From positions 1-31,140 of IMG/VR virus record IMGVR_UViG_3300032668_000097: a stretch of 31,140 bases of DNA. One strand, given 5' to 3'. The notes beneath the pieces were generated by a model that saw only the letters and a list, made by a program, of their open reading frames with translations, searched no databases and was not told the origin of the DNA. The position numbers and the translations under genes were made by a program. This DNA comes from a virus. How positions within the stretch are numbered: the first letter of the stretch is position 1; each line of letters begins with the position of its first letter. Below, in pieces: positions 1 through 31,140 of the stretch.

Positions 1-76
1 TTTTATTTATATTGTTAGAAACCCCAATATAAGACTTATTATTTTCAATGCATTTAATTGCATAAACTGCTATCAT
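1..76 (-). CDS. GIY-YIG endonuclease, N-terminal fragment cut by window edge
   Basis: Only the first 25 codons are in the window. They read MIAVYAIKCIENNKSYIGVS and onward, matching the start of GIY-YIG nuclease domains: a VYxI strand followed by SYIGVS. The ATG (76-74) overlaps the TGA of the lipoprotein gene (75-73) as ATGA, so the two are translationally coupled. Family knowledge: free-standing GIY-YIG proteins in phages are usually homing endonucleases of the Seg type. The catalytic Arg and Glu lie outside the window, so activity cannot be judged. A second full-length GIY-YIG gene lies at 12609-13199. Confidence 0.65.
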   Translation of the reverse strand, partial: MIAVYAIKCIENNKSYIGVSNNINK

Positions 77-549
77 TTTTTAGAGTCCAATACAGGAACT
101 ACAAGTTTTTGATAGTAATCTTCACCGAATAACTTTCTAAAATACTCTGGTCTTTGTTTATAATGTTCTTTTAATGCTGCATCTCCTACCATTCCCATTA
201 TTGGGCAAGGACTACCCGAATTTATCATGGCATCCCATACTTTAGGGTCTTGACACAAGACTGATACTGCGGCTACTTTGAGTCCTAAGTCATTTAATGT
301 TTTAGCTAACTTAATCTTTACGCAGTTATCATCAAGTAATACAGTACCGCCAGACAAAGATAAAACGCCAATGTTCCCAGCCCCACTGACGGGAACAGCA
401 CAAACATCTTGGCTAAATGCAGACATACTAGGAGCAATGGCACTACCAACGGGCATCCCCTTATTTTGAATGACTGTGGTATCAGCCCATGTATAGAGAG
501 TACATCCCATTAAGCATAAGCCAATTAATAATAGAATAAGTTTTTTCAT
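73..549 (-). CDS. phage-encoded Cys-containing lipoprotein, function unknown
   Basis: The 158-residue product begins with a lipoprotein signal peptide: KK at 2-3, a hydrophobic run, and lipobox LMGC ending at Cys16. It should be exported, lipidated at Cys16 and anchored in a membrane. The mature part has four further cysteines (50, 76, 99, 115), enough for two disulfides, plus a Gly/Ser-rich middle and a charged C-terminus. I recall similar sequences as unnamed proteins in aquatic phages but cannot name a function. It sits 6 bases downstream of the radical SAM gene at the end of the tail-fibre operon and overlaps the next gene by ATGA. Possible roles are superinfection exclusion, a lysis accessory, or a partner of the Cys-tailed system upstream; all are inference. 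Confidence 0.75.
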   Translation of the reverse strand: MKKLILLLIGLCLMGCTLYTWADTTVIQNKGMPVGSAIAPSMSAFSQDVCAVPVSGAGNIGVLSLSGGTVLLDDNCVKIKLAKTLNDLGLKVAAVSVLCQDPKVWDAMINSGSPCPIMGMVGDAALKEHYKQRPEYFRKLFGEDYYQKLVVPVLDSKK

Positions 550-555
550 AGTGTC

Positions 556-1908
556 CTATATAGCGTGTATGGTAAATGTTTTCTTTTTAGGTATTCCATG
601 AACAGCACCTATGATGTCCTTACGATCATCAGCTTGTGGTCCATCGATAAAATAAGGAATAGTTCCAGTTAATAATTCCCATCCAGCCATAAAGAAAGGA
701 ATGTTGTCTGAATAAGCATTGTTACAAGCTAAATCCCACATATCACCTTCAAGGAACATACAAGAGCCTTGGCAGATTTGTAACACAGGGCAATTAGGGC
801 AATCTTTACGATGGCTCCAGTGTGTGCTTGTATTTAATTTAATGTTTTCAAAGTCAGATATATGTCCAATTAAATGACTTTTACCATTAAAACTTGTAGC
901 TACATTAGAAGCATTTTGACAAGTTAATACATTGCCTTTTAAATCTACTGCAAGCTTACTAGGATCATCCATACCGCATTTTTGTCCTAGTGATGAAGCA
1001 GGTCTTTTGTTTAAGATTGAGTTAACAAATCCTTTGACTTTAGTATTTAAAATATCAAAGTTCTGTGCTTCACCTTTACGTATTTCATTAAAGGAATTGT
1101 TTCTAAATTCTATATGATCAGCTTGATCTGACATACAAACAGCTTTACCGCCTTCATCATAAGGATCAATAAATGCACCTTCACCAATAGGTACATCAAA
1201 TCCTAAACGATCTTTAAACCATTTACTTATTGCAGAACGGCTTGGATTATCTTTATGGATCATGGCATTAAAACTCATACGGCCTTTAGGACCTAATCTA
1301 TTCCATAAATCCATAATCATTGCAAATTGTTCTGGGTTATCAAATGGATCAACGCCTCTTACATGATAACCTGGACCATCATGAGAAACACCCACACCAA
1401 AGTTCATTTCATCTAGCCATTGGTTTTTTTCTAAATCTAATATTGTGCCATTAGTAACAATATTAAATTGAGCATTAGGATATAAAGCTCTAATGCCCTC
1501 AGCTAAAGGTTTTAATGTTTTCCAATACACAAAGGGTTCACCACCCCAAAACTCTACTCTTAGATCTGACCCATCACCCTTTAACCAAGTAGGTAATGTT
1601 TCTAAAAATGGAGCTACATCGTCTTTTGTGGTTTCATCAGCATGAGGTACAAAACGTTGATTGCAATATGTACACTCATAATTACAAGATAAACCTAATT
1701 GTATTTTAAGTACTTGAATATCTTTATTTTTGCCTGCAGGTGAGTCAACACTTGTTTTAACAGGGAAATCTTTATATTCTTGTGCTGGTCTTCCAAAGTC
1801 AATAATTGTACCTTGTTCGTCAAATACCATAGAAGACATATTGTCATACCAAAAAACTTTTTGTTCGTTGGTAATAGGTTTAATTGCCGTAATTCTAAAT
1901 TTAGCCAT
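556..1908 (-). CDS. radical SAM/SPASM protein, putative peptide-maturing enzyme
   Basis: This 450-residue protein has the radical SAM motif CxxxCxxC at Cys75, 79 and 82 (SCNYECTYC), which binds the SAM-cleaving [4Fe-4S] cluster, and the SAM-binding GGEP motif at 122-125. A complete SPASM C-terminus follows: Cys311-x13-G-x4-Cys330, then Cys370-x2-Cys373-x5-Cys379-x3-Cys383 and Cys395, seven cysteines for two auxiliary clusters. This architecture belongs to anaerobic sulfatase-maturating enzymes and to RiPP maturases that install thioether or C-C crosslinks on peptides. No sulfatase is present. Residues 1-65 precede the core and could contact substrate. The gene overlaps the 2OG-oxygenase-like gene by one base (TAATG) and lies about 1.4 kb downstream of three Cys-tailed proteins in the same gene string. 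Fold and clusters are well supported; the substrate is inferred. Confidence 0.88.
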   Translation of the reverse strand: MAKFRITAIKPITNEQKVFWYDNMSSMVFDEQGTIIDFGRPAQEYKDFPVKTSVDSPAGKNKDIQVLKIQLGLSCNYECTYCNQRFVPHADETTKDDVAPFLETLPTWLKGDGSDLRVEFWGGEPFVYWKTLKPLAEGIRALYPNAQFNIVTNGTILDLEKNQWLDEMNFGVGVSHDGPGYHVRGVDPFDNPEQFAMIMDLWNRLGPKGRMSFNAMIHKDNPSRSAISKWFKDRLGFDVPIGEGAFIDPYDEGGKAVCMSDQADHIEFRNNSFNEIRKGEAQNFDILNTKVKGFVNSILNKRPASSLGQKCGMDDPSKLAVDLKGNVLTCQNASNVATSFNGKSHLIGHISDFENIKLNTSTHWSHRKDCPNCPVLQICQGSCMFLEGDMWDLACNNAYSDNIPFFMAGWELLTGTIPYFIDGPQADDRKDIIGAVHGIPKKKTFTIHAI

Positions 1909-2549
1909 TATAGAGTAGCGTAATTTCTTACTGTTTCTTTTACCTTGATATTGGTAACAAGGGCTATCGTATCTACCCTTCCTAAATTAATCTCGGATGT
2001 ATGAAAAAGATATGAAGGATGTATTAAAAAAGTACCAGGCACAGGGCTTACTTCATGCATGACTGAGTGATTTAAAAATCTACTTCTCATAGCTATAGGA
2101 TCAATGATATGCAATCTGCTGCCTGCTGGTTTTTGATGTGTATTATTGCCAGGGAAGTCAGTAACATCAATATGGCACCATAATACTGCTACATAATCTA
2201 CACTTCTATGTACATGGGTTTTAGCAAATTCACCAGGACCAAACTTTCTTAAAGCTGTTGTGGCTTCAAATTCTACATTTTCTGGATCATAAAAGTTTTC
2301 TGCTTTTGCCATTTCAATCATGCGTGATTTAAGCATTTGTTTAAATTTTTGACATGATTCTCTATCATCTAACAATAAGTTATAAGATACTTCTGGAGAT
2401 TTACGCATAGCTACAGGAACATGAGCTTCAGGTCTTGATGCCTCATATTCAAATCCAATATTAATTAAATCAGTTAAAAATTCTTGTGTTACTTCAGGTG
2501 CTATTGGCTCATAAATGATATTAGTTGCCCATAGTTTTAATAAGCTCAT
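1908..2549 (-). CDS. putative 2OG-Fe(II) oxygenase-like protein (TIGR02466-like)
   Basis: The 213-residue product resembles the small putative 2OG-Fe(II) oxygenases grouped as TIGR02466. The central part has THVHRSVDYVAVLWCHID (His112, His114, then a beta strand), and the C-terminal part has PGTFLIHPSYLFHTSEIN followed by R191, as expected for the distal iron-binding His (His183) and the 2OG-binding Arg. A textbook HxD/E pair is not obvious; the acidic ligand could be Asp118, or the site may be altered. The stop overlaps the radical SAM start by one base, so the two enzymes are probably made together. If active, it would hydroxylate a protein or small substrate; the neighbouring fibre-like proteins are the obvious candidates, by inference. 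A different, canonical 2OG oxygenase lies at 28573-29076. Confidence 0.6.
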   Translation of the reverse strand: MSLLKLWATNIIYEPIAPEVTQEFLTDLINIGFEYEASRPEAHVPVAMRKSPEVSYNLLLDDRESCQKFKQMLKSRMIEMAKAENFYDPENVEFEATTALRKFGPGEFAKTHVHRSVDYVAVLWCHIDVTDFPGNNTHQKPAGSRLHIIDPIAMRSRFLNHSVMHEVSPVPGTFLIHPSYLFHTSEINLGRVDTIALVTNIKVKETVRNYATL

Positions 2550-2557
2550 TTAAATTC

Positions 2558-3325
2558 CTATACAAGCGTTACAGTTTTTGTAGATACTCCAGCCCAATAT
2601 TTATAGCCCATTTTAATGGTAACTACTTCACCTGCATTTAAGCCTTGTGTATTTAATTGGAATGTTTGTCCATTTATAGCACGACTTCTATTTAATACGC
2701 CATTATCTGCTGAAAGAAATACAGTAGTGTTTTTAGGAGCATTGACTGTATAAGTTGTAGATTGACCAGCTGTTAAACTAGATTCACCTGCAAGTGATAC
2801 AGGTAACCAAGCATCAAGGTAATTTTTCATTGATGTAATAGATAAAGCAGATGGTGTTGAACCATTTACTGTAACAGAAGCATTTGGAGAATCACGATAC
2901 ACTATAGTGATTTCATCTATTGTACAGTTTGCTGAAGGAGTTAAAATGTATAAAAATGCATAAGAACCATAATTGTTACTAATGACAGAAAATGGACTTC
3001 CTGATAATTGTTTACCTTCTGTAGTAGGTACGCTTGTATATGTTTCGTTAGGATTGACTCTATTCGGAAATGAGAGTTGTGTAGTTTCAACCATTTGAAT
3101 AGGTGTATCACTTTTCCATAAAGATTCTGGATAAAATGCTATACATCCATGATCTTGGCCATATTTAGAAACAATATTAGACAAACTAAAAGTGCCTGAA
3201 AAATTAATATCAGCAATACTTTGTGAGTTTGTTGTATCGGTGATTGATATAGTTAGAGTATCACCTGAAATACTAATCTCATTTTTTGTGATAGTTCTAT
3301 TTGTTGTTAGCTTTAAAAATTCCAT
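2558..3325 (-). CDS. beta-rich putative tail/adhesin protein
   Basis: The 255-residue protein is rich in Ser, Thr, Asn and Val with alternating beta-strand patterns and no membrane segment or signal peptide. The last 75 residues (from AGESSLTAGQSTTYTV) look like an Ig-like beta-sandwich, as in phage adhesins and fibres. It has two isolated cysteines (in DHGCIAF and SANCTID) and no Cys tail. It lies between the three Cys-tailed proteins and the two modifying enzymes, with gaps of about 10 bases on both sides, so it belongs to the same transcript. It could be a receptor-binding or accessory fibre protein, or a partner of the Cys-tailed proteins. The structural class is inferred from composition and context only. 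Confidence 0.6.
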   Translation of the reverse strand: MEFLKLTTNRTITKNEISISGDTLTISITDTTNSQSIADINFSGTFSLSNIVSKYGQDHGCIAFYPESLWKSDTPIQMVETTQLSFPNRVNPNETYTSVPTTEGKQLSGSPFSVISNNYGSYAFLYILTPSANCTIDEITIVYRDSPNASVTVNGSTPSALSITSMKNYLDAWLPVSLAGESSLTAGQSTTYTVNAPKNTTVFLSADNGVLNRSRAINGQTFQLNTQGLNAGEVVTIKMGYKYWAGVSTKTVTLV

Positions 3326-3336
3326 ATATTATCCTT

Positions 3337-3618
3337 TTAACAATTACATCTACAATTACAATTATTCGTTCCTATTCCATATACGCCACCACCAGTATCA
3401 TACCAATACCAAGCACCAAATGGAAGATTACCACCATTACCGCAGTTTCCTACACTAAAATTACTTATGCTTAATGCACCTGCATAATTACCTAAATCAT
3501 TAGTATACTGACTTAGTTTGGTTGGTCTTCCTGCCACTTGTGTCCATGCAAAAGTTGAGCTTGATAATGTAGTTCCATCACCAAAAACTATACTACCATT
3601 TGTGAGCTGCGTTGACAT
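3337..3618 (-). CDS. small fibre-like protein with C-terminal alternating Cys tail, copy 3
   Basis: This 93-residue protein is the last of three tandem paralogues. The N-terminal block MSTQLTNGSIVFGDGTTLSS and the block PTKLSQYTNDLGNY are shared with the other two copies; the NG...F.D..L pattern also occurs at the start of the fibre protein encoded at 6285-7247. The middle (residues 55-85) is Gly/Trp/Tyr-rich and differs from the other copies, with an extra Cys59. The protein ends TNNCNCRCNC, Cys at 87, 89, 91 and 93, with the stop codon directly after the last Cys. I infer a virion-attached N-terminal part and an exposed Cys tail that could bind metal, form disulfides, or be crosslinked by the SPASM enzyme downstream. 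Function unknown. Confidence 0.82.
   Translation of the reverse strand: MSTQLTNGSIVFGDGTTLSSSTFAWTQVAGRPTKLSQYTNDLGNYAGALSISNFSVGNCGNGGNLPFGAWYWYDTGGGVYGIGTNNCNCRCNC
3340..3363 (-). repeat. Cys-tail coding hexamers (copy 3)
   Basis: Eight codons encoding NCNCRCNC directly before the stop at 3337-3339. The units are mostly AAT-TGT. Confidence 0.75.
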
Positions 3619-3627
3619 AGATAACCT

Positions 3628-3912
3628 TTAGCAATTACACTGACAATTACAATTTGGAGAATATGGATATAATGTAGATCCATTCCATCCTACAAGTATT
3701 TGTGCATCAGATGGGGAACTACTATTCCAATAAGCTACTGTAGTAGTATCTATATTGCTTGCTGTTAACCAACCACCATAATTACCCAAATCATTGGTAA
3801 ATTGACTTAATAAAGTTGGAACACCAGTAATAGAGCCTTGAGCAACTGTATTAGTGCTTAGTGTGGTACTGTCTCCAAATACAACTGATCCATTTGTTAA
3901 TTGCGTTGACAT
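3628..3912 (-). CDS. small fibre-like protein with C-terminal alternating Cys tail, copy 2
   Basis: This 94-residue paralogue starts MSTQLTNGSVVFGDSTTLST, nearly identical to copy 3, and keeps PTLLSQFTNDLGNY. The middle is divergent and has no cysteine. It ends YSPNCNCQCNC with Cys at 88, 90, 92 and 94 and the stop immediately after. The tail residue between the second and third Cys is Gln here, Arg in copy 3 and Tyr in copy 1, so the C-x-C spacing is kept while one intervening residue varies. The gaps to the neighbouring genes are 9-10 bases, consistent with one polycistronic message. The pattern of a conserved anchor, a variable middle and a conserved Cys tail suggests diversified surface proteins that share one kind of tail processing (inference). 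Confidence 0.82.
   Translation of the reverse strand: MSTQLTNGSVVFGDSTTLSTNTVAQGSITGVPTLLSQFTNDLGNYGGWLTASNIDTTTVAYWNSSSPSDAQILVGWNGSTLYPYSPNCNCQCNC
3631..3654 (-). repeat. Cys-tail coding hexamers (copy 2)
   Basis: Eight codons encoding NCNCQCNC directly before the stop at 3628-3630. The final Cys codon is TGC rather than TGT, and Gln is CAG, so the repeat is not a perfect microsatellite. Confidence 0.75.
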
Positions 3913-3922
3913 TTATTTTCCT

Positions 3923-4192
3923 TTAGCAATTACAATAACAATTACAATTACAATTAGATACTTGCAAACCAATTTGAGATCCATTCCAAGTAAAATTAAC
4001 ATGAGGATTGGATGCTCCACCTACACCACTAGTATTTACACTTGTAACCCAATTTTCATAGTTACCTAAATCATTAGTGAATTGACTCAATTTTGTACTT
4101 GGGTTTGTAACATTTGCATAGGGCAAATTAGCACTAGATAATGAGGTGCCATCTCCAAAAGTTACATTACCATTACCAATATTTGCTGACAT
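3923..4192 (-). CDS. small fibre-like protein with C-terminal alternating Cys tail, copy 1
   Basis: The 89-residue first copy has the same plan: MSANIGNGNVTFGDGTSLSS, then PSTKLSQFTNDLGNY, a variable middle without cysteine, and a longer tail SNCNCNCYCNC with five cysteines (81, 83, 85, 87, 89) up to the stop. Its ATG overlaps the stop of the upstream fibre gene by one base (TAATG), coupling its translation to a 330-residue fibre protein. The tail is encoded by near-perfect AATTGT hexamers, so N-C units could be gained or lost by slippage without breaking the frame. That all three copies keep the frame, the spacing and the terminal Cys argues that the tail is selected. Function unknown; candidate substrate of the radical SAM/SPASM enzyme. 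Confidence 0.82.
   Translation of the reverse strand: MSANIGNGNVTFGDGTSLSSANLPYANVTNPSTKLSQFTNDLGNYENWVTSVNTSGVGGASNPHVNFTWNGSQIGLQVSNCNCNCYCNC
3926..3955 (-). repeat. Cys-tail coding hexamers (copy 1)
   Basis: Ten codons encoding NCNCNCYCNC directly before the stop at 3923-3925. This is one N-C unit longer than the other two copies, consistent with hexamer slippage or selection for length. Confidence 0.75.
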
Positions 4193-5184
4193 TATACAGT
4201 TCCGTAAGAAGTTACTGAAGCTTTAACTGTTAAATTTCCTGATGAGTCTAATTTAGCCACATTAGTGCCATTGTAATTAAAATATAAAGTTGTACCTGTA
4301 GGTGTTACTGACCAGCCACCTGGATTTGAAATAGATCCAGCTGGAGTAGCAGTAATTTGAGATACTACATAAGCAGTGGTAGCAATATTAACTGAATTAT
4401 CACCCGCAGGAGGTGTGGTGGCTACTGCACCAGCAAGTCCTGTCATAGTTGTACTTGGAGCTACTAATTGTGTATTGTTTACAGTATAAGTTCCTGTACC
4501 GCCAGAACCTGAAACAAAGCCTGTGATTTCTGTATTTGAGGATATGCCTGAGCCTGTCACACGTTGACCAATAAATATGACACCAGAGTTTACTGCGGTG
4601 ACATTTAAAGTCGTACCTGATGCACCAGATCCGTTACTAATACCACCTACAAAGGAAGCGGCTTTATAAGCACCAAGAACACCAGCGGCTAAGAAATTAC
4701 CTGTCTCAGTTACATTACCAGATACGGTTAAATTGCCATTGATTGTAAAATTACCCGCAGATCCTGTTTGTGCTGAGTAAAAACCTGTTCCTGTACCAGA
4801 TACATTATAAGCATCACAATAACATTGAGCGGTAGTTAAAGGTGGAATAACAAGAGATACTGAACCACCAGAAGCTGACATGGTGAGGTTATAGTTTGTA
4901 TTGTTGGTGATGATATAGAATTTATTGACTAAAGGAGCTATGATCGTAGAAGCAGTTGTTGGAGATCCACCTACTACAAGCACCATATTTCTAGCATCAT
5001 CAGATGTACCATTAAGGTTGGTAAGGGTATAAGTATTGGATGCTGGCATAGAAATACCATCAACACCTGTAATAGCTTGTTCTACAAGGTTCCAGTTTGT
5101 ATTGGTTGTATCACCCCATGTACCCGCTTGATCACCGTCACCGATTAGGGTTATTTTTAACGAGGTTGAGTAGGTTTCTGCCAT
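4192..5184 (-). CDS. tail fibre protein
   Basis: The 330-residue protein starts MAETYSTSLKITLIGDGDQA, followed by GTWGDTTNTNWNLVEQAITG. This N-terminal module is one I recognise from many phage tail-fibre proteins and presumably attaches to the virion or forms the trimer base. The rest is low-complexity, Gly/Ser/Thr-rich and beta-strand-like (GNFTINGNLTVSGNVTETGN and similar), typical of fibrous shafts. A good ribosome binding site (AAAGGA) lies 6-7 bases before the ATG. The gene directly precedes, and overlaps by one base, the first Cys-tailed protein, which suggests those small proteins assemble with the fibres. The receptor cannot be predicted. Confidence 0.8.
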   Translation of the reverse strand: MAETYSTSLKITLIGDGDQAGTWGDTTNTNWNLVEQAITGVDGISMPASNTYTLTNLNGTSDDARNMVLVVGGSPTTASTIIAPLVNKFYIITNNTNYNLTMSASGGSVSLVIPPLTTAQCYCDAYNVSGTGTGFYSAQTGSAGNFTINGNLTVSGNVTETGNFLAAGVLGAYKAASFVGGISNGSGASGTTLNVTAVNSGVIFIGQRVTGSGISSNTEITGFVSGSGGTGTYTVNNTQLVAPSTTMTGLAGAVATTPPAGDNSVNIATTAYVVSQITATPAGSISNPGGWSVTPTGTTLYFNYNGTNVAKLDSSGNLTVKASVTSYGTV

Positions 5185-5218
5185 GATTATTTCCTTTAAA
5201 TTAAGCCTATATTATACT

Positions 5219-6118
5219 TTATTGTGAATTATTTACCAATGTCCAAGTGTTTAAATCTGTGTTATTTACAAGCACCCAGCCAGTTGTATTGGAGTTATTT
5301 ACAGCATTCCAAGTAATAATGTCACGATCATCTATTGTGATCCATCCACGTTGGATAAGAAGGTCTAAAATACCTATATTTTCAAATACAGAGGCTATAA
5401 AGTTGGCTTTTATTGAAAGCACATCTTGTACTCCTATATTTTCAGAAATAGTATCTAAGAAGTTAGCTTGTACTGTATTAGAGTCATTAGCACCAAAGTT
5501 TTCAAAAATGGTAGCAAAGAATACGCTAATGATAGATTCTATATCGGCTAAACTAATTGCTTCAGCTACGCTTGATACAAATCCTGCACTTGCTGTTTCA
5601 ATTTCACCTACAGTAATGTTTTCACTGATGCTAGACTTAAATTGAGCAGTAATCGTAGGTGTATCGTTCCAATTGCTATTTTCAGTAATAGATGACTGGA
5701 ATTGAGCTGAAATTGCAATCACATCTGCCCATGTAGAATTCTCGGTAATAGAATCTAATGCGGCAAAGTAAACAGCATAAGTGTCAGCCATTGTAATATT
5801 CTCTGTATCAGAGACTGCAAATTGGGCTGTAATACTCTCAGAATCGTTCATAGTAACGTTTTCTGATATGGTTTGACCAAAAGTACTCACTTCACTATTT
5901 GAATCAGCCATAGTAAGGAATTCATTTAAACTTTCGTAGAATTGTCCACCTAACGCATTAATATCCACCATGTTGACATTTTCTGTCACAGATTGATTAA
6001 ATACAAATGCTTGGCTATTTGTATCAGCCATATTAATATTCTCTGTAAGGTTTAGAGAATAAGCATTACCACCTAAAGATGCATAAGGTGGTTGAGCAAA
6101 TGCGGCATACCCAAACAC
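5219..6118 (-). CDS. tail/adhesin protein with twelve 20-residue repeats
   Basis: The 299-residue product starts at a GTG that overlaps the upstream stop (TAGTG), with GAGG about 9 bases upstream. Residues 25 to about 264 are twelve tandem 20-residue repeats of the pattern [TSA]EN-x2-M-x-D-x7-F-x3-[IV]; for example TENINMADTNSQAFVFNQSV is followed by TENVNMVDINALGGQFYESL. Each repeat has acidic and hydrophobic residues at fixed places, which suggests a regular beta or solenoid shaft. The C-terminus has three W-x2-VNN units (TWNAVNNS, GWVLVNNT, TWTLVNNS). There are no cysteines. The position among fibre genes points to a virion appendage whose length follows the repeat number. The family is not one I can name. 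Confidence 0.75.
   Translation of the reverse strand: MFGYAAFAQPPYASLGGNAYSLNLTENINMADTNSQAFVFNQSVTENVNMVDINALGGQFYESLNEFLTMADSNSEVSTFGQTISENVTMNDSESITAQFAVSDTENITMADTYAVYFAALDSITENSTWADVIAISAQFQSSITENSNWNDTPTITAQFKSSISENITVGEIETASAGFVSSVAEAISLADIESIISVFFATIFENFGANDSNTVQANFLDTISENIGVQDVLSIKANFIASVFENIGILDLLIQRGWITIDDRDIITWNAVNNSNTTGWVLVNNTDLNTWTLVNNSQ
5327..6046 (-). repeat. twelve degenerate 60-base repeats encoding 20-residue units
   Basis: These lie within the adhesin-like gene. Units keep an exact 60-base period at protein level (ExN...D...F...I/V) but have diverged at DNA level; the last unit is the most degenerate. Confidence 0.7.
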
Positions 6119-6285
6119 TATACTACCTCATCTGCTGGTTCTGGCGTATTACCTTCTTCAAGCCATTTTAGGTAGGCTTGGTAGTCTGTGTTATCAACCC
6201 ATTCCCCAAAAGACGTAATAGAACCATCATCATTGTTTTTGATAATAATTATTCCAGTTAAATTATTTTGTATTTTATATGCCAT
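6118..6285 (-). CDS. small tail-fibre-associated protein (55 aa)
   Basis: This short gene encodes MAYKIQNNLTGIIIIKNNDD and ends with WLEEGNTPEPADEVV. The motif YQAYLKWLEEGNTPEPAD resembles the C-terminal segment of small proteins often found next to fibre genes and of some fibre-assembly proteins. The ATG overlaps the upstream stop (TAATG), and its own stop overlaps the downstream GTG (TAGTG), so it is coupled on both sides. That tight packing, plus protein-like composition, supports a real gene despite its length. It could act as an assembly factor or minor tail component; this is inferred from position. Confidence 0.65.
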   Translation of the reverse strand: MAYKIQNNLTGIIIIKNNDDGSITSFGEWVDNTDYQAYLKWLEEGNTPEPADEVV

Positions 6286-7247
6286 TATAGTTCCGCATTT
6301 GCAGCAATATATGAATTATTACTTCCAGCATCCCTTAGGGTTGCTAATGTATTAACGGTTAATGAGCTATTTGTTGTTGAATAAGTTAATGCAAATGGGG
6401 TAACAGTATTTAAAGCTACAACGCTAACAGTTGCAGTTGAAGAAAATTGCAATATTTGAAATGTAGCGGATGCAGAAGTCACTAATGATGGCGTTGTTCT
6501 CATATATACTTGTAGTGGTTGAATAAATAAACAAGAAGTAGTAGTTGGTGTGTAACCTTGAGCATATGTAAAAAAAGCAGTAAAACTATTGTATTGTTGA
6601 TAATACCTCTGACAATTAGCCAATTCCTGATTATAAAGTCTGCGTTCAAACGGTGTTGCTGATGTGCCTATTTCTAGTTGGACACCTGTAAACCTAGTCT
6701 CATCTGTTGAAGTTGAGCCATTTCTATAAATATAAATAAAAGCACCATTAGATACAGATGATGATAAAGAGCTAAAATTAACAGTATATTTAGTCCATGT
6801 AGATGAAATAGTTATAGCAGACGAAGTTTGCTCTACGTTTTGTGTAGCAAAATTATTTAAAGCACTTGGAGTTCCAATTTGAACTGATAATGTATTAGTT
6901 CCGCTTACACTTTTTGCCCAAAATGATACTGTTAATGATTGTCCATAAGTATCTAAAATATTATATGATTCTATTCTTTGATTGATAAGATGATTTGCAC
7001 CTGTAATATCTAAAGAATACTGAAACCCTGTAGGAACATCGGTAGATTGAGTTACCGCAGTTGGGCTATTACCAGCATACCATCTATCAGCTGTATATCC
7101 ATTTCCACTAAAACTTGTTCCTCTTTGCCATACTTGCATAGCACCATTTATAATACGGTTCTTAATCACATAAGGTGATGCTGCGGCTCCTTGTAAAGAT
7201 GAGTCGTTAAACGTGACTCCGTTACTGCCATCTAAAATCATGCTCAT
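6285..7247 (-). CDS. tail fibre/receptor-binding protein with carbohydrate-binding-like core
   Basis: The 320-residue protein starts MSMILDGSNGVTFNDSSLQG, a short N-terminal pattern echoed by the three Cys-tailed proteins. KNRIINGAMQVWQRGTSF at about residue 29 onward is a motif I recognise from many phage fibres and neck-appendage-like proteins. The middle (VTQSTDVPTGFQYSLDITGA through FTGVQLEIGTSATPFE) has the pattern of a jelly-roll, carbohydrate-binding-like domain ending in ERRLYNQELANCQRYYQQY. The last 90 residues are Ser/Thr-rich and beta-like. It probably contributes to host recognition. Placement in the fibre cluster supports this; the binding target is unknown. Confidence 0.75.
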   Translation of the reverse strand: MSMILDGSNGVTFNDSSLQGAAASPYVIKNRIINGAMQVWQRGTSFSGNGYTADRWYAGNSPTAVTQSTDVPTGFQYSLDITGANHLINQRIESYNILDTYGQSLTVSFWAKSVSGTNTLSVQIGTPSALNNFATQNVEQTSSAITISSTWTKYTVNFSSLSSSVSNGAFIYIYRNGSTSTDETRFTGVQLEIGTSATPFERRLYNQELANCQRYYQQYNSFTAFFTYAQGYTPTTTSCLFIQPLQVYMRTTPSLVTSASATFQILQFSSTATVSVVALNTVTPFALTYSTTNSSLTVNTLATLRDAGSNNSYIAANAEL

Positions 7248-7256
7248 GCTAATTCC

Positions 7257-7862
7257 TTATTCATATAATATGTTTACTGAACCAGCGTCAAATGTATCTG
7301 TTCCATTAGATGTTGTAATTCTTACCATATTTAATGTACCAGCTAATGTTCCTGTTCCTGCTGTTTGTCCTGTATATGGTGTTGTTGTGACGTTAGAAAT
7401 AAGACCTGACGAAACCCAAATATTTCCAGAAACATTGGTTAAAACTATATGCCCACTAAATACATAAGAAGCTGTTGCAATATACATAATATAACCAGCA
7501 GTAGATGATACACCGCCTGATGCAGAACCAGATGCTAAAGCATAACTAGATGTTGAACTATATCCTGATGTTGTAGGTGTACCACCAGTACCAATTTGTA
7601 TTAATAAGTTAGCACTTCCACTTAATGAAACCCCATTAAACATTATGGTAATTCTTTTTATCCATGAAGGAAGGCTAGTATAATCAATGCTAGTTCCAGA
7701 TGTAGATGCTACTGTTGTGCCTGCTACAATATTAGAATTTACACCAGCAACTGTGGCTGTTCCTGTACCTACAGGCAATGTAATTGTATTAGTTCCTGAT
7801 ACTGCTGGAGCAGCTATTGTAATACTGCCTGAGGTATCTCCAGCTATGCTAATTTGCGCCAT
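7257..7862 (-). CDS. short tail fibre protein
   Basis: The 201-residue product begins MAQISIAGDTSGSITIAAPA followed by VSGTNTITLPVGTGTATV, a short N-terminal repeat found at the start of many phage fibre proteins. The remainder (SWIKRITIMFNGVSLSGSANL onward) is a compact beta-rich domain with a Gly/Ser-rich centre, as in C-terminal tip domains. There is no enzymatic motif and no cysteine. It overlaps the S74-domain fibre gene by one base (TAATG). This is one of at least four proteins in the cluster with alternative fibre tips, which suggests a mixed or exchangeable receptor-binding set (inference). Confidence 0.7.
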   Translation of the reverse strand: MAQISIAGDTSGSITIAAPAVSGTNTITLPVGTGTATVAGVNSNIVAGTTVASTSGTSIDYTSLPSWIKRITIMFNGVSLSGSANLLIQIGTGGTPTTSGYSSTSSYALASGSASGGVSSTAGYIMYIATASYVFSGHIVLTNVSGNIWVSSGLISNVTTTPYTGQTAGTGTLAGTLNMVRITTSNGTDTFDAGSVNILYE

Positions 7863-8764
7863 TATTTAGCTCCTTCTAGTGTTTCTATTCTTGCTTTTAG
7901 GTCATTGATGATGGTTTGTTGTTCTTGGATTGCTGCTGTTAAAAGTGAAACCATATTTCCATAAGCTAAAGCATCTGGAGTTCCATCTTCTGCATATTGT
8001 ACAAATTGTGTTAATCCTATTTTATCTACTTCTTCTGCAATTAACCCACCATAAAATTTGTCACCATCAACTGCACTTAAACCTTGATATGTTACTGGTC
8101 TTAATTTAAGTACATCTGATAATCCATATAATGCGTCTTGAACATTTTTTTTATATTTTAATGATGATGTAGCACGAAGTAATGTTCCATCAGTATTTAT
8201 AAAAGCATTTGCACTAACAGCAGCAGTATAGTTATAAGGTGATTGACTGCCCTGCCCTGTTCTCATAGCACCATCATCTCTAATATAAAATAATTCTGTT
8301 CCACTACTATTTGAAATACTTAATGTGTTTGTACCAGATGTATTTCCAGATGATTTAAGTGTAAATTTACCTAGTGCTGTTGTAGTTCCCACTAACACAT
8401 TACCACCAGAACTATTAGAAGCCATAGCTAAAATTGGATTAGTATGACTATCATAATTTGAATACCAAGTTAAGTTATTTCCTGATGTATCCAAAAACCA
8501 TGAACGATTTCCTGGATTTTCAATATCAAGAACTGTAGTATTGGCAGATGGGCTAATAGTTAATTTACCATCAATTTCCGCAGTTCCACTTACTTGCAAT
8601 TTGCTATTAGGACTACTTGTACCAATCCCTACATTCTGTGATGTATCTATAGTAATTGCAGTAGTAGCTGATGCACCTGTAGCTAACTGTAATTGACCGC
8701 TAGTATCCGCAGTCATGTTTAATGCTGTGCCTGATGATGTTCCTGCTGAAATTATACTTGCCAT
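7862..8764 (-). CDS. tail fibre with C-terminal S74 intramolecular chaperone
   Basis: In this 300-residue protein, residues 1-60 contain the fibre motif AITIDTSQNVGIGTSSPNSK typical of S74-type fibres, followed by a beta-rich shaft. The C-terminal 90 residues carry SSLKYKKNVQDALYGLSDVL, KFYGGLIAEEV and a final coiled coil (AAIQEQQTIINDLKARIETL), which are hallmarks of the peptidase S74 / endosialidase chaperone domain. This domain helps trimer folding and then cuts itself off; the serine at about 210 in SSLKYK fits the catalytic position. Cleavage would release a fibre of roughly 209 residues. Identification of the domain is strong; autocleavage is inferred from the family. Confidence 0.87.
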   Translation of the reverse strand: MASIISAGTSSGTALNMTADTSGQLQLATGASATTAITIDTSQNVGIGTSSPNSKLQVSGTAEIDGKLTISPSANTTVLDIENPGNRSWFLDTSGNNLTWYSNYDSHTNPILAMASNSSGGNVLVGTTTALGKFTLKSSGNTSGTNTLSISNSSGTELFYIRDDGAMRTGQGSQSPYNYTAAVSANAFINTDGTLLRATSSLKYKKNVQDALYGLSDVLKLRPVTYQGLSAVDGDKFYGGLIAEEVDKIGLTQFVQYAEDGTPDALAYGNMVSLLTAAIQEQQTIINDLKARIETLEGAK

Positions 8765-8772
8765 AATTTACC

Positions 8773-10626
8773 TTATAATATTACCCATCGGCTACCTGAT
8801 GGAACTGTGACTGATTTACCTGTTGCAACTGTTATAGGGCCAACACTCATAGCGTTTTGACCTGACGCAATAGTATAACTTGTATTGACAGTATTTGCAT
8901 TAATTACTAATCCATTAGAGGCAACAATTTCAGGTGCTGTTAAAGCTCCAGTAGATGGATTGGCAGTAAAGCTTGTATTTATGTAATCTACTGTTGTAGT
9001 TCCACTAGAAGCCGACTGAAAGCCTACATTATAATTTGTATTACTTGTAGTAGAAGTAATAGTTAAGCCAGCGGTATTGGATACCCAAGTTGGAGGTGTG
9101 CCTGATCCGTTGGATTGAAGAATGTAGCCTGATGTTCCGTAAGATCCGTTAAACGCTACCGCATTACTTGGATTAACTGTAATAGCATCAGCTGAGTTAG
9201 CATTGGTTACAAAGTGAATAGAGTTAGAAGACCCTGTACCAATAGCTAAATCTGTACCTTGTGAGTATAAATAGACGTTATTGGCAGCACCTAAAGCACC
9301 TGTTCCTGAAAAGCCACTACTGTTAATACCAAAGTCACCAAAGTATGCGGCTGATGTAGCTAAGTTATTACTTACGATAAAGTCTGTAGAAGCAGTGTTA
9401 CCAGAATTGGTATTTTGTAAAACAATCTGATTATAGGAATTTACAGAGGAAGTAAATGATGCAAAGATGTTTGAATCAGAATATCCTAGTGTTCCATAAC
9501 TAAATGCACCAGCATTTAAAGAACCTGTAATCGTAGCATTAGCTGCAAAAGCAGGAGCTGTGACTGTGGTTCCGTTATAGGTAAATGTAGATGAGTTACT
9601 AAATGCGTTTGTACCATTACCATATGGCACATAACCCGCAGTTAAAGATGTAAGTCCTGTTCCGCCTGCAACTACAGGAAGTGTGCCTGCAGTTAATGCA
9701 TTAGGTGCGGTGGAATAAAGTGCATAGTTAGACGAGCCAAATGTAGTAAGACCTGTACCACCATAACCTGCTGCTATAGCTGTACCATTCCATACTGCGT
9801 TAGTAATCGTAGCATTATTAAAAGATGCATTTGTTGCACTAAAGTCAAACTCACCTGGTAAGAACGCATATTTAGTCCATGTACCCGCAGTCGTTGAGTT
9901 AGAAATTAAATATATAAAATCAGCACCACCAGATGGTACTGTATCTACAGTTGCAGAAGCATTATTTACAATTGTTAAAAGACCGCCAGCATCATTATCA
10001 AATATAAATGCAGCACCATTAGGTAAAGTAGTAGCATCTGGAAGTTGAAATGTTTGGGTTGTAGAACCTGTAAGTCTTTGGATATATGCAGATGCGGCTG
10101 TTAAAACAGTTGTAGATGCAGTAGAGACTGTAGCAGCATATCCAGCTAAAACATTATTTGCTGTGATATTTGAATTAGCATCACGCAAAACAACAGAGTT
10201 AATACCAGATGATGATGTGACCCCAGTACCACCATAAGATACGCCTACAGTCGTTCCTTGCCATGTTCCTGAGGCTATTGTGCCTAATGGGGAAACATTG
10301 CCTGAAGCGTCAAGATTAACTGATTTTTCTGCTGGATATGTAACGAATACGGAAGAACTATTTCCCACTAATGGGATTGCCGTGGTTGTTCCGTTGGAGT
10401 TTGATAAAACGGTTGTACGAGCTAGTTGATTTGGAGATCCAGTTGTAACTGTACCAAGACCCACCTCCCATGCTTGAGCTATGTTGTCATAGATCGTGTA
10501 GAAAGTGGTGTTATTACCAATAGTCGTGAAGGATTGGAAACCAGGTACTGCTCCGTTAAGCGTGAGCGTACCCGTACCACTAGTCGTGGTAGTTTCCTGG
10601 ACTCTATCCTTGACTACAAGAGCCAT
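8773..10626 (-). CDS. large tail fibre protein
   Basis: At 617 residues this is the longest fibre gene in the window. The N-terminal 100 residues (MALVVKDRVQETTTTSGTGT, then an AWEVGLGTV / LARTTVLSNSNG segment) form a module common to phage fibres that precedes the shaft. The shaft contains repeated YGGTG/GGTGL motifs (VSYGGTGVTSSSG, AGYGGTGLTTFG, VAGGTGLTSLTAGY), a known fibre repeat. The C-terminus is beta-rich and ends in SGQNAMSVGPITVATGKSVT with a final SRWVIL, typical of short trimer-closing tips. There is no enzymatic domain. It is probably a main side or tail fibre that attaches to the tail through its N-terminus. Confidence 0.8.
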   Translation of the reverse strand: MALVVKDRVQETTTTSGTGTLTLNGAVPGFQSFTTIGNNTTFYTIYDNIAQAWEVGLGTVTTGSPNQLARTTVLSNSNGTTTAIPLVGNSSSVFVTYPAEKSVNLDASGNVSPLGTIASGTWQGTTVGVSYGGTGVTSSSGINSVVLRDANSNITANNVLAGYAATVSTASTTVLTAASAYIQRLTGSTTQTFQLPDATTLPNGAAFIFDNDAGGLLTIVNNASATVDTVPSGGADFIYLISNSTTAGTWTKYAFLPGEFDFSATNASFNNATITNAVWNGTAIAAGYGGTGLTTFGSSNYALYSTAPNALTAGTLPVVAGGTGLTSLTAGYVPYGNGTNAFSNSSTFTYNGTTVTAPAFAANATITGSLNAGAFSYGTLGYSDSNIFASFTSSVNSYNQIVLQNTNSGNTASTDFIVSNNLATSAAYFGDFGINSSGFSGTGALGAANNVYLYSQGTDLAIGTGSSNSIHFVTNANSADAITVNPSNAVAFNGSYGTSGYILQSNGSGTPPTWVSNTAGLTITSTTSNTNYNVGFQSASSGTTTVDYINTSFTANPSTGALTAPEIVASNGLVINANTVNTSYTIASGQNAMSVGPITVATGKSVTVPSGSRWVIL

Positions 10627-10635
10627 TTAAGCTCC

Positions 10636-11244
10636 TTAACTTGTTGCTGTTGTTGAGTACGTTACCGAGACAGTATCACCAGCAGTTGTAACTTTAGCTA
10701 CAGAGAAAGCACCAGCTGAATATAATATACCACCCGTATTGCCTAAAGTACTTGTAGCACCAGAGCCAGTTACTAAGAAACAACCACCTACTGTACCACC
10801 TGCACCTGTGATGGTATATGTGATTGCAGTTGCTGTTGATGTAGTAACGTTAGAAGGTGAAGTACCTGTTGATGTAGCTGTAGCAAATACTGCTGTACCA
10901 CGCACTGCTGAACCAGTTACTGTATAAGCAGTAAATTCTGTCCAACCAGCGTGTGATGTCATTGTATCTGATGCTGCAAATGTTGGTGATGCACCTGAAA
11001 TAAGACCTAAGAATGGACCTACTGTAGTGTATGTACCAGATGTAGTAAGTAAAGTGTTTAGAAGAAGTTGTTTACCAACAGCATTTACTAGGTTAGGAAA
11101 CTGTTCTTCCCATTTTAAATTACCATTAGCATCACGACATTCAACTACGTAATGTCCTTCAATACCTACTGATTCATTGGAAATAGCATTAGCACCAAGA
11201 CTAATAACCGCTTGATCTCCAAATCCTTGTGATTCTTTTAACAT
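10636..11244 (-). CDS. virion structural protein, tail-associated
   Basis: The 202-residue protein starts MLKESQGFGDQAVISLGANA and contains HYVVECRDANGNLKWEEQFP, then LVNAVGKQLLLNTLL. That segment is shared by many uncharacterised phage structural proteins located just before the fibre genes. The rest is a Thr/Ser/Ala-rich beta region (TATAITYTITGAGGTVGGCF) resembling a bacterial Ig-like or fibre tip domain. The gap to the following fibre gene is only 9 bases. I infer a tail-tip or fibre-attachment role from position and composition. Confidence 0.65.
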   Translation of the reverse strand: MLKESQGFGDQAVISLGANAISNESVGIEGHYVVECRDANGNLKWEEQFPNLVNAVGKQLLLNTLLTTSGTYTTVGPFLGLISGASPTFAASDTMTSHAGWTEFTAYTVTGSAVRGTAVFATATSTGTSPSNVTTSTATAITYTITGAGGTVGGCFLVTGSGATSTLGNTGGILYSAGAFSVAKVTTAGDTVSVTYSTTATS

Positions 11245-11253
11245 AAAAACTCC

Positions 11254-11691
11254 TTAAGTTGCAATAGAACTAGATATTCTCAACACGGCATTTGAAGAAT
11301 TGCTAGTGGGAAAAGTTACTGTAAAACTAGATGTACAGATTTTATCAGAACCAAAATTTAGCACAAATATAGCTGCACCAGTAGTGCTATTATAAACTAA
11401 ACCACCCCTACATGTAAAGCTTGCAGGACTCCAAGTGACATTATTGAATGTCAAATAAGAAGTATTACTTTGGTTATCATAAGCTATGGTAGGTGTTAAA
11501 ACTATGCCTCCAGCTGTATAACCTGTGCCTGTAACTTCATTAACTGTGGTATAAGCAGTGGTAGTATTGCCTAAGTTTGCATTAGCATTATATAAAGCTA
11601 GTTTATATACATATGGGCTTGTAGGAGAGAAGTTCTCTGCTCCTTGAAGCATATTGTATTCAAATACAGTACAAGCGGTTTGAACGATCAT
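11254..11691 (-). CDS. virion structural protein, small beta-rich
   Basis: The 145-residue protein starts MIVQTACTVFEYNMLQGAEN and has SPYVYKLALYNANANLGNTT followed by AYTTVNEVTGTGYTAGG. This looks like the conserved core of a small structural protein encoded near fibre genes in many aquatic phages. The ATG overlaps the upstream stop by four bases (ATGA). There is no catalytic or membrane motif. A role in tail or fibre attachment is likely from synteny. The exact position in the virion is unknown. Confidence 0.65.
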   Translation of the reverse strand: MIVQTACTVFEYNMLQGAENFSPTSPYVYKLALYNANANLGNTTTAYTTVNEVTGTGYTAGGIVLTPTIAYDNQSNTSYLTFNNVTWSPASFTCRGGLVYNSTTGAAIFVLNFGSDKICTSSFTVTFPTSNSSNAVLRISSSIAT

Positions 11692-12593
11692 GGATTAACC
11701 TTCATACGAGCCTGACCATTACGGTATGCATCACCTCTTTCAAGACCTGTACCAAGACGATTAAGTTGTTGGATAGCTTCTTGATATTTTTCTTCGTAGT
11801 TCTTAATAACATCAGGTTCTTGACGTTGGAATAACATAGCTTCACGCATAGAGCCATATAAAAGTACTGGATCATAGTTATCACCTAACCATGATGTGCC
11901 ATTGACGTTAGAGATTGTATTTACTGGAATAAGCAATCCAGAACCAGAACCACCTAAACTTGAATTAGATGCACTTAATACATCAGTTAATGTGTAGAAT
12001 TGACCACCATTTGTAAGTGTGACTGAAGCTACTGCACCTGAAGAATTCACTACAATATTAGCTGTAGCACCAGATCCTGAGCCTCCTGTTAAAGCTACTT
12101 CGGTATATGTTCCAGGAGTATACAAAGAACCACCTGAAATAGCATTAAAGCCAGTAATTTGACCTTGAACAATAGTAGGTGGATAGTAATAGTAGTGAAG
12201 TTCTACTTGATAATTATTATCTGGTGTTGGTCCTAAAATCAATGATAAAGCATCTAAATTTCCATATTGGTTACCAAATAACGCATAATGTTGTGGTAAA
12301 CCTGTAGATGTAGAAGTTGGATAAGCTTGACGGATGTAGTTGACGTCTTTGTTTAAAAGGTAATTATAGTTGCCAGATGAATCTATAACGGCTAATGAGA
12401 ACGCAGATAACCAATCATTTGGTAAAGATACGTATTGATTACCTAAAGTCAGTGTACCCGTTACGTTTTTACGTAATGATGGCAATTGAACAGAATTATA
12501 AATCCTGTCTTCAGCTTCTTGGACAAAACGAGGTATGTTAGAAACAAACAGTGGTTCTGTTGTTTCGGCATAGTCCATTATGGCTTGATACAA
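11688..12593 (-). CDS. putative head-tail adaptor protein (SU10 adaptor-like)
   Basis: The 301-residue protein has an N-terminal helical part (DYAETTEPLFVSNIPRFVQE, AEDRIYNSVQLPSLRKN) and a beta part with LPNDWLSAFSL. This pattern resembles adaptor/nozzle-type proteins such as those grouped with phage SU10 adaptor, which sit between portal and tail. A Gly/Ser-rich insert (residues about 150-235, GGSLYTPGTYTEVALTGGSG) looks like an added beta domain. The C-terminus EAMLFQRQEPDVIKNYEEKY returns to helix. It lies between the GIY-YIG gene and the tail genes. Structural role is well supported; the exact ring position is inferred. Confidence 0.6.
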   Translation of the reverse strand: MYQAIMDYAETTEPLFVSNIPRFVQEAEDRIYNSVQLPSLRKNVTGTLTLGNQYVSLPNDWLSAFSLAVIDSSGNYNYLLNKDVNYIRQAYPTSTSTGLPQHYALFGNQYGNLDALSLILGPTPDNNYQVELHYYYYPPTIVQGQITGFNAISGGSLYTPGTYTEVALTGGSGSGATANIVVNSSGAVASVTLTNGGQFYTLTDVLSASNSSLGGSGSGLLIPVNTISNVNGTSWLGDNYDPVLLYGSMREAMLFQRQEPDVIKNYEEKYQEAIQQLNRLGTGLERGDAYRNGQARMKVNP

Positions 12594-12608
12594 TTGGACG
12601 TAATTGAT

Positions 12609-13199
12609 TTAAATCACCCTAACCAAAGTATATTTATTTTTTACCTTGCCTTTATTAGCTATTAATTGTGAAATATTACCTGCAACTGTTCCAAAAAAAT
12701 CTGCTGCATATTTTTGATTCAAAAATGATATGGCAAGCTCTTTACAATATACTGGTTTCCATTTTGCTTTTGCAGTTTTAGCAATATCATCTTGAGATTT
12801 TTTACGACCTATATTTGCTTTTCCCCATTTACTTCTAATTACAGGATCTTGCAATGTTTTCTTTAAAGATATGCTACGTTTAATAACAACTTCTTTAGGT
12901 GGAATATATCCTTTAACTCCAGATCCACCTTTAGTCATATTATAAACTGGTTTAAACTCTTCTATAAGTAATTTTTCAGCTTGATGCAACGACTCTTCAT
13001 CAAAAGCATAAAATATCTCATCAAATACAAAGCTTTCAAACTTATATTTGTTAAGTGCTTCTGAAAATTTAGTCTTATATGTTTTCATTGAGCATTTATG
13101 ATTGGTAATTCTTTTCTTTATATTTTGACAAGTTTGACCGATATATTGTTCACCAGTAATCTTGTTGGTACAAAGATAAATAATACCAAATCTATTCAT
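12609..13199 (-). CDS. free-standing GIY-YIG homing endonuclease
   Basis: This 196-residue enzyme has the GIY-YIG core at its start: GIIYLCTN (residues 4-11) and EQYIGQT (17-23), with the expected R30 after KK and a Glu in the KLLIEEFKPVYNMT block (about residues 87-100). The C-terminal part is basic, with short DNA-binding units (KRSISLKKTLQDP, IGRKKSQDDIAK) like NUMOD3 modules and a final helix-turn-helix-like segment (NQKYAADFFGTVAGNISQLI). Family role: cuts a specific phage DNA site and spreads by repair copying. The start overlaps the upstream stop by one base (TAATG), so it has settled into the operon. No interrupted host gene is visible. A second partial GIY-YIG gene is at 1-76. Confidence 0.9.
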   Translation of the reverse strand: MNRFGIIYLCTNKITGEQYIGQTCQNIKKRITNHKCSMKTYKTKFSEALNKYKFESFVFDEIFYAFDEESLHQAEKLLIEEFKPVYNMTKGGSGVKGYIPPKEVVIKRSISLKKTLQDPVIRSKWGKANIGRKKSQDDIAKTAKAKWKPVYCKELAISFLNQKYAADFFGTVAGNISQLIANKGKVKNKYTLVRVI

Positions 13200-13495
13200 T
13201 ATGCCATTGGACCTCTAGCCTTACGGCCTTTAGTAGCAGCACCATTACCACGTGTTTCAACGCCATCAGTTTTTTCTTCACTGATACCATAGCTCATGCC
13301 ACTTTTAATTGGATCAGTAATACGTGCATCTTTAGCTGATTTTTCACGGCTATACACGCCATCTTTCATTGGAGCTTCACCAGCTGCAACAGATGTACCG
13401 TTCTTTTCATAAGCTTCTGCAGGTTTGTTATTTCTAGCATGACCTGTTTTTACAGATGGGCTATTCTTTTTTGTTGGTTTAACTTGAGTGACCAT
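13199..13495 (-). CDS. small basic hydrophilic protein, unknown
   Basis: The product is 98 residues if translation starts at the ATG 13495 (MVTQVKPTKKNSPSVKTGHA). A longer frame reaches 13528 but overlaps the preceding 57-residue gene, and a good AGGA-type site sits about 9 bases before 13495, so I prefer the shorter form. It is rich in Lys, Gly, Ala and Asp with almost no hydrophobic residues, so it is probably disordered. The C-terminus GNGAATKGRKARGPMA is basic. It belongs to a run of small basic proteins (13.2-16.9 kb). It may be a minor virion or DNA-binding protein; no family was recognised. Confidence 0.65.
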   Translation of the reverse strand: MVTQVKPTKKNSPSVKTGHARNNKPAEAYEKNGTSVAAGEAPMKDGVYSREKSAKDARITDPIKSGMSYGISEEKTDGVETRGNGAATKGRKARGPMA

Positions 13496-13496
13496 A

Positions 13497-13670
13497 TTAT
13501 TTGCTTCCTGGTTTTTGGTTGTGAGCACGTGCTAAGTTACGGCCTACAGCTTTCATTGCTTTGCCTGTAACGCCACCTTTAGCTAATTTAGTTTTCTTAC
13601 CATGATGCATATGTTTTTCGTGTTTGTGCACTTCAACATCAGCAATATGTTTAACTTCTTTTTTATCCAT
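13497..13670 (-). CDS. very small His/Lys-rich protein (57 aa)
   Basis: The product is MDKKEVKHIADVEVHKHEKH followed by MHHGKKTKLAKGGVTGKAMK and AVGRNLARAHNQKPGSK. GGAG precedes the ATG by about 6 bases, and the stop lies one base before the next start. The KHEKHMHHGKK segment and the LAKGGV motif recur in the neighbouring small proteins (for example MKKMAKGG in the 196-residue product), which supports a real gene. It has seven histidines in 57 residues, so it may bind metal or nucleic acid. Function unknown. Confidence 0.65.
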   Translation of the reverse strand: MDKKEVKHIADVEVHKHEKHMHHGKKTKLAKGGVTGKAMKAVGRNLARAHNQKPGSK

Positions 13671-13680
13671 TTCAAACTCC

Positions 13681-14115
13681 TTAAGTTGTTGTTATTGTAA
13701 CGCTATTAATTTTGATTAATGGTAACAAGTCATTTGGCGTTAATAGTGTATCAAAGTTTCTTGCACCACCCACAGGGTTCCAACCCCACTGCGTTTGACG
13801 AGAACCATCTGAAGGATATCCTGCGTCATCTAAGTTTGTTACAGTTGGATCGTATGGGTTAGTCATTAATCCATATGTACCACCAACATTATAACTCACA
13901 TCTGGTCTTGGTTCACGTACTGCTTGTGGATCATTAACAGGATAAAGACCAAGACTTAATTGTGGATGATCTGGATCCCAACATTCAGGACAAACTTTAA
14001 TGTTAAAAAGCTTAGTTTTAATGACTTCTTTTTTAAGCTCTGTTAACTTATAGCGTTGACCACAGCGATCACATTCGGCAATTGCATACTTACCTGAGGC
14101 AAATTTATTAGGCAT
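13681..14115 (-). CDS. zinc-ribbon virion-associated protein
   Basis: The 144-residue protein has two CxxC knuckles, CDRC at 15-18 and CPEC at 42-45, forming a small zinc ribbon. The conserved block RYKLTELKKEVIKTKLFNIK and the ECWDPDHPQL segment follow. I recognise this pattern from unnamed proteins of the structural module of many phages. The C-terminal 80 residues are Pro/Gly/Asn-rich and probably extended (RQTQWGWNPVGGARNF). The gene ends three bases before the previous minus-strand start, in the adaptor block. A head-tail interface role is inferred from position; zinc binding is likely from the motif. Confidence 0.65.
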   Translation of the reverse strand: MPNKFASGKYAIAECDRCGQRYKLTELKKEVIKTKLFNIKVCPECWDPDHPQLSLGLYPVNDPQAVREPRPDVSYNVGGTYGLMTNPYDPTVTNLDDAGYPSDGSRQTQWGWNPVGGARNFDTLLTPNDLLPLIKINSVTITTT

Positions 14116-14117
14116 GA

Positions 14118-15077
14118 TTACCTCGTGTAGAACATACTTCTAGGCACAAATCTTATTGATGCCTTTTCACGATCCTCTTGTGAAGCTAAATCCCATTGTT
14201 GATCGTAGTCAGCTTTTAACGCTAACACACGGTTAGGATCAACGCCAGCAAGCTTCATTGATAAATAGTAAGCTAAACCTGCTACCATAGGTGGAATAAA
14301 TCTGTATGGAATGTCATTAATCACTACACCAGATCCTGCGTCTTGAATACGTCTTAAACGCCAGTAAACAAATGTATAATTGCCACCAGAATTAGGTGTA
14401 GGCCATACATTAATGTTTGGAAGCTGAGGAACTAATGCAGTTGCACTATATGCATGAGATGTTGCTGTTGTTCCATTTTGTCCACGAATACAATTAAGCA
14501 AGTAATTATTAGTTGTATCAACATTAGGATAATAAATGATTTCATTGTCAAATTGTATAAATCCTGTAGCTGCTAAATCAGAAATATTTGGACCAATTTG
14601 AATATTCGTATCTGTTGCACTAATACCACCATTGCCATTAGATCCATTACCTACAAGATAGTCTTTATTTGCAGATGGACTAGTATTTCCAGACTGTCTG
14701 TTGATCCAAACTTGAATTGGACGACCAACAGCTAGTTTATTAGGGATTGTTGAGTATGTATCTTCAGAAATACGAGAAATATTGATGTCAATTTGGTTTT
14801 GTAACGTTCCTTGACGTACAACATGACTTAAAAGATCAATGGTATCTACAGGAAGTGGGTATGATATCTGTCCTGTTACTAAAGGAATCTGTCCTTCTTC
14901 TACAGTCCATAAATTGATGCCTCGATTAGCCCATTCAATCGTTAAAATGTTAAGACTGCGTTGAGCAGTCCTAAAATCGTAACCAGTTCTAAGTTCTAAC
15001 CCACATCTTTCAAACGCCTCTTCAATGAGGTCGTTCATATTAAGATTAAAGGACGTTGTCCCTGTGGTATATGTCAT
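14118..15077 (-). CDS. putative head-tail connector/adaptor protein
   Basis: The 319-residue protein has a helical N-terminus (NLNMNDLIEEAFERCGLELR, TGYDFRTAQRSLNILTIEWA) that resembles gp4-type head completion/adaptor proteins of podoviruses. A beta-rich middle (INLWTVEEGQIPLVTGQISY, TFVYWRLRRIQDAG) and a helical C-terminus (PPMVAGLAYYLSMKLAGVDP) follow. It overlaps the next gene by one base (TAATG). It probably docks under the portal to extend the channel. There is no catalytic motif. The adaptor assignment is by pattern and synteny, not by a unique motif. Confidence 0.6.
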   Translation of the reverse strand: MTYTTGTTSFNLNMNDLIEEAFERCGLELRTGYDFRTAQRSLNILTIEWANRGINLWTVEEGQIPLVTGQISYPLPVDTIDLLSHVVRQGTLQNQIDINISRISEDTYSTIPNKLAVGRPIQVWINRQSGNTSPSANKDYLVGNGSNGNGGISATDTNIQIGPNISDLAATGFIQFDNEIIYYPNVDTTNNYLLNCIRGQNGTTATSHAYSATALVPQLPNINVWPTPNSGGNYTFVYWRLRRIQDAGSGVVINDIPYRFIPPMVAGLAYYLSMKLAGVDPNRVLALKADYDQQWDLASQEDREKASIRFVPRSMFYTR

Positions 15078-15370
15078 TATTTTTTCTTAAGTTTGCCTAA
15101 TGTTTGAGCCAATTTTGCTCTTTGACCAATTTTTCCTGATTTTTTTGCGGCAGACGCTAATTTTGATGCTGGAATCTTCTCTCCAGCCTTAACTTTTAGC
15201 GATTTACGCAAACTTCCTGGATGTTTGATAGCTCCAGCAATCCAATTGCCTGTTTTTCCGCCTTTTTTGTACTCATAAACCTGATTTGGATTATCTTTTC
15301 TGATAATTGTCTTAGGTTTTGAAGGCATCTTGGAGGGTTTTATATCACCCATTCCACGAGAGGCTCTCAT
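15077..15370 (-). CDS. small basic phage protein (KHPGxLRKSLxVKxGEKIP type)
   Basis: I take the ATG at 15370 (MRASRGMGDIKPSKMPSKPK), one base after the previous stop. A longer frame to 15445 would overlap the His-rich gene deeply and encode non-conserved sequence. The 97-residue product contains WIAGAIKHPGSLRKSLKVKA, then GEKIPASKLASAAKKSGKIG and QRAKLAQTLGKLKKK. I recognise this block as a widespread small phage protein of the structural region. It is strongly basic. A DNA-binding or internal virion role is plausible, but no experimental function is known to me. Confidence 0.7.
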   Translation of the reverse strand: MRASRGMGDIKPSKMPSKPKTIIRKDNPNQVYEYKKGGKTGNWIAGAIKHPGSLRKSLKVKAGEKIPASKLASAAKKSGKIGQRAKLAQTLGKLKKK

Positions 15371-15371
15371 A

Positions 15372-15572
15372 TTACTTAGAGTAACCGCCACCACACATTT
15401 TTTCAACGATTTCATGGTGATGTTTGTGACCATGCATACCGCCATCGTGGTGTTTTAAGTGTTTTTCAACGTGTTCATGGTGATGAATATGACCGCCATG
15501 TGCGTGATGACCATCGTGATGCTTCATATGGTCTGCTACGTGTTCGTGATGATGTTTGTGACCGTGTTTCAT
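15372..15572 (-). CDS. extremely histidine-rich small protein (66 aa)
   Basis: Of 66 residues, 25 are histidine. Three repeats of about 21 residues are visible: HGHKHHHEHVADHMKHHDGH, HGGHIHHHEHVEKHLKHHDG and HGHKHHHEIVEKMCGGGYSK. A strong AAGGAG lies 6-7 bases before the ATG, so it is well translated. Family knowledge: such His-rich repeats usually bind Ni, Zn, Cu or Co ions, or act as pH-sensitive switches. It has one Cys near the C-terminus. It lies among Lys/Gly-rich small proteins of the structural module, so it may be packaged with DNA or buffer metal during assembly (inference). Confidence 0.75.
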   Translation of the reverse strand: MKHGHKHHHEHVADHMKHHDGHHAHGGHIHHHEHVEKHLKHHDGGMHGHKHHHEIVEKMCGGGYSK

Positions 15573-15582
15573 ATATTGCTCC

Positions 15583-15786
15583 TTAAATAAATTTACCTTT
15601 TGTTATACCACGTTTTTCAATACCATGACCTCTAACCTTACCACCTTTAGCTTTTTTAACTACAGGCCCCATATCAACTTCACCAACACCTTTTGGTACT
15701 GGATGAGTTTGAGTAGGTAATGCTTTAGTTTCTGGTGACATATCACCAGCTTTAACTATTGGAACAGGTTTAATATCTGATGCCAT
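15583..15786 (-). CDS. small basic protein with KRGxTKGK C-terminus (67 aa)
   Basis: The product starts MASDIKPVPIVKAGDMSPET and has a Pro-rich, probably extended N-terminal half. The basic C-terminus KKAKGGKVRGHGIEKRGITK ends GKFI. The ending GIEKRGITKGKFI is clearly related to GIAKRGHTKGKYC at the end of the 196-residue protein encoded just upstream, so the two are paralogous at their C-termini. I recall a shared C-terminal IAxRGxTKGK signature in small marine-phage proteins. The conserved tail may be a targeting or capsid-binding signal; this is inference. Confidence 0.65.
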   Translation of the reverse strand: MASDIKPVPIVKAGDMSPETKALPTQTHPVPKGVGEVDMGPVVKKAKGGKVRGHGIEKRGITKGKFI

Positions 15787-15788
15787 GA

Positions 15789-16379
15789 TTAACAGTATTT
15801 ACCTTTTGTGTGACCACGTTTAGCAATACCGTCAGCAACCTTAGCATAGCCACCTTTACGCATAGGTTTTACATCTTTAGGAGCAACTGTTTTACCAGAA
15901 TCACCCAAGTTGTGACCTTTTGTATGACCACGTTTTTGAACTGCTGATTCACCGTGTTTTGTTAATTTGTTAGAACCTTTTTCAACATCTTCTGACATTG
16001 ATTTAGGACCCATTGTTTCTTTTTCTTTAAACATTTTAGTTTTACCACCTTCTGCGTGTTTATGAACTTTACCACCGTGCTTAAGATTTAATCCACGTGT
16101 GTGACCAGATTTTTGAACAGCGTGTTCACCATGTTTTAATGGTCTTTCACCTGCTTCAATTGCTGGATCTTCTGTTGGGCCACCTTTAGCCATTTTCTTC
16201 ATGTGTGATTTACCACCATGCTTCATACCAACGCCACCTGGACCACCCATACCAACTGGTGGAACACCTGGAACTGGAGATGCTTGTGGAGGAACCATAG
16301 GTGTACGAGCCATTGGAGCACGCATTGGAGCTCTTACTGGAACTGGTACTGGTACTATTTTTGTTCTTGTTTTTGCCAT
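15789..16379 (-). CDS. basic repeat protein with HTKG motifs (196 aa)
   Basis: A Pro/Val/Met-rich N-terminus (IVPVPVPVRAPMRAPMARTP) is followed by Gly/Lys/His-rich repeats: KHGGKSHMKKMAKGG, then LKHGEHAVQKSGHTRGLNLK, TKHGESAVQKRGHTKGHNLG and finally VADGIAKRGHTKGKYC. The repeated HGExAVQKxGHTxG unit occurs twice and a shortened form ends the protein. It is very basic and probably disordered. Its C-terminus is shared with the 67-residue neighbour 2 bases downstream. The features fit an internal or DNA-associated virion protein, but no function is known. Composition makes homology searches unreliable. Confidence 0.65.
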   Translation of the reverse strand: MAKTRTKIVPVPVPVRAPMRAPMARTPMVPPQASPVPGVPPVGMGGPGGVGMKHGGKSHMKKMAKGGPTEDPAIEAGERPLKHGEHAVQKSGHTRGLNLKHGGKVHKHAEGGKTKMFKEKETMGPKSMSEDVEKGSNKLTKHGESAVQKRGHTKGHNLGDSGKTVAPKDVKPMRKGGYAKVADGIAKRGHTKGKYC

Positions 16380-16398
16380 GTTATTTACCTTTTAAATG

Positions 16399-16926
16399 TT
16401 AGTTACAATTCCATCTTTTTAGAGATGCTGCTTTACGAGTAGGTCTGCCTTTTTCATCTTTCATAGGACCTGGCATTCCACTCATTCTAGCACAAAATGA
16501 TCTTTTGCGTGCACCTCCTTGCGGCTGAGGCGCTTTTAAGTGACTACCAGTTTCCCTATTGTATTTAGCACGACCTTTAGCTGTAAGTCCAGCACCTTTG
16601 GACACTGGTAATTTCTCACCACGTCCAACAGATAATGAAACTCCACCTTTTTTCATCTTAGCTGTCTTGGCAGATTCTTTAAATGCTTTAGCAGTTGGAG
16701 CACCTTTAGCTCCTGGTTTACGCATATGTTCACCACTACCGTGAGCTATACGCTCCTGTTTAGCGTGAATGTTTGCATAAAGGCCGCCATATTTAAATTT
16801 CTTACCTTTGTCAGCTTCGGCAAAGTCTTTACCTACAGATTGGGGAATACCTACTTTTTTAGCAAAGGCTTTTGAATGAGCCACTGCTTCCATGAGTCTA
16901 TGTTGTTTTGCTGATTTACTGGGCAT
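16399..16926 (-). CDS. two-part basic protein, C-terminal DUF6321-like domain
   Basis: The 175-residue product has an N-terminal part (MPSKSAKQHRLMEAVAHSKA, FAKKVGIPQSVGKDFAEADK) seen alone in other phages. A linker follows, and then a C-terminal domain GEKLPVSKGAGLTAKGRAKY, NRETGSHLKAPQPQGGARKR, SFCARMSGMPGPMKDEKGRP with a Trp-Asn-Cys end. The second part matches what I know as DUF6321, a small basic domain of phages. The gene therefore looks like a fusion of two usually separate pieces. It overlaps the upstream membrane-protein gene by 11 bases. Three Cys residues are present. A nucleic-acid-binding virion role is plausible but unproven. Confidence 0.7.
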   Translation of the reverse strand: MPSKSAKQHRLMEAVAHSKAFAKKVGIPQSVGKDFAEADKGKKFKYGGLYANIHAKQERIAHGSGEHMRKPGAKGAPTAKAFKESAKTAKMKKGGVSLSVGRGEKLPVSKGAGLTAKGRAKYNRETGSHLKAPQPQGGARKRSFCARMSGMPGPMKDEKGRPTRKAASLKRWNCN

Positions 16927-17170
16927 GATGTTGTCTGATTAGTTCGTCAATCTTACTTTCTAATTTAGAGAATCTTGAGTCTAAGTGAGCCACCATTCTA
17001 TCTAATTCAGCTTGAGTTACATTGTCTCGTGCAATTTCTTCACGAGTACGATTAAGTAAAATGCTTATTCTTTGTAACTCATCAAACTTGTCTTTAACAA
17101 TAAAACCAACAATACCAACAGTGACTGACAGGATAAAGTTCCATGCCAACATGATATCGTTAGCTGACAT
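16916..17170 (-). CDS. small one-TM coiled-coil protein, possible holin/lysis protein
   Basis: The 84-residue product has one membrane segment (about residues 9-26, AWNFILSVTVGIVGFIV). A charged coiled coil follows (FDELQRISILLNRTREEIAR, LDSRFSKLESKIDELIRQHH). There is no signal peptidase site. N-terminal-anchored coiled coils of this kind in phage structural modules are sometimes holins or spanin-like proteins, but the family is not settled. No endolysin gene is visible nearby, so a lysis role is only a suggestion. Overlap with the next gene and a 2-base gap to the previous one show it is part of the operon. Confidence 0.65.
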   Translation of the reverse strand: MSANDIMLAWNFILSVTVGIVGFIVKDKFDELQRISILLNRTREEIARDNVTQAELDRMVAHLDSRFSKLESKIDELIRQHHAQ

Positions 17171-17172
17171 GA

Positions 17173-17997
17173 TTAAAAGTATCCTGGGAATGTATTGCCA
17201 GCATCAGGATTGTTTTTGATAAGTTTACCATTAATAACAGCACCAACTTGAACATTGCTACTATTATTGGTTCCTATTTGCCAAATAATGTCTGATTTTT
17301 CTGGATAAAAGAATGGTGTACTTGATCTATCAATAGTAAATACTGAAGTAAATGCTTGTTGTAATACATCAAATTGAACGCCAGTATTATTATTTTTAGA
17401 CAATACATTGTAATACATTTGACTACCAGTGTATCCATTGTCAGTATTAATTTCAACTTGATATAAATAATAACTATATCCTGCAGGAACAGTATAAATA
17501 GCAGCTTGTGTTTTACCAATACCAGGATTAATTTGTGCAACAATATTAGATCCTTGTGATGCTGTGATTGTTCCTACATTAGTGACTTGGCTAGTGCCTG
17601 GAACAACCATGGTCATGCTATTCACTCTGTAATAACTATTAATAGTTGTAACAGAAGAAGTACCATTTAACAATATAATTTCTGATATAGGATTAAAGTT
17701 TGCATCTAACCCAGAAATAGAAATAGCTGCTTTTGTATTATCAGAAGCAGATGAACTGACTAAAACTAAATTAGCTGCAGAAGCTGGGAAAGTATATGCT
17801 GTTGCATTTTCCCATATAGCAATCGTTGCATTTTGTGCTGTTGTGGTTGAAGAAATAGCTGTATTGTAACCAAATATATTAACATTTGAATGACCATATA
17901 CTTGACCACGAGCTACTTGTAAGTCAAATGGCTCATATTTAGCCTGACGTGTAATTGAGTTTACAACATTATTTGTTTTTGGTACTGGATATACCAT
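17173..17997 (-). CDS. virion structural protein
   Basis: The 274-residue protein starts MVYPVPKTNNVVNSITRQAK and has YEPFDLQVARGQVYGHSNVN, then a beta-rich body (VLVSSSASDNTKAAISISGL; YTVPAGYSYYLYQVEINTDN). I recognise the N-terminal block from conserved unnamed structural genes of aquatic phages. Strand periodicity and low Lys/Cys content fit a capsid or tail surface protein. It follows a stem-loop (18022-18039) that separates it from the preceding gene, so its expression level may differ from that gene. No enzymatic motif was found. Confidence 0.65.
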   Translation of the reverse strand: MVYPVPKTNNVVNSITRQAKYEPFDLQVARGQVYGHSNVNIFGYNTAISSTTTAQNATIAIWENATAYTFPASAANLVLVSSSASDNTKAAISISGLDANFNPISEIILLNGTSSVTTINSYYRVNSMTMVVPGTSQVTNVGTITASQGSNIVAQINPGIGKTQAAIYTVPAGYSYYLYQVEINTDNGYTGSQMYYNVLSKNNNTGVQFDVLQQAFTSVFTIDRSSTPFFYPEKSDIIWQIGTNNSSNVQVGAVINGKLIKNNPDAGNTFPGYF

Positions 17998-18021
17998 GAT
18001 TAATCTCCTAAAGTTAAAGAA

Positions 18022-18039
18022 TGGGGGACGAATCCCCCA
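18022..18039 (-). terminator. stem-loop between structural genes, weak terminator or attenuator
   Basis: A perfect 7-base stem (TGGGGGA/TCCCCCA) with a 4-base loop lies between two minus-strand genes. Read on the minus strand it is followed by a T-rich but interrupted stretch (TTCTTTAACTTT). It could give partial termination or protect the 3' end of the upstream message, so that the first gene of the unit is made in excess. Confidence 0.6.
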
Positions 18040-18049
18040 CCAAGATTAA

Positions 18050-18751
18050 TTAATCAAAGTTACCGTATGGGTATGTTGTAGAATTACCAATGTTCATGTC
18101 AAGTTGGTTATAACGAACTGTTACTTCAATTTGACCTGTTGTTGGTGTAGCTAAACTAGAACCAGTAATTGCTAATGTAACAACAACTTGGCTAAACCAT
18201 GAAGGTTGTTGACCAGGTTGAATATTTTGTACATCTTGTAATGTTGCACCAGAGTATGTTAATTGTGTACCAACAAATGTTGCAGTACCACGAGTTGCTG
18301 AAGTTACAGCAGCCATAGTAGCGTAAACGCCAGTTGATGTAGCAAAGTTATTTGAAACATATGGTTGAATAGATGTAGCTGTATGTGTACCATCTGAAGG
18401 TAATGTACCAACATCAACAATGATGTCAGTAATATTTGATGAGTATGGTAATAAGAATACAACACCACGATAAGCAGTACCAGTAGCATCAGCTGTAGGA
18501 GCAGAAGCTTTAGTTGGACCATTGGTGCTATAAACACCAGATTGTGGAGTCCAGATTGTAGCTGTGTTATTTGGAATGTTGCTTGATGTAACAAATGCAC
18601 CAGAACCACCACCGTAATTAGCTATGTTTGGAGTTGTTACTGAGAAATCTAAAAGTGCAGACTGAACTAAGTCAGTGTAGCCCACATCACGTTGTGGACC
18701 AAAACGGTTGTCACCCGATAGAATCGGGCCGTCAAAGGTAGAACGAGCCAT
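18050..18751 (-). CDS. virion structural protein, first gene of the second late unit
   Basis: The 233-residue protein starts MARSTFDGPILSGDNRFGPQ, then RDVGYTDLVQSALLDFSVTT. The rest is a beta-rich body with GTAYRGVVFLLPYSSNITDI and IEVTVRYNQLDMNIGNSTTY. The N-terminus MARSTFDGPIL recurs, as I recall, in structural proteins of aquatic phages. An AAGGA site lies 7 bases before the ATG. It is the first minus-strand gene after the divergent region and is followed by a stem-loop, so it is probably produced strongly, which fits a major virion component such as a decoration or tail protein (inference). Confidence 0.65.
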   Translation of the reverse strand: MARSTFDGPILSGDNRFGPQRDVGYTDLVQSALLDFSVTTPNIANYGGGSGAFVTSSNIPNNTATIWTPQSGVYSTNGPTKASAPTADATGTAYRGVVFLLPYSSNITDIIVDVGTLPSDGTHTATSIQPYVSNNFATSTGVYATMAAVTSATRGTATFVGTQLTYSGATLQDVQNIQPGQQPSWFSQVVVTLAITGSSLATPTTGQIEVTVRYNQLDMNIGNSTTYPYGNFD

Positions 18752-18890
18752 AATATATCCTTATGCAAAAGTCCTCTTATCAATCATTGCATTGTCTGCT
18801 GGGGCAGTCCGATAAGAGTAATCACCCAGATATAATATTCTTGCATAAAATGCTTGAAATTGCAACAAATATCTATTAATATTGCAAACT
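18752..18890. promoter_or_regulatory. divergent intergenic region with putative promoters
   Basis: This is the longest non-coding stretch in the window and lies between divergent genes, so it must drive both the plus-strand glycosylation island and the second minus-strand structural unit. A TATAAT (18831-18836) is a good -10 for plus-strand transcription but has no clear TTGACA at the usual spacing. A second pair, TTGAAA (18854-18859) with TAATAT (18877-18882), has 17-base spacing but would give an almost leaderless message. On the minus strand TATTAT (around 18833-18838) is a possible -10. A small inverted repeat gcat-aaa-atgc (18843-18853) may be an operator. Promoter positions are tentative. 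Confidence 0.55.
18774..18818. repeat. nested inverted repeat in the divergent region
   Basis: Perfect 8-base arms CTCTTATC (18774-18781) and GATAAGAG (18811-18818) enclose 29 bases that hold a second small hairpin, CTGC-TGGG-GCAG. Transcribed leftward, it would form a structured 5' leader of the MARST gene, ending 22 bases before its start. It lacks a U-tract, so it is not a simple terminator. It may be an RNA stability or control element, or a protein-binding site. Confidence 0.6.
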
Positions 18891-20465
18891 ATGAGAGCAT
18901 ATCCAGAGCAGGTTTTACACCAATATAATCAAGCATTTTCCTTGAAATTACAAGGTAAAGTCCAAGAAGCATTAACTCAATGTGAGTCTATTTTAAAGAT
19001 TCATCCAACTTATTCTTTAGCCCTTCAGCTCATAGGCATAATATTTGCAGAAGTCAAGAACTATCCCATGTCTTTAGAATACTTTACAAGAGCCATGAAG
19101 CATGATAGGAAGAATGCGGCTATTTATAGTAATCGTGGCAATGTTTACCAAGATACCAAACAATATGACTTGGCTTTAGCTGATTTTGATCGTGCCATAA
19201 GTATCAAAAGAGACTTTGTTGAGGCTCATTATAATAAAGGCAATTGTTGTAAAGAGATGAATCAATATGAAAAAGCTATAGAATGCTACAAAAGAACACT
19301 AGTCTTTAATCCAAAATACAAGGATGCCTATACAAATATGGGTACTTGTTATCAAAATTTACAACAGTTTGATAAGTCAGTTGAATGTTACGATAAGACG
19401 ATTGAGATCAATCCACAAGACTGGATGGCTTATAACAATAAAGGTTATGCATTACATGTATTAATGAACCTAGACGAGTCTATTAAAACATATGATCAAG
19501 CTATATCATCTAATCCAGATAACCCAGATCCTAAGTTTAATAAAGGACTTGTAGAGCTTTTAAAGGGTGATTGGGAAAAAGGTTGGGAAGGACATGAAGT
19601 TAGATGGACTAATCGTTTTTCTCCAGTTAAATTGCCTAAACTTTGGAAGGGTGAGGATCTAACAGATAAAACAATCTTTATTCATCACGAACAAGGTATT
19701 GGTGATACGATCCAATTCTGTCGTTATCTTAAGCTTTTAAAAGCTAAAAAGATTATTGTAGCTGTTAAGCCAGAAGCTTTTGCCTTATTAAAATCCATGC
19801 CTGAAATAGATGAGATCTATGATGACTTATCTAAAGTAAATGAGAATGATTATCATTATCAATCACCATTTATGTCATTGCCTTATATATTTAAAACAAG
19901 ACCTAACAACATTCCGCATGATGTTCCTTATCTATTTGCACCAGAAGATCGTGTAGCTTATTGGAAAGATAAGTTAAAGGATGATAAGAAGTTTAAAGTA
20001 GGACTTGTATGGTCTGGTGGATTTAGAGCAGATCAGCCAGAATTATGGGCTGTTAATAATAGACGTAATGTTCCATTAGATAAGTTAGCTTCATTCCAAA
20101 ATGAAAACATATCATTTTACAGTTTACAAAAAGGTGAGTTTGCTGAAGCTGAATTAAAGAACTCTAAAGTATGGAATATGATTGATTATACTTCTGAGTT
20201 ACAAGACTTCTCAGATACTGCTGCATTGATTGAAAATCTTGATCTTATAATCTCTGTAGATACATCGACTGCACACGTAGCTGGTGCTCTAAACAAACCT
20301 GTATGGATGATGAATCGATTTGACACATGCTGGAGATGGTTAACAGAAGGCAACAAAACAGATTGGTATCCAAGTATGACTATCTATAGACAGAATAGTT
20401 TCAACAATTGGTATAACGTGATTAACAATATTGCAATAGACCTACATGCACTTTCCAGAAGATAA
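18891..20465 (+). CDS. TPR-repeat glycosyltransferase (GT9/GT41-like)
   Basis: The product is about 524 residues. The N-terminal half has six to seven TPR units with the consensus YNKGN...YDLALADFDRAI (AIYSNRGNVYQDTKQYDLAL, AHYNKGNCCKEMNQYEKAIE and others). The C-terminal half is a glycosyltransferase fold with GIGDTIQFCRYLKLL, KVGLVWSGG, a SLQKGE strand and DTAALIENLDLIISVDTSTAHVA split over the nucleotide-binding region, as in TPR-linked GT9/GT41-like proteins. It probably transfers a sugar from a nucleotide donor to a protein or glycan; the TPRs would bind the partner. I chose ATG 18891; an in-frame TTG at 18882 is possible, and neither has a clear ribosome site. It is the first gene of the plus-strand island. 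Confidence 0.82.
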   Translation: MRAYPEQVLHQYNQAFSLKLQGKVQEALTQCESILKIHPTYSLALQLIGIIFAEVKNYPMSLEYFTRAMKHDRKNAAIYSNRGNVYQDTKQYDLALADFDRAISIKRDFVEAHYNKGNCCKEMNQYEKAIECYKRTLVFNPKYKDAYTNMGTCYQNLQQFDKSVECYDKTIEINPQDWMAYNNKGYALHVLMNLDESIKTYDQAISSNPDNPDPKFNKGLVELLKGDWEKGWEGHEVRWTNRFSPVKLPKLWKGEDLTDKTIFIHHEQGIGDTIQFCRYLKLLKAKKIIVAVKPEAFALLKSMPEIDEIYDDLSKVNENDYHYQSPFMSLPYIFKTRPNNIPHDVPYLFAPEDRVAYWKDKLKDDKKFKVGLVWSGGFRADQPELWAVNNRRNVPLDKLASFQNENISFYSLQKGEFAEAELKNSKVWNMIDYTSELQDFSDTAALIENLDLIISVDTSTAHVAGALNKPVWMMNRFDTCWRWLTEGNKTDWYPSMTIYRQNSFNNWYNVINNIAIDLHALSRR

Positions 20466-21204
20466 TCTTTACCTTGTAGATGGAGGTATTGGAGACTTCC
20501 TCCAATTTGTGCCATTTATGCTTCAATATAAGCGTAGATACTTTGTTTTAACGCATTTTAAAGGTGCTAAAGAGCTTATGTTAGCTTTAAATGTCATGCC
20601 TGATACGTTAATGTATTACTCTACAGAACCTGAAAAAGTAGAGAAAATTAAACAAATTGCACTCCATAATACCATCAATCAATGTCCAAGACATTTTTAC
20701 TTCTACGGTAATCCATTCCCAAAACAAAAGCCATTATTTGATAATGATAAAAAGACTATTGGTGTTCATCTAAATGGAAGTAAGTTCTCTTTAGAATGGC
20801 AAATAGCCCATAATATGATTACTAAATCTATTCCTTCAAAGATTATAGAGTCTTTTAAAGATTACAATGTGATTGTATTTGGATTGCCTGAAGACTTAGA
20901 AGGTTTAGAAGAGTCTGATCATGTGAAGTTTGTTTGTTATAAAGATATAGCCAAAAGCTTTGCTTATGTTGAACAGTGTGATTATGTGGTGGCTGCAGAT
21001 AGTTCTGTTAAAACCATGAGCTCTATGTTACGCATTCCTACATTCGTATGGATGGCAGATAACGAAGATCCATTTAGAGATAAGATCTTTATTGATCAAT
21101 ATGTCAAAGATGGCATTATGAAAACATTCAAATATAAAAATGCTTTTGATGATATGGATGAAGGCATCAAGCAAACCATGGAGTTTTTAAATGAATCCAA
21201 ATAA
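20446..21204 (+). CDS. GT9-like (heptosyltransferase-type) glycosyltransferase
   Basis: The 252-residue protein starts MHFPEDNLYLVDGGIGDFLQ; the GGIGDFLQF motif (13-21) is the N-terminal signature of ADP-heptose:LPS-type transferases. The C-terminal half has IGVHLNGSKFSLEWQIAH, YNVIVFGLPEDLEG and YVVAADSSVKTMSSMLRIPT, the donor-binding strand-loop-helix with a conserved D-S-S. It is shorter than cellular heptosyltransferases (about 320-350), so it is minimal or acts with the neighbouring transferase. It overlaps the TPR gene by 20 bases and the FkbM gene by 14 bases, so all three are co-translated. The acceptor could be host LPS or a virion protein. Confidence 0.75.
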   Translation: MHFPEDNLYLVDGGIGDFLQFVPFMLQYKRRYFVLTHFKGAKELMLALNVMPDTLMYYSTEPEKVEKIKQIALHNTINQCPRHFYFYGNPFPKQKPLFDNDKKTIGVHLNGSKFSLEWQIAHNMITKSIPSKIIESFKDYNVIVFGLPEDLEGLEESDHVKFVCYKDIAKSFAYVEQCDYVVAADSSVKTMSSMLRIPTFVWMADNEDPFRDKIFIDQYVKDGIMKTFKYKNAFDDMDEGIKQTMEFLNESK

Positions 21205-21928
21205 AGTAGTTAATTCACAATATGGTCAAATCATCATAAATACAAACGATAAGGGAGTTGGAGCTTCTATATCTGAAGGATCATATTTTGAGCCTGAAAA
21301 TATAAACATTATGATTGGAGTGATCAACACACTTCTACAAAGAAAAGACAAAATTACATTCTATGATGTAGGTGCTAACATTGGAACACATACGTTAGCC
21401 ATAGCTAGTACATTCAAAAATAAAGTATTTATAAGATCATTTGAAGCTCAAAGACAAGTTTATTATATGTTATGCGGAACTATTGCTTTAAATGGATTAC
21501 GCAATGTATATGCTCACCATTGTGCCGTTGGTGGCTATTATGGTTTGATTGATATTGATTTACCAGATTACAATGTAAGACAAAACTTTGGTGGTCTTGA
21601 GATTAAAGAGATAGATAAATCAGATAATCAAGATATGATTTTTAATAGTTCAGAAAACATTGAAATGATGAGATTAGATCAGTTTCATGAACCTATTGAT
21701 TTCATCAAAATGGATATTGAGGGAATGGAGGAAGAGGCTTTATTTAGATCCTCGCTTATGCTTGAGGAGTATATGCCTGTTTGCTACGTGGAAATATTTA
21801 AATCTAATCAAGATCGCATTTTTAGCTTCTTTAAAAGCCTTGGCTATAAATGCTATTCAAATGGTCAAGATATGCTTGCTATGCCGACTGGCATGGATGT
21901 AACTATTCTAAATTTTAATCCTGTATAA
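21191..21928 (+). CDS. FkbM family SAM-dependent methyltransferase
   Basis: The 245-residue protein has the methyltransferase motif I FYDVGANIG (57-65), an acidic post-motif at FEAQ (84-87), and DFIKMDIEGMEEEAL (170-184), the FkbM signature. FkbM enzymes O-methylate sugars or polyketides; next to two glycosyltransferases, methylation of a sugar is most likely. The gene overlaps the preceding one by 14 bases and its stop is directly followed by a hairpin (21930-21948). Such cassettes in aquatic phages are thought to alter surface glycans. Target unproven. Confidence 0.85.
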   Translation: MNPNKVVNSQYGQIIINTNDKGVGASISEGSYFEPENINIMIGVINTLLQRKDKITFYDVGANIGTHTLAIASTFKNKVFIRSFEAQRQVYYMLCGTIALNGLRNVYAHHCAVGGYYGLIDIDLPDYNVRQNFGGLEIKEIDKSDNQDMIFNSSENIEMMRLDQFHEPIDFIKMDIEGMEEEALFRSSLMLEEYMPVCYVEIFKSNQDRIFSFFKSLGYKCYSNGQDMLAMPTGMDVTILNFNPV

Positions 21929-21929
21929 A

Positions 21930-21948
21930 AAGCCCCTAGATGGGGCTT
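21930..21948 (-). terminator. intrinsic terminator between convergent genes
   Basis: A stem AAGCCCC/GGGGCTT with a 5-base loop lies between the FkbM gene (plus) and an 85-residue gene (minus). On the minus strand the stem is followed by TTT then ATA, a fair terminator for leftward transcripts; on the plus strand the U-tract is poor, so there it may only block or stabilise. It separates the late head unit from the plus-strand island. Confidence 0.75.
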
Positions 21949-21952
21949 CCTA

Positions 21953-22210
21953 TTATTGTGCTGGAGTAACTCCTTGTGGAGTTACAGGAGCTTCTGGAGC
22001 AACTTCAGGAGTTGATCCTTCTACTGGTGTAATGGTAGCAACTTCAGCTGGACTTACAAACAAATGTTTAAAATGAGAGATTTCAACATTCATTGCAACT
22101 TCAATTGCACTTTCAATAGCACCAAAAAAGCTTTTTACATAACCAAAAATAGTCTTAAGGATTTGTAAATGAGCCTTTACTAAGTTCCATAAATCTTTTA
22201 ATAATTGCAT
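21953..22210 (-). CDS. small amphipathic protein, unknown (85 aa)
   Basis: The N-terminal part (MQLLKDLWNLVKAHLQILKT, IFGYVKSFFGAIESAIEVAM) is a long amphipathic helix with Trp and Phe, likely membrane-associated. The C-terminal third (EGSTPEVAPEAPVTPQG) is Pro/Glu/Ala-rich and disordered. It lies between two terminators (22230-22256 upstream, 21930-21948 downstream), so it is made from read-through or from its own promoter. AGGAGA-like sequence (AAAGGAGATAGT) precedes the ATG. A holin-like or antimicrobial-helix role is possible. No family was recognised. Confidence 0.6.
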   Translation of the reverse strand: MQLLKDLWNLVKAHLQILKTIFGYVKSFFGAIESAIEVAMNVEISHFKHLFVSPAEVATITPVEGSTPEVAPEAPVTPQGVTPAQ

Positions 22211-22229
22211 ACTATCTCCTTTGTTAGAT

Positions 22230-22256
22230 AAAAAACCCCACTTTTTTAAGGTGGGG
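22230..22256 (-). terminator. strong intrinsic terminator after the major capsid gene
   Basis: On the minus strand, the stem CCCCAC/GTGGGG (arms 22251-22256 and 22236-22241, loop CTTAAAAAA) is followed by TTTTTT (22235-22230), a classic rho-independent terminator. It starts 32 bases after the end of the capsid gene, so it likely caps the head-gene transcript and keeps capsid messages abundant. Confidence 0.88.
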
Positions 22257-22287
22257 CTTTCTATTTATCAACTAACTAGTTTCCTAA

Positions 22288-23190
22288 TTAGTATGAACCG
22301 TAAACACCTAGTGGATCAGAAACACCGAATGAATAACGTTCACGAGATTTATATCTCACGTTACCAGTGTCAAAGTCACCGTCCATAGAGTTTTGTAGAG
22401 GTGTTCTAACGAACATTTTAAGACCATTAGGCACATCTGTTGTTAAGAACCAAGCATTAGTTGCTGTTAAGAAGTGGTTAATTGTATAACCTTCTGGAAC
22501 AGAACCGTTGTTCTTAATAGCATTGATGTCGTTGTTGTTTGTACCAACACGGAGTTCTGTGTCAAGTAAACGTGTAGCAACGAATTGTAATGCTGGTGGA
22601 ACAACTAATTTGCGTGGTTTAGCAGCGATCAAGAGACCACGTTCATCAGTCCATGCAGCGATTTGAATAACAGCATTTTCCAATGATGTTTCATTCAAGT
22701 CAGCAGGAGTTGATGGTGTGTTAGCATTAACGCCACCAGACACCAATGGGTGTGCAGTAGAGAATAATGATTGACCGTCACCGTATGTGAAGTTTGAGTT
22801 GAAGCCGTTGTTTAAAACAGCAGCACCTTTAACTTGTTTTGTGTACGCCATAGCACGAGCTAATGCTTTAGTATAACGAGCTGATAATGAATCATACAAG
22901 TTATCTTCAATAGCTTCTTCAGTTAAGCTGAAGCCAAGAGCAATAGTTTCGTGGTTGTAGCGAGCAGTCCAAGCTTCTTGTGCATTGTCATATGCAATTG
23001 CTTGACCTTCGTTTTTAACTGGTGCAGCAGAGAAACCAGAAAGTTTTGTTTCTTCTTCGAATGAACGTTCAGAAGTTTCGATTTCATAGATTTCTTTGTG
23101 TTCTTCACCATAACGAGCATATTCAAGACCGAACAAAGCGTTAAGTCCAGGTAATAGCTCTTTGAGTAGCTGGGCACGAGATATAGCCAT
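22288..23190 (-). CDS. major capsid protein (HK97 fold, Mu gpT-like)
   Basis: The 300-residue protein starts MAISRAQLLKELLPGLNALF, then LEYARYGEEHKEIYEIETS, the typical N-arm of gpT-like major head subunits of aquatic phages. It continues with EAWTARYNHETIALGFSLTE, the E-loop-like region, and LFSTAHPLVSGGVNANTP, then RKLVVPPALQFVATRLLDTE in the P domain. The length fits the family (about 300). No maturation protease is seen. The gene lies 12 bases after the preceding capsid-associated gene, behind the scaffold gene, and is capped by a strong terminator, matching a highly expressed major capsid protein. Confidence 0.85.
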   Translation of the reverse strand: MAISRAQLLKELLPGLNALFGLEYARYGEEHKEIYEIETSERSFEEETKLSGFSAAPVKNEGQAIAYDNAQEAWTARYNHETIALGFSLTEEAIEDNLYDSLSARYTKALARAMAYTKQVKGAAVLNNGFNSNFTYGDGQSLFSTAHPLVSGGVNANTPSTPADLNETSLENAVIQIAAWTDERGLLIAAKPRKLVVPPALQFVATRLLDTELRVGTNNNDINAIKNNGSVPEGYTINHFLTATNAWFLTTDVPNGLKMFVRTPLQNSMDGDFDTGNVRYKSRERYSFGVSDPLGVYGSY

Positions 23191-23202
23191 TTAAATTTCT
23201 CC

Positions 23203-23997
23203 TTAAACGCCAGTGGCTTGTAAATATTGATGAGTTCCAAAATTCCACTTCACTAAGAGTTCAGTGAACCCTGCGAAAGTTAAAGTTTGGGTCGTAGATG
23301 TAGTAGCCGCTGCAGATAAGTTTACTGTTGTACCAGATACTGATGCAACATAAGCACCAGCAGGAATGCCAGTACCATAAACTTGCATACCAACATAAAT
23401 GTTAGCATTAGCTGCAGATAATGTTACTACTGTTGTGCTGTTTGTAGTAGCTGTTTGTGATGCTGATAACGCTGTATCAGGTACACCTTGGATAATACGA
23501 ACAGGCAATGAAAGTGTTGTAGTAACACCGTTAATTGCAACTGCTGAATCACCAGTTACTGTTGAACCAGTATTTTGTACTAAAGCAGCATTTAAACCGA
23601 TTGCGTATTGACCGATAGCAGTCATTGTTGTGCCAGATGTTACAGCAGCAACTTTGAATACTGTGTCAGGATCTTCTACTACTACAGCTGTAATGTCACC
23701 AGCTGGAAGCACAGGAGATGTTACACCACCTGGGTAGTATTGTTGCCAAATACGTTGATTTGTACTTGGGTTAGTATAGTAACAACCAACGAAAACACCA
23801 ACTGGGGATGCAGTAGCTGTACCAGTGTCTTTAGTAACTGTACCGTCTGATTGGATCTTAACTGCGTCACCATTATAGATTGCAGTCGCTGAACCATTAG
23901 CGATAGGGAAGTTACGTGTTGCACCAGCAAATACTTGACCACCAATTAGATTAACTGGCTTGAGCCCATATGGGGCTGGTACTGAAGGATATGCCAT
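23203..23997 (-). CDS. capsid-associated structural/decoration protein
   Basis: The 264-residue protein starts MAYPSVPAPYGLKPVNLIGG, then QVFAGATRNFPIANGSATAI. It is beta-rich and Thr/Val/Ala-rich. Position directly before the major capsid gene and the AYNGDAVK-type segment (IYNGDAVKIQSDGTVTKDTG) resemble head decoration or stabilisation proteins. The C-terminal third (SAANANIYVGMQVYGTGIPA, AGAYVASVSGTTVNLSAAAT) looks like an added beta domain ending in a conserved LVKWNFGTHQYL. It may cement the capsid after expansion. Structural assignment is good; exact role inferred. Confidence 0.65.
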   Translation of the reverse strand: MAYPSVPAPYGLKPVNLIGGQVFAGATRNFPIANGSATAIYNGDAVKIQSDGTVTKDTGTATASPVGVFVGCYYTNPSTNQRIWQQYYPGGVTSPVLPAGDITAVVVEDPDTVFKVAAVTSGTTMTAIGQYAIGLNAALVQNTGSTVTGDSAVAINGVTTTLSLPVRIIQGVPDTALSASQTATTNSTTVVTLSAANANIYVGMQVYGTGIPAGAYVASVSGTTVNLSAAATTSTTQTLTFAGFTELLVKWNFGTHQYLQATGV

Positions 23998-24015
23998 TTA
24001 AAACTCCTAATATAG

Positions 24016-24465
24016 TTAATTTTTATTACCAAAAGATACTGTAGACTTACGTTCTGAGAACAAAGGCATACGTGCATCATTTTGACGCATAAAACTATTA
24101 TCAACTGCTTCGGCTTGTTGCTTAGTCATATTGTTCTCATAGTCCATACGGGCTTGAACAAACTCTTGCGGAGCCTTACATAATAATAGTCCGCCAATCT
24201 CAATGTTGTCTTTAAAACGACTATCGGGATCAACTAGCAAGGAAAACTTAGGTTGTTCTTCTGCTCTTACTGGTTCCCATCCTTCTCTTAAACGAGAGGA
24301 GAGATTTTTCGGATCAGCAACGTTAAGCATTGAAACTCTAATCCATCTATACGCATAACCAGCTTGCTTATCTGGTTCTGGTAGCAATTCAGGAGGGGTC
24401 CAAGCTTTTGGACGCTCTTCTTGTTGACGAGTTTGTACATCACGGGGAATTCTATTTTCAGCCAT
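24016..24465 (-). CDS. head-module protein, unknown (149 aa)
   Basis: The product starts MAENRIPRDVQTRQQEERPK and has a conserved core (YRWIRVSMLNVADPKNLSSR, LREGWEPVRAEEQPKFSLLV). A charged helical end follows (ARMDYENNMTKQQAEAVDNS). I know similar unnamed proteins just after scaffold genes in aquatic phages. The stop of the scaffold gene overlaps its start by 8 bases. It may assist head assembly; nothing points to an enzyme. Confidence 0.65.
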   Translation of the reverse strand: MAENRIPRDVQTRQQEERPKAWTPPELLPEPDKQAGYAYRWIRVSMLNVADPKNLSSRLREGWEPVRAEEQPKFSLLVDPDSRFKDNIEIGGLLLCKAPQEFVQARMDYENNMTKQQAEAVDNSFMRQNDARMPLFSERKSTVSFGNKN

Positions 24466-25417
24466 TTTGGGACTCCAATTTAGTTAATTCCATAGCATAT
24501 TGCTCTGGAGAAAGTTTGAACTTTTTAGCCAAAGCTAATTGCGTTTGCGTCAGTCTAATCTTTTTTGGGGATGTAGAACGTGTTGCAGGTGCTACTACTG
24601 TAGCGGGTTTTTTGGCAGAGTCTTTGGTCTCTGTTGTTTCGCTCTGAAATTTTTCAGGGAAACGTTTACGCATCTCGGTATCAATTGCGTTCCAGTAAGT
24701 GTCGGAGCCTGTCGGGACACCGTCTCTTTCCAGACGCTTATGAATACCCATTGCAAGGAAACTCATATCCTCATCCACACCGTACCAACTATTTTTATCT
24801 AGCCAGGACTGGGTTTTTGAGTCCAGCTTAGGTGTAGGTTGAGCTTGAGGTATTTTAACCTGATTTTCCTCGTTTTGTAAAGCACTTTCTTCATATTGTG
24901 GCTTATAACGCTCAATTTCTTGGGCTTTTATCTTTGCAGCCATCAATTGTTCTTGTGCTTCAATCAAAGCTTGAGAATCACCAGCATCTAATGCCTCTTT
25001 AATTTGACGTTTTGCAATGTCTAATTCACGAGTTGAGTTCTCTTTAGCAGTAGAAACATAGACTTTTTCACCATCTGAAAGACGGTTTTTAAGCTTTTTA
25101 GTCTCATCTAATAAAGATTGAGCTACACGAATAGCTTCTTCTTGTTCACGAAGTGCTTGTTCCTTAGCTCTACGCTCATCGTTAATGAGCTTTTTCATTT
25201 GTAATAGACGTTGTTTAGCTTCTTTAGAGTATTCTTCTAAAGTATCTTCTTCAACTTCTTTTACAATTTCTTCAGGTAAAGGAGTAGCGTTCTTTTGATC
25301 TTCAATAGGACGATCATCCTCTACTTCGATTTCAATCTTAGCTTCAGGTTCCTTTTCTACTTCTGGAGCCTTAACTTCTTCTTCGATTTCATCTGGGAAT
25401 TTAAATTCTTCAGCCAT
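24458..25417 (-). CDS. putative scaffolding protein
   Basis: The 319-residue protein is acidic at the N-terminus (MAEEFKFPDEIEEEVKAPEV) and has a long helical, coiled-coil middle (KQRLLQMKKLINDERRAKEQ, ALREQEEAIRVAQSLLDETK, LIEAQEQLMAAKIKAQEIER). A conserved C-terminal patch (WLDKNSWYGVDEDMSFLAMG) and a basic helical end (PKKIRLTQTQLALAKKFKLS) follow. This layout, with position between portal and major capsid genes, is typical of phage scaffolds that guide procapsid assembly and then leave. No catalytic triad was seen, so it is not an obvious protease-scaffold fusion. Confidence 0.75.
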   Translation of the reverse strand: MAEEFKFPDEIEEEVKAPEVEKEPEAKIEIEVEDDRPIEDQKNATPLPEEIVKEVEEDTLEEYSKEAKQRLLQMKKLINDERRAKEQALREQEEAIRVAQSLLDETKKLKNRLSDGEKVYVSTAKENSTRELDIAKRQIKEALDAGDSQALIEAQEQLMAAKIKAQEIERYKPQYEESALQNEENQVKIPQAQPTPKLDSKTQSWLDKNSWYGVDEDMSFLAMGIHKRLERDGVPTGSDTYWNAIDTEMRKRFPEKFQSETTETKDSAKKPATVVAPATRSTSPKKIRLTQTQLALAKKFKLSPEQYAMELTKLESQNG

Positions 25418-25425
25418 ATATCCTC

Positions 25426-25836
25426 CTAAACACGACTAATTCCACGAGGATCTTGTACTACTGCCTCGACAGAATCATCATTGATTAATCGGAATTCACG
25501 ACCATGAATCTTTAATCGTGTGCCTGTATTAGGACGTGCAAGGATAAAATCTCCTTTTTTACACCACGGTCCTGTAGGGAAACGCTTTTCGTCCTTGTAA
25601 CAATCAGGACCCATATCTACAACAAAGAATACTGTAGATAGAACTTCTTCGTTTCTCATTGTATCAGTGGATTTTAAAATACCACTGTCAAATTTATCTT
25701 CAGCTTCTGGTAAGGCACATAACATTCTATAGCCTTGTGGTACTGGAAGCTGTCTTGCTTTTTCCTCATCCGTTTGGGGAAGAGTTGTTGCTTGGGTTAC
25801 ATCATCGGGATTTGATCCGATTAGTAGTTCACTCAT
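25426..25836 (-). CDS. phage GroES-like co-chaperonin
   Basis: The 136-residue protein has a GroES fold pattern: YRMLCALPEAEDKFDSGILK, where FDSGIL occupies the place of the GroEL-binding mobile loop (GIVL in GroES). Then come VLSTVFFVVDMGPDCYKDEK, KKGDFILARPNTGTRLKIHG and REFRLINDDSVEAVV, which align with the GroES beta-barrel and its final VIFNDGYG...DILA strands. It has about 30 extra N-terminal residues and a short C-terminal tail. Family knowledge: T4 gp31-like co-chaperonins adapt host GroEL to fold large capsid proteins. The position directly beside the scaffold and capsid genes supports that job. GroEL partner is the host's. Confidence 0.8.
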   Translation of the reverse strand: MSELLIGSNPDDVTQATTLPQTDEEKARQLPVPQGYRMLCALPEAEDKFDSGILKSTDTMRNEEVLSTVFFVVDMGPDCYKDEKRFPTGPWCKKGDFILARPNTGTRLKIHGREFRLINDDSVEAVVQDPRGISRV

Positions 25837-26017
25837 CTGAGTTCTCCATATTGTGTTTTAGGTCTGATACAAACATACGTGCAGAGAGAAGACCTTTTAT
25901 CTCACCGCATATTCTTTGGTATTCAGCGAAGTCTTTGGCTTCGCCTACTCCCAAAATTTCTTCTAATCGTCTTACCTTTTCATCTATCTGTTTGAGAATT
26001 AGATCTAAAAGTTGCAT
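25829..26017 (-). CDS. small helical protein between portal and co-chaperonin (62 aa)
   Basis: The product MQLLDLILKQIDEKVRRLEE, ILGVGEAKDFAEYQRICGEI, KGLLSARMFVSDLKHNMENS is almost entirely helical. The AxDFAEYQRICGEIKGLL patch is conserved, as I recall, in tiny proteins after portal genes of podoviruses. Its stop overlaps the co-chaperonin start by 8 bases. It may be an assembly helper. No function is known. Confidence 0.7.
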   Translation of the reverse strand: MQLLDLILKQIDEKVRRLEEILGVGEAKDFAEYQRICGEIKGLLSARMFVSDLKHNMENSDE

Positions 26018-26020
26018 TTA

Positions 26021-28564
26021 TTACTCCTTTGGTTGTTTAGGTTCGTTTTTAGATTGTTCATTTTGATGTTGATGTTCTTTCTTTTGTTTTACCAATTCAG
26101 AAAGCACTCTTACATCATTTGCATTTTTAGTGTTTTGCATTTGTTGTTTAGACTTACCAATGTCAGCACCGATACGTAATCCTTCAATCTTTTGTTTAGC
26201 TTCAAGATTAGCTTTATCATTTTGAGCTTTAGCAGCCGTTTGCATACCAGCAATTTCTTTCTGAGCTGCAATACGTTGTTTTTCAACTTCGATTTGGTCA
26301 GCTTTAGCAGCAGCTTCAATCTGCATCTTCTTCATCTTAATCTCAATTTCTTGAGCTTTTAATTGAAGTTCTTTCATTTGCATTTGGATGACAGGATCAT
26401 TAGCAGCTTGTTGAGCTTGTTGAGCAGCCACAGCAGTTTGATTTTGATTGAGCAAGTTTTGAGCAGCAGGAACAGCGGCTTTAGTAATAGCGGCTTCTTG
26501 TTCAGGTGTAAGACCCCAATCAGGATCATCACTGAACGGTATATCAATACCAGCCATAAGTTCCATTTGACGTTTATACTCAAGACCTACGTGCTCTGTG
26601 ATATGTGCTTGCATAGCTTGCATAATCATAGGAGCTTGTGGGTTTTGACCAATGATTTGCTTAATCTTAGGATCATTCATTGCAGCCATATGAATTTGAA
26701 TATGTGCTTGATGATCTTGGTATGGGAAAGCTTTTAAAGGTTGATTCTTTAAAGCATTCACATTCTCAGTGATTGCATCTACAGGTTTCATATCATCTGG
26801 CATAGGAACTAACTTCTCAGCGTTCTTAATACCAATCACATCTAACATCTGACGATGTAAGTAAGGTAAGTTATAAAGCTGTGGAGCAGTTTGAGATAAT
26901 TGAAGTACTGCCTGATACTGTACGACTTTTTGTGACATCGTAGCTGCATTAGGATCAGATACTGGAATGATAGTCGTAGTTTCGTAGTCTTTTTTACGTG
27001 CAGTTCTGCTACCTTCAGATGGTTCATAATCATAATCTTCAGGTGCATAGTCAGCAATAATGTCTTTTAATAATCTAAACTCTTGTTTCATTGAGTAATG
27101 AATACGAGCTTGGATCGCTGACATGACTTTTAAAGTACGTTCTAGGATAGCTAGTGTAGTTCCTACAGGGCTATTTGCAGACATATCAGAAACTTTAATA
27201 TCACCAGCAGAAGCGAATCTACGACCTTCTTCAACAATTTGATTGAGTAAAGTAATTAAAGTCTGGCTTGGTTCCTTATATGGCAATGGCATGATGTTAT
27301 CTTTCATTGCACCAGAAGGCACATCTACGTCCCTAAATTCTCCTGGAGCGATTGGAGTATCATCACCTTTGACTCTAAGGCCTCTGGTCTTAAATCCACC
27401 AGGGAGATTTGCAAGTGATCCAGCGTCAACTAATTGTCTAAGTATGGATGTTCCAGATTTTGCAAATGCTCCGATTAAGTGGATTAAGCCAAAACAATAA
27501 AATCCAAATCCTGGGATATAACCGTAGTGTACAAAGTGTTGACGCTTTTGATGGGTCTTATCATCAGGATCCCAATTACGTCTAATTGCTAAAATATTAC
27601 CTGAACTCTTTTCTAAAGTAACAACATAAGGAAGAGCTAAACCTGTAGATTCACCTTTGTCGTCTGTATGTTCATAACCTGGCAAGTCAAGGTTAACATG
27701 CATCTCTAAGATCTTATAACGATCATCAGTCGTAGCACGGAAGCCTAATTTCTCGGCAATTTTCTTTTCTATTTCATCAAGCGTATTGTCTGGATCACCA
27801 AGATCAATGTCACGATAAAAGCCAGCAACTTGTAAATGGCGAAGTTCATTTTCTGTTTTCCTCATCACATGGGTTACACGTTCAGCAGACTCTAAGCTTG
27901 ATGCACCATAAGGTACAACCAAGTCTTCTGCTGGGACATACATAGATACTTGACGATCCAATTGTGGATCAACATAAATCTTTTTAAAGCCGTTACCTGA
28001 AAGACCTAGACCCCATAACATTCTTTCATGTTCAGGTCTATATTCAGTCATTACGTCTACGAGTTCGTGGTTCATATCATCAACCACACGTTCCATTGCT
28101 TTTTTCTTTTCTGGTGTTTCTTTACCTACTATCTCACCTTTAACAGGACCAGATGCAGGGAAAGTATCCATGATGGTTTCTGACTGGAACTTAACGACTG
28201 CTTCGGATAGGACTGGATGGAATACACCACAGGCACCTTCCCATGGTTCGTTACGTTCTTCAATCTTAAGACCTAGAAGTTCTAAACCATCTACATAGGT
28301 TTGAATCCAGTCTTTTCTTGAATCTATATCTGATTGGAAGTCACCGATCAAATCTCCACCAATTTGTTGGAGTTGACCTTCTGACATATGTTCTGCTAAG
28401 TTTTCGCTAAAGTCATCGTCTTCACCCTTTTCCATATGCATATCCATACCTGGAAGATGAATGTCTAATGATTCTGGGTTTTCAATTTCAATCTCCATGT
28501 CAGGTTGTTCATTAATTGCAGATAAACCTTGTGGAGCTTCGTATATTGCTTTTTCGATTGCCAT
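26021..28564 (-). CDS. portal protein (P22-like)
   Basis: The 847-residue protein has an acidic N-terminal extension (residues 1-70), then the portal core: DIDSRKDWIQTYVDGLELLG, NEPWEGACGVFHPVLSEAVV, KFQSETIMDTFPASGPVKGE and YVPAEDLVVPYGASSLESAE. These resemble P22-type portals of aquatic podoviruses. The C-terminal part from about residue 690 is a Gln/Lys/Ala-rich coiled coil (IQMQMKELQLKAQEIEIKMK, KMQIEAAAKADQIEVEKQRI), which would form the barrel that enters the capsid. Length (about 700-850) fits. It forms the dodecameric DNA channel and binds terminase. It lies between the 2OG hydroxylase and head genes. Confidence 0.88.
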   Translation of the reverse strand: MAIEKAIYEAPQGLSAINEQPDMEIEIENPESLDIHLPGMDMHMEKGEDDDFSENLAEHMSEGQLQQIGGDLIGDFQSDIDSRKDWIQTYVDGLELLGLKIEERNEPWEGACGVFHPVLSEAVVKFQSETIMDTFPASGPVKGEIVGKETPEKKKAMERVVDDMNHELVDVMTEYRPEHERMLWGLGLSGNGFKKIYVDPQLDRQVSMYVPAEDLVVPYGASSLESAERVTHVMRKTENELRHLQVAGFYRDIDLGDPDNTLDEIEKKIAEKLGFRATTDDRYKILEMHVNLDLPGYEHTDDKGESTGLALPYVVTLEKSSGNILAIRRNWDPDDKTHQKRQHFVHYGYIPGFGFYCFGLIHLIGAFAKSGTSILRQLVDAGSLANLPGGFKTRGLRVKGDDTPIAPGEFRDVDVPSGAMKDNIMPLPYKEPSQTLITLLNQIVEEGRRFASAGDIKVSDMSANSPVGTTLAILERTLKVMSAIQARIHYSMKQEFRLLKDIIADYAPEDYDYEPSEGSRTARKKDYETTTIIPVSDPNAATMSQKVVQYQAVLQLSQTAPQLYNLPYLHRQMLDVIGIKNAEKLVPMPDDMKPVDAITENVNALKNQPLKAFPYQDHQAHIQIHMAAMNDPKIKQIIGQNPQAPMIMQAMQAHITEHVGLEYKRQMELMAGIDIPFSDDPDWGLTPEQEAAITKAAVPAAQNLLNQNQTAVAAQQAQQAANDPVIQMQMKELQLKAQEIEIKMKKMQIEAAAKADQIEVEKQRIAAQKEIAGMQTAAKAQNDKANLEAKQKIEGLRIGADIGKSKQQMQNTKNANDVRVLSELVKQKKEHQHQNEQSKNEPKQPKE

Positions 28565-28572
28565 AATTGTCC

Positions 28573-29076
28573 TTATCTAAATGCGGGTCCCATAGCCCAA
28601 GCCACCGCTGTAAATCTCTCACCAGAGGTAACAGCAGTCACTCGATGTGGTAACACCGATGGAAAAACGATAATACTTCCCTTAGGAAGTTTTGGAATTG
28701 GAGAGTCCAAGTCCTTTAGTTCTAGTAAGCCACCTTCATAATCATCTGGGTTTGACAGAATAAGTATTGAGGAGAGTTTGCGTTGATTGCCAAACTCGTC
28801 TGGATTGTAAGAGTCACTATGCCAATCATAGTGGCCACCTACTTTATAATGTCCGATCTGGACTGGTTCTATATAAGATGTTGCATAATTCCAATTTGCT
28901 TGGATATTGGCAAGTCCTATATAACTCTGCATTATACATCCAACTGGCTCCATTGGGTTAACAAATACAATATTTGTTTGACGTTTGTCTGGATTTATGT
29001 ATGTTTCATTTGCATGCATAAAACCACCGTCTTTACCTTTAGACCAGTCAATTTCTTTTAGGATAAGATCACACAT
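28573..29076 (-). CDS. 2OG-Fe(II) dioxygenase, PKHD/P4H type, start uncertain
   Basis: The 167-residue protein has the iron motif HxD at His86-Ser-Asp88 (YDWHSDSY), distal His144 (LPHRVTAV) and the 2OG-binding Arg154 (ERFTAVAW), so all catalytic residues are present. PKHD enzymes hydroxylate prolines or other residues in proteins and are frequent in marine phages. The reading frame stays open upstream of ATG 29076 and encodes TRVWWQERIISED, which fits the usual N-terminus of this family. No ATG, GTG or TTG lies between the TAG at 29130-29128 and ATG 29076, only ATT codons, one of which (29121) would overlap the terminase stop. Substrate unknown. Confidence 0.87.
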   Translation of the reverse strand: MCDLILKEIDWSKGKDGGFMHANETYINPDKRQTNIVFVNPMEPVGCIMQSYIGLANIQANWNYATSYIEPVQIGHYKVGGHYDWHSDSYNPDEFGNQRKLSSILILSNPDDYEGGLLELKDLDSPIPKLPKGSIIVFPSVLPHRVTAVTSGERFTAVAWAMGPAFR

Positions 29077-29116
29077 ATCTTCTGATATGATTCTTTCCTG
29101 CCACCATACACGTGTC

Positions 29117-30607
29117 TTAATAATAAGCTACTCTCCTTCTAAATTCTCTTGGTTCATCGGGCTCATCACTTGGTAACGGTATAAAGCCACCACGTCTAAA
29201 TCTAAGTAAAGCCTGTGTCGTGGAGTCGACTAAGTCGTCATGGTCTGAGTTAGGGAATGCAGCCATTTCCTCGATGACTTCCTCCGCCCACCTTTTACGA
29301 GGAGCCCACACTTTGCCTGATGCGAAAAGATCTGTTACTGAATTCACACGACTAATCTTGTCATTACCTCGTGTCGGTGTAAATTCTTGTACAGGTATAC
29401 CCATACGTCTTAACTCAAAGATTAAAGGTGCACCTGAGGCCTTAGCTTCCACGATAAACGCATCTGGGTTCCACTCTTGATACATTTGCATAGCCCTTCC
29501 CTTTAGTTCAGGAAACTCCATACGTTCCTTTAAAGCGTCAAGCAAAATAATGTTAGGGTCGTTTGGGTTTTCATTTAAGAAGAAGACACCCCAAGTTGTA
29601 CATGCACTATAGTCAGAACGCTCTGACTTTGTAAAAGCAGTATCCCAACTTTGTATAATAAATTCACAAGGAGGAGGGATTTCTTTTTCCCACACGTTCC
29701 ACCATTCCCGTTTAACTAAAGCACCTTCTTCGGAAGTCGGGTCTTGTTGATACTGTGCTTGCCATTTAGATAAAGGCAACTCAATACGTAACTTATTAAG
29801 TTCGTCATAAGACCAGAACTCTGGCCATAAAGGTTTATCGTTAGGAAGAATCGCTGGGAGTTCAATAATCTCCCACTCATCTCCATCACGATCTACCATG
29901 GCACTTAAAATCTTTCCAGTCAGGTCTCGTTTAGACCAACGAGTCATAACGACTACGATAGAACCACCTGGCTGTAAACGTTGTCTTGGACCAGAGGTAT
30001 ACCATTCGTACACCTTGTCGAAGACAGAAGGATCACCAGATGCTAAGGCCGCTTCTTGCTCAGAGTGTGGATCATCAATAATAAGAAGGTCAGCACCTTT
30101 ACCAGTAACAGTACCACCAACGCCAATAGCAAAGTACTCCCCATTAGCATTAGTCGACCAACGTCCAGCAGCTTTCGAATCACTTCTAAGGGAAACATTA
30201 GGAAATACACGAGCATAAGCCTCCGAGTCCACTAGGTTACGAACTTTACGTCCAAAGCCAACTGCTAGTTCAGCTGTGTTCGAACATTGAATAATCTTCT
30301 TATTAGGAAACTGCCCTAAGTACCAAGCAGGAAGTAAATAAGACGCAAACTCAGACTTAGTATGACGAGGAGGCATGTTAATAATAAGACGCTTAGTTTT
30401 TCCACTGGCTATTTCCTCAAATTTTTTAGCCATAACTGCATGATGTCTTCCATCGATGAAACCTGGCCACATCGTCTTAACAAACGTCAGGAAGTCTTTT
30501 TGACCCTGTTCTCTTAAGACGGTGTCTTGGTATTCCTTAACCCGTTCCCAAATAGGGACTTGTTCAGCTTCGGGTAAGAGCTTAATGAGTTCTTCTATCT
30601 CGTTCAT
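29117..30607 (-). CDS. terL: terminase large subunit
   Basis: The 496-residue motor-nuclease has Walker A-like PPRHTKS (79-85), Walker B LLIIDDPH (174-181), and a coupling motif around MTRWSKRDL (221-229). The RNase H-like nuclease has SWDTAF (Asp322), VEAKASG (Glu388) and DHDDLVDSTTQ (Asp455-Asp458), so the catalytic acids are present. It packages DNA into the procapsid through the portal. The small subunit is not obvious; the short upstream genes are candidates. The ATG overlaps the stop of a 54-residue gene as ATGA. Length is typical of the family. Confidence 0.95.
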   Translation of the reverse strand: MNEIEELIKLLPEAEQVPIWERVKEYQDTVLREQGQKDFLTFVKTMWPGFIDGRHHAVMAKKFEEIASGKTKRLIINMPPRHTKSEFASYLLPAWYLGQFPNKKIIQCSNTAELAVGFGRKVRNLVDSEAYARVFPNVSLRSDSKAAGRWSTNANGEYFAIGVGGTVTGKGADLLIIDDPHSEQEAALASGDPSVFDKVYEWYTSGPRQRLQPGGSIVVVMTRWSKRDLTGKILSAMVDRDGDEWEIIELPAILPNDKPLWPEFWSYDELNKLRIELPLSKWQAQYQQDPTSEEGALVKREWWNVWEKEIPPPCEFIIQSWDTAFTKSERSDYSACTTWGVFFLNENPNDPNIILLDALKERMEFPELKGRAMQMYQEWNPDAFIVEAKASGAPLIFELRRMGIPVQEFTPTRGNDKISRVNSVTDLFASGKVWAPRKRWAEEVIEEMAAFPNSDHDDLVDSTTQALLRFRRGGFIPLPSDEPDEPREFRRRVAYY

Positions 30608-30768
30608 CGTTTAAACCTAGCTTCGTAACGTCTATACTTCGCACCCCAATATGGGTTATCTAGGATCACTTTCATCGGTTTATGAAAAATCCCAGCCCGA
30701 TCAATCTTGCACCGTTTTGATGCATTCGGATGTAGAAGAAAGCGAAGCGAGATGGTAAGCCTATTCAT
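30604..30768 (-). CDS. tiny basic protein overlapping both neighbours (54 aa)
   Basis: The product reads MNRLTISLRFLLHPNASKRC, KIDRAGIFHKPMKVILDNPY, WGAKYRRYEARFKR. Its TGA overlaps the terminase ATG (ATGA), and its ATG lies inside the end of the upstream gene (8-base overlap). Tight overlap on both sides and a conserved-looking NPYWGAKYRRYEARFKR end support a real, coupled gene. It is very basic, so it may bind DNA or help packaging. It is too small to be a normal terminase small subunit. No family was recognised. Confidence 0.6.
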   Translation of the reverse strand: MNRLTISLRFLLHPNASKRCKIDRAGIFHKPMKVILDNPYWGAKYRRYEARFKR

Positions 30769-30985
30769 GATTACGTAGTCTCATATAAGAGGGACGTATA
30801 GACCTATGCCTACCTTTTATCCCTTTACATAGTCCTAAGTCTACTAATGCCCACATCTTCCTACAAACATTACCCCTACCCTTTTCACCAGTAAGCCTCA
30901 TAATGTCATCTATAGAGGGGCCAAAGCCAAACTCTTTCCACCAGGTCTCTATGATCATATAGATCTCTTTTTGTACAGGAGTCAA
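30761..30985 (-). CDS. LexA-like winged-helix DNA-binding protein
   Basis: The 74-residue protein uses a TTG start (TTGACTCCTGTACAA). It matches the N-terminal DNA-binding domain of LexA: LTPVQKEIYMIIETWWKEFG, FGPSIDDIMRLTGEKGRG, NVCRKMWALVDLGLCKG then KGRHRSIRP. The first strand-helix, the recognition helix (GRGNVCRKMWALVDL) and the wing are in the usual order. There is no protease domain, so it cannot self-cleave. It is probably a small phage regulator, possibly acting on its own operon or on host SOS-like sites; it could also stand in for a terminase small subunit, since it lies just before terL. Confidence 0.75.
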   Translation of the reverse strand: MTPVQKEIYMIIETWWKEFGFGPSIDDIMRLTGEKGRGNVCRKMWALVDLGLCKGIKGRHRSIRPSYMRLRNHE

Positions 30986-30999
30986 AATATATACCCTAC

Positions 31000-31140
31000 C
31001 TAGTCATGGGACCCAAAATCATCAAGGGGGGTCATTTCTATATCCACGCCTAACTCAACCTTCAAAATTTCAGATACCCCCTCCCCCTCTTCTTCTACTT
31101 CGTCTAGGGTGGGTACTTCGCTAGGATTTGATATTTGATT
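31000..31140 (-). CDS. C-terminal end of an acidic protein cut by window edge
   Basis: An open frame enters from the right edge and ends at TAG (31002-31000). The last 46 residues read NQISNPSEVPTLDEVEEEGE, GVSEILKVELGVDIEMTPLD, DFGSHD. It is strongly acidic with an amphipathic SEILKVELGV segment. The composition is protein-like and the frame points the same way as all neighbours. The family cannot be told from this piece. Confidence 0.5.
   Translation of the reverse strand, partial: NQISNPSEVPTLDEVEEEGEGVSEILKVELGVDIEMTPLDDFGSHD

Follow-up and report, generated by a model that had tools for sequence, protein, structure and literature searches.

A conserved module of phages and prophages linking Cys-tailed fibre proteins to one SPASM family, with a likely role in fibre-tip maturation

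Fibre proteins ending in a run of alternating cysteines are strictly linked with a single family of radical SAM/SPASM enzymes, and the two together form a conserved module of phages and prophages. We consider it likely that this module is a phage-borne fibre-tip maturase, i.e., a route of virion maturation in which the SPASM enzyme acts on the Cys-rich C-terminus, a reading without support as yet from chemistry, mass spectrometry or the proteome of virions. That the Cys tail is the substrate of the enzyme is an inference, which we hold to be very likely.

The window (the whole stretch of DNA analysed here) is the 31,140-bp linear IMG/VR virus record IMGVR_UViG_3300032668_000097, which encodes a terminase, a portal and a major head protein, along with several fibre-like genes in a row. 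All genes of the module were judged real and lie on the minus strand, with three Cys-tailed paralogues (41% identity) transcribed ahead of the BETA protein, a 2OG-Fe(II) oxygenase-like protein and the radical SAM enzyme, at a tight spacing of 8–11 bases between genes and one base common to the oxygenase-like and radical SAM pair. Cys-tailed fibre protein 1 (positions 3923–4192, 89 aa) ends in NCNCYCNC, protein 2 (3628–3912, 94 aa) in NCNCQCNC and protein 3 (3337–3618, 93 aa) in NCNCRCNC, all three being recognized by their ORF and tail pattern; the tails with their stop codons, which are putative modified tips, occupy 3923–3949, 3628–3654 and 3337–3363, respectively. The exact NCNCxCNC-stop pattern occurs 3 times in the window vs. 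0.00 times expected from 100 shuffles. Directly downstream of the last Cys-tailed gene is the BETA protein (2558–3325, 255 aa), followed by the oxygenase-like protein (1908–2549, 213 aa) and the enzyme (556–1908, 450 aa), which belongs to phrog_1802 (E 2.9e-68). This gene anatomy is shown directly. The tail-fibre-like protein directly upstream (4192–5184, minus strand; phrog_38233 tail fiber, E 2e-8) is given for context and lies outside the conserved module.

The linkage of tail and enzyme was examined by searching IMG/VR for the NCNCxCNC-stop ending, blind to the enzyme, which gave 97 stretches with a complete ORF of that ending in 71, and by seeking phrog_1802 across the whole records at a threshold of E<1e-50. 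The enzyme is encoded by 59 of the 71 complete-tail records (29/35 and 30/36), and in all 12 of those remaining the contig ends downstream of the tail gene after 72–2441 bp, which is where the enzyme gene would be expected to start. Four of the 26 records without a complete tail ORF in the locus encode the enzyme; at least two of them (L003 and L027) are edge-cut tails, and an intact tailed fibre is present in the whole record of L027 (G006). With these four enzyme-bearing records set aside, the control gives the enzyme in 0 of 22 records without a complete tail. A Fisher test of 59/71 vs. 0/22 yields a p of 4.5e-13, to be read with the caveat that the records are related phages and not independent. 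Where tail and enzyme share one locus, the tail is on the same strand as the enzyme, upstream of it and less than 4 kb away in 74 of 74 cases.

Whole bacterial genomes of the Limnohabitans family (301 genomes) contain the enzyme in five cases, and all four in-frame fibre tails fall within these five genomes (hypergeometric p 1.5e-8, which is optimistic given prophage relatedness). A loose NC[ND]CxCxC pattern matches 27 of the 301 genomes, with only the 4 being in-frame fibre tails; the other matches are mostly AACTGC hexamer repeats and spurious ORFs, and were sorted out by reading frame. For the reverse test, 212 enzyme genes were reduced to 114 loci at <85% identity, 77 of them with full flanks. 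A CxC partner is present in 71 of these 77 nonredundant loci, 69 by a filter that was chosen after the data were seen and two (L197 and L249) by inspection. The absence of a partner is unexplained at L214 and L254, and the remaining four loci are bacterial, non-phage settings, namely Variovorax (L266 and L270) and Bacteriovoracaceae (L265 and L276), with PqqD adjoining L265.

The gene set occurs in many freshwater phages and prophages. Relatives at 36–70% identity include prophages of isolates and the cultured Achromobacter phage JWF, whose homologue carries the annotation of an anaerobic sulfatase-maturating enzyme (anSME), and the fibre proteins beside these relatives are quite different, having only the CxC module in common. 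A tblastn search of isolate phages with the 89-aa window protein gave no match. The commonest gene order is CYS-BETA-2OG-rSAM, and partner types group by clade in a tree of 110 enzymes. An internal clade of the enzyme adjoins YcaO RiPP genes; L270 and the related L269 encode a YcaO protein (PF02624), and between the YcaO and radical SAM genes of these two loci is a small ORF that resembles a precursor and has a DCGC motif. The copies in Rhodobacteraceae, for which the idea of a gene transfer agent was raised, have fibre genes around them.

The enzyme itself has the complete set of catalytic motifs, which is again directly shown. Its radical SAM cysteines form CxxxCxxC (C75/C79/C82), and its SPASM motif, C-x13-G-x4-C ... 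C-x2-C-x5-C-x3-C-x11-C, is complete with C311, C330, C370, C373, C379, C383 and C395 (all within 556–1908, minus strand). These ten cysteines (3 radical SAM and 7 SPASM) are invariant across 39 aligned relatives, and a regular expression finds CxxxCxxC together with the seven-Cys SPASM in 106 of 110 enzymes. The SPASM model TIGR04085 is passed with a score of 32.7 vs. a cut-off of 27, and every named maturase family stays far under its own cut-off (58.6 vs. 340 bits for PapB NF047865, 41 vs. 349 for TIGR03942 and 43 vs. 453 for TIGR03906). The AF2 model (pLDDT 88.6) has its closest folds in anSMEcpe, ChlB, CteB, TigE and SuiB, with anSMEcpe as the closest solved structure and EpeE also among the matches. 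In 106 of 106 enzymes only three cysteines are available to AuxI, an eighth Cys being absent, and a non-Cys protein ligand is not excluded. From sequence alone we infer that the enzyme has two SPASM clusters and that its AuxI site is apparently open, a state that is known for CteB with its three cysteines, while AuxI is fully ligated in anSME and SuiB (PMC8326336) and undecided in RumMC2 (PMC8188230). The residue that follows the second Cys of the SPASM motif, which aligns with the anSME base (D277 of anSMEcpe), is Gln in 103, His in 3 and Asp in none of the 106 enzymes. Across the 39 relatives the ten cluster ligands are the only invariant cysteines, which leaves no H-donor of the epimerase type, and no RRE-like winged helix was found in residues 1–60 of the AF2 model.

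The partners of the enzyme comprise 90-aa proteins as in the window, fibres of 300–550 aa that match tail-fibre PHROGs, and proteins with a conserved Cys domain after a 'MTLPSSG..ISxSxIxxExG' N-terminus. They are otherwise unrelated, one fibre carrying collagen repeats and others having different N-termini. The fibre character of the tailed homologues is shown by matches of full-length proteins (L039, L010, L015, L201 and L136) to tail-fibre families. The small window proteins are tied to fibres only via the segment VPTxLSQFTNDLGNYGG, present in protein 2 and in the 364-aa tail fibre of L039 (E 1e-10), and Pfam, NCBIfam and PHROG profile searches with them gave nothing firm; that they are virion-attached is an inference from the tail-fibre PHROG matches of their tailed homologues. 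Between the cysteines the residue is Asn in 221 (69%), Ala in 54 (17%) and Asp in 21 (7%) of 321 cases, with 25 others. Cys codons (TGT 149, TGC 119) and Asn codons (AAC 119, AAT 110) are mixed, and since they vary freely, selection on the tail acts at the level of the protein. The three residue types alternating with Cys are known acceptor types of thioether synthases, i.e., Asn Cβ for NxxcB (PMC13361665), Asn and Ala Cα in ruminococcin C (RumMC) and Asp Cβ for PapB (PMC8172795).

When the Cys module is internal rather than at the ORF end, the next domain begins 0–7 residues after it, and the position of the self-cleaving Hint and S74 domains is shown plainly. The neighbour is Hint at 8 loci, including that of phage JWF (...QNCNCDCNCNCS|CFPAGTMVLM), S74 in L136 (...ICACAC|SDKSLKED) and L145, or an unnamed domain starting SKIIC in 23 distinct cases. 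In inteins, Hint is known to cut at its first Cys. For S74, the cut falls before the domain's own Ser and depends on a Ser/Lys dyad (PMC3742443). The Hint and S74 cleavage sites would therefore place the Cys tail at, or within 2–7 residues of, the mature C-terminus, with cleavage being predicted. To us, nothing hints more strongly at the importance of a C-terminal Cys tip than the convergence of three kinds of neighbour on one position.

The two accessory proteins are less firmly assigned. The oxygenase-like protein scores 22.1 bits against PF13759, below the cut-off of 27, so that its assignment is weak by Pfam and rests on phrog_81 (E 3.4e-10) and on H112 and H183, candidates for the HxD/H...H iron-ligand pattern, which are invariant in 21 relatives; with its family in 55 of 114 loci, it is a frequent but optional partner. 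The BETA protein, whose family is the usual partner (61 of 114 loci), has an N-terminal alpha/beta part and a C-terminal Ig-like domain in its AF2 model (pLDDT 89.2). Foldseek returns Ig-like matches at low TM-scores only, along with the same fold in uncultured Caudovirales proteins, and a function is not indicated. As to what the sequence-only reading had claimed of these genes, the three 89–94-residue paralogues ending in NCNCxCNC-stop in a tight gene string held (by ORFs, spacing and identity), as did the complete SPASM motif (by the motif, TIGR04085 and the invariant cysteines), and the 2OG-oxygenase-like identity held in part, on the evidence just given. Its inclusion of a lipoprotein in the system failed: a lipobox is present in the protein at 73–549, but its family is confined to 2 of the 114 loci, and we rejected it as a member of the module.

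The mechanism we propose is that the late-region radical SAM/SPASM enzyme would modify the extreme Cys-rich C-terminus of fibre or appendage proteins post-translationally. A 5'-deoxyadenosyl radical would most likely abstract hydrogen from an Asn (or an Ala or Asp) in the (N-C)n tail, and the thiolate of an adjacent Cys, bound to the open auxiliary cluster, would be joined to that residue, leaving a rigid tip crosslinked by thioethers. Where it is encoded, the 2OG enzyme would probably hydroxylate the same tails, the Ig-like BETA protein would be a co-encoded partner of the tip, and in relatives with an internal Cys module self-cleavage by Hint or S74 would uncover the tip as the new C-terminus. 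A thioether product is inferred, favoured by the ligand pattern and the Asn/Ala/Asp acceptors, and with the chemistry not shown we would not commit to it beyond an even chance; a role of the tip in adsorption or stability is equally an inference that could go either way, no effect on adsorption having been shown. The sequence-only reading had proposed that a SPASM enzyme modifies Cys-rich fibre C-termini, which is supported in that the independent occurrence of tails and enzyme, which it named as refuting, was not seen. Its thioether from Cys is plausible, its virion-attached small proteins remain a supported inference, and, in line with its remark that it knew of no described system of this layout, we found no described phage fibre/radical SAM system in the open-access literature searched.

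It is important to consider other readings of the same genes. The Cys-Asn alternation on a beta strand could also be a metal site, which counts against the maturase, as does the lack of an RRE-like winged helix, unlike most RiPP thioether synthases. The corresponding rival sees in the CxC tail chiefly a metal- or Fe-S-binding needle along a trimeric fibre, with an accessory or different role for the radical SAM enzyme. HxH iron sites at the tip of T4 gp37 serve as its model. Cysteines of period 2 on proteins matching trimeric fibre families speak for it, as do the S74 fusions, which imply trimers (PMC3742443); it leaves unexplained, however, both the constant presence of a full SPASM enzyme and the near-exclusive use of Asn, Ala and Asp between the cysteines rather than any polar residue, and we regard it as unlikely. 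The reading of the enzyme as a metabolic auxiliary gene merely riding in a variable fibre region has a precedent in the radical SAM cassettes of pelagimyophage host-recognition clusters, which are unexplained there (PMC7029224), but it is contradicted by the co-occurrence tests, the CxC linkage persisting at about 40% identity, with unlike fibre proteins, and in viruses as well as chromosomal prophages, and we take it to be all but excluded.

Two further rivals keep the tail as substrate with a different chemistry, and both seem very unlikely. If the enzyme epimerised alternate residues (L- to D-Asn/Ala) in the manner of PoyD, the tip would be an alternating D,L beta-helix, for which the strict period-2 alternation of Cys with small Asn, Ala or Asp and the appearance of EpeE among the fold matches can be cited. 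Against this, the ten invariant cysteines are all cluster ligands, with none left as an EpeE-type H-donor (cf. the EpeE C223A entries), and a full two-cluster SPASM is atypical of epimerases. Oxidation of Cys to formylglycine as by anSME, which would leave aldehydes at the tips for a possible reaction with the host surface, is suggested by anSMEcpe being the closest solved fold and by the annotation of the JWF homologue; the D277 position is nevertheless never Asp in 106 enzymes, the eighth Cys is missing, TIGR03942 reaches only 41 vs. 349 bits, and the tails are unlike the CxPxR motif.

Returning to the maturase reading, the enzyme resembles the RiPP SPASM thioether synthases (PapB, CteB, NxxcB and RumMC) in fold, in its radical SAM and 7-Cys SPASM motifs, in an apparently open AuxI, in an adjoining gene for a putative Cys-rich substrate and in the residue types between its cysteines, Asn, Ala and Asp being acceptors known for those synthases. 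It differs in scoring far below the cut-offs of the named families and in having a fibre C-terminus as its putative substrate. The RiPP criterion of a precursor beside the enzyme is met at the 71 of 77 full-flank loci, whereas the module has no leader peptide, evident RRE or exporter, and its putative substrates are fibre proteins. Because the leader/RRE criterion is not met and the product is unobserved, we class the module as a variant of SPASM maturation and not as a RiPP proper. An anSME likewise has a protein and not a small peptide as its substrate, yet its catalytic Asp and eighth Cys are missing from the phage enzyme. QhpD, a radical SAM maturase that puts Cys-Asp/Glu thioethers into a quinohemoprotein amine dehydrogenase subunit (PMC8326336), is alike in its protein (not secreted-peptide) substrate and differs in family (TIGR03906, 43 vs. 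453 bits) and in being non-phage. The pelagimyophage host-recognition cluster likewise has radical SAM genes inside a tail-fibre island, but a substrate, a Cys tail or a function was not proposed there (PMC7029224). The PHROG that includes the window enzyme, phrog_1802, is annotated as 'radical SAM domain-containing protein', with no assigned function or link to Cys-tailed fibres.

Phage fibres are usually pictured as unmodified proteins, with host recognition set by sequence. With a dedicated radical enzyme strictly tied to their tips, they would gain a covalent step of maturation, and this reading would account for the unexplained phrog_1802 as well as for the radical SAM cassettes found in fibre islands. 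The cultured Achromobacter phage JWF and the isolates with the locus in their genome make the module directly testable. Enzymes of this kind may be able to crosslink the cysteines at the C-terminal end of a folded protein, with no leader peptide required. On a bolder reading, for and against which we see roughly balanced chances, tailed phages would possess a widespread, unrecognised pathway for building radical-crosslinked (thioether), partly hydroxylated, protein-anchored adhesion-fibre tips exposed by Hint/S74; if true, RiPP chemistry would serve as a part of the virion and not as a secreted peptide.

Outside the module, the window carries a second 2OG-Fe(II) oxygenase (28573-29076, minus strand; PF13640, E 3e-15) that adjoins the terminase gene and is unrelated to the 2OG-like protein of the module. 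Among the small genes of the structural region is one for a 66-residue protein of extreme His content (15372-15572, minus strand; HHHEHVEKHLKHHDG...), which may bind metal. A GIY-YIG homing endonuclease (12609-13199, minus strand) has structural genes on either side, and a plus-strand island within the structural region (18882-21928) encodes a TPR/glycosyltransferase-9 protein, a DUF354-like protein and an FkbM methyltransferase.

The module is present in several copies per genome in Roseobacteraceae, namely in Thalassobacter (loci L251, L257 and L275), Nereida (L256) and Thalassobius (L254/L274), with a 94-residue Cys-tailed protein closely resembling that of the window; the genome of Thalassobacter stenotrophicus gives four enzyme matches, one of them partial. 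Four phrog_1802-like stretches occur in a single record at locus L194 (G017 15000-34692), two of which contain multiple in-frame stops of 2 to 3 kinds and may represent decayed tandem copies, recoding or faulty assembly. Enzymes of the branch whose partner is of the SKIIC type have several additional 2OG-like proteins encoded after them, as well as a membrane protein that resembles a desaturase (L112 10649-11308 and genes downstream; L123, 1418-2140 past the start of the enzyme).

At the Bacteriovorax locus L265, a PqqD-like (RRE) protein (7260-7592) and an ABC transporter come after a relative of the enzyme. In Variovorax and other bacteria, enzymes related to that of the phage adjoin YcaO (PF02624) and ATP-grasp-like genes and a small ORF that contains a DCGC motif (L269 5569-5925 and L270 5612-5827, plus neighbours), and this neighbourhood is likely to constitute an undescribed RiPP cluster.

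Follow-up and report, generated by a model that had tools for sequence, protein, structure and literature searches.

A widespread phage radical SAM/SPASM enzyme family paired with Cys-Asn-rich tail-fiber tips, a candidate maturase-substrate system

Which bacteria a phage can enter is determined by its receptor-binding tips, generally regarded as plain protein, with chaperones and bound metal ions as additions. Radical SAM genes are known from phages, where they also occur among fiber genes, and radical SAM/SPASM maturases acting on Cys-rich substrates are known as well. The locus analyzed here raises the question of what an enzyme of the peptide-maturase type does in a phage late-gene run, adjacent to small proteins that end in alternating Asn and Cys residues. 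The sequence that was analyzed, hereafter the window, is a viral record of 31,140 bases that encodes a phage capsid protein and a TerL closest to those of an environmental phage and Pelagibacter phages. We propose that the phage-encoded maturase probably modifies the CxC tips of the phage's own tail fibers.

The enzyme gene and its closest relatives

The open reading frame (ORF) at positions 556-1908 (minus strand) starts with ATG, encodes 450 amino acids (aa), and contains no internal stops, whereas stop codons are found throughout the plus strand of this interval. Profile searches, alignments, and fold comparison jointly assign the product to the radical SAM/SPASM enzymes of the phrog_1802 family ("radical SAM domain-containing protein"; E = 2.9e-68, 232 bits), as a putative maturase. 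The preliminary description of this DNA had recognized a complete gene of this type with ten cluster cysteines, and both points stand, with the strand now specified. The CxxxCxxC motif (C75, C79, and C82; positions 1663-1686, minus strand) provides the ligands of the SAM-binding [4Fe-4S] cluster, and the SPASM region (C311 to C395; positions 724-978, minus strand) contains seven cysteines for the auxiliary clusters, spaced C311-x13-G-x4-C330, C370-x2-C373-x5-C379-x3-C383, and C395. All ten are invariant in two family alignments of 24 and 40 members, and the only other cysteine in the protein, for a total of 11 by direct reading, is C258.

The enzyme passes the SPASM model TIGR04085 (32.7 bits against a cut-off of 27) and falls slightly below the cut-off of the Pfam Radical_SAM model (25.7 against 29.5). 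The best-scoring NCBIfam equivalog is the PapB ranthipeptide maturase, NF047865 (E = 6.1e-16), yet the score of 58.6 bits compares with a cut-off of 340; the models for anSME (TIGR03942, cut-off 349) and for the QhpD comparison (TIGR03906) give 41 and 43 bits, respectively, and for no known maturase does the enzyme come near the equivalog cut-off. The same holds for its relatives, which mostly score best against peptide-maturase models and likewise remain far under the equivalog cut-offs.

The AlphaFold2 model of the enzyme is reliable (pLDDT 92.5, pTM 0.91) and adopts the TIM-barrel-like radical SAM fold, with many radical SAM structures matched at Z > 10. The nearest solved folds are CteB (Z = 24.1 over 366 residues), ChlB (21), anSMEcpe (21), and TigE (18); Foldseek ranks anSMEcpe (E = 1.3e-13), CteB, and ChlB at the top, and the best sequence-profile matches are TigE (1.6e-20) and CteB (2.8e-14). 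Taken together, the nearest folds and sequences, CteB, ChlB, anSMEcpe, TigE, SkfB, and SuiB, are all peptide or protein maturases, in agreement with the initial assignment to the peptide-maturase-type SPASM enzymes; closest relatives acting on small molecules or tRNA, an outcome set in advance as evidence against that assignment, were not encountered. The N-terminal 65 residues (positions 1714-1908, minus strand), an extension initially suggested as a possible substrate-binding part, are present and predicted to form three beta-strands and no helix. No helix precedes residue 95, so that the model does not show the winged helix of a canonical RRE, and the superposition on CteB begins at residue 1.

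CteB (the SCIFF maturase, 5wgg; the title of this entry names thioether formation) and ChlB (9gm3) differ from the window enzyme in that they act on small precursor peptides of bacteria and in that the predicted N-terminal part of the phage protein lacks helices. PapB shares with it the radical SAM and SPASM domains and the Cys-rich nature of the substrate, which is putative for the phage enzyme; the portion of the PapB study consulted reports that Cys-Xn-Asp with n of 0-6 is accepted (PMC9413430), whereas the substrate proposed here is a viral fiber tail rich in N-C rather than Cx3D/E. A plain Cx3D/E ranthipeptide was considered and rejected, given that Asp or Glu occupies position +4 of only 55 of 936 cysteines.

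A late-gene cassette with three CxC-tailed proteins

In line with the late-operon setting initially described, the enzyme gene belongs to a compact minus-strand run of late genes separated by gaps of -1 to 11 nt. The run is headed by a tail-fiber-like protein of 330 aa (positions 4192-5184, minus strand; phrog_38233 tail fiber, 2e-8), the stop codon of which overlaps the start of P0005. Three small proteins follow, and the NCNCxCNC tails noticed at the outset are indeed the ends of these adjacent ORFs: P0005 (89 aa, positions 3923-4192, minus strand) ends with NCNCNCYCNC, P0004 (94 aa, 3628-3912, minus strand) with NCNCQCNC, and P0003 (93 aa, 3337-3618, minus strand) with NCNCRCNC. The proposed modification sites are the CxC tails themselves (positions 3926-3955, 3631-3654, and 3340-3363, respectively, all on the minus strand). 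Downstream are the genes for protein X (255 aa, positions 2558-3325, minus strand), protein Y (213 aa, 1908-2549, minus strand), and the radical SAM enzyme, after which comes an ORF of 158 aa that has a lipobox-like start.

Searches of P0003-P0005 against Pfam and NCBIfam yielded no match, nor did P0005 alone as a query against phage records. A profile of the small proteins hits the C-terminal ends of 205-483-aa fibers (2e-14 for L128, 3e-13 for L199, 6e-11 for L158, among others), which suggests that the window carries free-standing fiber tips. For protein X, Foldseek matches to the model are weak and all-beta, and VIA aligns the C-terminal ~80 residues with Ig-like domains, among them that of intimin (Z = 8.2 over 79 residues). 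Protein Y resembles 2OG-Fe(II) oxygenases (phrog_81, E = 3.4e-10); the window copy scores 22.1 bits against PF13759, under the cut-off of 27, whereas the copy in the related locus L051 passes with 60.4 bits. A second 2OG-Fe(II) oxygenase (PF13640, 3.3e-15) is encoded far from the cassette (positions 28573-29076, minus strand). In Rhodobacteraceae of several genera (L272-L281), two 2OG-oxygenase-like genes flank a CxC ORF with an NCNCxCRC end and the enzyme.

Genomic pairing of the enzyme with CxC-tailed fibers

The link between the enzyme and the CxC tails was examined in both directions. In the forward direction, we collected the best 80 of 126 enzyme relatives from viral contigs and the best 80 of 123 from bacterial genome contigs. 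A locus was considered usable if it extended at least 4 kb upstream and at least 1.2 kb downstream of the enzyme; 55 of the 160 were left out for short flanks, and 21 of the remaining 105 were left out as duplicates (enzymes 90% alike), leaving 84 non-redundant loci. A partner was defined as a same-strand ORF near the enzyme, called mechanically, with at least 4 Cys in 20 residues including at least 2 CxC; this rule replaced a stricter first filter under which overlapping ORFs in G+C-rich bacterial DNA caused many cases to be missed. Among these 84 loci, 70 encode such a partner, and the number is still 70 when [NADT]C[NADT]C is additionally required. The opposite strand, used as a control, gave 2 of 84 with the latter condition and 19 of 84 without it, and in enzyme-free loci, a comparable CxC-rich ORF is present on either strand in 3 of 49. 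When the listed loci were clustered at 60% identity, 28 of the 34 clusters included at least one member with a partner.

The partner rule failed in 14 of the 84 loci. In six of these (L047, L051, L057, L059, L073, and L078), a weaker, Cys-rich homolog is encoded immediately after the enzyme, and L292 has a short NCNCNC tail. No CxC partner was seen near the enzyme in the other seven (L230, L268, L278, L283, L284, L286, and L290). Three of them, L283, L284, and L290, encode radical SAM relatives (371-382 bits) beside an ORF of 770-800 aa, and seem to represent a different substrate or context.

In the reverse direction, viral contigs were scanned for DNA able to encode NCNCxCNC, which yielded at least 119 stretches. 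In 54 of those listed, the longest ORF covering the site reads the motif, and 43 of these loci, often short, hold the enzyme; searching the whole records added six, for a total of 49 of 54. In the five others (L151, L164, L167, L181, and L187), the enzyme was not found in the whole record. At 15 listed sites, another ORF is longer, and the enzyme is present in five; where the motif DNA is not read by any ORF, it is present in 1 of 50 (L100, with the pattern near a contig edge). Whole-record searches of out-of-frame and antisense controls detected the enzyme in 0 of 22. The P0001 query gave no match in 16 further records, and the same query does recover known cases.

The third comparison relied on the module common to the small proteins of the window (GDGTxLSS...PTxLSQFTNDLGNY). 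With the small proteins minus their tails as the query, the best 80 of 104 relatives were taken, of which 66 have a complete in-frame ORF; nine without an in-frame ORF and five with cut ORFs were left out of the count. Among these 66 listed module fibers, 21 have both the tail and the enzyme, 44 have neither, one has the tail only, and none has the enzyme only; the 21 positive cases come partly from contigs already included in the forward count. The single tail-only case, L370, lies 445 nt from the contig end; both L370 and L151 carry CxC ORFs in records from which the enzyme is absent. After removal of ORFs at least 80% alike, the corresponding counts are 11, 29, 1, and 0 (Fisher p = 3.8e-9, a value that overstates the independence of these related loci). 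The 44 module proteins with neither feature are fiber-like ORFs that are long (544-2,875 aa) and have different C-terminal ends. Thus, in this sample, proteins with the module accompany the enzyme only if they are CxC-tailed. The initial suggestion that the enzyme is connected to the NCNCxCNC tails is accordingly borne out by all three genome comparisons, and the once "unusual" phage enzyme is better described as a member of a widespread phage family with a recurrent fiber-CxC partner.

The partner ORFs match tail-fiber PHROGs or collagen-like fibers. Among the 70 partners in the listed loci, 48 end no more than 12 residues after their last CxC, and in the others, the Cys stretch is followed by a Hint domain (8), by an SKI[IV]C domain (11), or by something else (3). 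The residue between the cysteines is restricted: it is Asn in 234, Ala in 88, and Asp in 35 of 389 CxC, that is, one of these three in 357. The pairing is carried by the cultured Achromobacter phages JWF and 2-1 and by isolate genomes (Limnohabitans and others), so that it is testable at once. In phage JWF, the CxC fiber is gp28 and the enzyme is gp30, two genes downstream, near the central tail fiber J; in Limnohabitans parvus, the cassette comes after the "central tail fiber J" gene. In the JWF gp28 protein (L082, positions 9793-11244; ..NCNCDCNCNCSCFPAGT..), a Hint domain lies directly behind the NCNC/CxC string, as it does in L018, L240, L247, L285, L288, L289, and L291. Hedgehog and intein relatives of Hint domains cut themselves off. 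If the phage Hint domains self-cleave too, the string would become C-terminal in these proteins as well; the SKI[IV]C domain might, more speculatively, free the string in the same way.

Substrate, chemistry, and alternatives

The recurrence of this enzyme beside Cys-Asn-tailed fibers in many related phages suggests that host-contacting fiber tips are chemically rebuilt, and genomic evidence strongly supports the CxC tail as the substrate. As in RiPP systems, the maturase gene is linked in genomes to a candidate substrate that carries a repeated core motif. The other cassette proteins are less constant among the 84 listed loci: protein Y is encoded within 7 kb of the enzyme in 53, protein X in 45, and either in 68. 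The absence of Y near the enzyme in 31 and of X in 39 counts against a fiber-tip maturase, and the 11 of 70 partners with the Cys stretch in mid-protein, before the SKI[IV]C domain, count against reading it as a C-terminal tip.

The tails could instead be self-folding, metal- or Fe-S-binding fiber tips, with the enzyme modifying another residue or protein, such as X. Thiophilic metals could bind alternating cysteines, X is a second conserved protein of the cassette, and the mid-protein position of the Cys stretch in part of the family would fit. This alternative nevertheless appears unlikely because, in the listed loci, the enzyme tracks the CxC tail (70 of 84) more closely than it tracks X (45) or Y (53), none of the 44 tail-less fibers with the same module has the enzyme, and simple metal binding would not be expected to need Asn, Ala, or Asp between the cysteines.

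It is less probable still that the short NCNCxCNC ORFs are precursors of free, secreted RiPPs made by the phage, not parts of the virion. Three tandem ORFs of about 93 aa next to a RiPP-type maturase do resemble multiple precursors, and the distant loci L099, L113, and L126 pair weaker radical SAM relatives with small, non-fiber Cys-rich ORFs. However, the small proteins correspond, by profile, to the C-termini of fibers of 205-483 aa, in most relatives the tail is borne by a fiber or a collagen-like fiber, and inspection of the cassette neighbors in the window revealed no evident exporter or protease.

An anSME-like conversion of the tail cysteines to formylglycine could be considered, with anSMEcpe (4k37), another protein-acting SPASM-type radical SAM enzyme, as the top Foldseek match and with JWF gp30 deposited under such a name in one record. 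The target motif of anSME is CxA/PxR. This motif is present in only 2 of 77 partners, the TIGR03942 score is far from its cut-off, and no sulfatase was seen beside the gene in the window, so that we reject this chemistry as highly improbable. An auxiliary metabolic gene for a small molecule (of the PQQ, heme, or queuosine type), as phage radical SAM genes have often been read, for instance, in the accessible parts of studies of Lake Baikal and the Tasman Sea (PMC7678222, PMC7150976), is the most improbable reading of all and is likewise rejected, given that the closest relatives are peptide or protein maturases, that the gene tracks a structural-protein motif, and that neither NCBIfam profiles nor sequence or fold comparison support a queuosine or cofactor role.

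Returning to a maturase that acts on fiber tips, thioether cross-links may well be the product, if somewhat short of probable: they are the likeliest outcome in view of the links formed by related enzymes, the restricted x positions, and the precedent of QhpD and QhpG. According to the part of that work consulted, QhpD introduces three Cys-Asp/Glu thioethers into a protein subunit and functions together with the oxygenase QhpG (PMC7876137). The QhpD/QhpG/QhpC system of quinohemoprotein amine dehydrogenase thus resembles the cassette in combining a radical SAM enzyme, several Cys thioethers, and a co-encoded oxygenase; it differs in that QhpG is a flavoprotein rather than a 2OG enzyme, in that the acceptors are Asp or Glu, and in the lack of a link to viruses. 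Other radical steps on the tail, such as epimerization or Cys oxidation, would be compatible with the same genomic pattern.

Under this scenario, the enzyme would be expressed late and would bind newly made fiber-tip proteins (in the window, P0003-P0005). SAM would be cleaved at the C75/C79/C82 cluster, a hydrogen would be abstracted from the residue adjoining a Cys, mostly Asn, then Ala or Asp, and, with the use of the SPASM clusters, thioethers from Cys sulfur to carbon would be closed along the N-C-N-C string. The neighboring oxygenase-like protein Y may hydroxylate the same tip or assist the reaction. The expected outcome is a compact, cross-linked fiber tip, resistant to proteases and redox changes, that contacts the host. 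The analysis establishes the enzyme family, the invariance of the cluster cysteines, the predicted maturase-type fold, the close pairing with CxC tails in either direction, and the location of these tails on tail-fiber proteins; direct action on the tail, the thioether chemistry, the role of the oxygenase, and the benefit for host recognition are inferred.

More broadly, and with some hesitation, we consider it possible that, in many tailed phages, a radical SAM maturase converts the N-C-N-C ends of fibers into polycyclic, thioether-linked tips, which would be the first case of a virus particle modified by a radical SAM enzyme; that in some of them a Hint (or perhaps SKI[IV]C) domain right behind the string self-cleaves, freeing the string as the fiber end; that a 2OG oxygenase adds hydroxyls; and that the rigid tip serves in receptor binding or envelope piercing. 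If so, phages finish their fiber tips by a chemistry familiar from natural products of the peptide class, host range may hinge on a modification that the sequence does not reveal, and recombinant fibers from these phages may lack activity without co-expression of the enzyme.

With an enzyme of a known kind, what appears new is the class of substrate, fiber tips: our search of the literature, largely outside subscription papers and preprints, found no published description of this enzyme paired with them. In pelagimyophages, cassettes of radical SAM genes have been reported within the host recognition cluster, among tail-fiber genes, and the passages seen do not give a substrate, a Cys motif, or a mechanism (PMC7029224). 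The phrog_1802 family is filed under "other", its function and partner unstated; the pairing offers a candidate substrate for a phage gene family whose members have so far been labeled just "radical SAM" or interpreted as auxiliary metabolic genes.

Several further features were observed in distant loci and elsewhere in the window. In L113, L099, L126, and L136, more remote relatives of the enzyme (44-168 bits) are accompanied by small Cys-rich ORFs that are not fibers, and L113 combines four radical SAM ORFs with a 79-aa ORF that contains NCNCNCNC near its end; these loci may be RiPP clusters of the ordinary kind in which the same motif occurs. In the window, a 299-aa protein (positions 5219-6118, minus strand) consists of degenerate repeats of ~30 aa (SxTENxxMADxxxxxAQF) and is probably tail-associated. 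An opposite-strand cassette (positions 18882-21928, plus strand) encodes a 527-aa TPR-like protein, a 252-aa ORF, and a methyltransferase (phrog_8156, 3.1e-19). The late region also includes small His-/Lys-rich ORFs (positions 15372-15572, 13497-13670, and 15583-16926, all on the minus strand), one of which has 66 aa, mostly His and Lys (MKHGHKHHHEH...); they may be virion proteins that bind metals or DNA.

Follow-up and report, generated by a model that had tools for sequence, protein, structure and literature searches.

Cys-tailed proteins of a freshwater phage are paired with a radical SAM/SPASM enzyme, their candidate maturase

Introduction

The closest described systems are CteB and the SCIFF/sactipeptide/ranthipeptide maturases (PapB, ChlB, and TigE), which share with the phage enzyme described here a radical SAM core and SPASM fold and, likewise, have a Cys-rich partner nearby. 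CteB is a thioether-forming RiPP maturase, and anSME makes formylglycine. The latter resembles the phage enzyme in fold and acts in the cytoplasm on a protein substrate that has no leader peptide.

The locus analyzed here lies in a 31,140-base virus record from a freshwater phage, the whole of which we refer to as the window. In contrast to CteB-type systems, the partner is a tail-fibre-type protein with a C-terminal (N/D/A)C repeat rather than a short leader-core peptide, the enzyme falls well short of the family cut-offs, and no exporter or leader peptidase was seen in the phage cassette. The candidate substrates differ from those of RiPP systems in being whole virion-type proteins, and the phage tract differs from anSME substrates in being a run of alternating Cys with no sulfatase motif. 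The enzyme is a member of phrog_1802 ("radical SAM domain-containing protein"), a family without a functional assignment whose description does not include a Cys-tail partner. Two kinds of self-cleaving C-terminal domain, the Peptidase_S74 chaperones of tail fibres and Hint domains, follow the Cys tract in some relatives, where they would expose the tract as a new C-terminus; the window proteins end in the tract directly. A search of the open-licence PMC literature (preprints excluded) returned nothing on phage tail proteins being matured by radical SAM enzymes, which is weak evidence of absence.

Results

Three tandem proteins end in alternating cysteines

An earlier note on this DNA had described three tandem paralogues with a constant N-terminus, a variable middle, and a Cys-ended tail, and the ORFs and their alignment bear this out. 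All three ORFs lie on the minus strand (3337-4192), with 9-10 nt between neighbors (Table 1). They have in common an N-terminus of the form MS...NG...FGD.T.LS followed by a T.LSQ.TNDLGNY block; their middles differ, and Cys is the final residue of each. The note had also described the tail spacing as fixed; the C-x-C phase is indeed constant, but total length is not, given that copy 1 carries one extra Cys-x unit. What the note missed is the main point, i.e., the linked radical SAM/SPASM enzyme.

The triplet has only a weak PHROGs match (phrog_29238, E 0.004), and the AF2 model of a Cys-tail protein (pLDDT 50) is unusable. Since its own family matches are weak, the status of the triplet as a carrier rests on its position, adjoining tail-fibre genes, and on its relatives. 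By analogy with these relatives, in which annotated tail fibres bear the tract, the triplet may plausibly act at the tail tip or in host recognition.

Table 1. Features of the Cys-tail locus in the window
Feature	Position	Strand	Basis or remark
Tail-fibre-like protein, 330 aa	4192-5184	minus	phrog_38233 tail fiber, E 2e-8; first in run, upstream of copies
Cys-tail protein copy 1, 89 aa	3923-4192	minus	ORF; ends NCNCNCYCNC
Cys tail of copy 1	3926-3955	minus	10 codons ahead of stop
Cys-tail protein copy 2, 94 aa	3628-3912	minus	ORF; ends NCNCQCNC
Cys tail of copy 2	3631-3654	minus	
Cys-tail protein copy 3, 93 aa	3337-3618	minus	ORF; ends NCNCRCNC
Cys tail of copy 3	3340-3363	minus	
Companion protein, 255 aa	2558-3325	minus	C-terminal Ig-like/invasin-like sequence (putative); conserved near enzyme
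2OG-Fe(II) oxygenase-like protein, 213 aa	1908-2549	minus	phrog_81, E 3.4e-10; end overlaps radical SAM gene start
Radical SAM/SPASM protein, 450 aa, candidate Cys-tail maturase	556-1908	minus	phrog_1802, E 2.9e-68
CX3CX2C radical SAM cluster motif (C75, C79, C82)	1663-1686	minus	Invariant in 35 sequences
SPASM seven-Cys region (C311, C330, C370, C373, C379, C383, C395)	724-978	minus	Invariant in 35 sequences

The triplet sits in an operon-like run of minus-strand genes

The genes from 5184 down to 556 are tightly packed on one strand, in the order tail-fibre-like protein, three copies, companion, oxygenase-like protein, and radical SAM/SPASM protein, with gaps of ~8-11 nt or one-base overlaps, an arrangement that appears operon-like. 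The companion's C-terminus looks Ig-like/invasin-like by our reading of the emitted profile consensus. Using profile searches grown from the window sequences, we found companion relatives within 6 kb of the enzyme in 76 of ~160 radical SAM loci and oxygenase relatives near it in 100 of them; neither occurred in any of the 42 control tail loci.

The oxygenase scores 22.1 bits against PF13759, under the Pfam gathering cut-off of 27, but its phrog_81 match (Table 1) identifies it as a divergent relative of 2OG-Fe(II) oxygenases. PF13759 matches were found near the enzyme in four triplet-type records (G051, G023, G041, and G027) and are absent from Achromobacter phage JWF, and we therefore regard the oxygenase as a frequent accessory rather than an obligate part. 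A second 2OG-Fe(II) oxygenase-like ORF, recognized by eye from its translation, adjoins the terminase (28573-29076, minus strand). Elsewhere in the window, three plus-strand genes (18882-21928) lie within the minus-strand structural block. One encodes a TPR protein (by profile match) whose C-terminus we read as glycosyltransferase-like; by the same reading of the sequences, another encodes an FkbM-type methyltransferase-like protein, and the remaining one is an ORF of 252 aa. Between virion genes lies an ORF (12609-13199, minus strand; MNRFGIIYLCTNKITGEQYIGQTCQ...) that, again by eye from its translation, looks like a GIY-YIG endonuclease.

The linked enzyme belongs to the radical SAM/SPASM group

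The enzyme has both hallmarks of the radical SAM superfamily: the CX3CX2C motif, whose C75, C79, and C82 are invariant in 35 relatives, and, by matches of its predicted fold, the partial TIM-barrel core. Its Cys residues also fit the SPASM pattern CX9-15GX4C...CX2CX5CX3C...C, with C311-X13-G325-X4-C330 followed by C370, C373, C379, C383, and C395, and it matches TIGR04085 at 32.7 bits, above the cut-off of 27. The best NCBIfam models are those of peptide maturases (PapB, nif11, geopeptide, and CcpM), all far under their cut-offs; even the best of them, PapB (NF047865, E 6e-16), reaches 58.6 bits against an equivalog cut-off of 340. Because every specific maturase model scores this far under its cut-off, the chemistry of those families cannot be assigned to the enzyme.

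The AF2 model of the enzyme has a pLDDT of 91 and a pTM of 0.90. In a Foldseek search, the top match by E-value was anSME (E 3.6e-13); by Z, the model is closest to CteB (24.3 over 360 residues), followed by ChlB, anSME (20.7), and TigE, so that the predicted fold appears about equally near anSME. The N-terminal region of the model contains three strands and no helices, with no helical RRE evident, and CteB aligns with the model from residue 1. Radical SAM proteins of Campylobacter phages and of two faecal contigs are distant matches (26-30%). In record G110 (that of locus L132), a phrog_1802 match at C1:20955-22388 spans stops (3 TGA and 2 TAA), probably by read-through past the gene end.

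Enzyme and Cys tail occur together in both directions of search

We examined 80 IMG/VR loci encoding enzyme relatives (42-100% identity), which were collapsed into clusters at 90% identity. A partner was initially defined by at least 3 CxC, a criterion that missed 8 full-flank loci; 7 of these had a Cys-rich partner with fewer CxC, and the eighth, L024, had a short downstream flank. We then relaxed the criterion post hoc, so that at least 6 NC also qualified, and required a right flank of 2.5 instead of 1.5 kb for a locus to count as "full"; the control on the minus strand used the relaxed criterion. On these terms, all 35 full-flank enzyme clusters have an ORF with Cys-X repeats on the same strand and no more than 5 kb away. 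Across the 80 loci, such an ORF is found on the enzyme strand in 71 and on the opposite strand in 1.

The partners beside the enzyme are of three types: window-like triplets, proteins of 125-173 aa, and collagen-like fibres that end NCNCGQTNCYSNCNCNCNCNCNCDC. The 125-173-aa type has the pattern MTLPSSG...EIG...NCNCGN.QC.NC...WLQ.NCNCACTYNC...NCNCNC and ends 14-70 nt upstream of the enzyme; where it has an added C-terminal domain, it mostly starts 60-160 nt downstream. Enzyme relatives in bacterial genomes (Limnohabitans, Polaromonas, Rhodoferax, Rhodobacteraceae, Rhodospirillales, and others) mostly have the same Cys-X partner.

In the opposite direction, a DNA-pattern scan of IMG/VR for NCNCxCNC-stop returned 75 records, 60 of which have phrog_1802 at E below 1e-54. 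Among the 15 without the enzyme, 5 have no ORF over the match, which is out of frame, and 10 are contigs ending 72-2441 nt past the tail. In addition, we assessed co-variation in 50 records whose proteins contain the TNDLGNY module also found in the window proteins: all 8 Cys-tailed records have the enzyme, as against none of the 42 tail-less ones, many of which exceed 100 kb. With near-duplicates collapsed, the comparison comprises 6 Cys-tailed and 17 tail-less groups (p about 1e-5). The earlier note would have been contradicted if tail-less homologues were the norm and tails appeared only sporadically. Tail-less homologues do exist, but loss of the tail goes with loss of a specific enzyme and is not sporadic. 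The enzyme-tail pairing is well supported.

The Cys tract is carried by different proteins

Bona fide tail fibres are among the carriers, including the collagen-like fibres. Another example comes from two cultured phages of Achromobacter xylosoxidans, JWF and 2-1, whose fibre gene, two genes upstream of the enzyme, encodes the tract (NCNCDCNCNCS or NCNCDCNCS) and, directly after it, CFPAGTMVLMADGT, recognized as a Hint domain (PF05203, E 3e-12, from residue 308 of the JWF fibre). Hint follows the tract in JWF gp28, L018, and L272, and S74 does so in L039 and L048. The tract is terminal in 87 of 125 distinct partners. It is followed by an unnamed 150-aa domain in 26, by Hint in 4, and by S74 in 2; the remaining 6 are of other kinds, ~3 of them spurious ORFs. 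We read the tract as meant to be a C-terminus, which self-cleavage would expose where it is not already terminal.

The ~150-aa domain (CNCSK-II-C.KLY...ADQ.YG), seen for example in L015, L033, L043, L053, and L061, occurs in partners that lie mostly 60-160 nt downstream of the enzyme. It gave no Pfam match in the two sequences tested and no sign of cleavage in these 26 partners; it may be another exposing or membrane-contacting domain.

The tail is under purifying selection and the triplet is conserved by position

Across related loci, Cys-tail codons show a pS of 0.69 and a pN of 0.00 (88 codons, ten pairwise comparisons), interchanging freely between AAT and AAC and between TGT and TGC, whereas the N-terminus of these proteins has a pN of 0.13 and the middle one of 0.27. 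The purifying selection that had been predicted for the tail is therefore supported. Diversifying selection, predicted for the middle, is not supported: dN/dS is 0.13-0.21 in the few unsaturated, more diverged comparisons, most pairs being saturated. From these few comparisons, the middle appears to be under relaxed constraint and not positive selection. Microsatellite expansion was considered as an origin of the tails and rejected, since the codon variation is synonymous only; the tails are thus neither chance products nor slipping microsatellites.

Three tandem copies are present in 10 of the 11 triplet-type loci examined, and two in the remaining one. On a tree, the copies cluster by position: labels change 7 times, as against 15.5 in shuffles, none of which went as low in 200. 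Window copy 2 falls among the second copies from other phages (8 rows, the window's among them; support 93/97), the copy 1 group has 7 rows (support 88/89), and the highest identity of window copy 1 (60%) is to its positional counterpart L202_1. Clean separate clades for all three copies were not obtained: copies 1 and 2 sort mostly by position, copy 3 does not form a single group, and support at several forks is weak. In the divergent locus L217, the three copies of the triplet group together. This conservation by position suggests that the three paralogues may form a heterotrimeric tip.

Some chromosomal relatives lie in RiPP-type settings

A few chromosomal enzyme relatives (36-41% identity) have no Cys-X partner nearby. 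One (L283) is beside a C39-peptidase ABC exporter and HlyD, another (L295) beside an ABC exporter, and a third (L314) beside PqqD. In L309, the relative lies beside a fused nitroreductase-YcaO protein and an ATP-grasp protein, with similar ORF layouts in L311 and L313; judged by gene content in the first and by layout in the other two, these are possibly an uncharacterised RiPP cluster. L309, L311, L313, and L315 (around 8001) are chromosomal enzyme relatives in Ramlibacter and Variovorax. Given such settings, a peptide-maturase ancestry of the phage enzyme is reasonable.

Discussion

We propose, with a probability of roughly 0.75, that the triplet consists of virion tail-appendage subunits whose Asn-Cys tail is the substrate of the downstream radical SAM/SPASM enzyme. 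The tail proteins would be synthesised in the host cytoplasm, a reducing environment that does not allow disulfides to form. The enzyme would recognise the tail in the context of its carrier protein, and a SAM-derived radical, together with auxiliary Fe-S clusters, would modify the tail Cys. The likeliest links would be thioethers from Cys sulfur to carbons of nearby Asn, Asp, Ala, or other X residues, giving a compact, redox-proof C-terminal tip, with the three paralogues forming a heterotrimer. Where Hint or S74 follows a non-terminal tract, self-cleavage would expose it. The Ig-like companion would probably be a co-assembling virion protein, and the oxygenase would probably add a second modification to the same protein group, for example hydroxylation.

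These steps are not equally secure. The gene anatomy, the linkage in both directions, the co-variation, the selection on the tail, and the enzyme's motifs and predicted fold come directly from the analysis; action of the enzyme on the tail is inferred and quite probable. Thioether formation as the chemistry has about an even chance, and a role of the compact tip in adsorption or stability is just as evenly balanced. That the oxygenase specifically hydroxylates these proteins is doubtful. PapB accepts Cys-Xn-Asp with n = 0-6 (PMC9413430), and the close Cys spacing of the phage tails is therefore no bar to thioethers. The phage tails do not contain the PapB substrate motif CX3D/E (PMC9413430). 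They are Asn-rich and not Asp-rich, with x in C-x-C mostly N, A, or D.

The enzyme might instead act on the Cys tail without making thioethers, by anSME-like formylglycine formation, epimerisation, or another reaction, leaving reactive or protease-resistant ends. The top Foldseek match (anSME, E 3.6e-13, Z 20.7), the presence of TIGR03942 among the enzyme's sequence matches, and the deposition of JWF gp30 as an anaerobic sulfatase-maturating enzyme are all consistent with this, as is the fact that anSME acts on a protein without a leader. The tails, however, have no sulfatase-type C-x-P/A-x-R motif, a regular alternating Cys run suits multiple links better, and the best structural score belongs to CteB (Z 24.3), a thioether former; we consider this alternative improbable. 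Less probable still is a metal- or Fe-S-binding or disulfide-forming tip, with a different virion protein as the target of the linked enzyme. Such densely alternating Cys might bind metal, and tail spikes with bound metal ions are known, but the tail follows the enzyme and not merely the neighborhood (none of the 42 tail-less TNDLGNY carriers has it), and entirely different carriers of the tract keep the enzyme.

The tails are built of near-identical AAT TGT units, as would be expected if they were chance hexamer (AAYTGY) repeat expansions with no role. We give this explanation almost no credence: variation is synonymous but not non-synonymous, the D, A, Q, Y, R, and V variants keep the Cys phase, and the co-occurrence and co-variation with the enzyme contradict it. 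The preferred reading, with the tail as substrate of the enzyme, can be extended to many tailed phages and prophages, which would carry a RiPP-like cassette for virion maturation. In it, the enzyme would cross-link the C-terminal (N/D/A)C-repeat tails of tail-fibre or tail-tip proteins into a redox-proof covalent tip, the triplet would be an obligate heterotrimer, and self-cleavage by Hint or S74 would expose the modified end in some. We advance this wider proposition tentatively, at somewhat less than even odds.

The proposal extends to cultured systems, namely Achromobacter phages JWF and 2-1 and prophages of cultured Limnohabitans. If the proposal is true, a function would be assigned to phrog_1802, a widespread unannotated phage enzyme family, and nature would offer in it a source of enzymes able to modify large proteins at their ends with no need for a short precursor peptide. 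It would also represent a new kind of virion post-translational modification, in which phages finish their infection machinery with chemistry known from peptide natural products.
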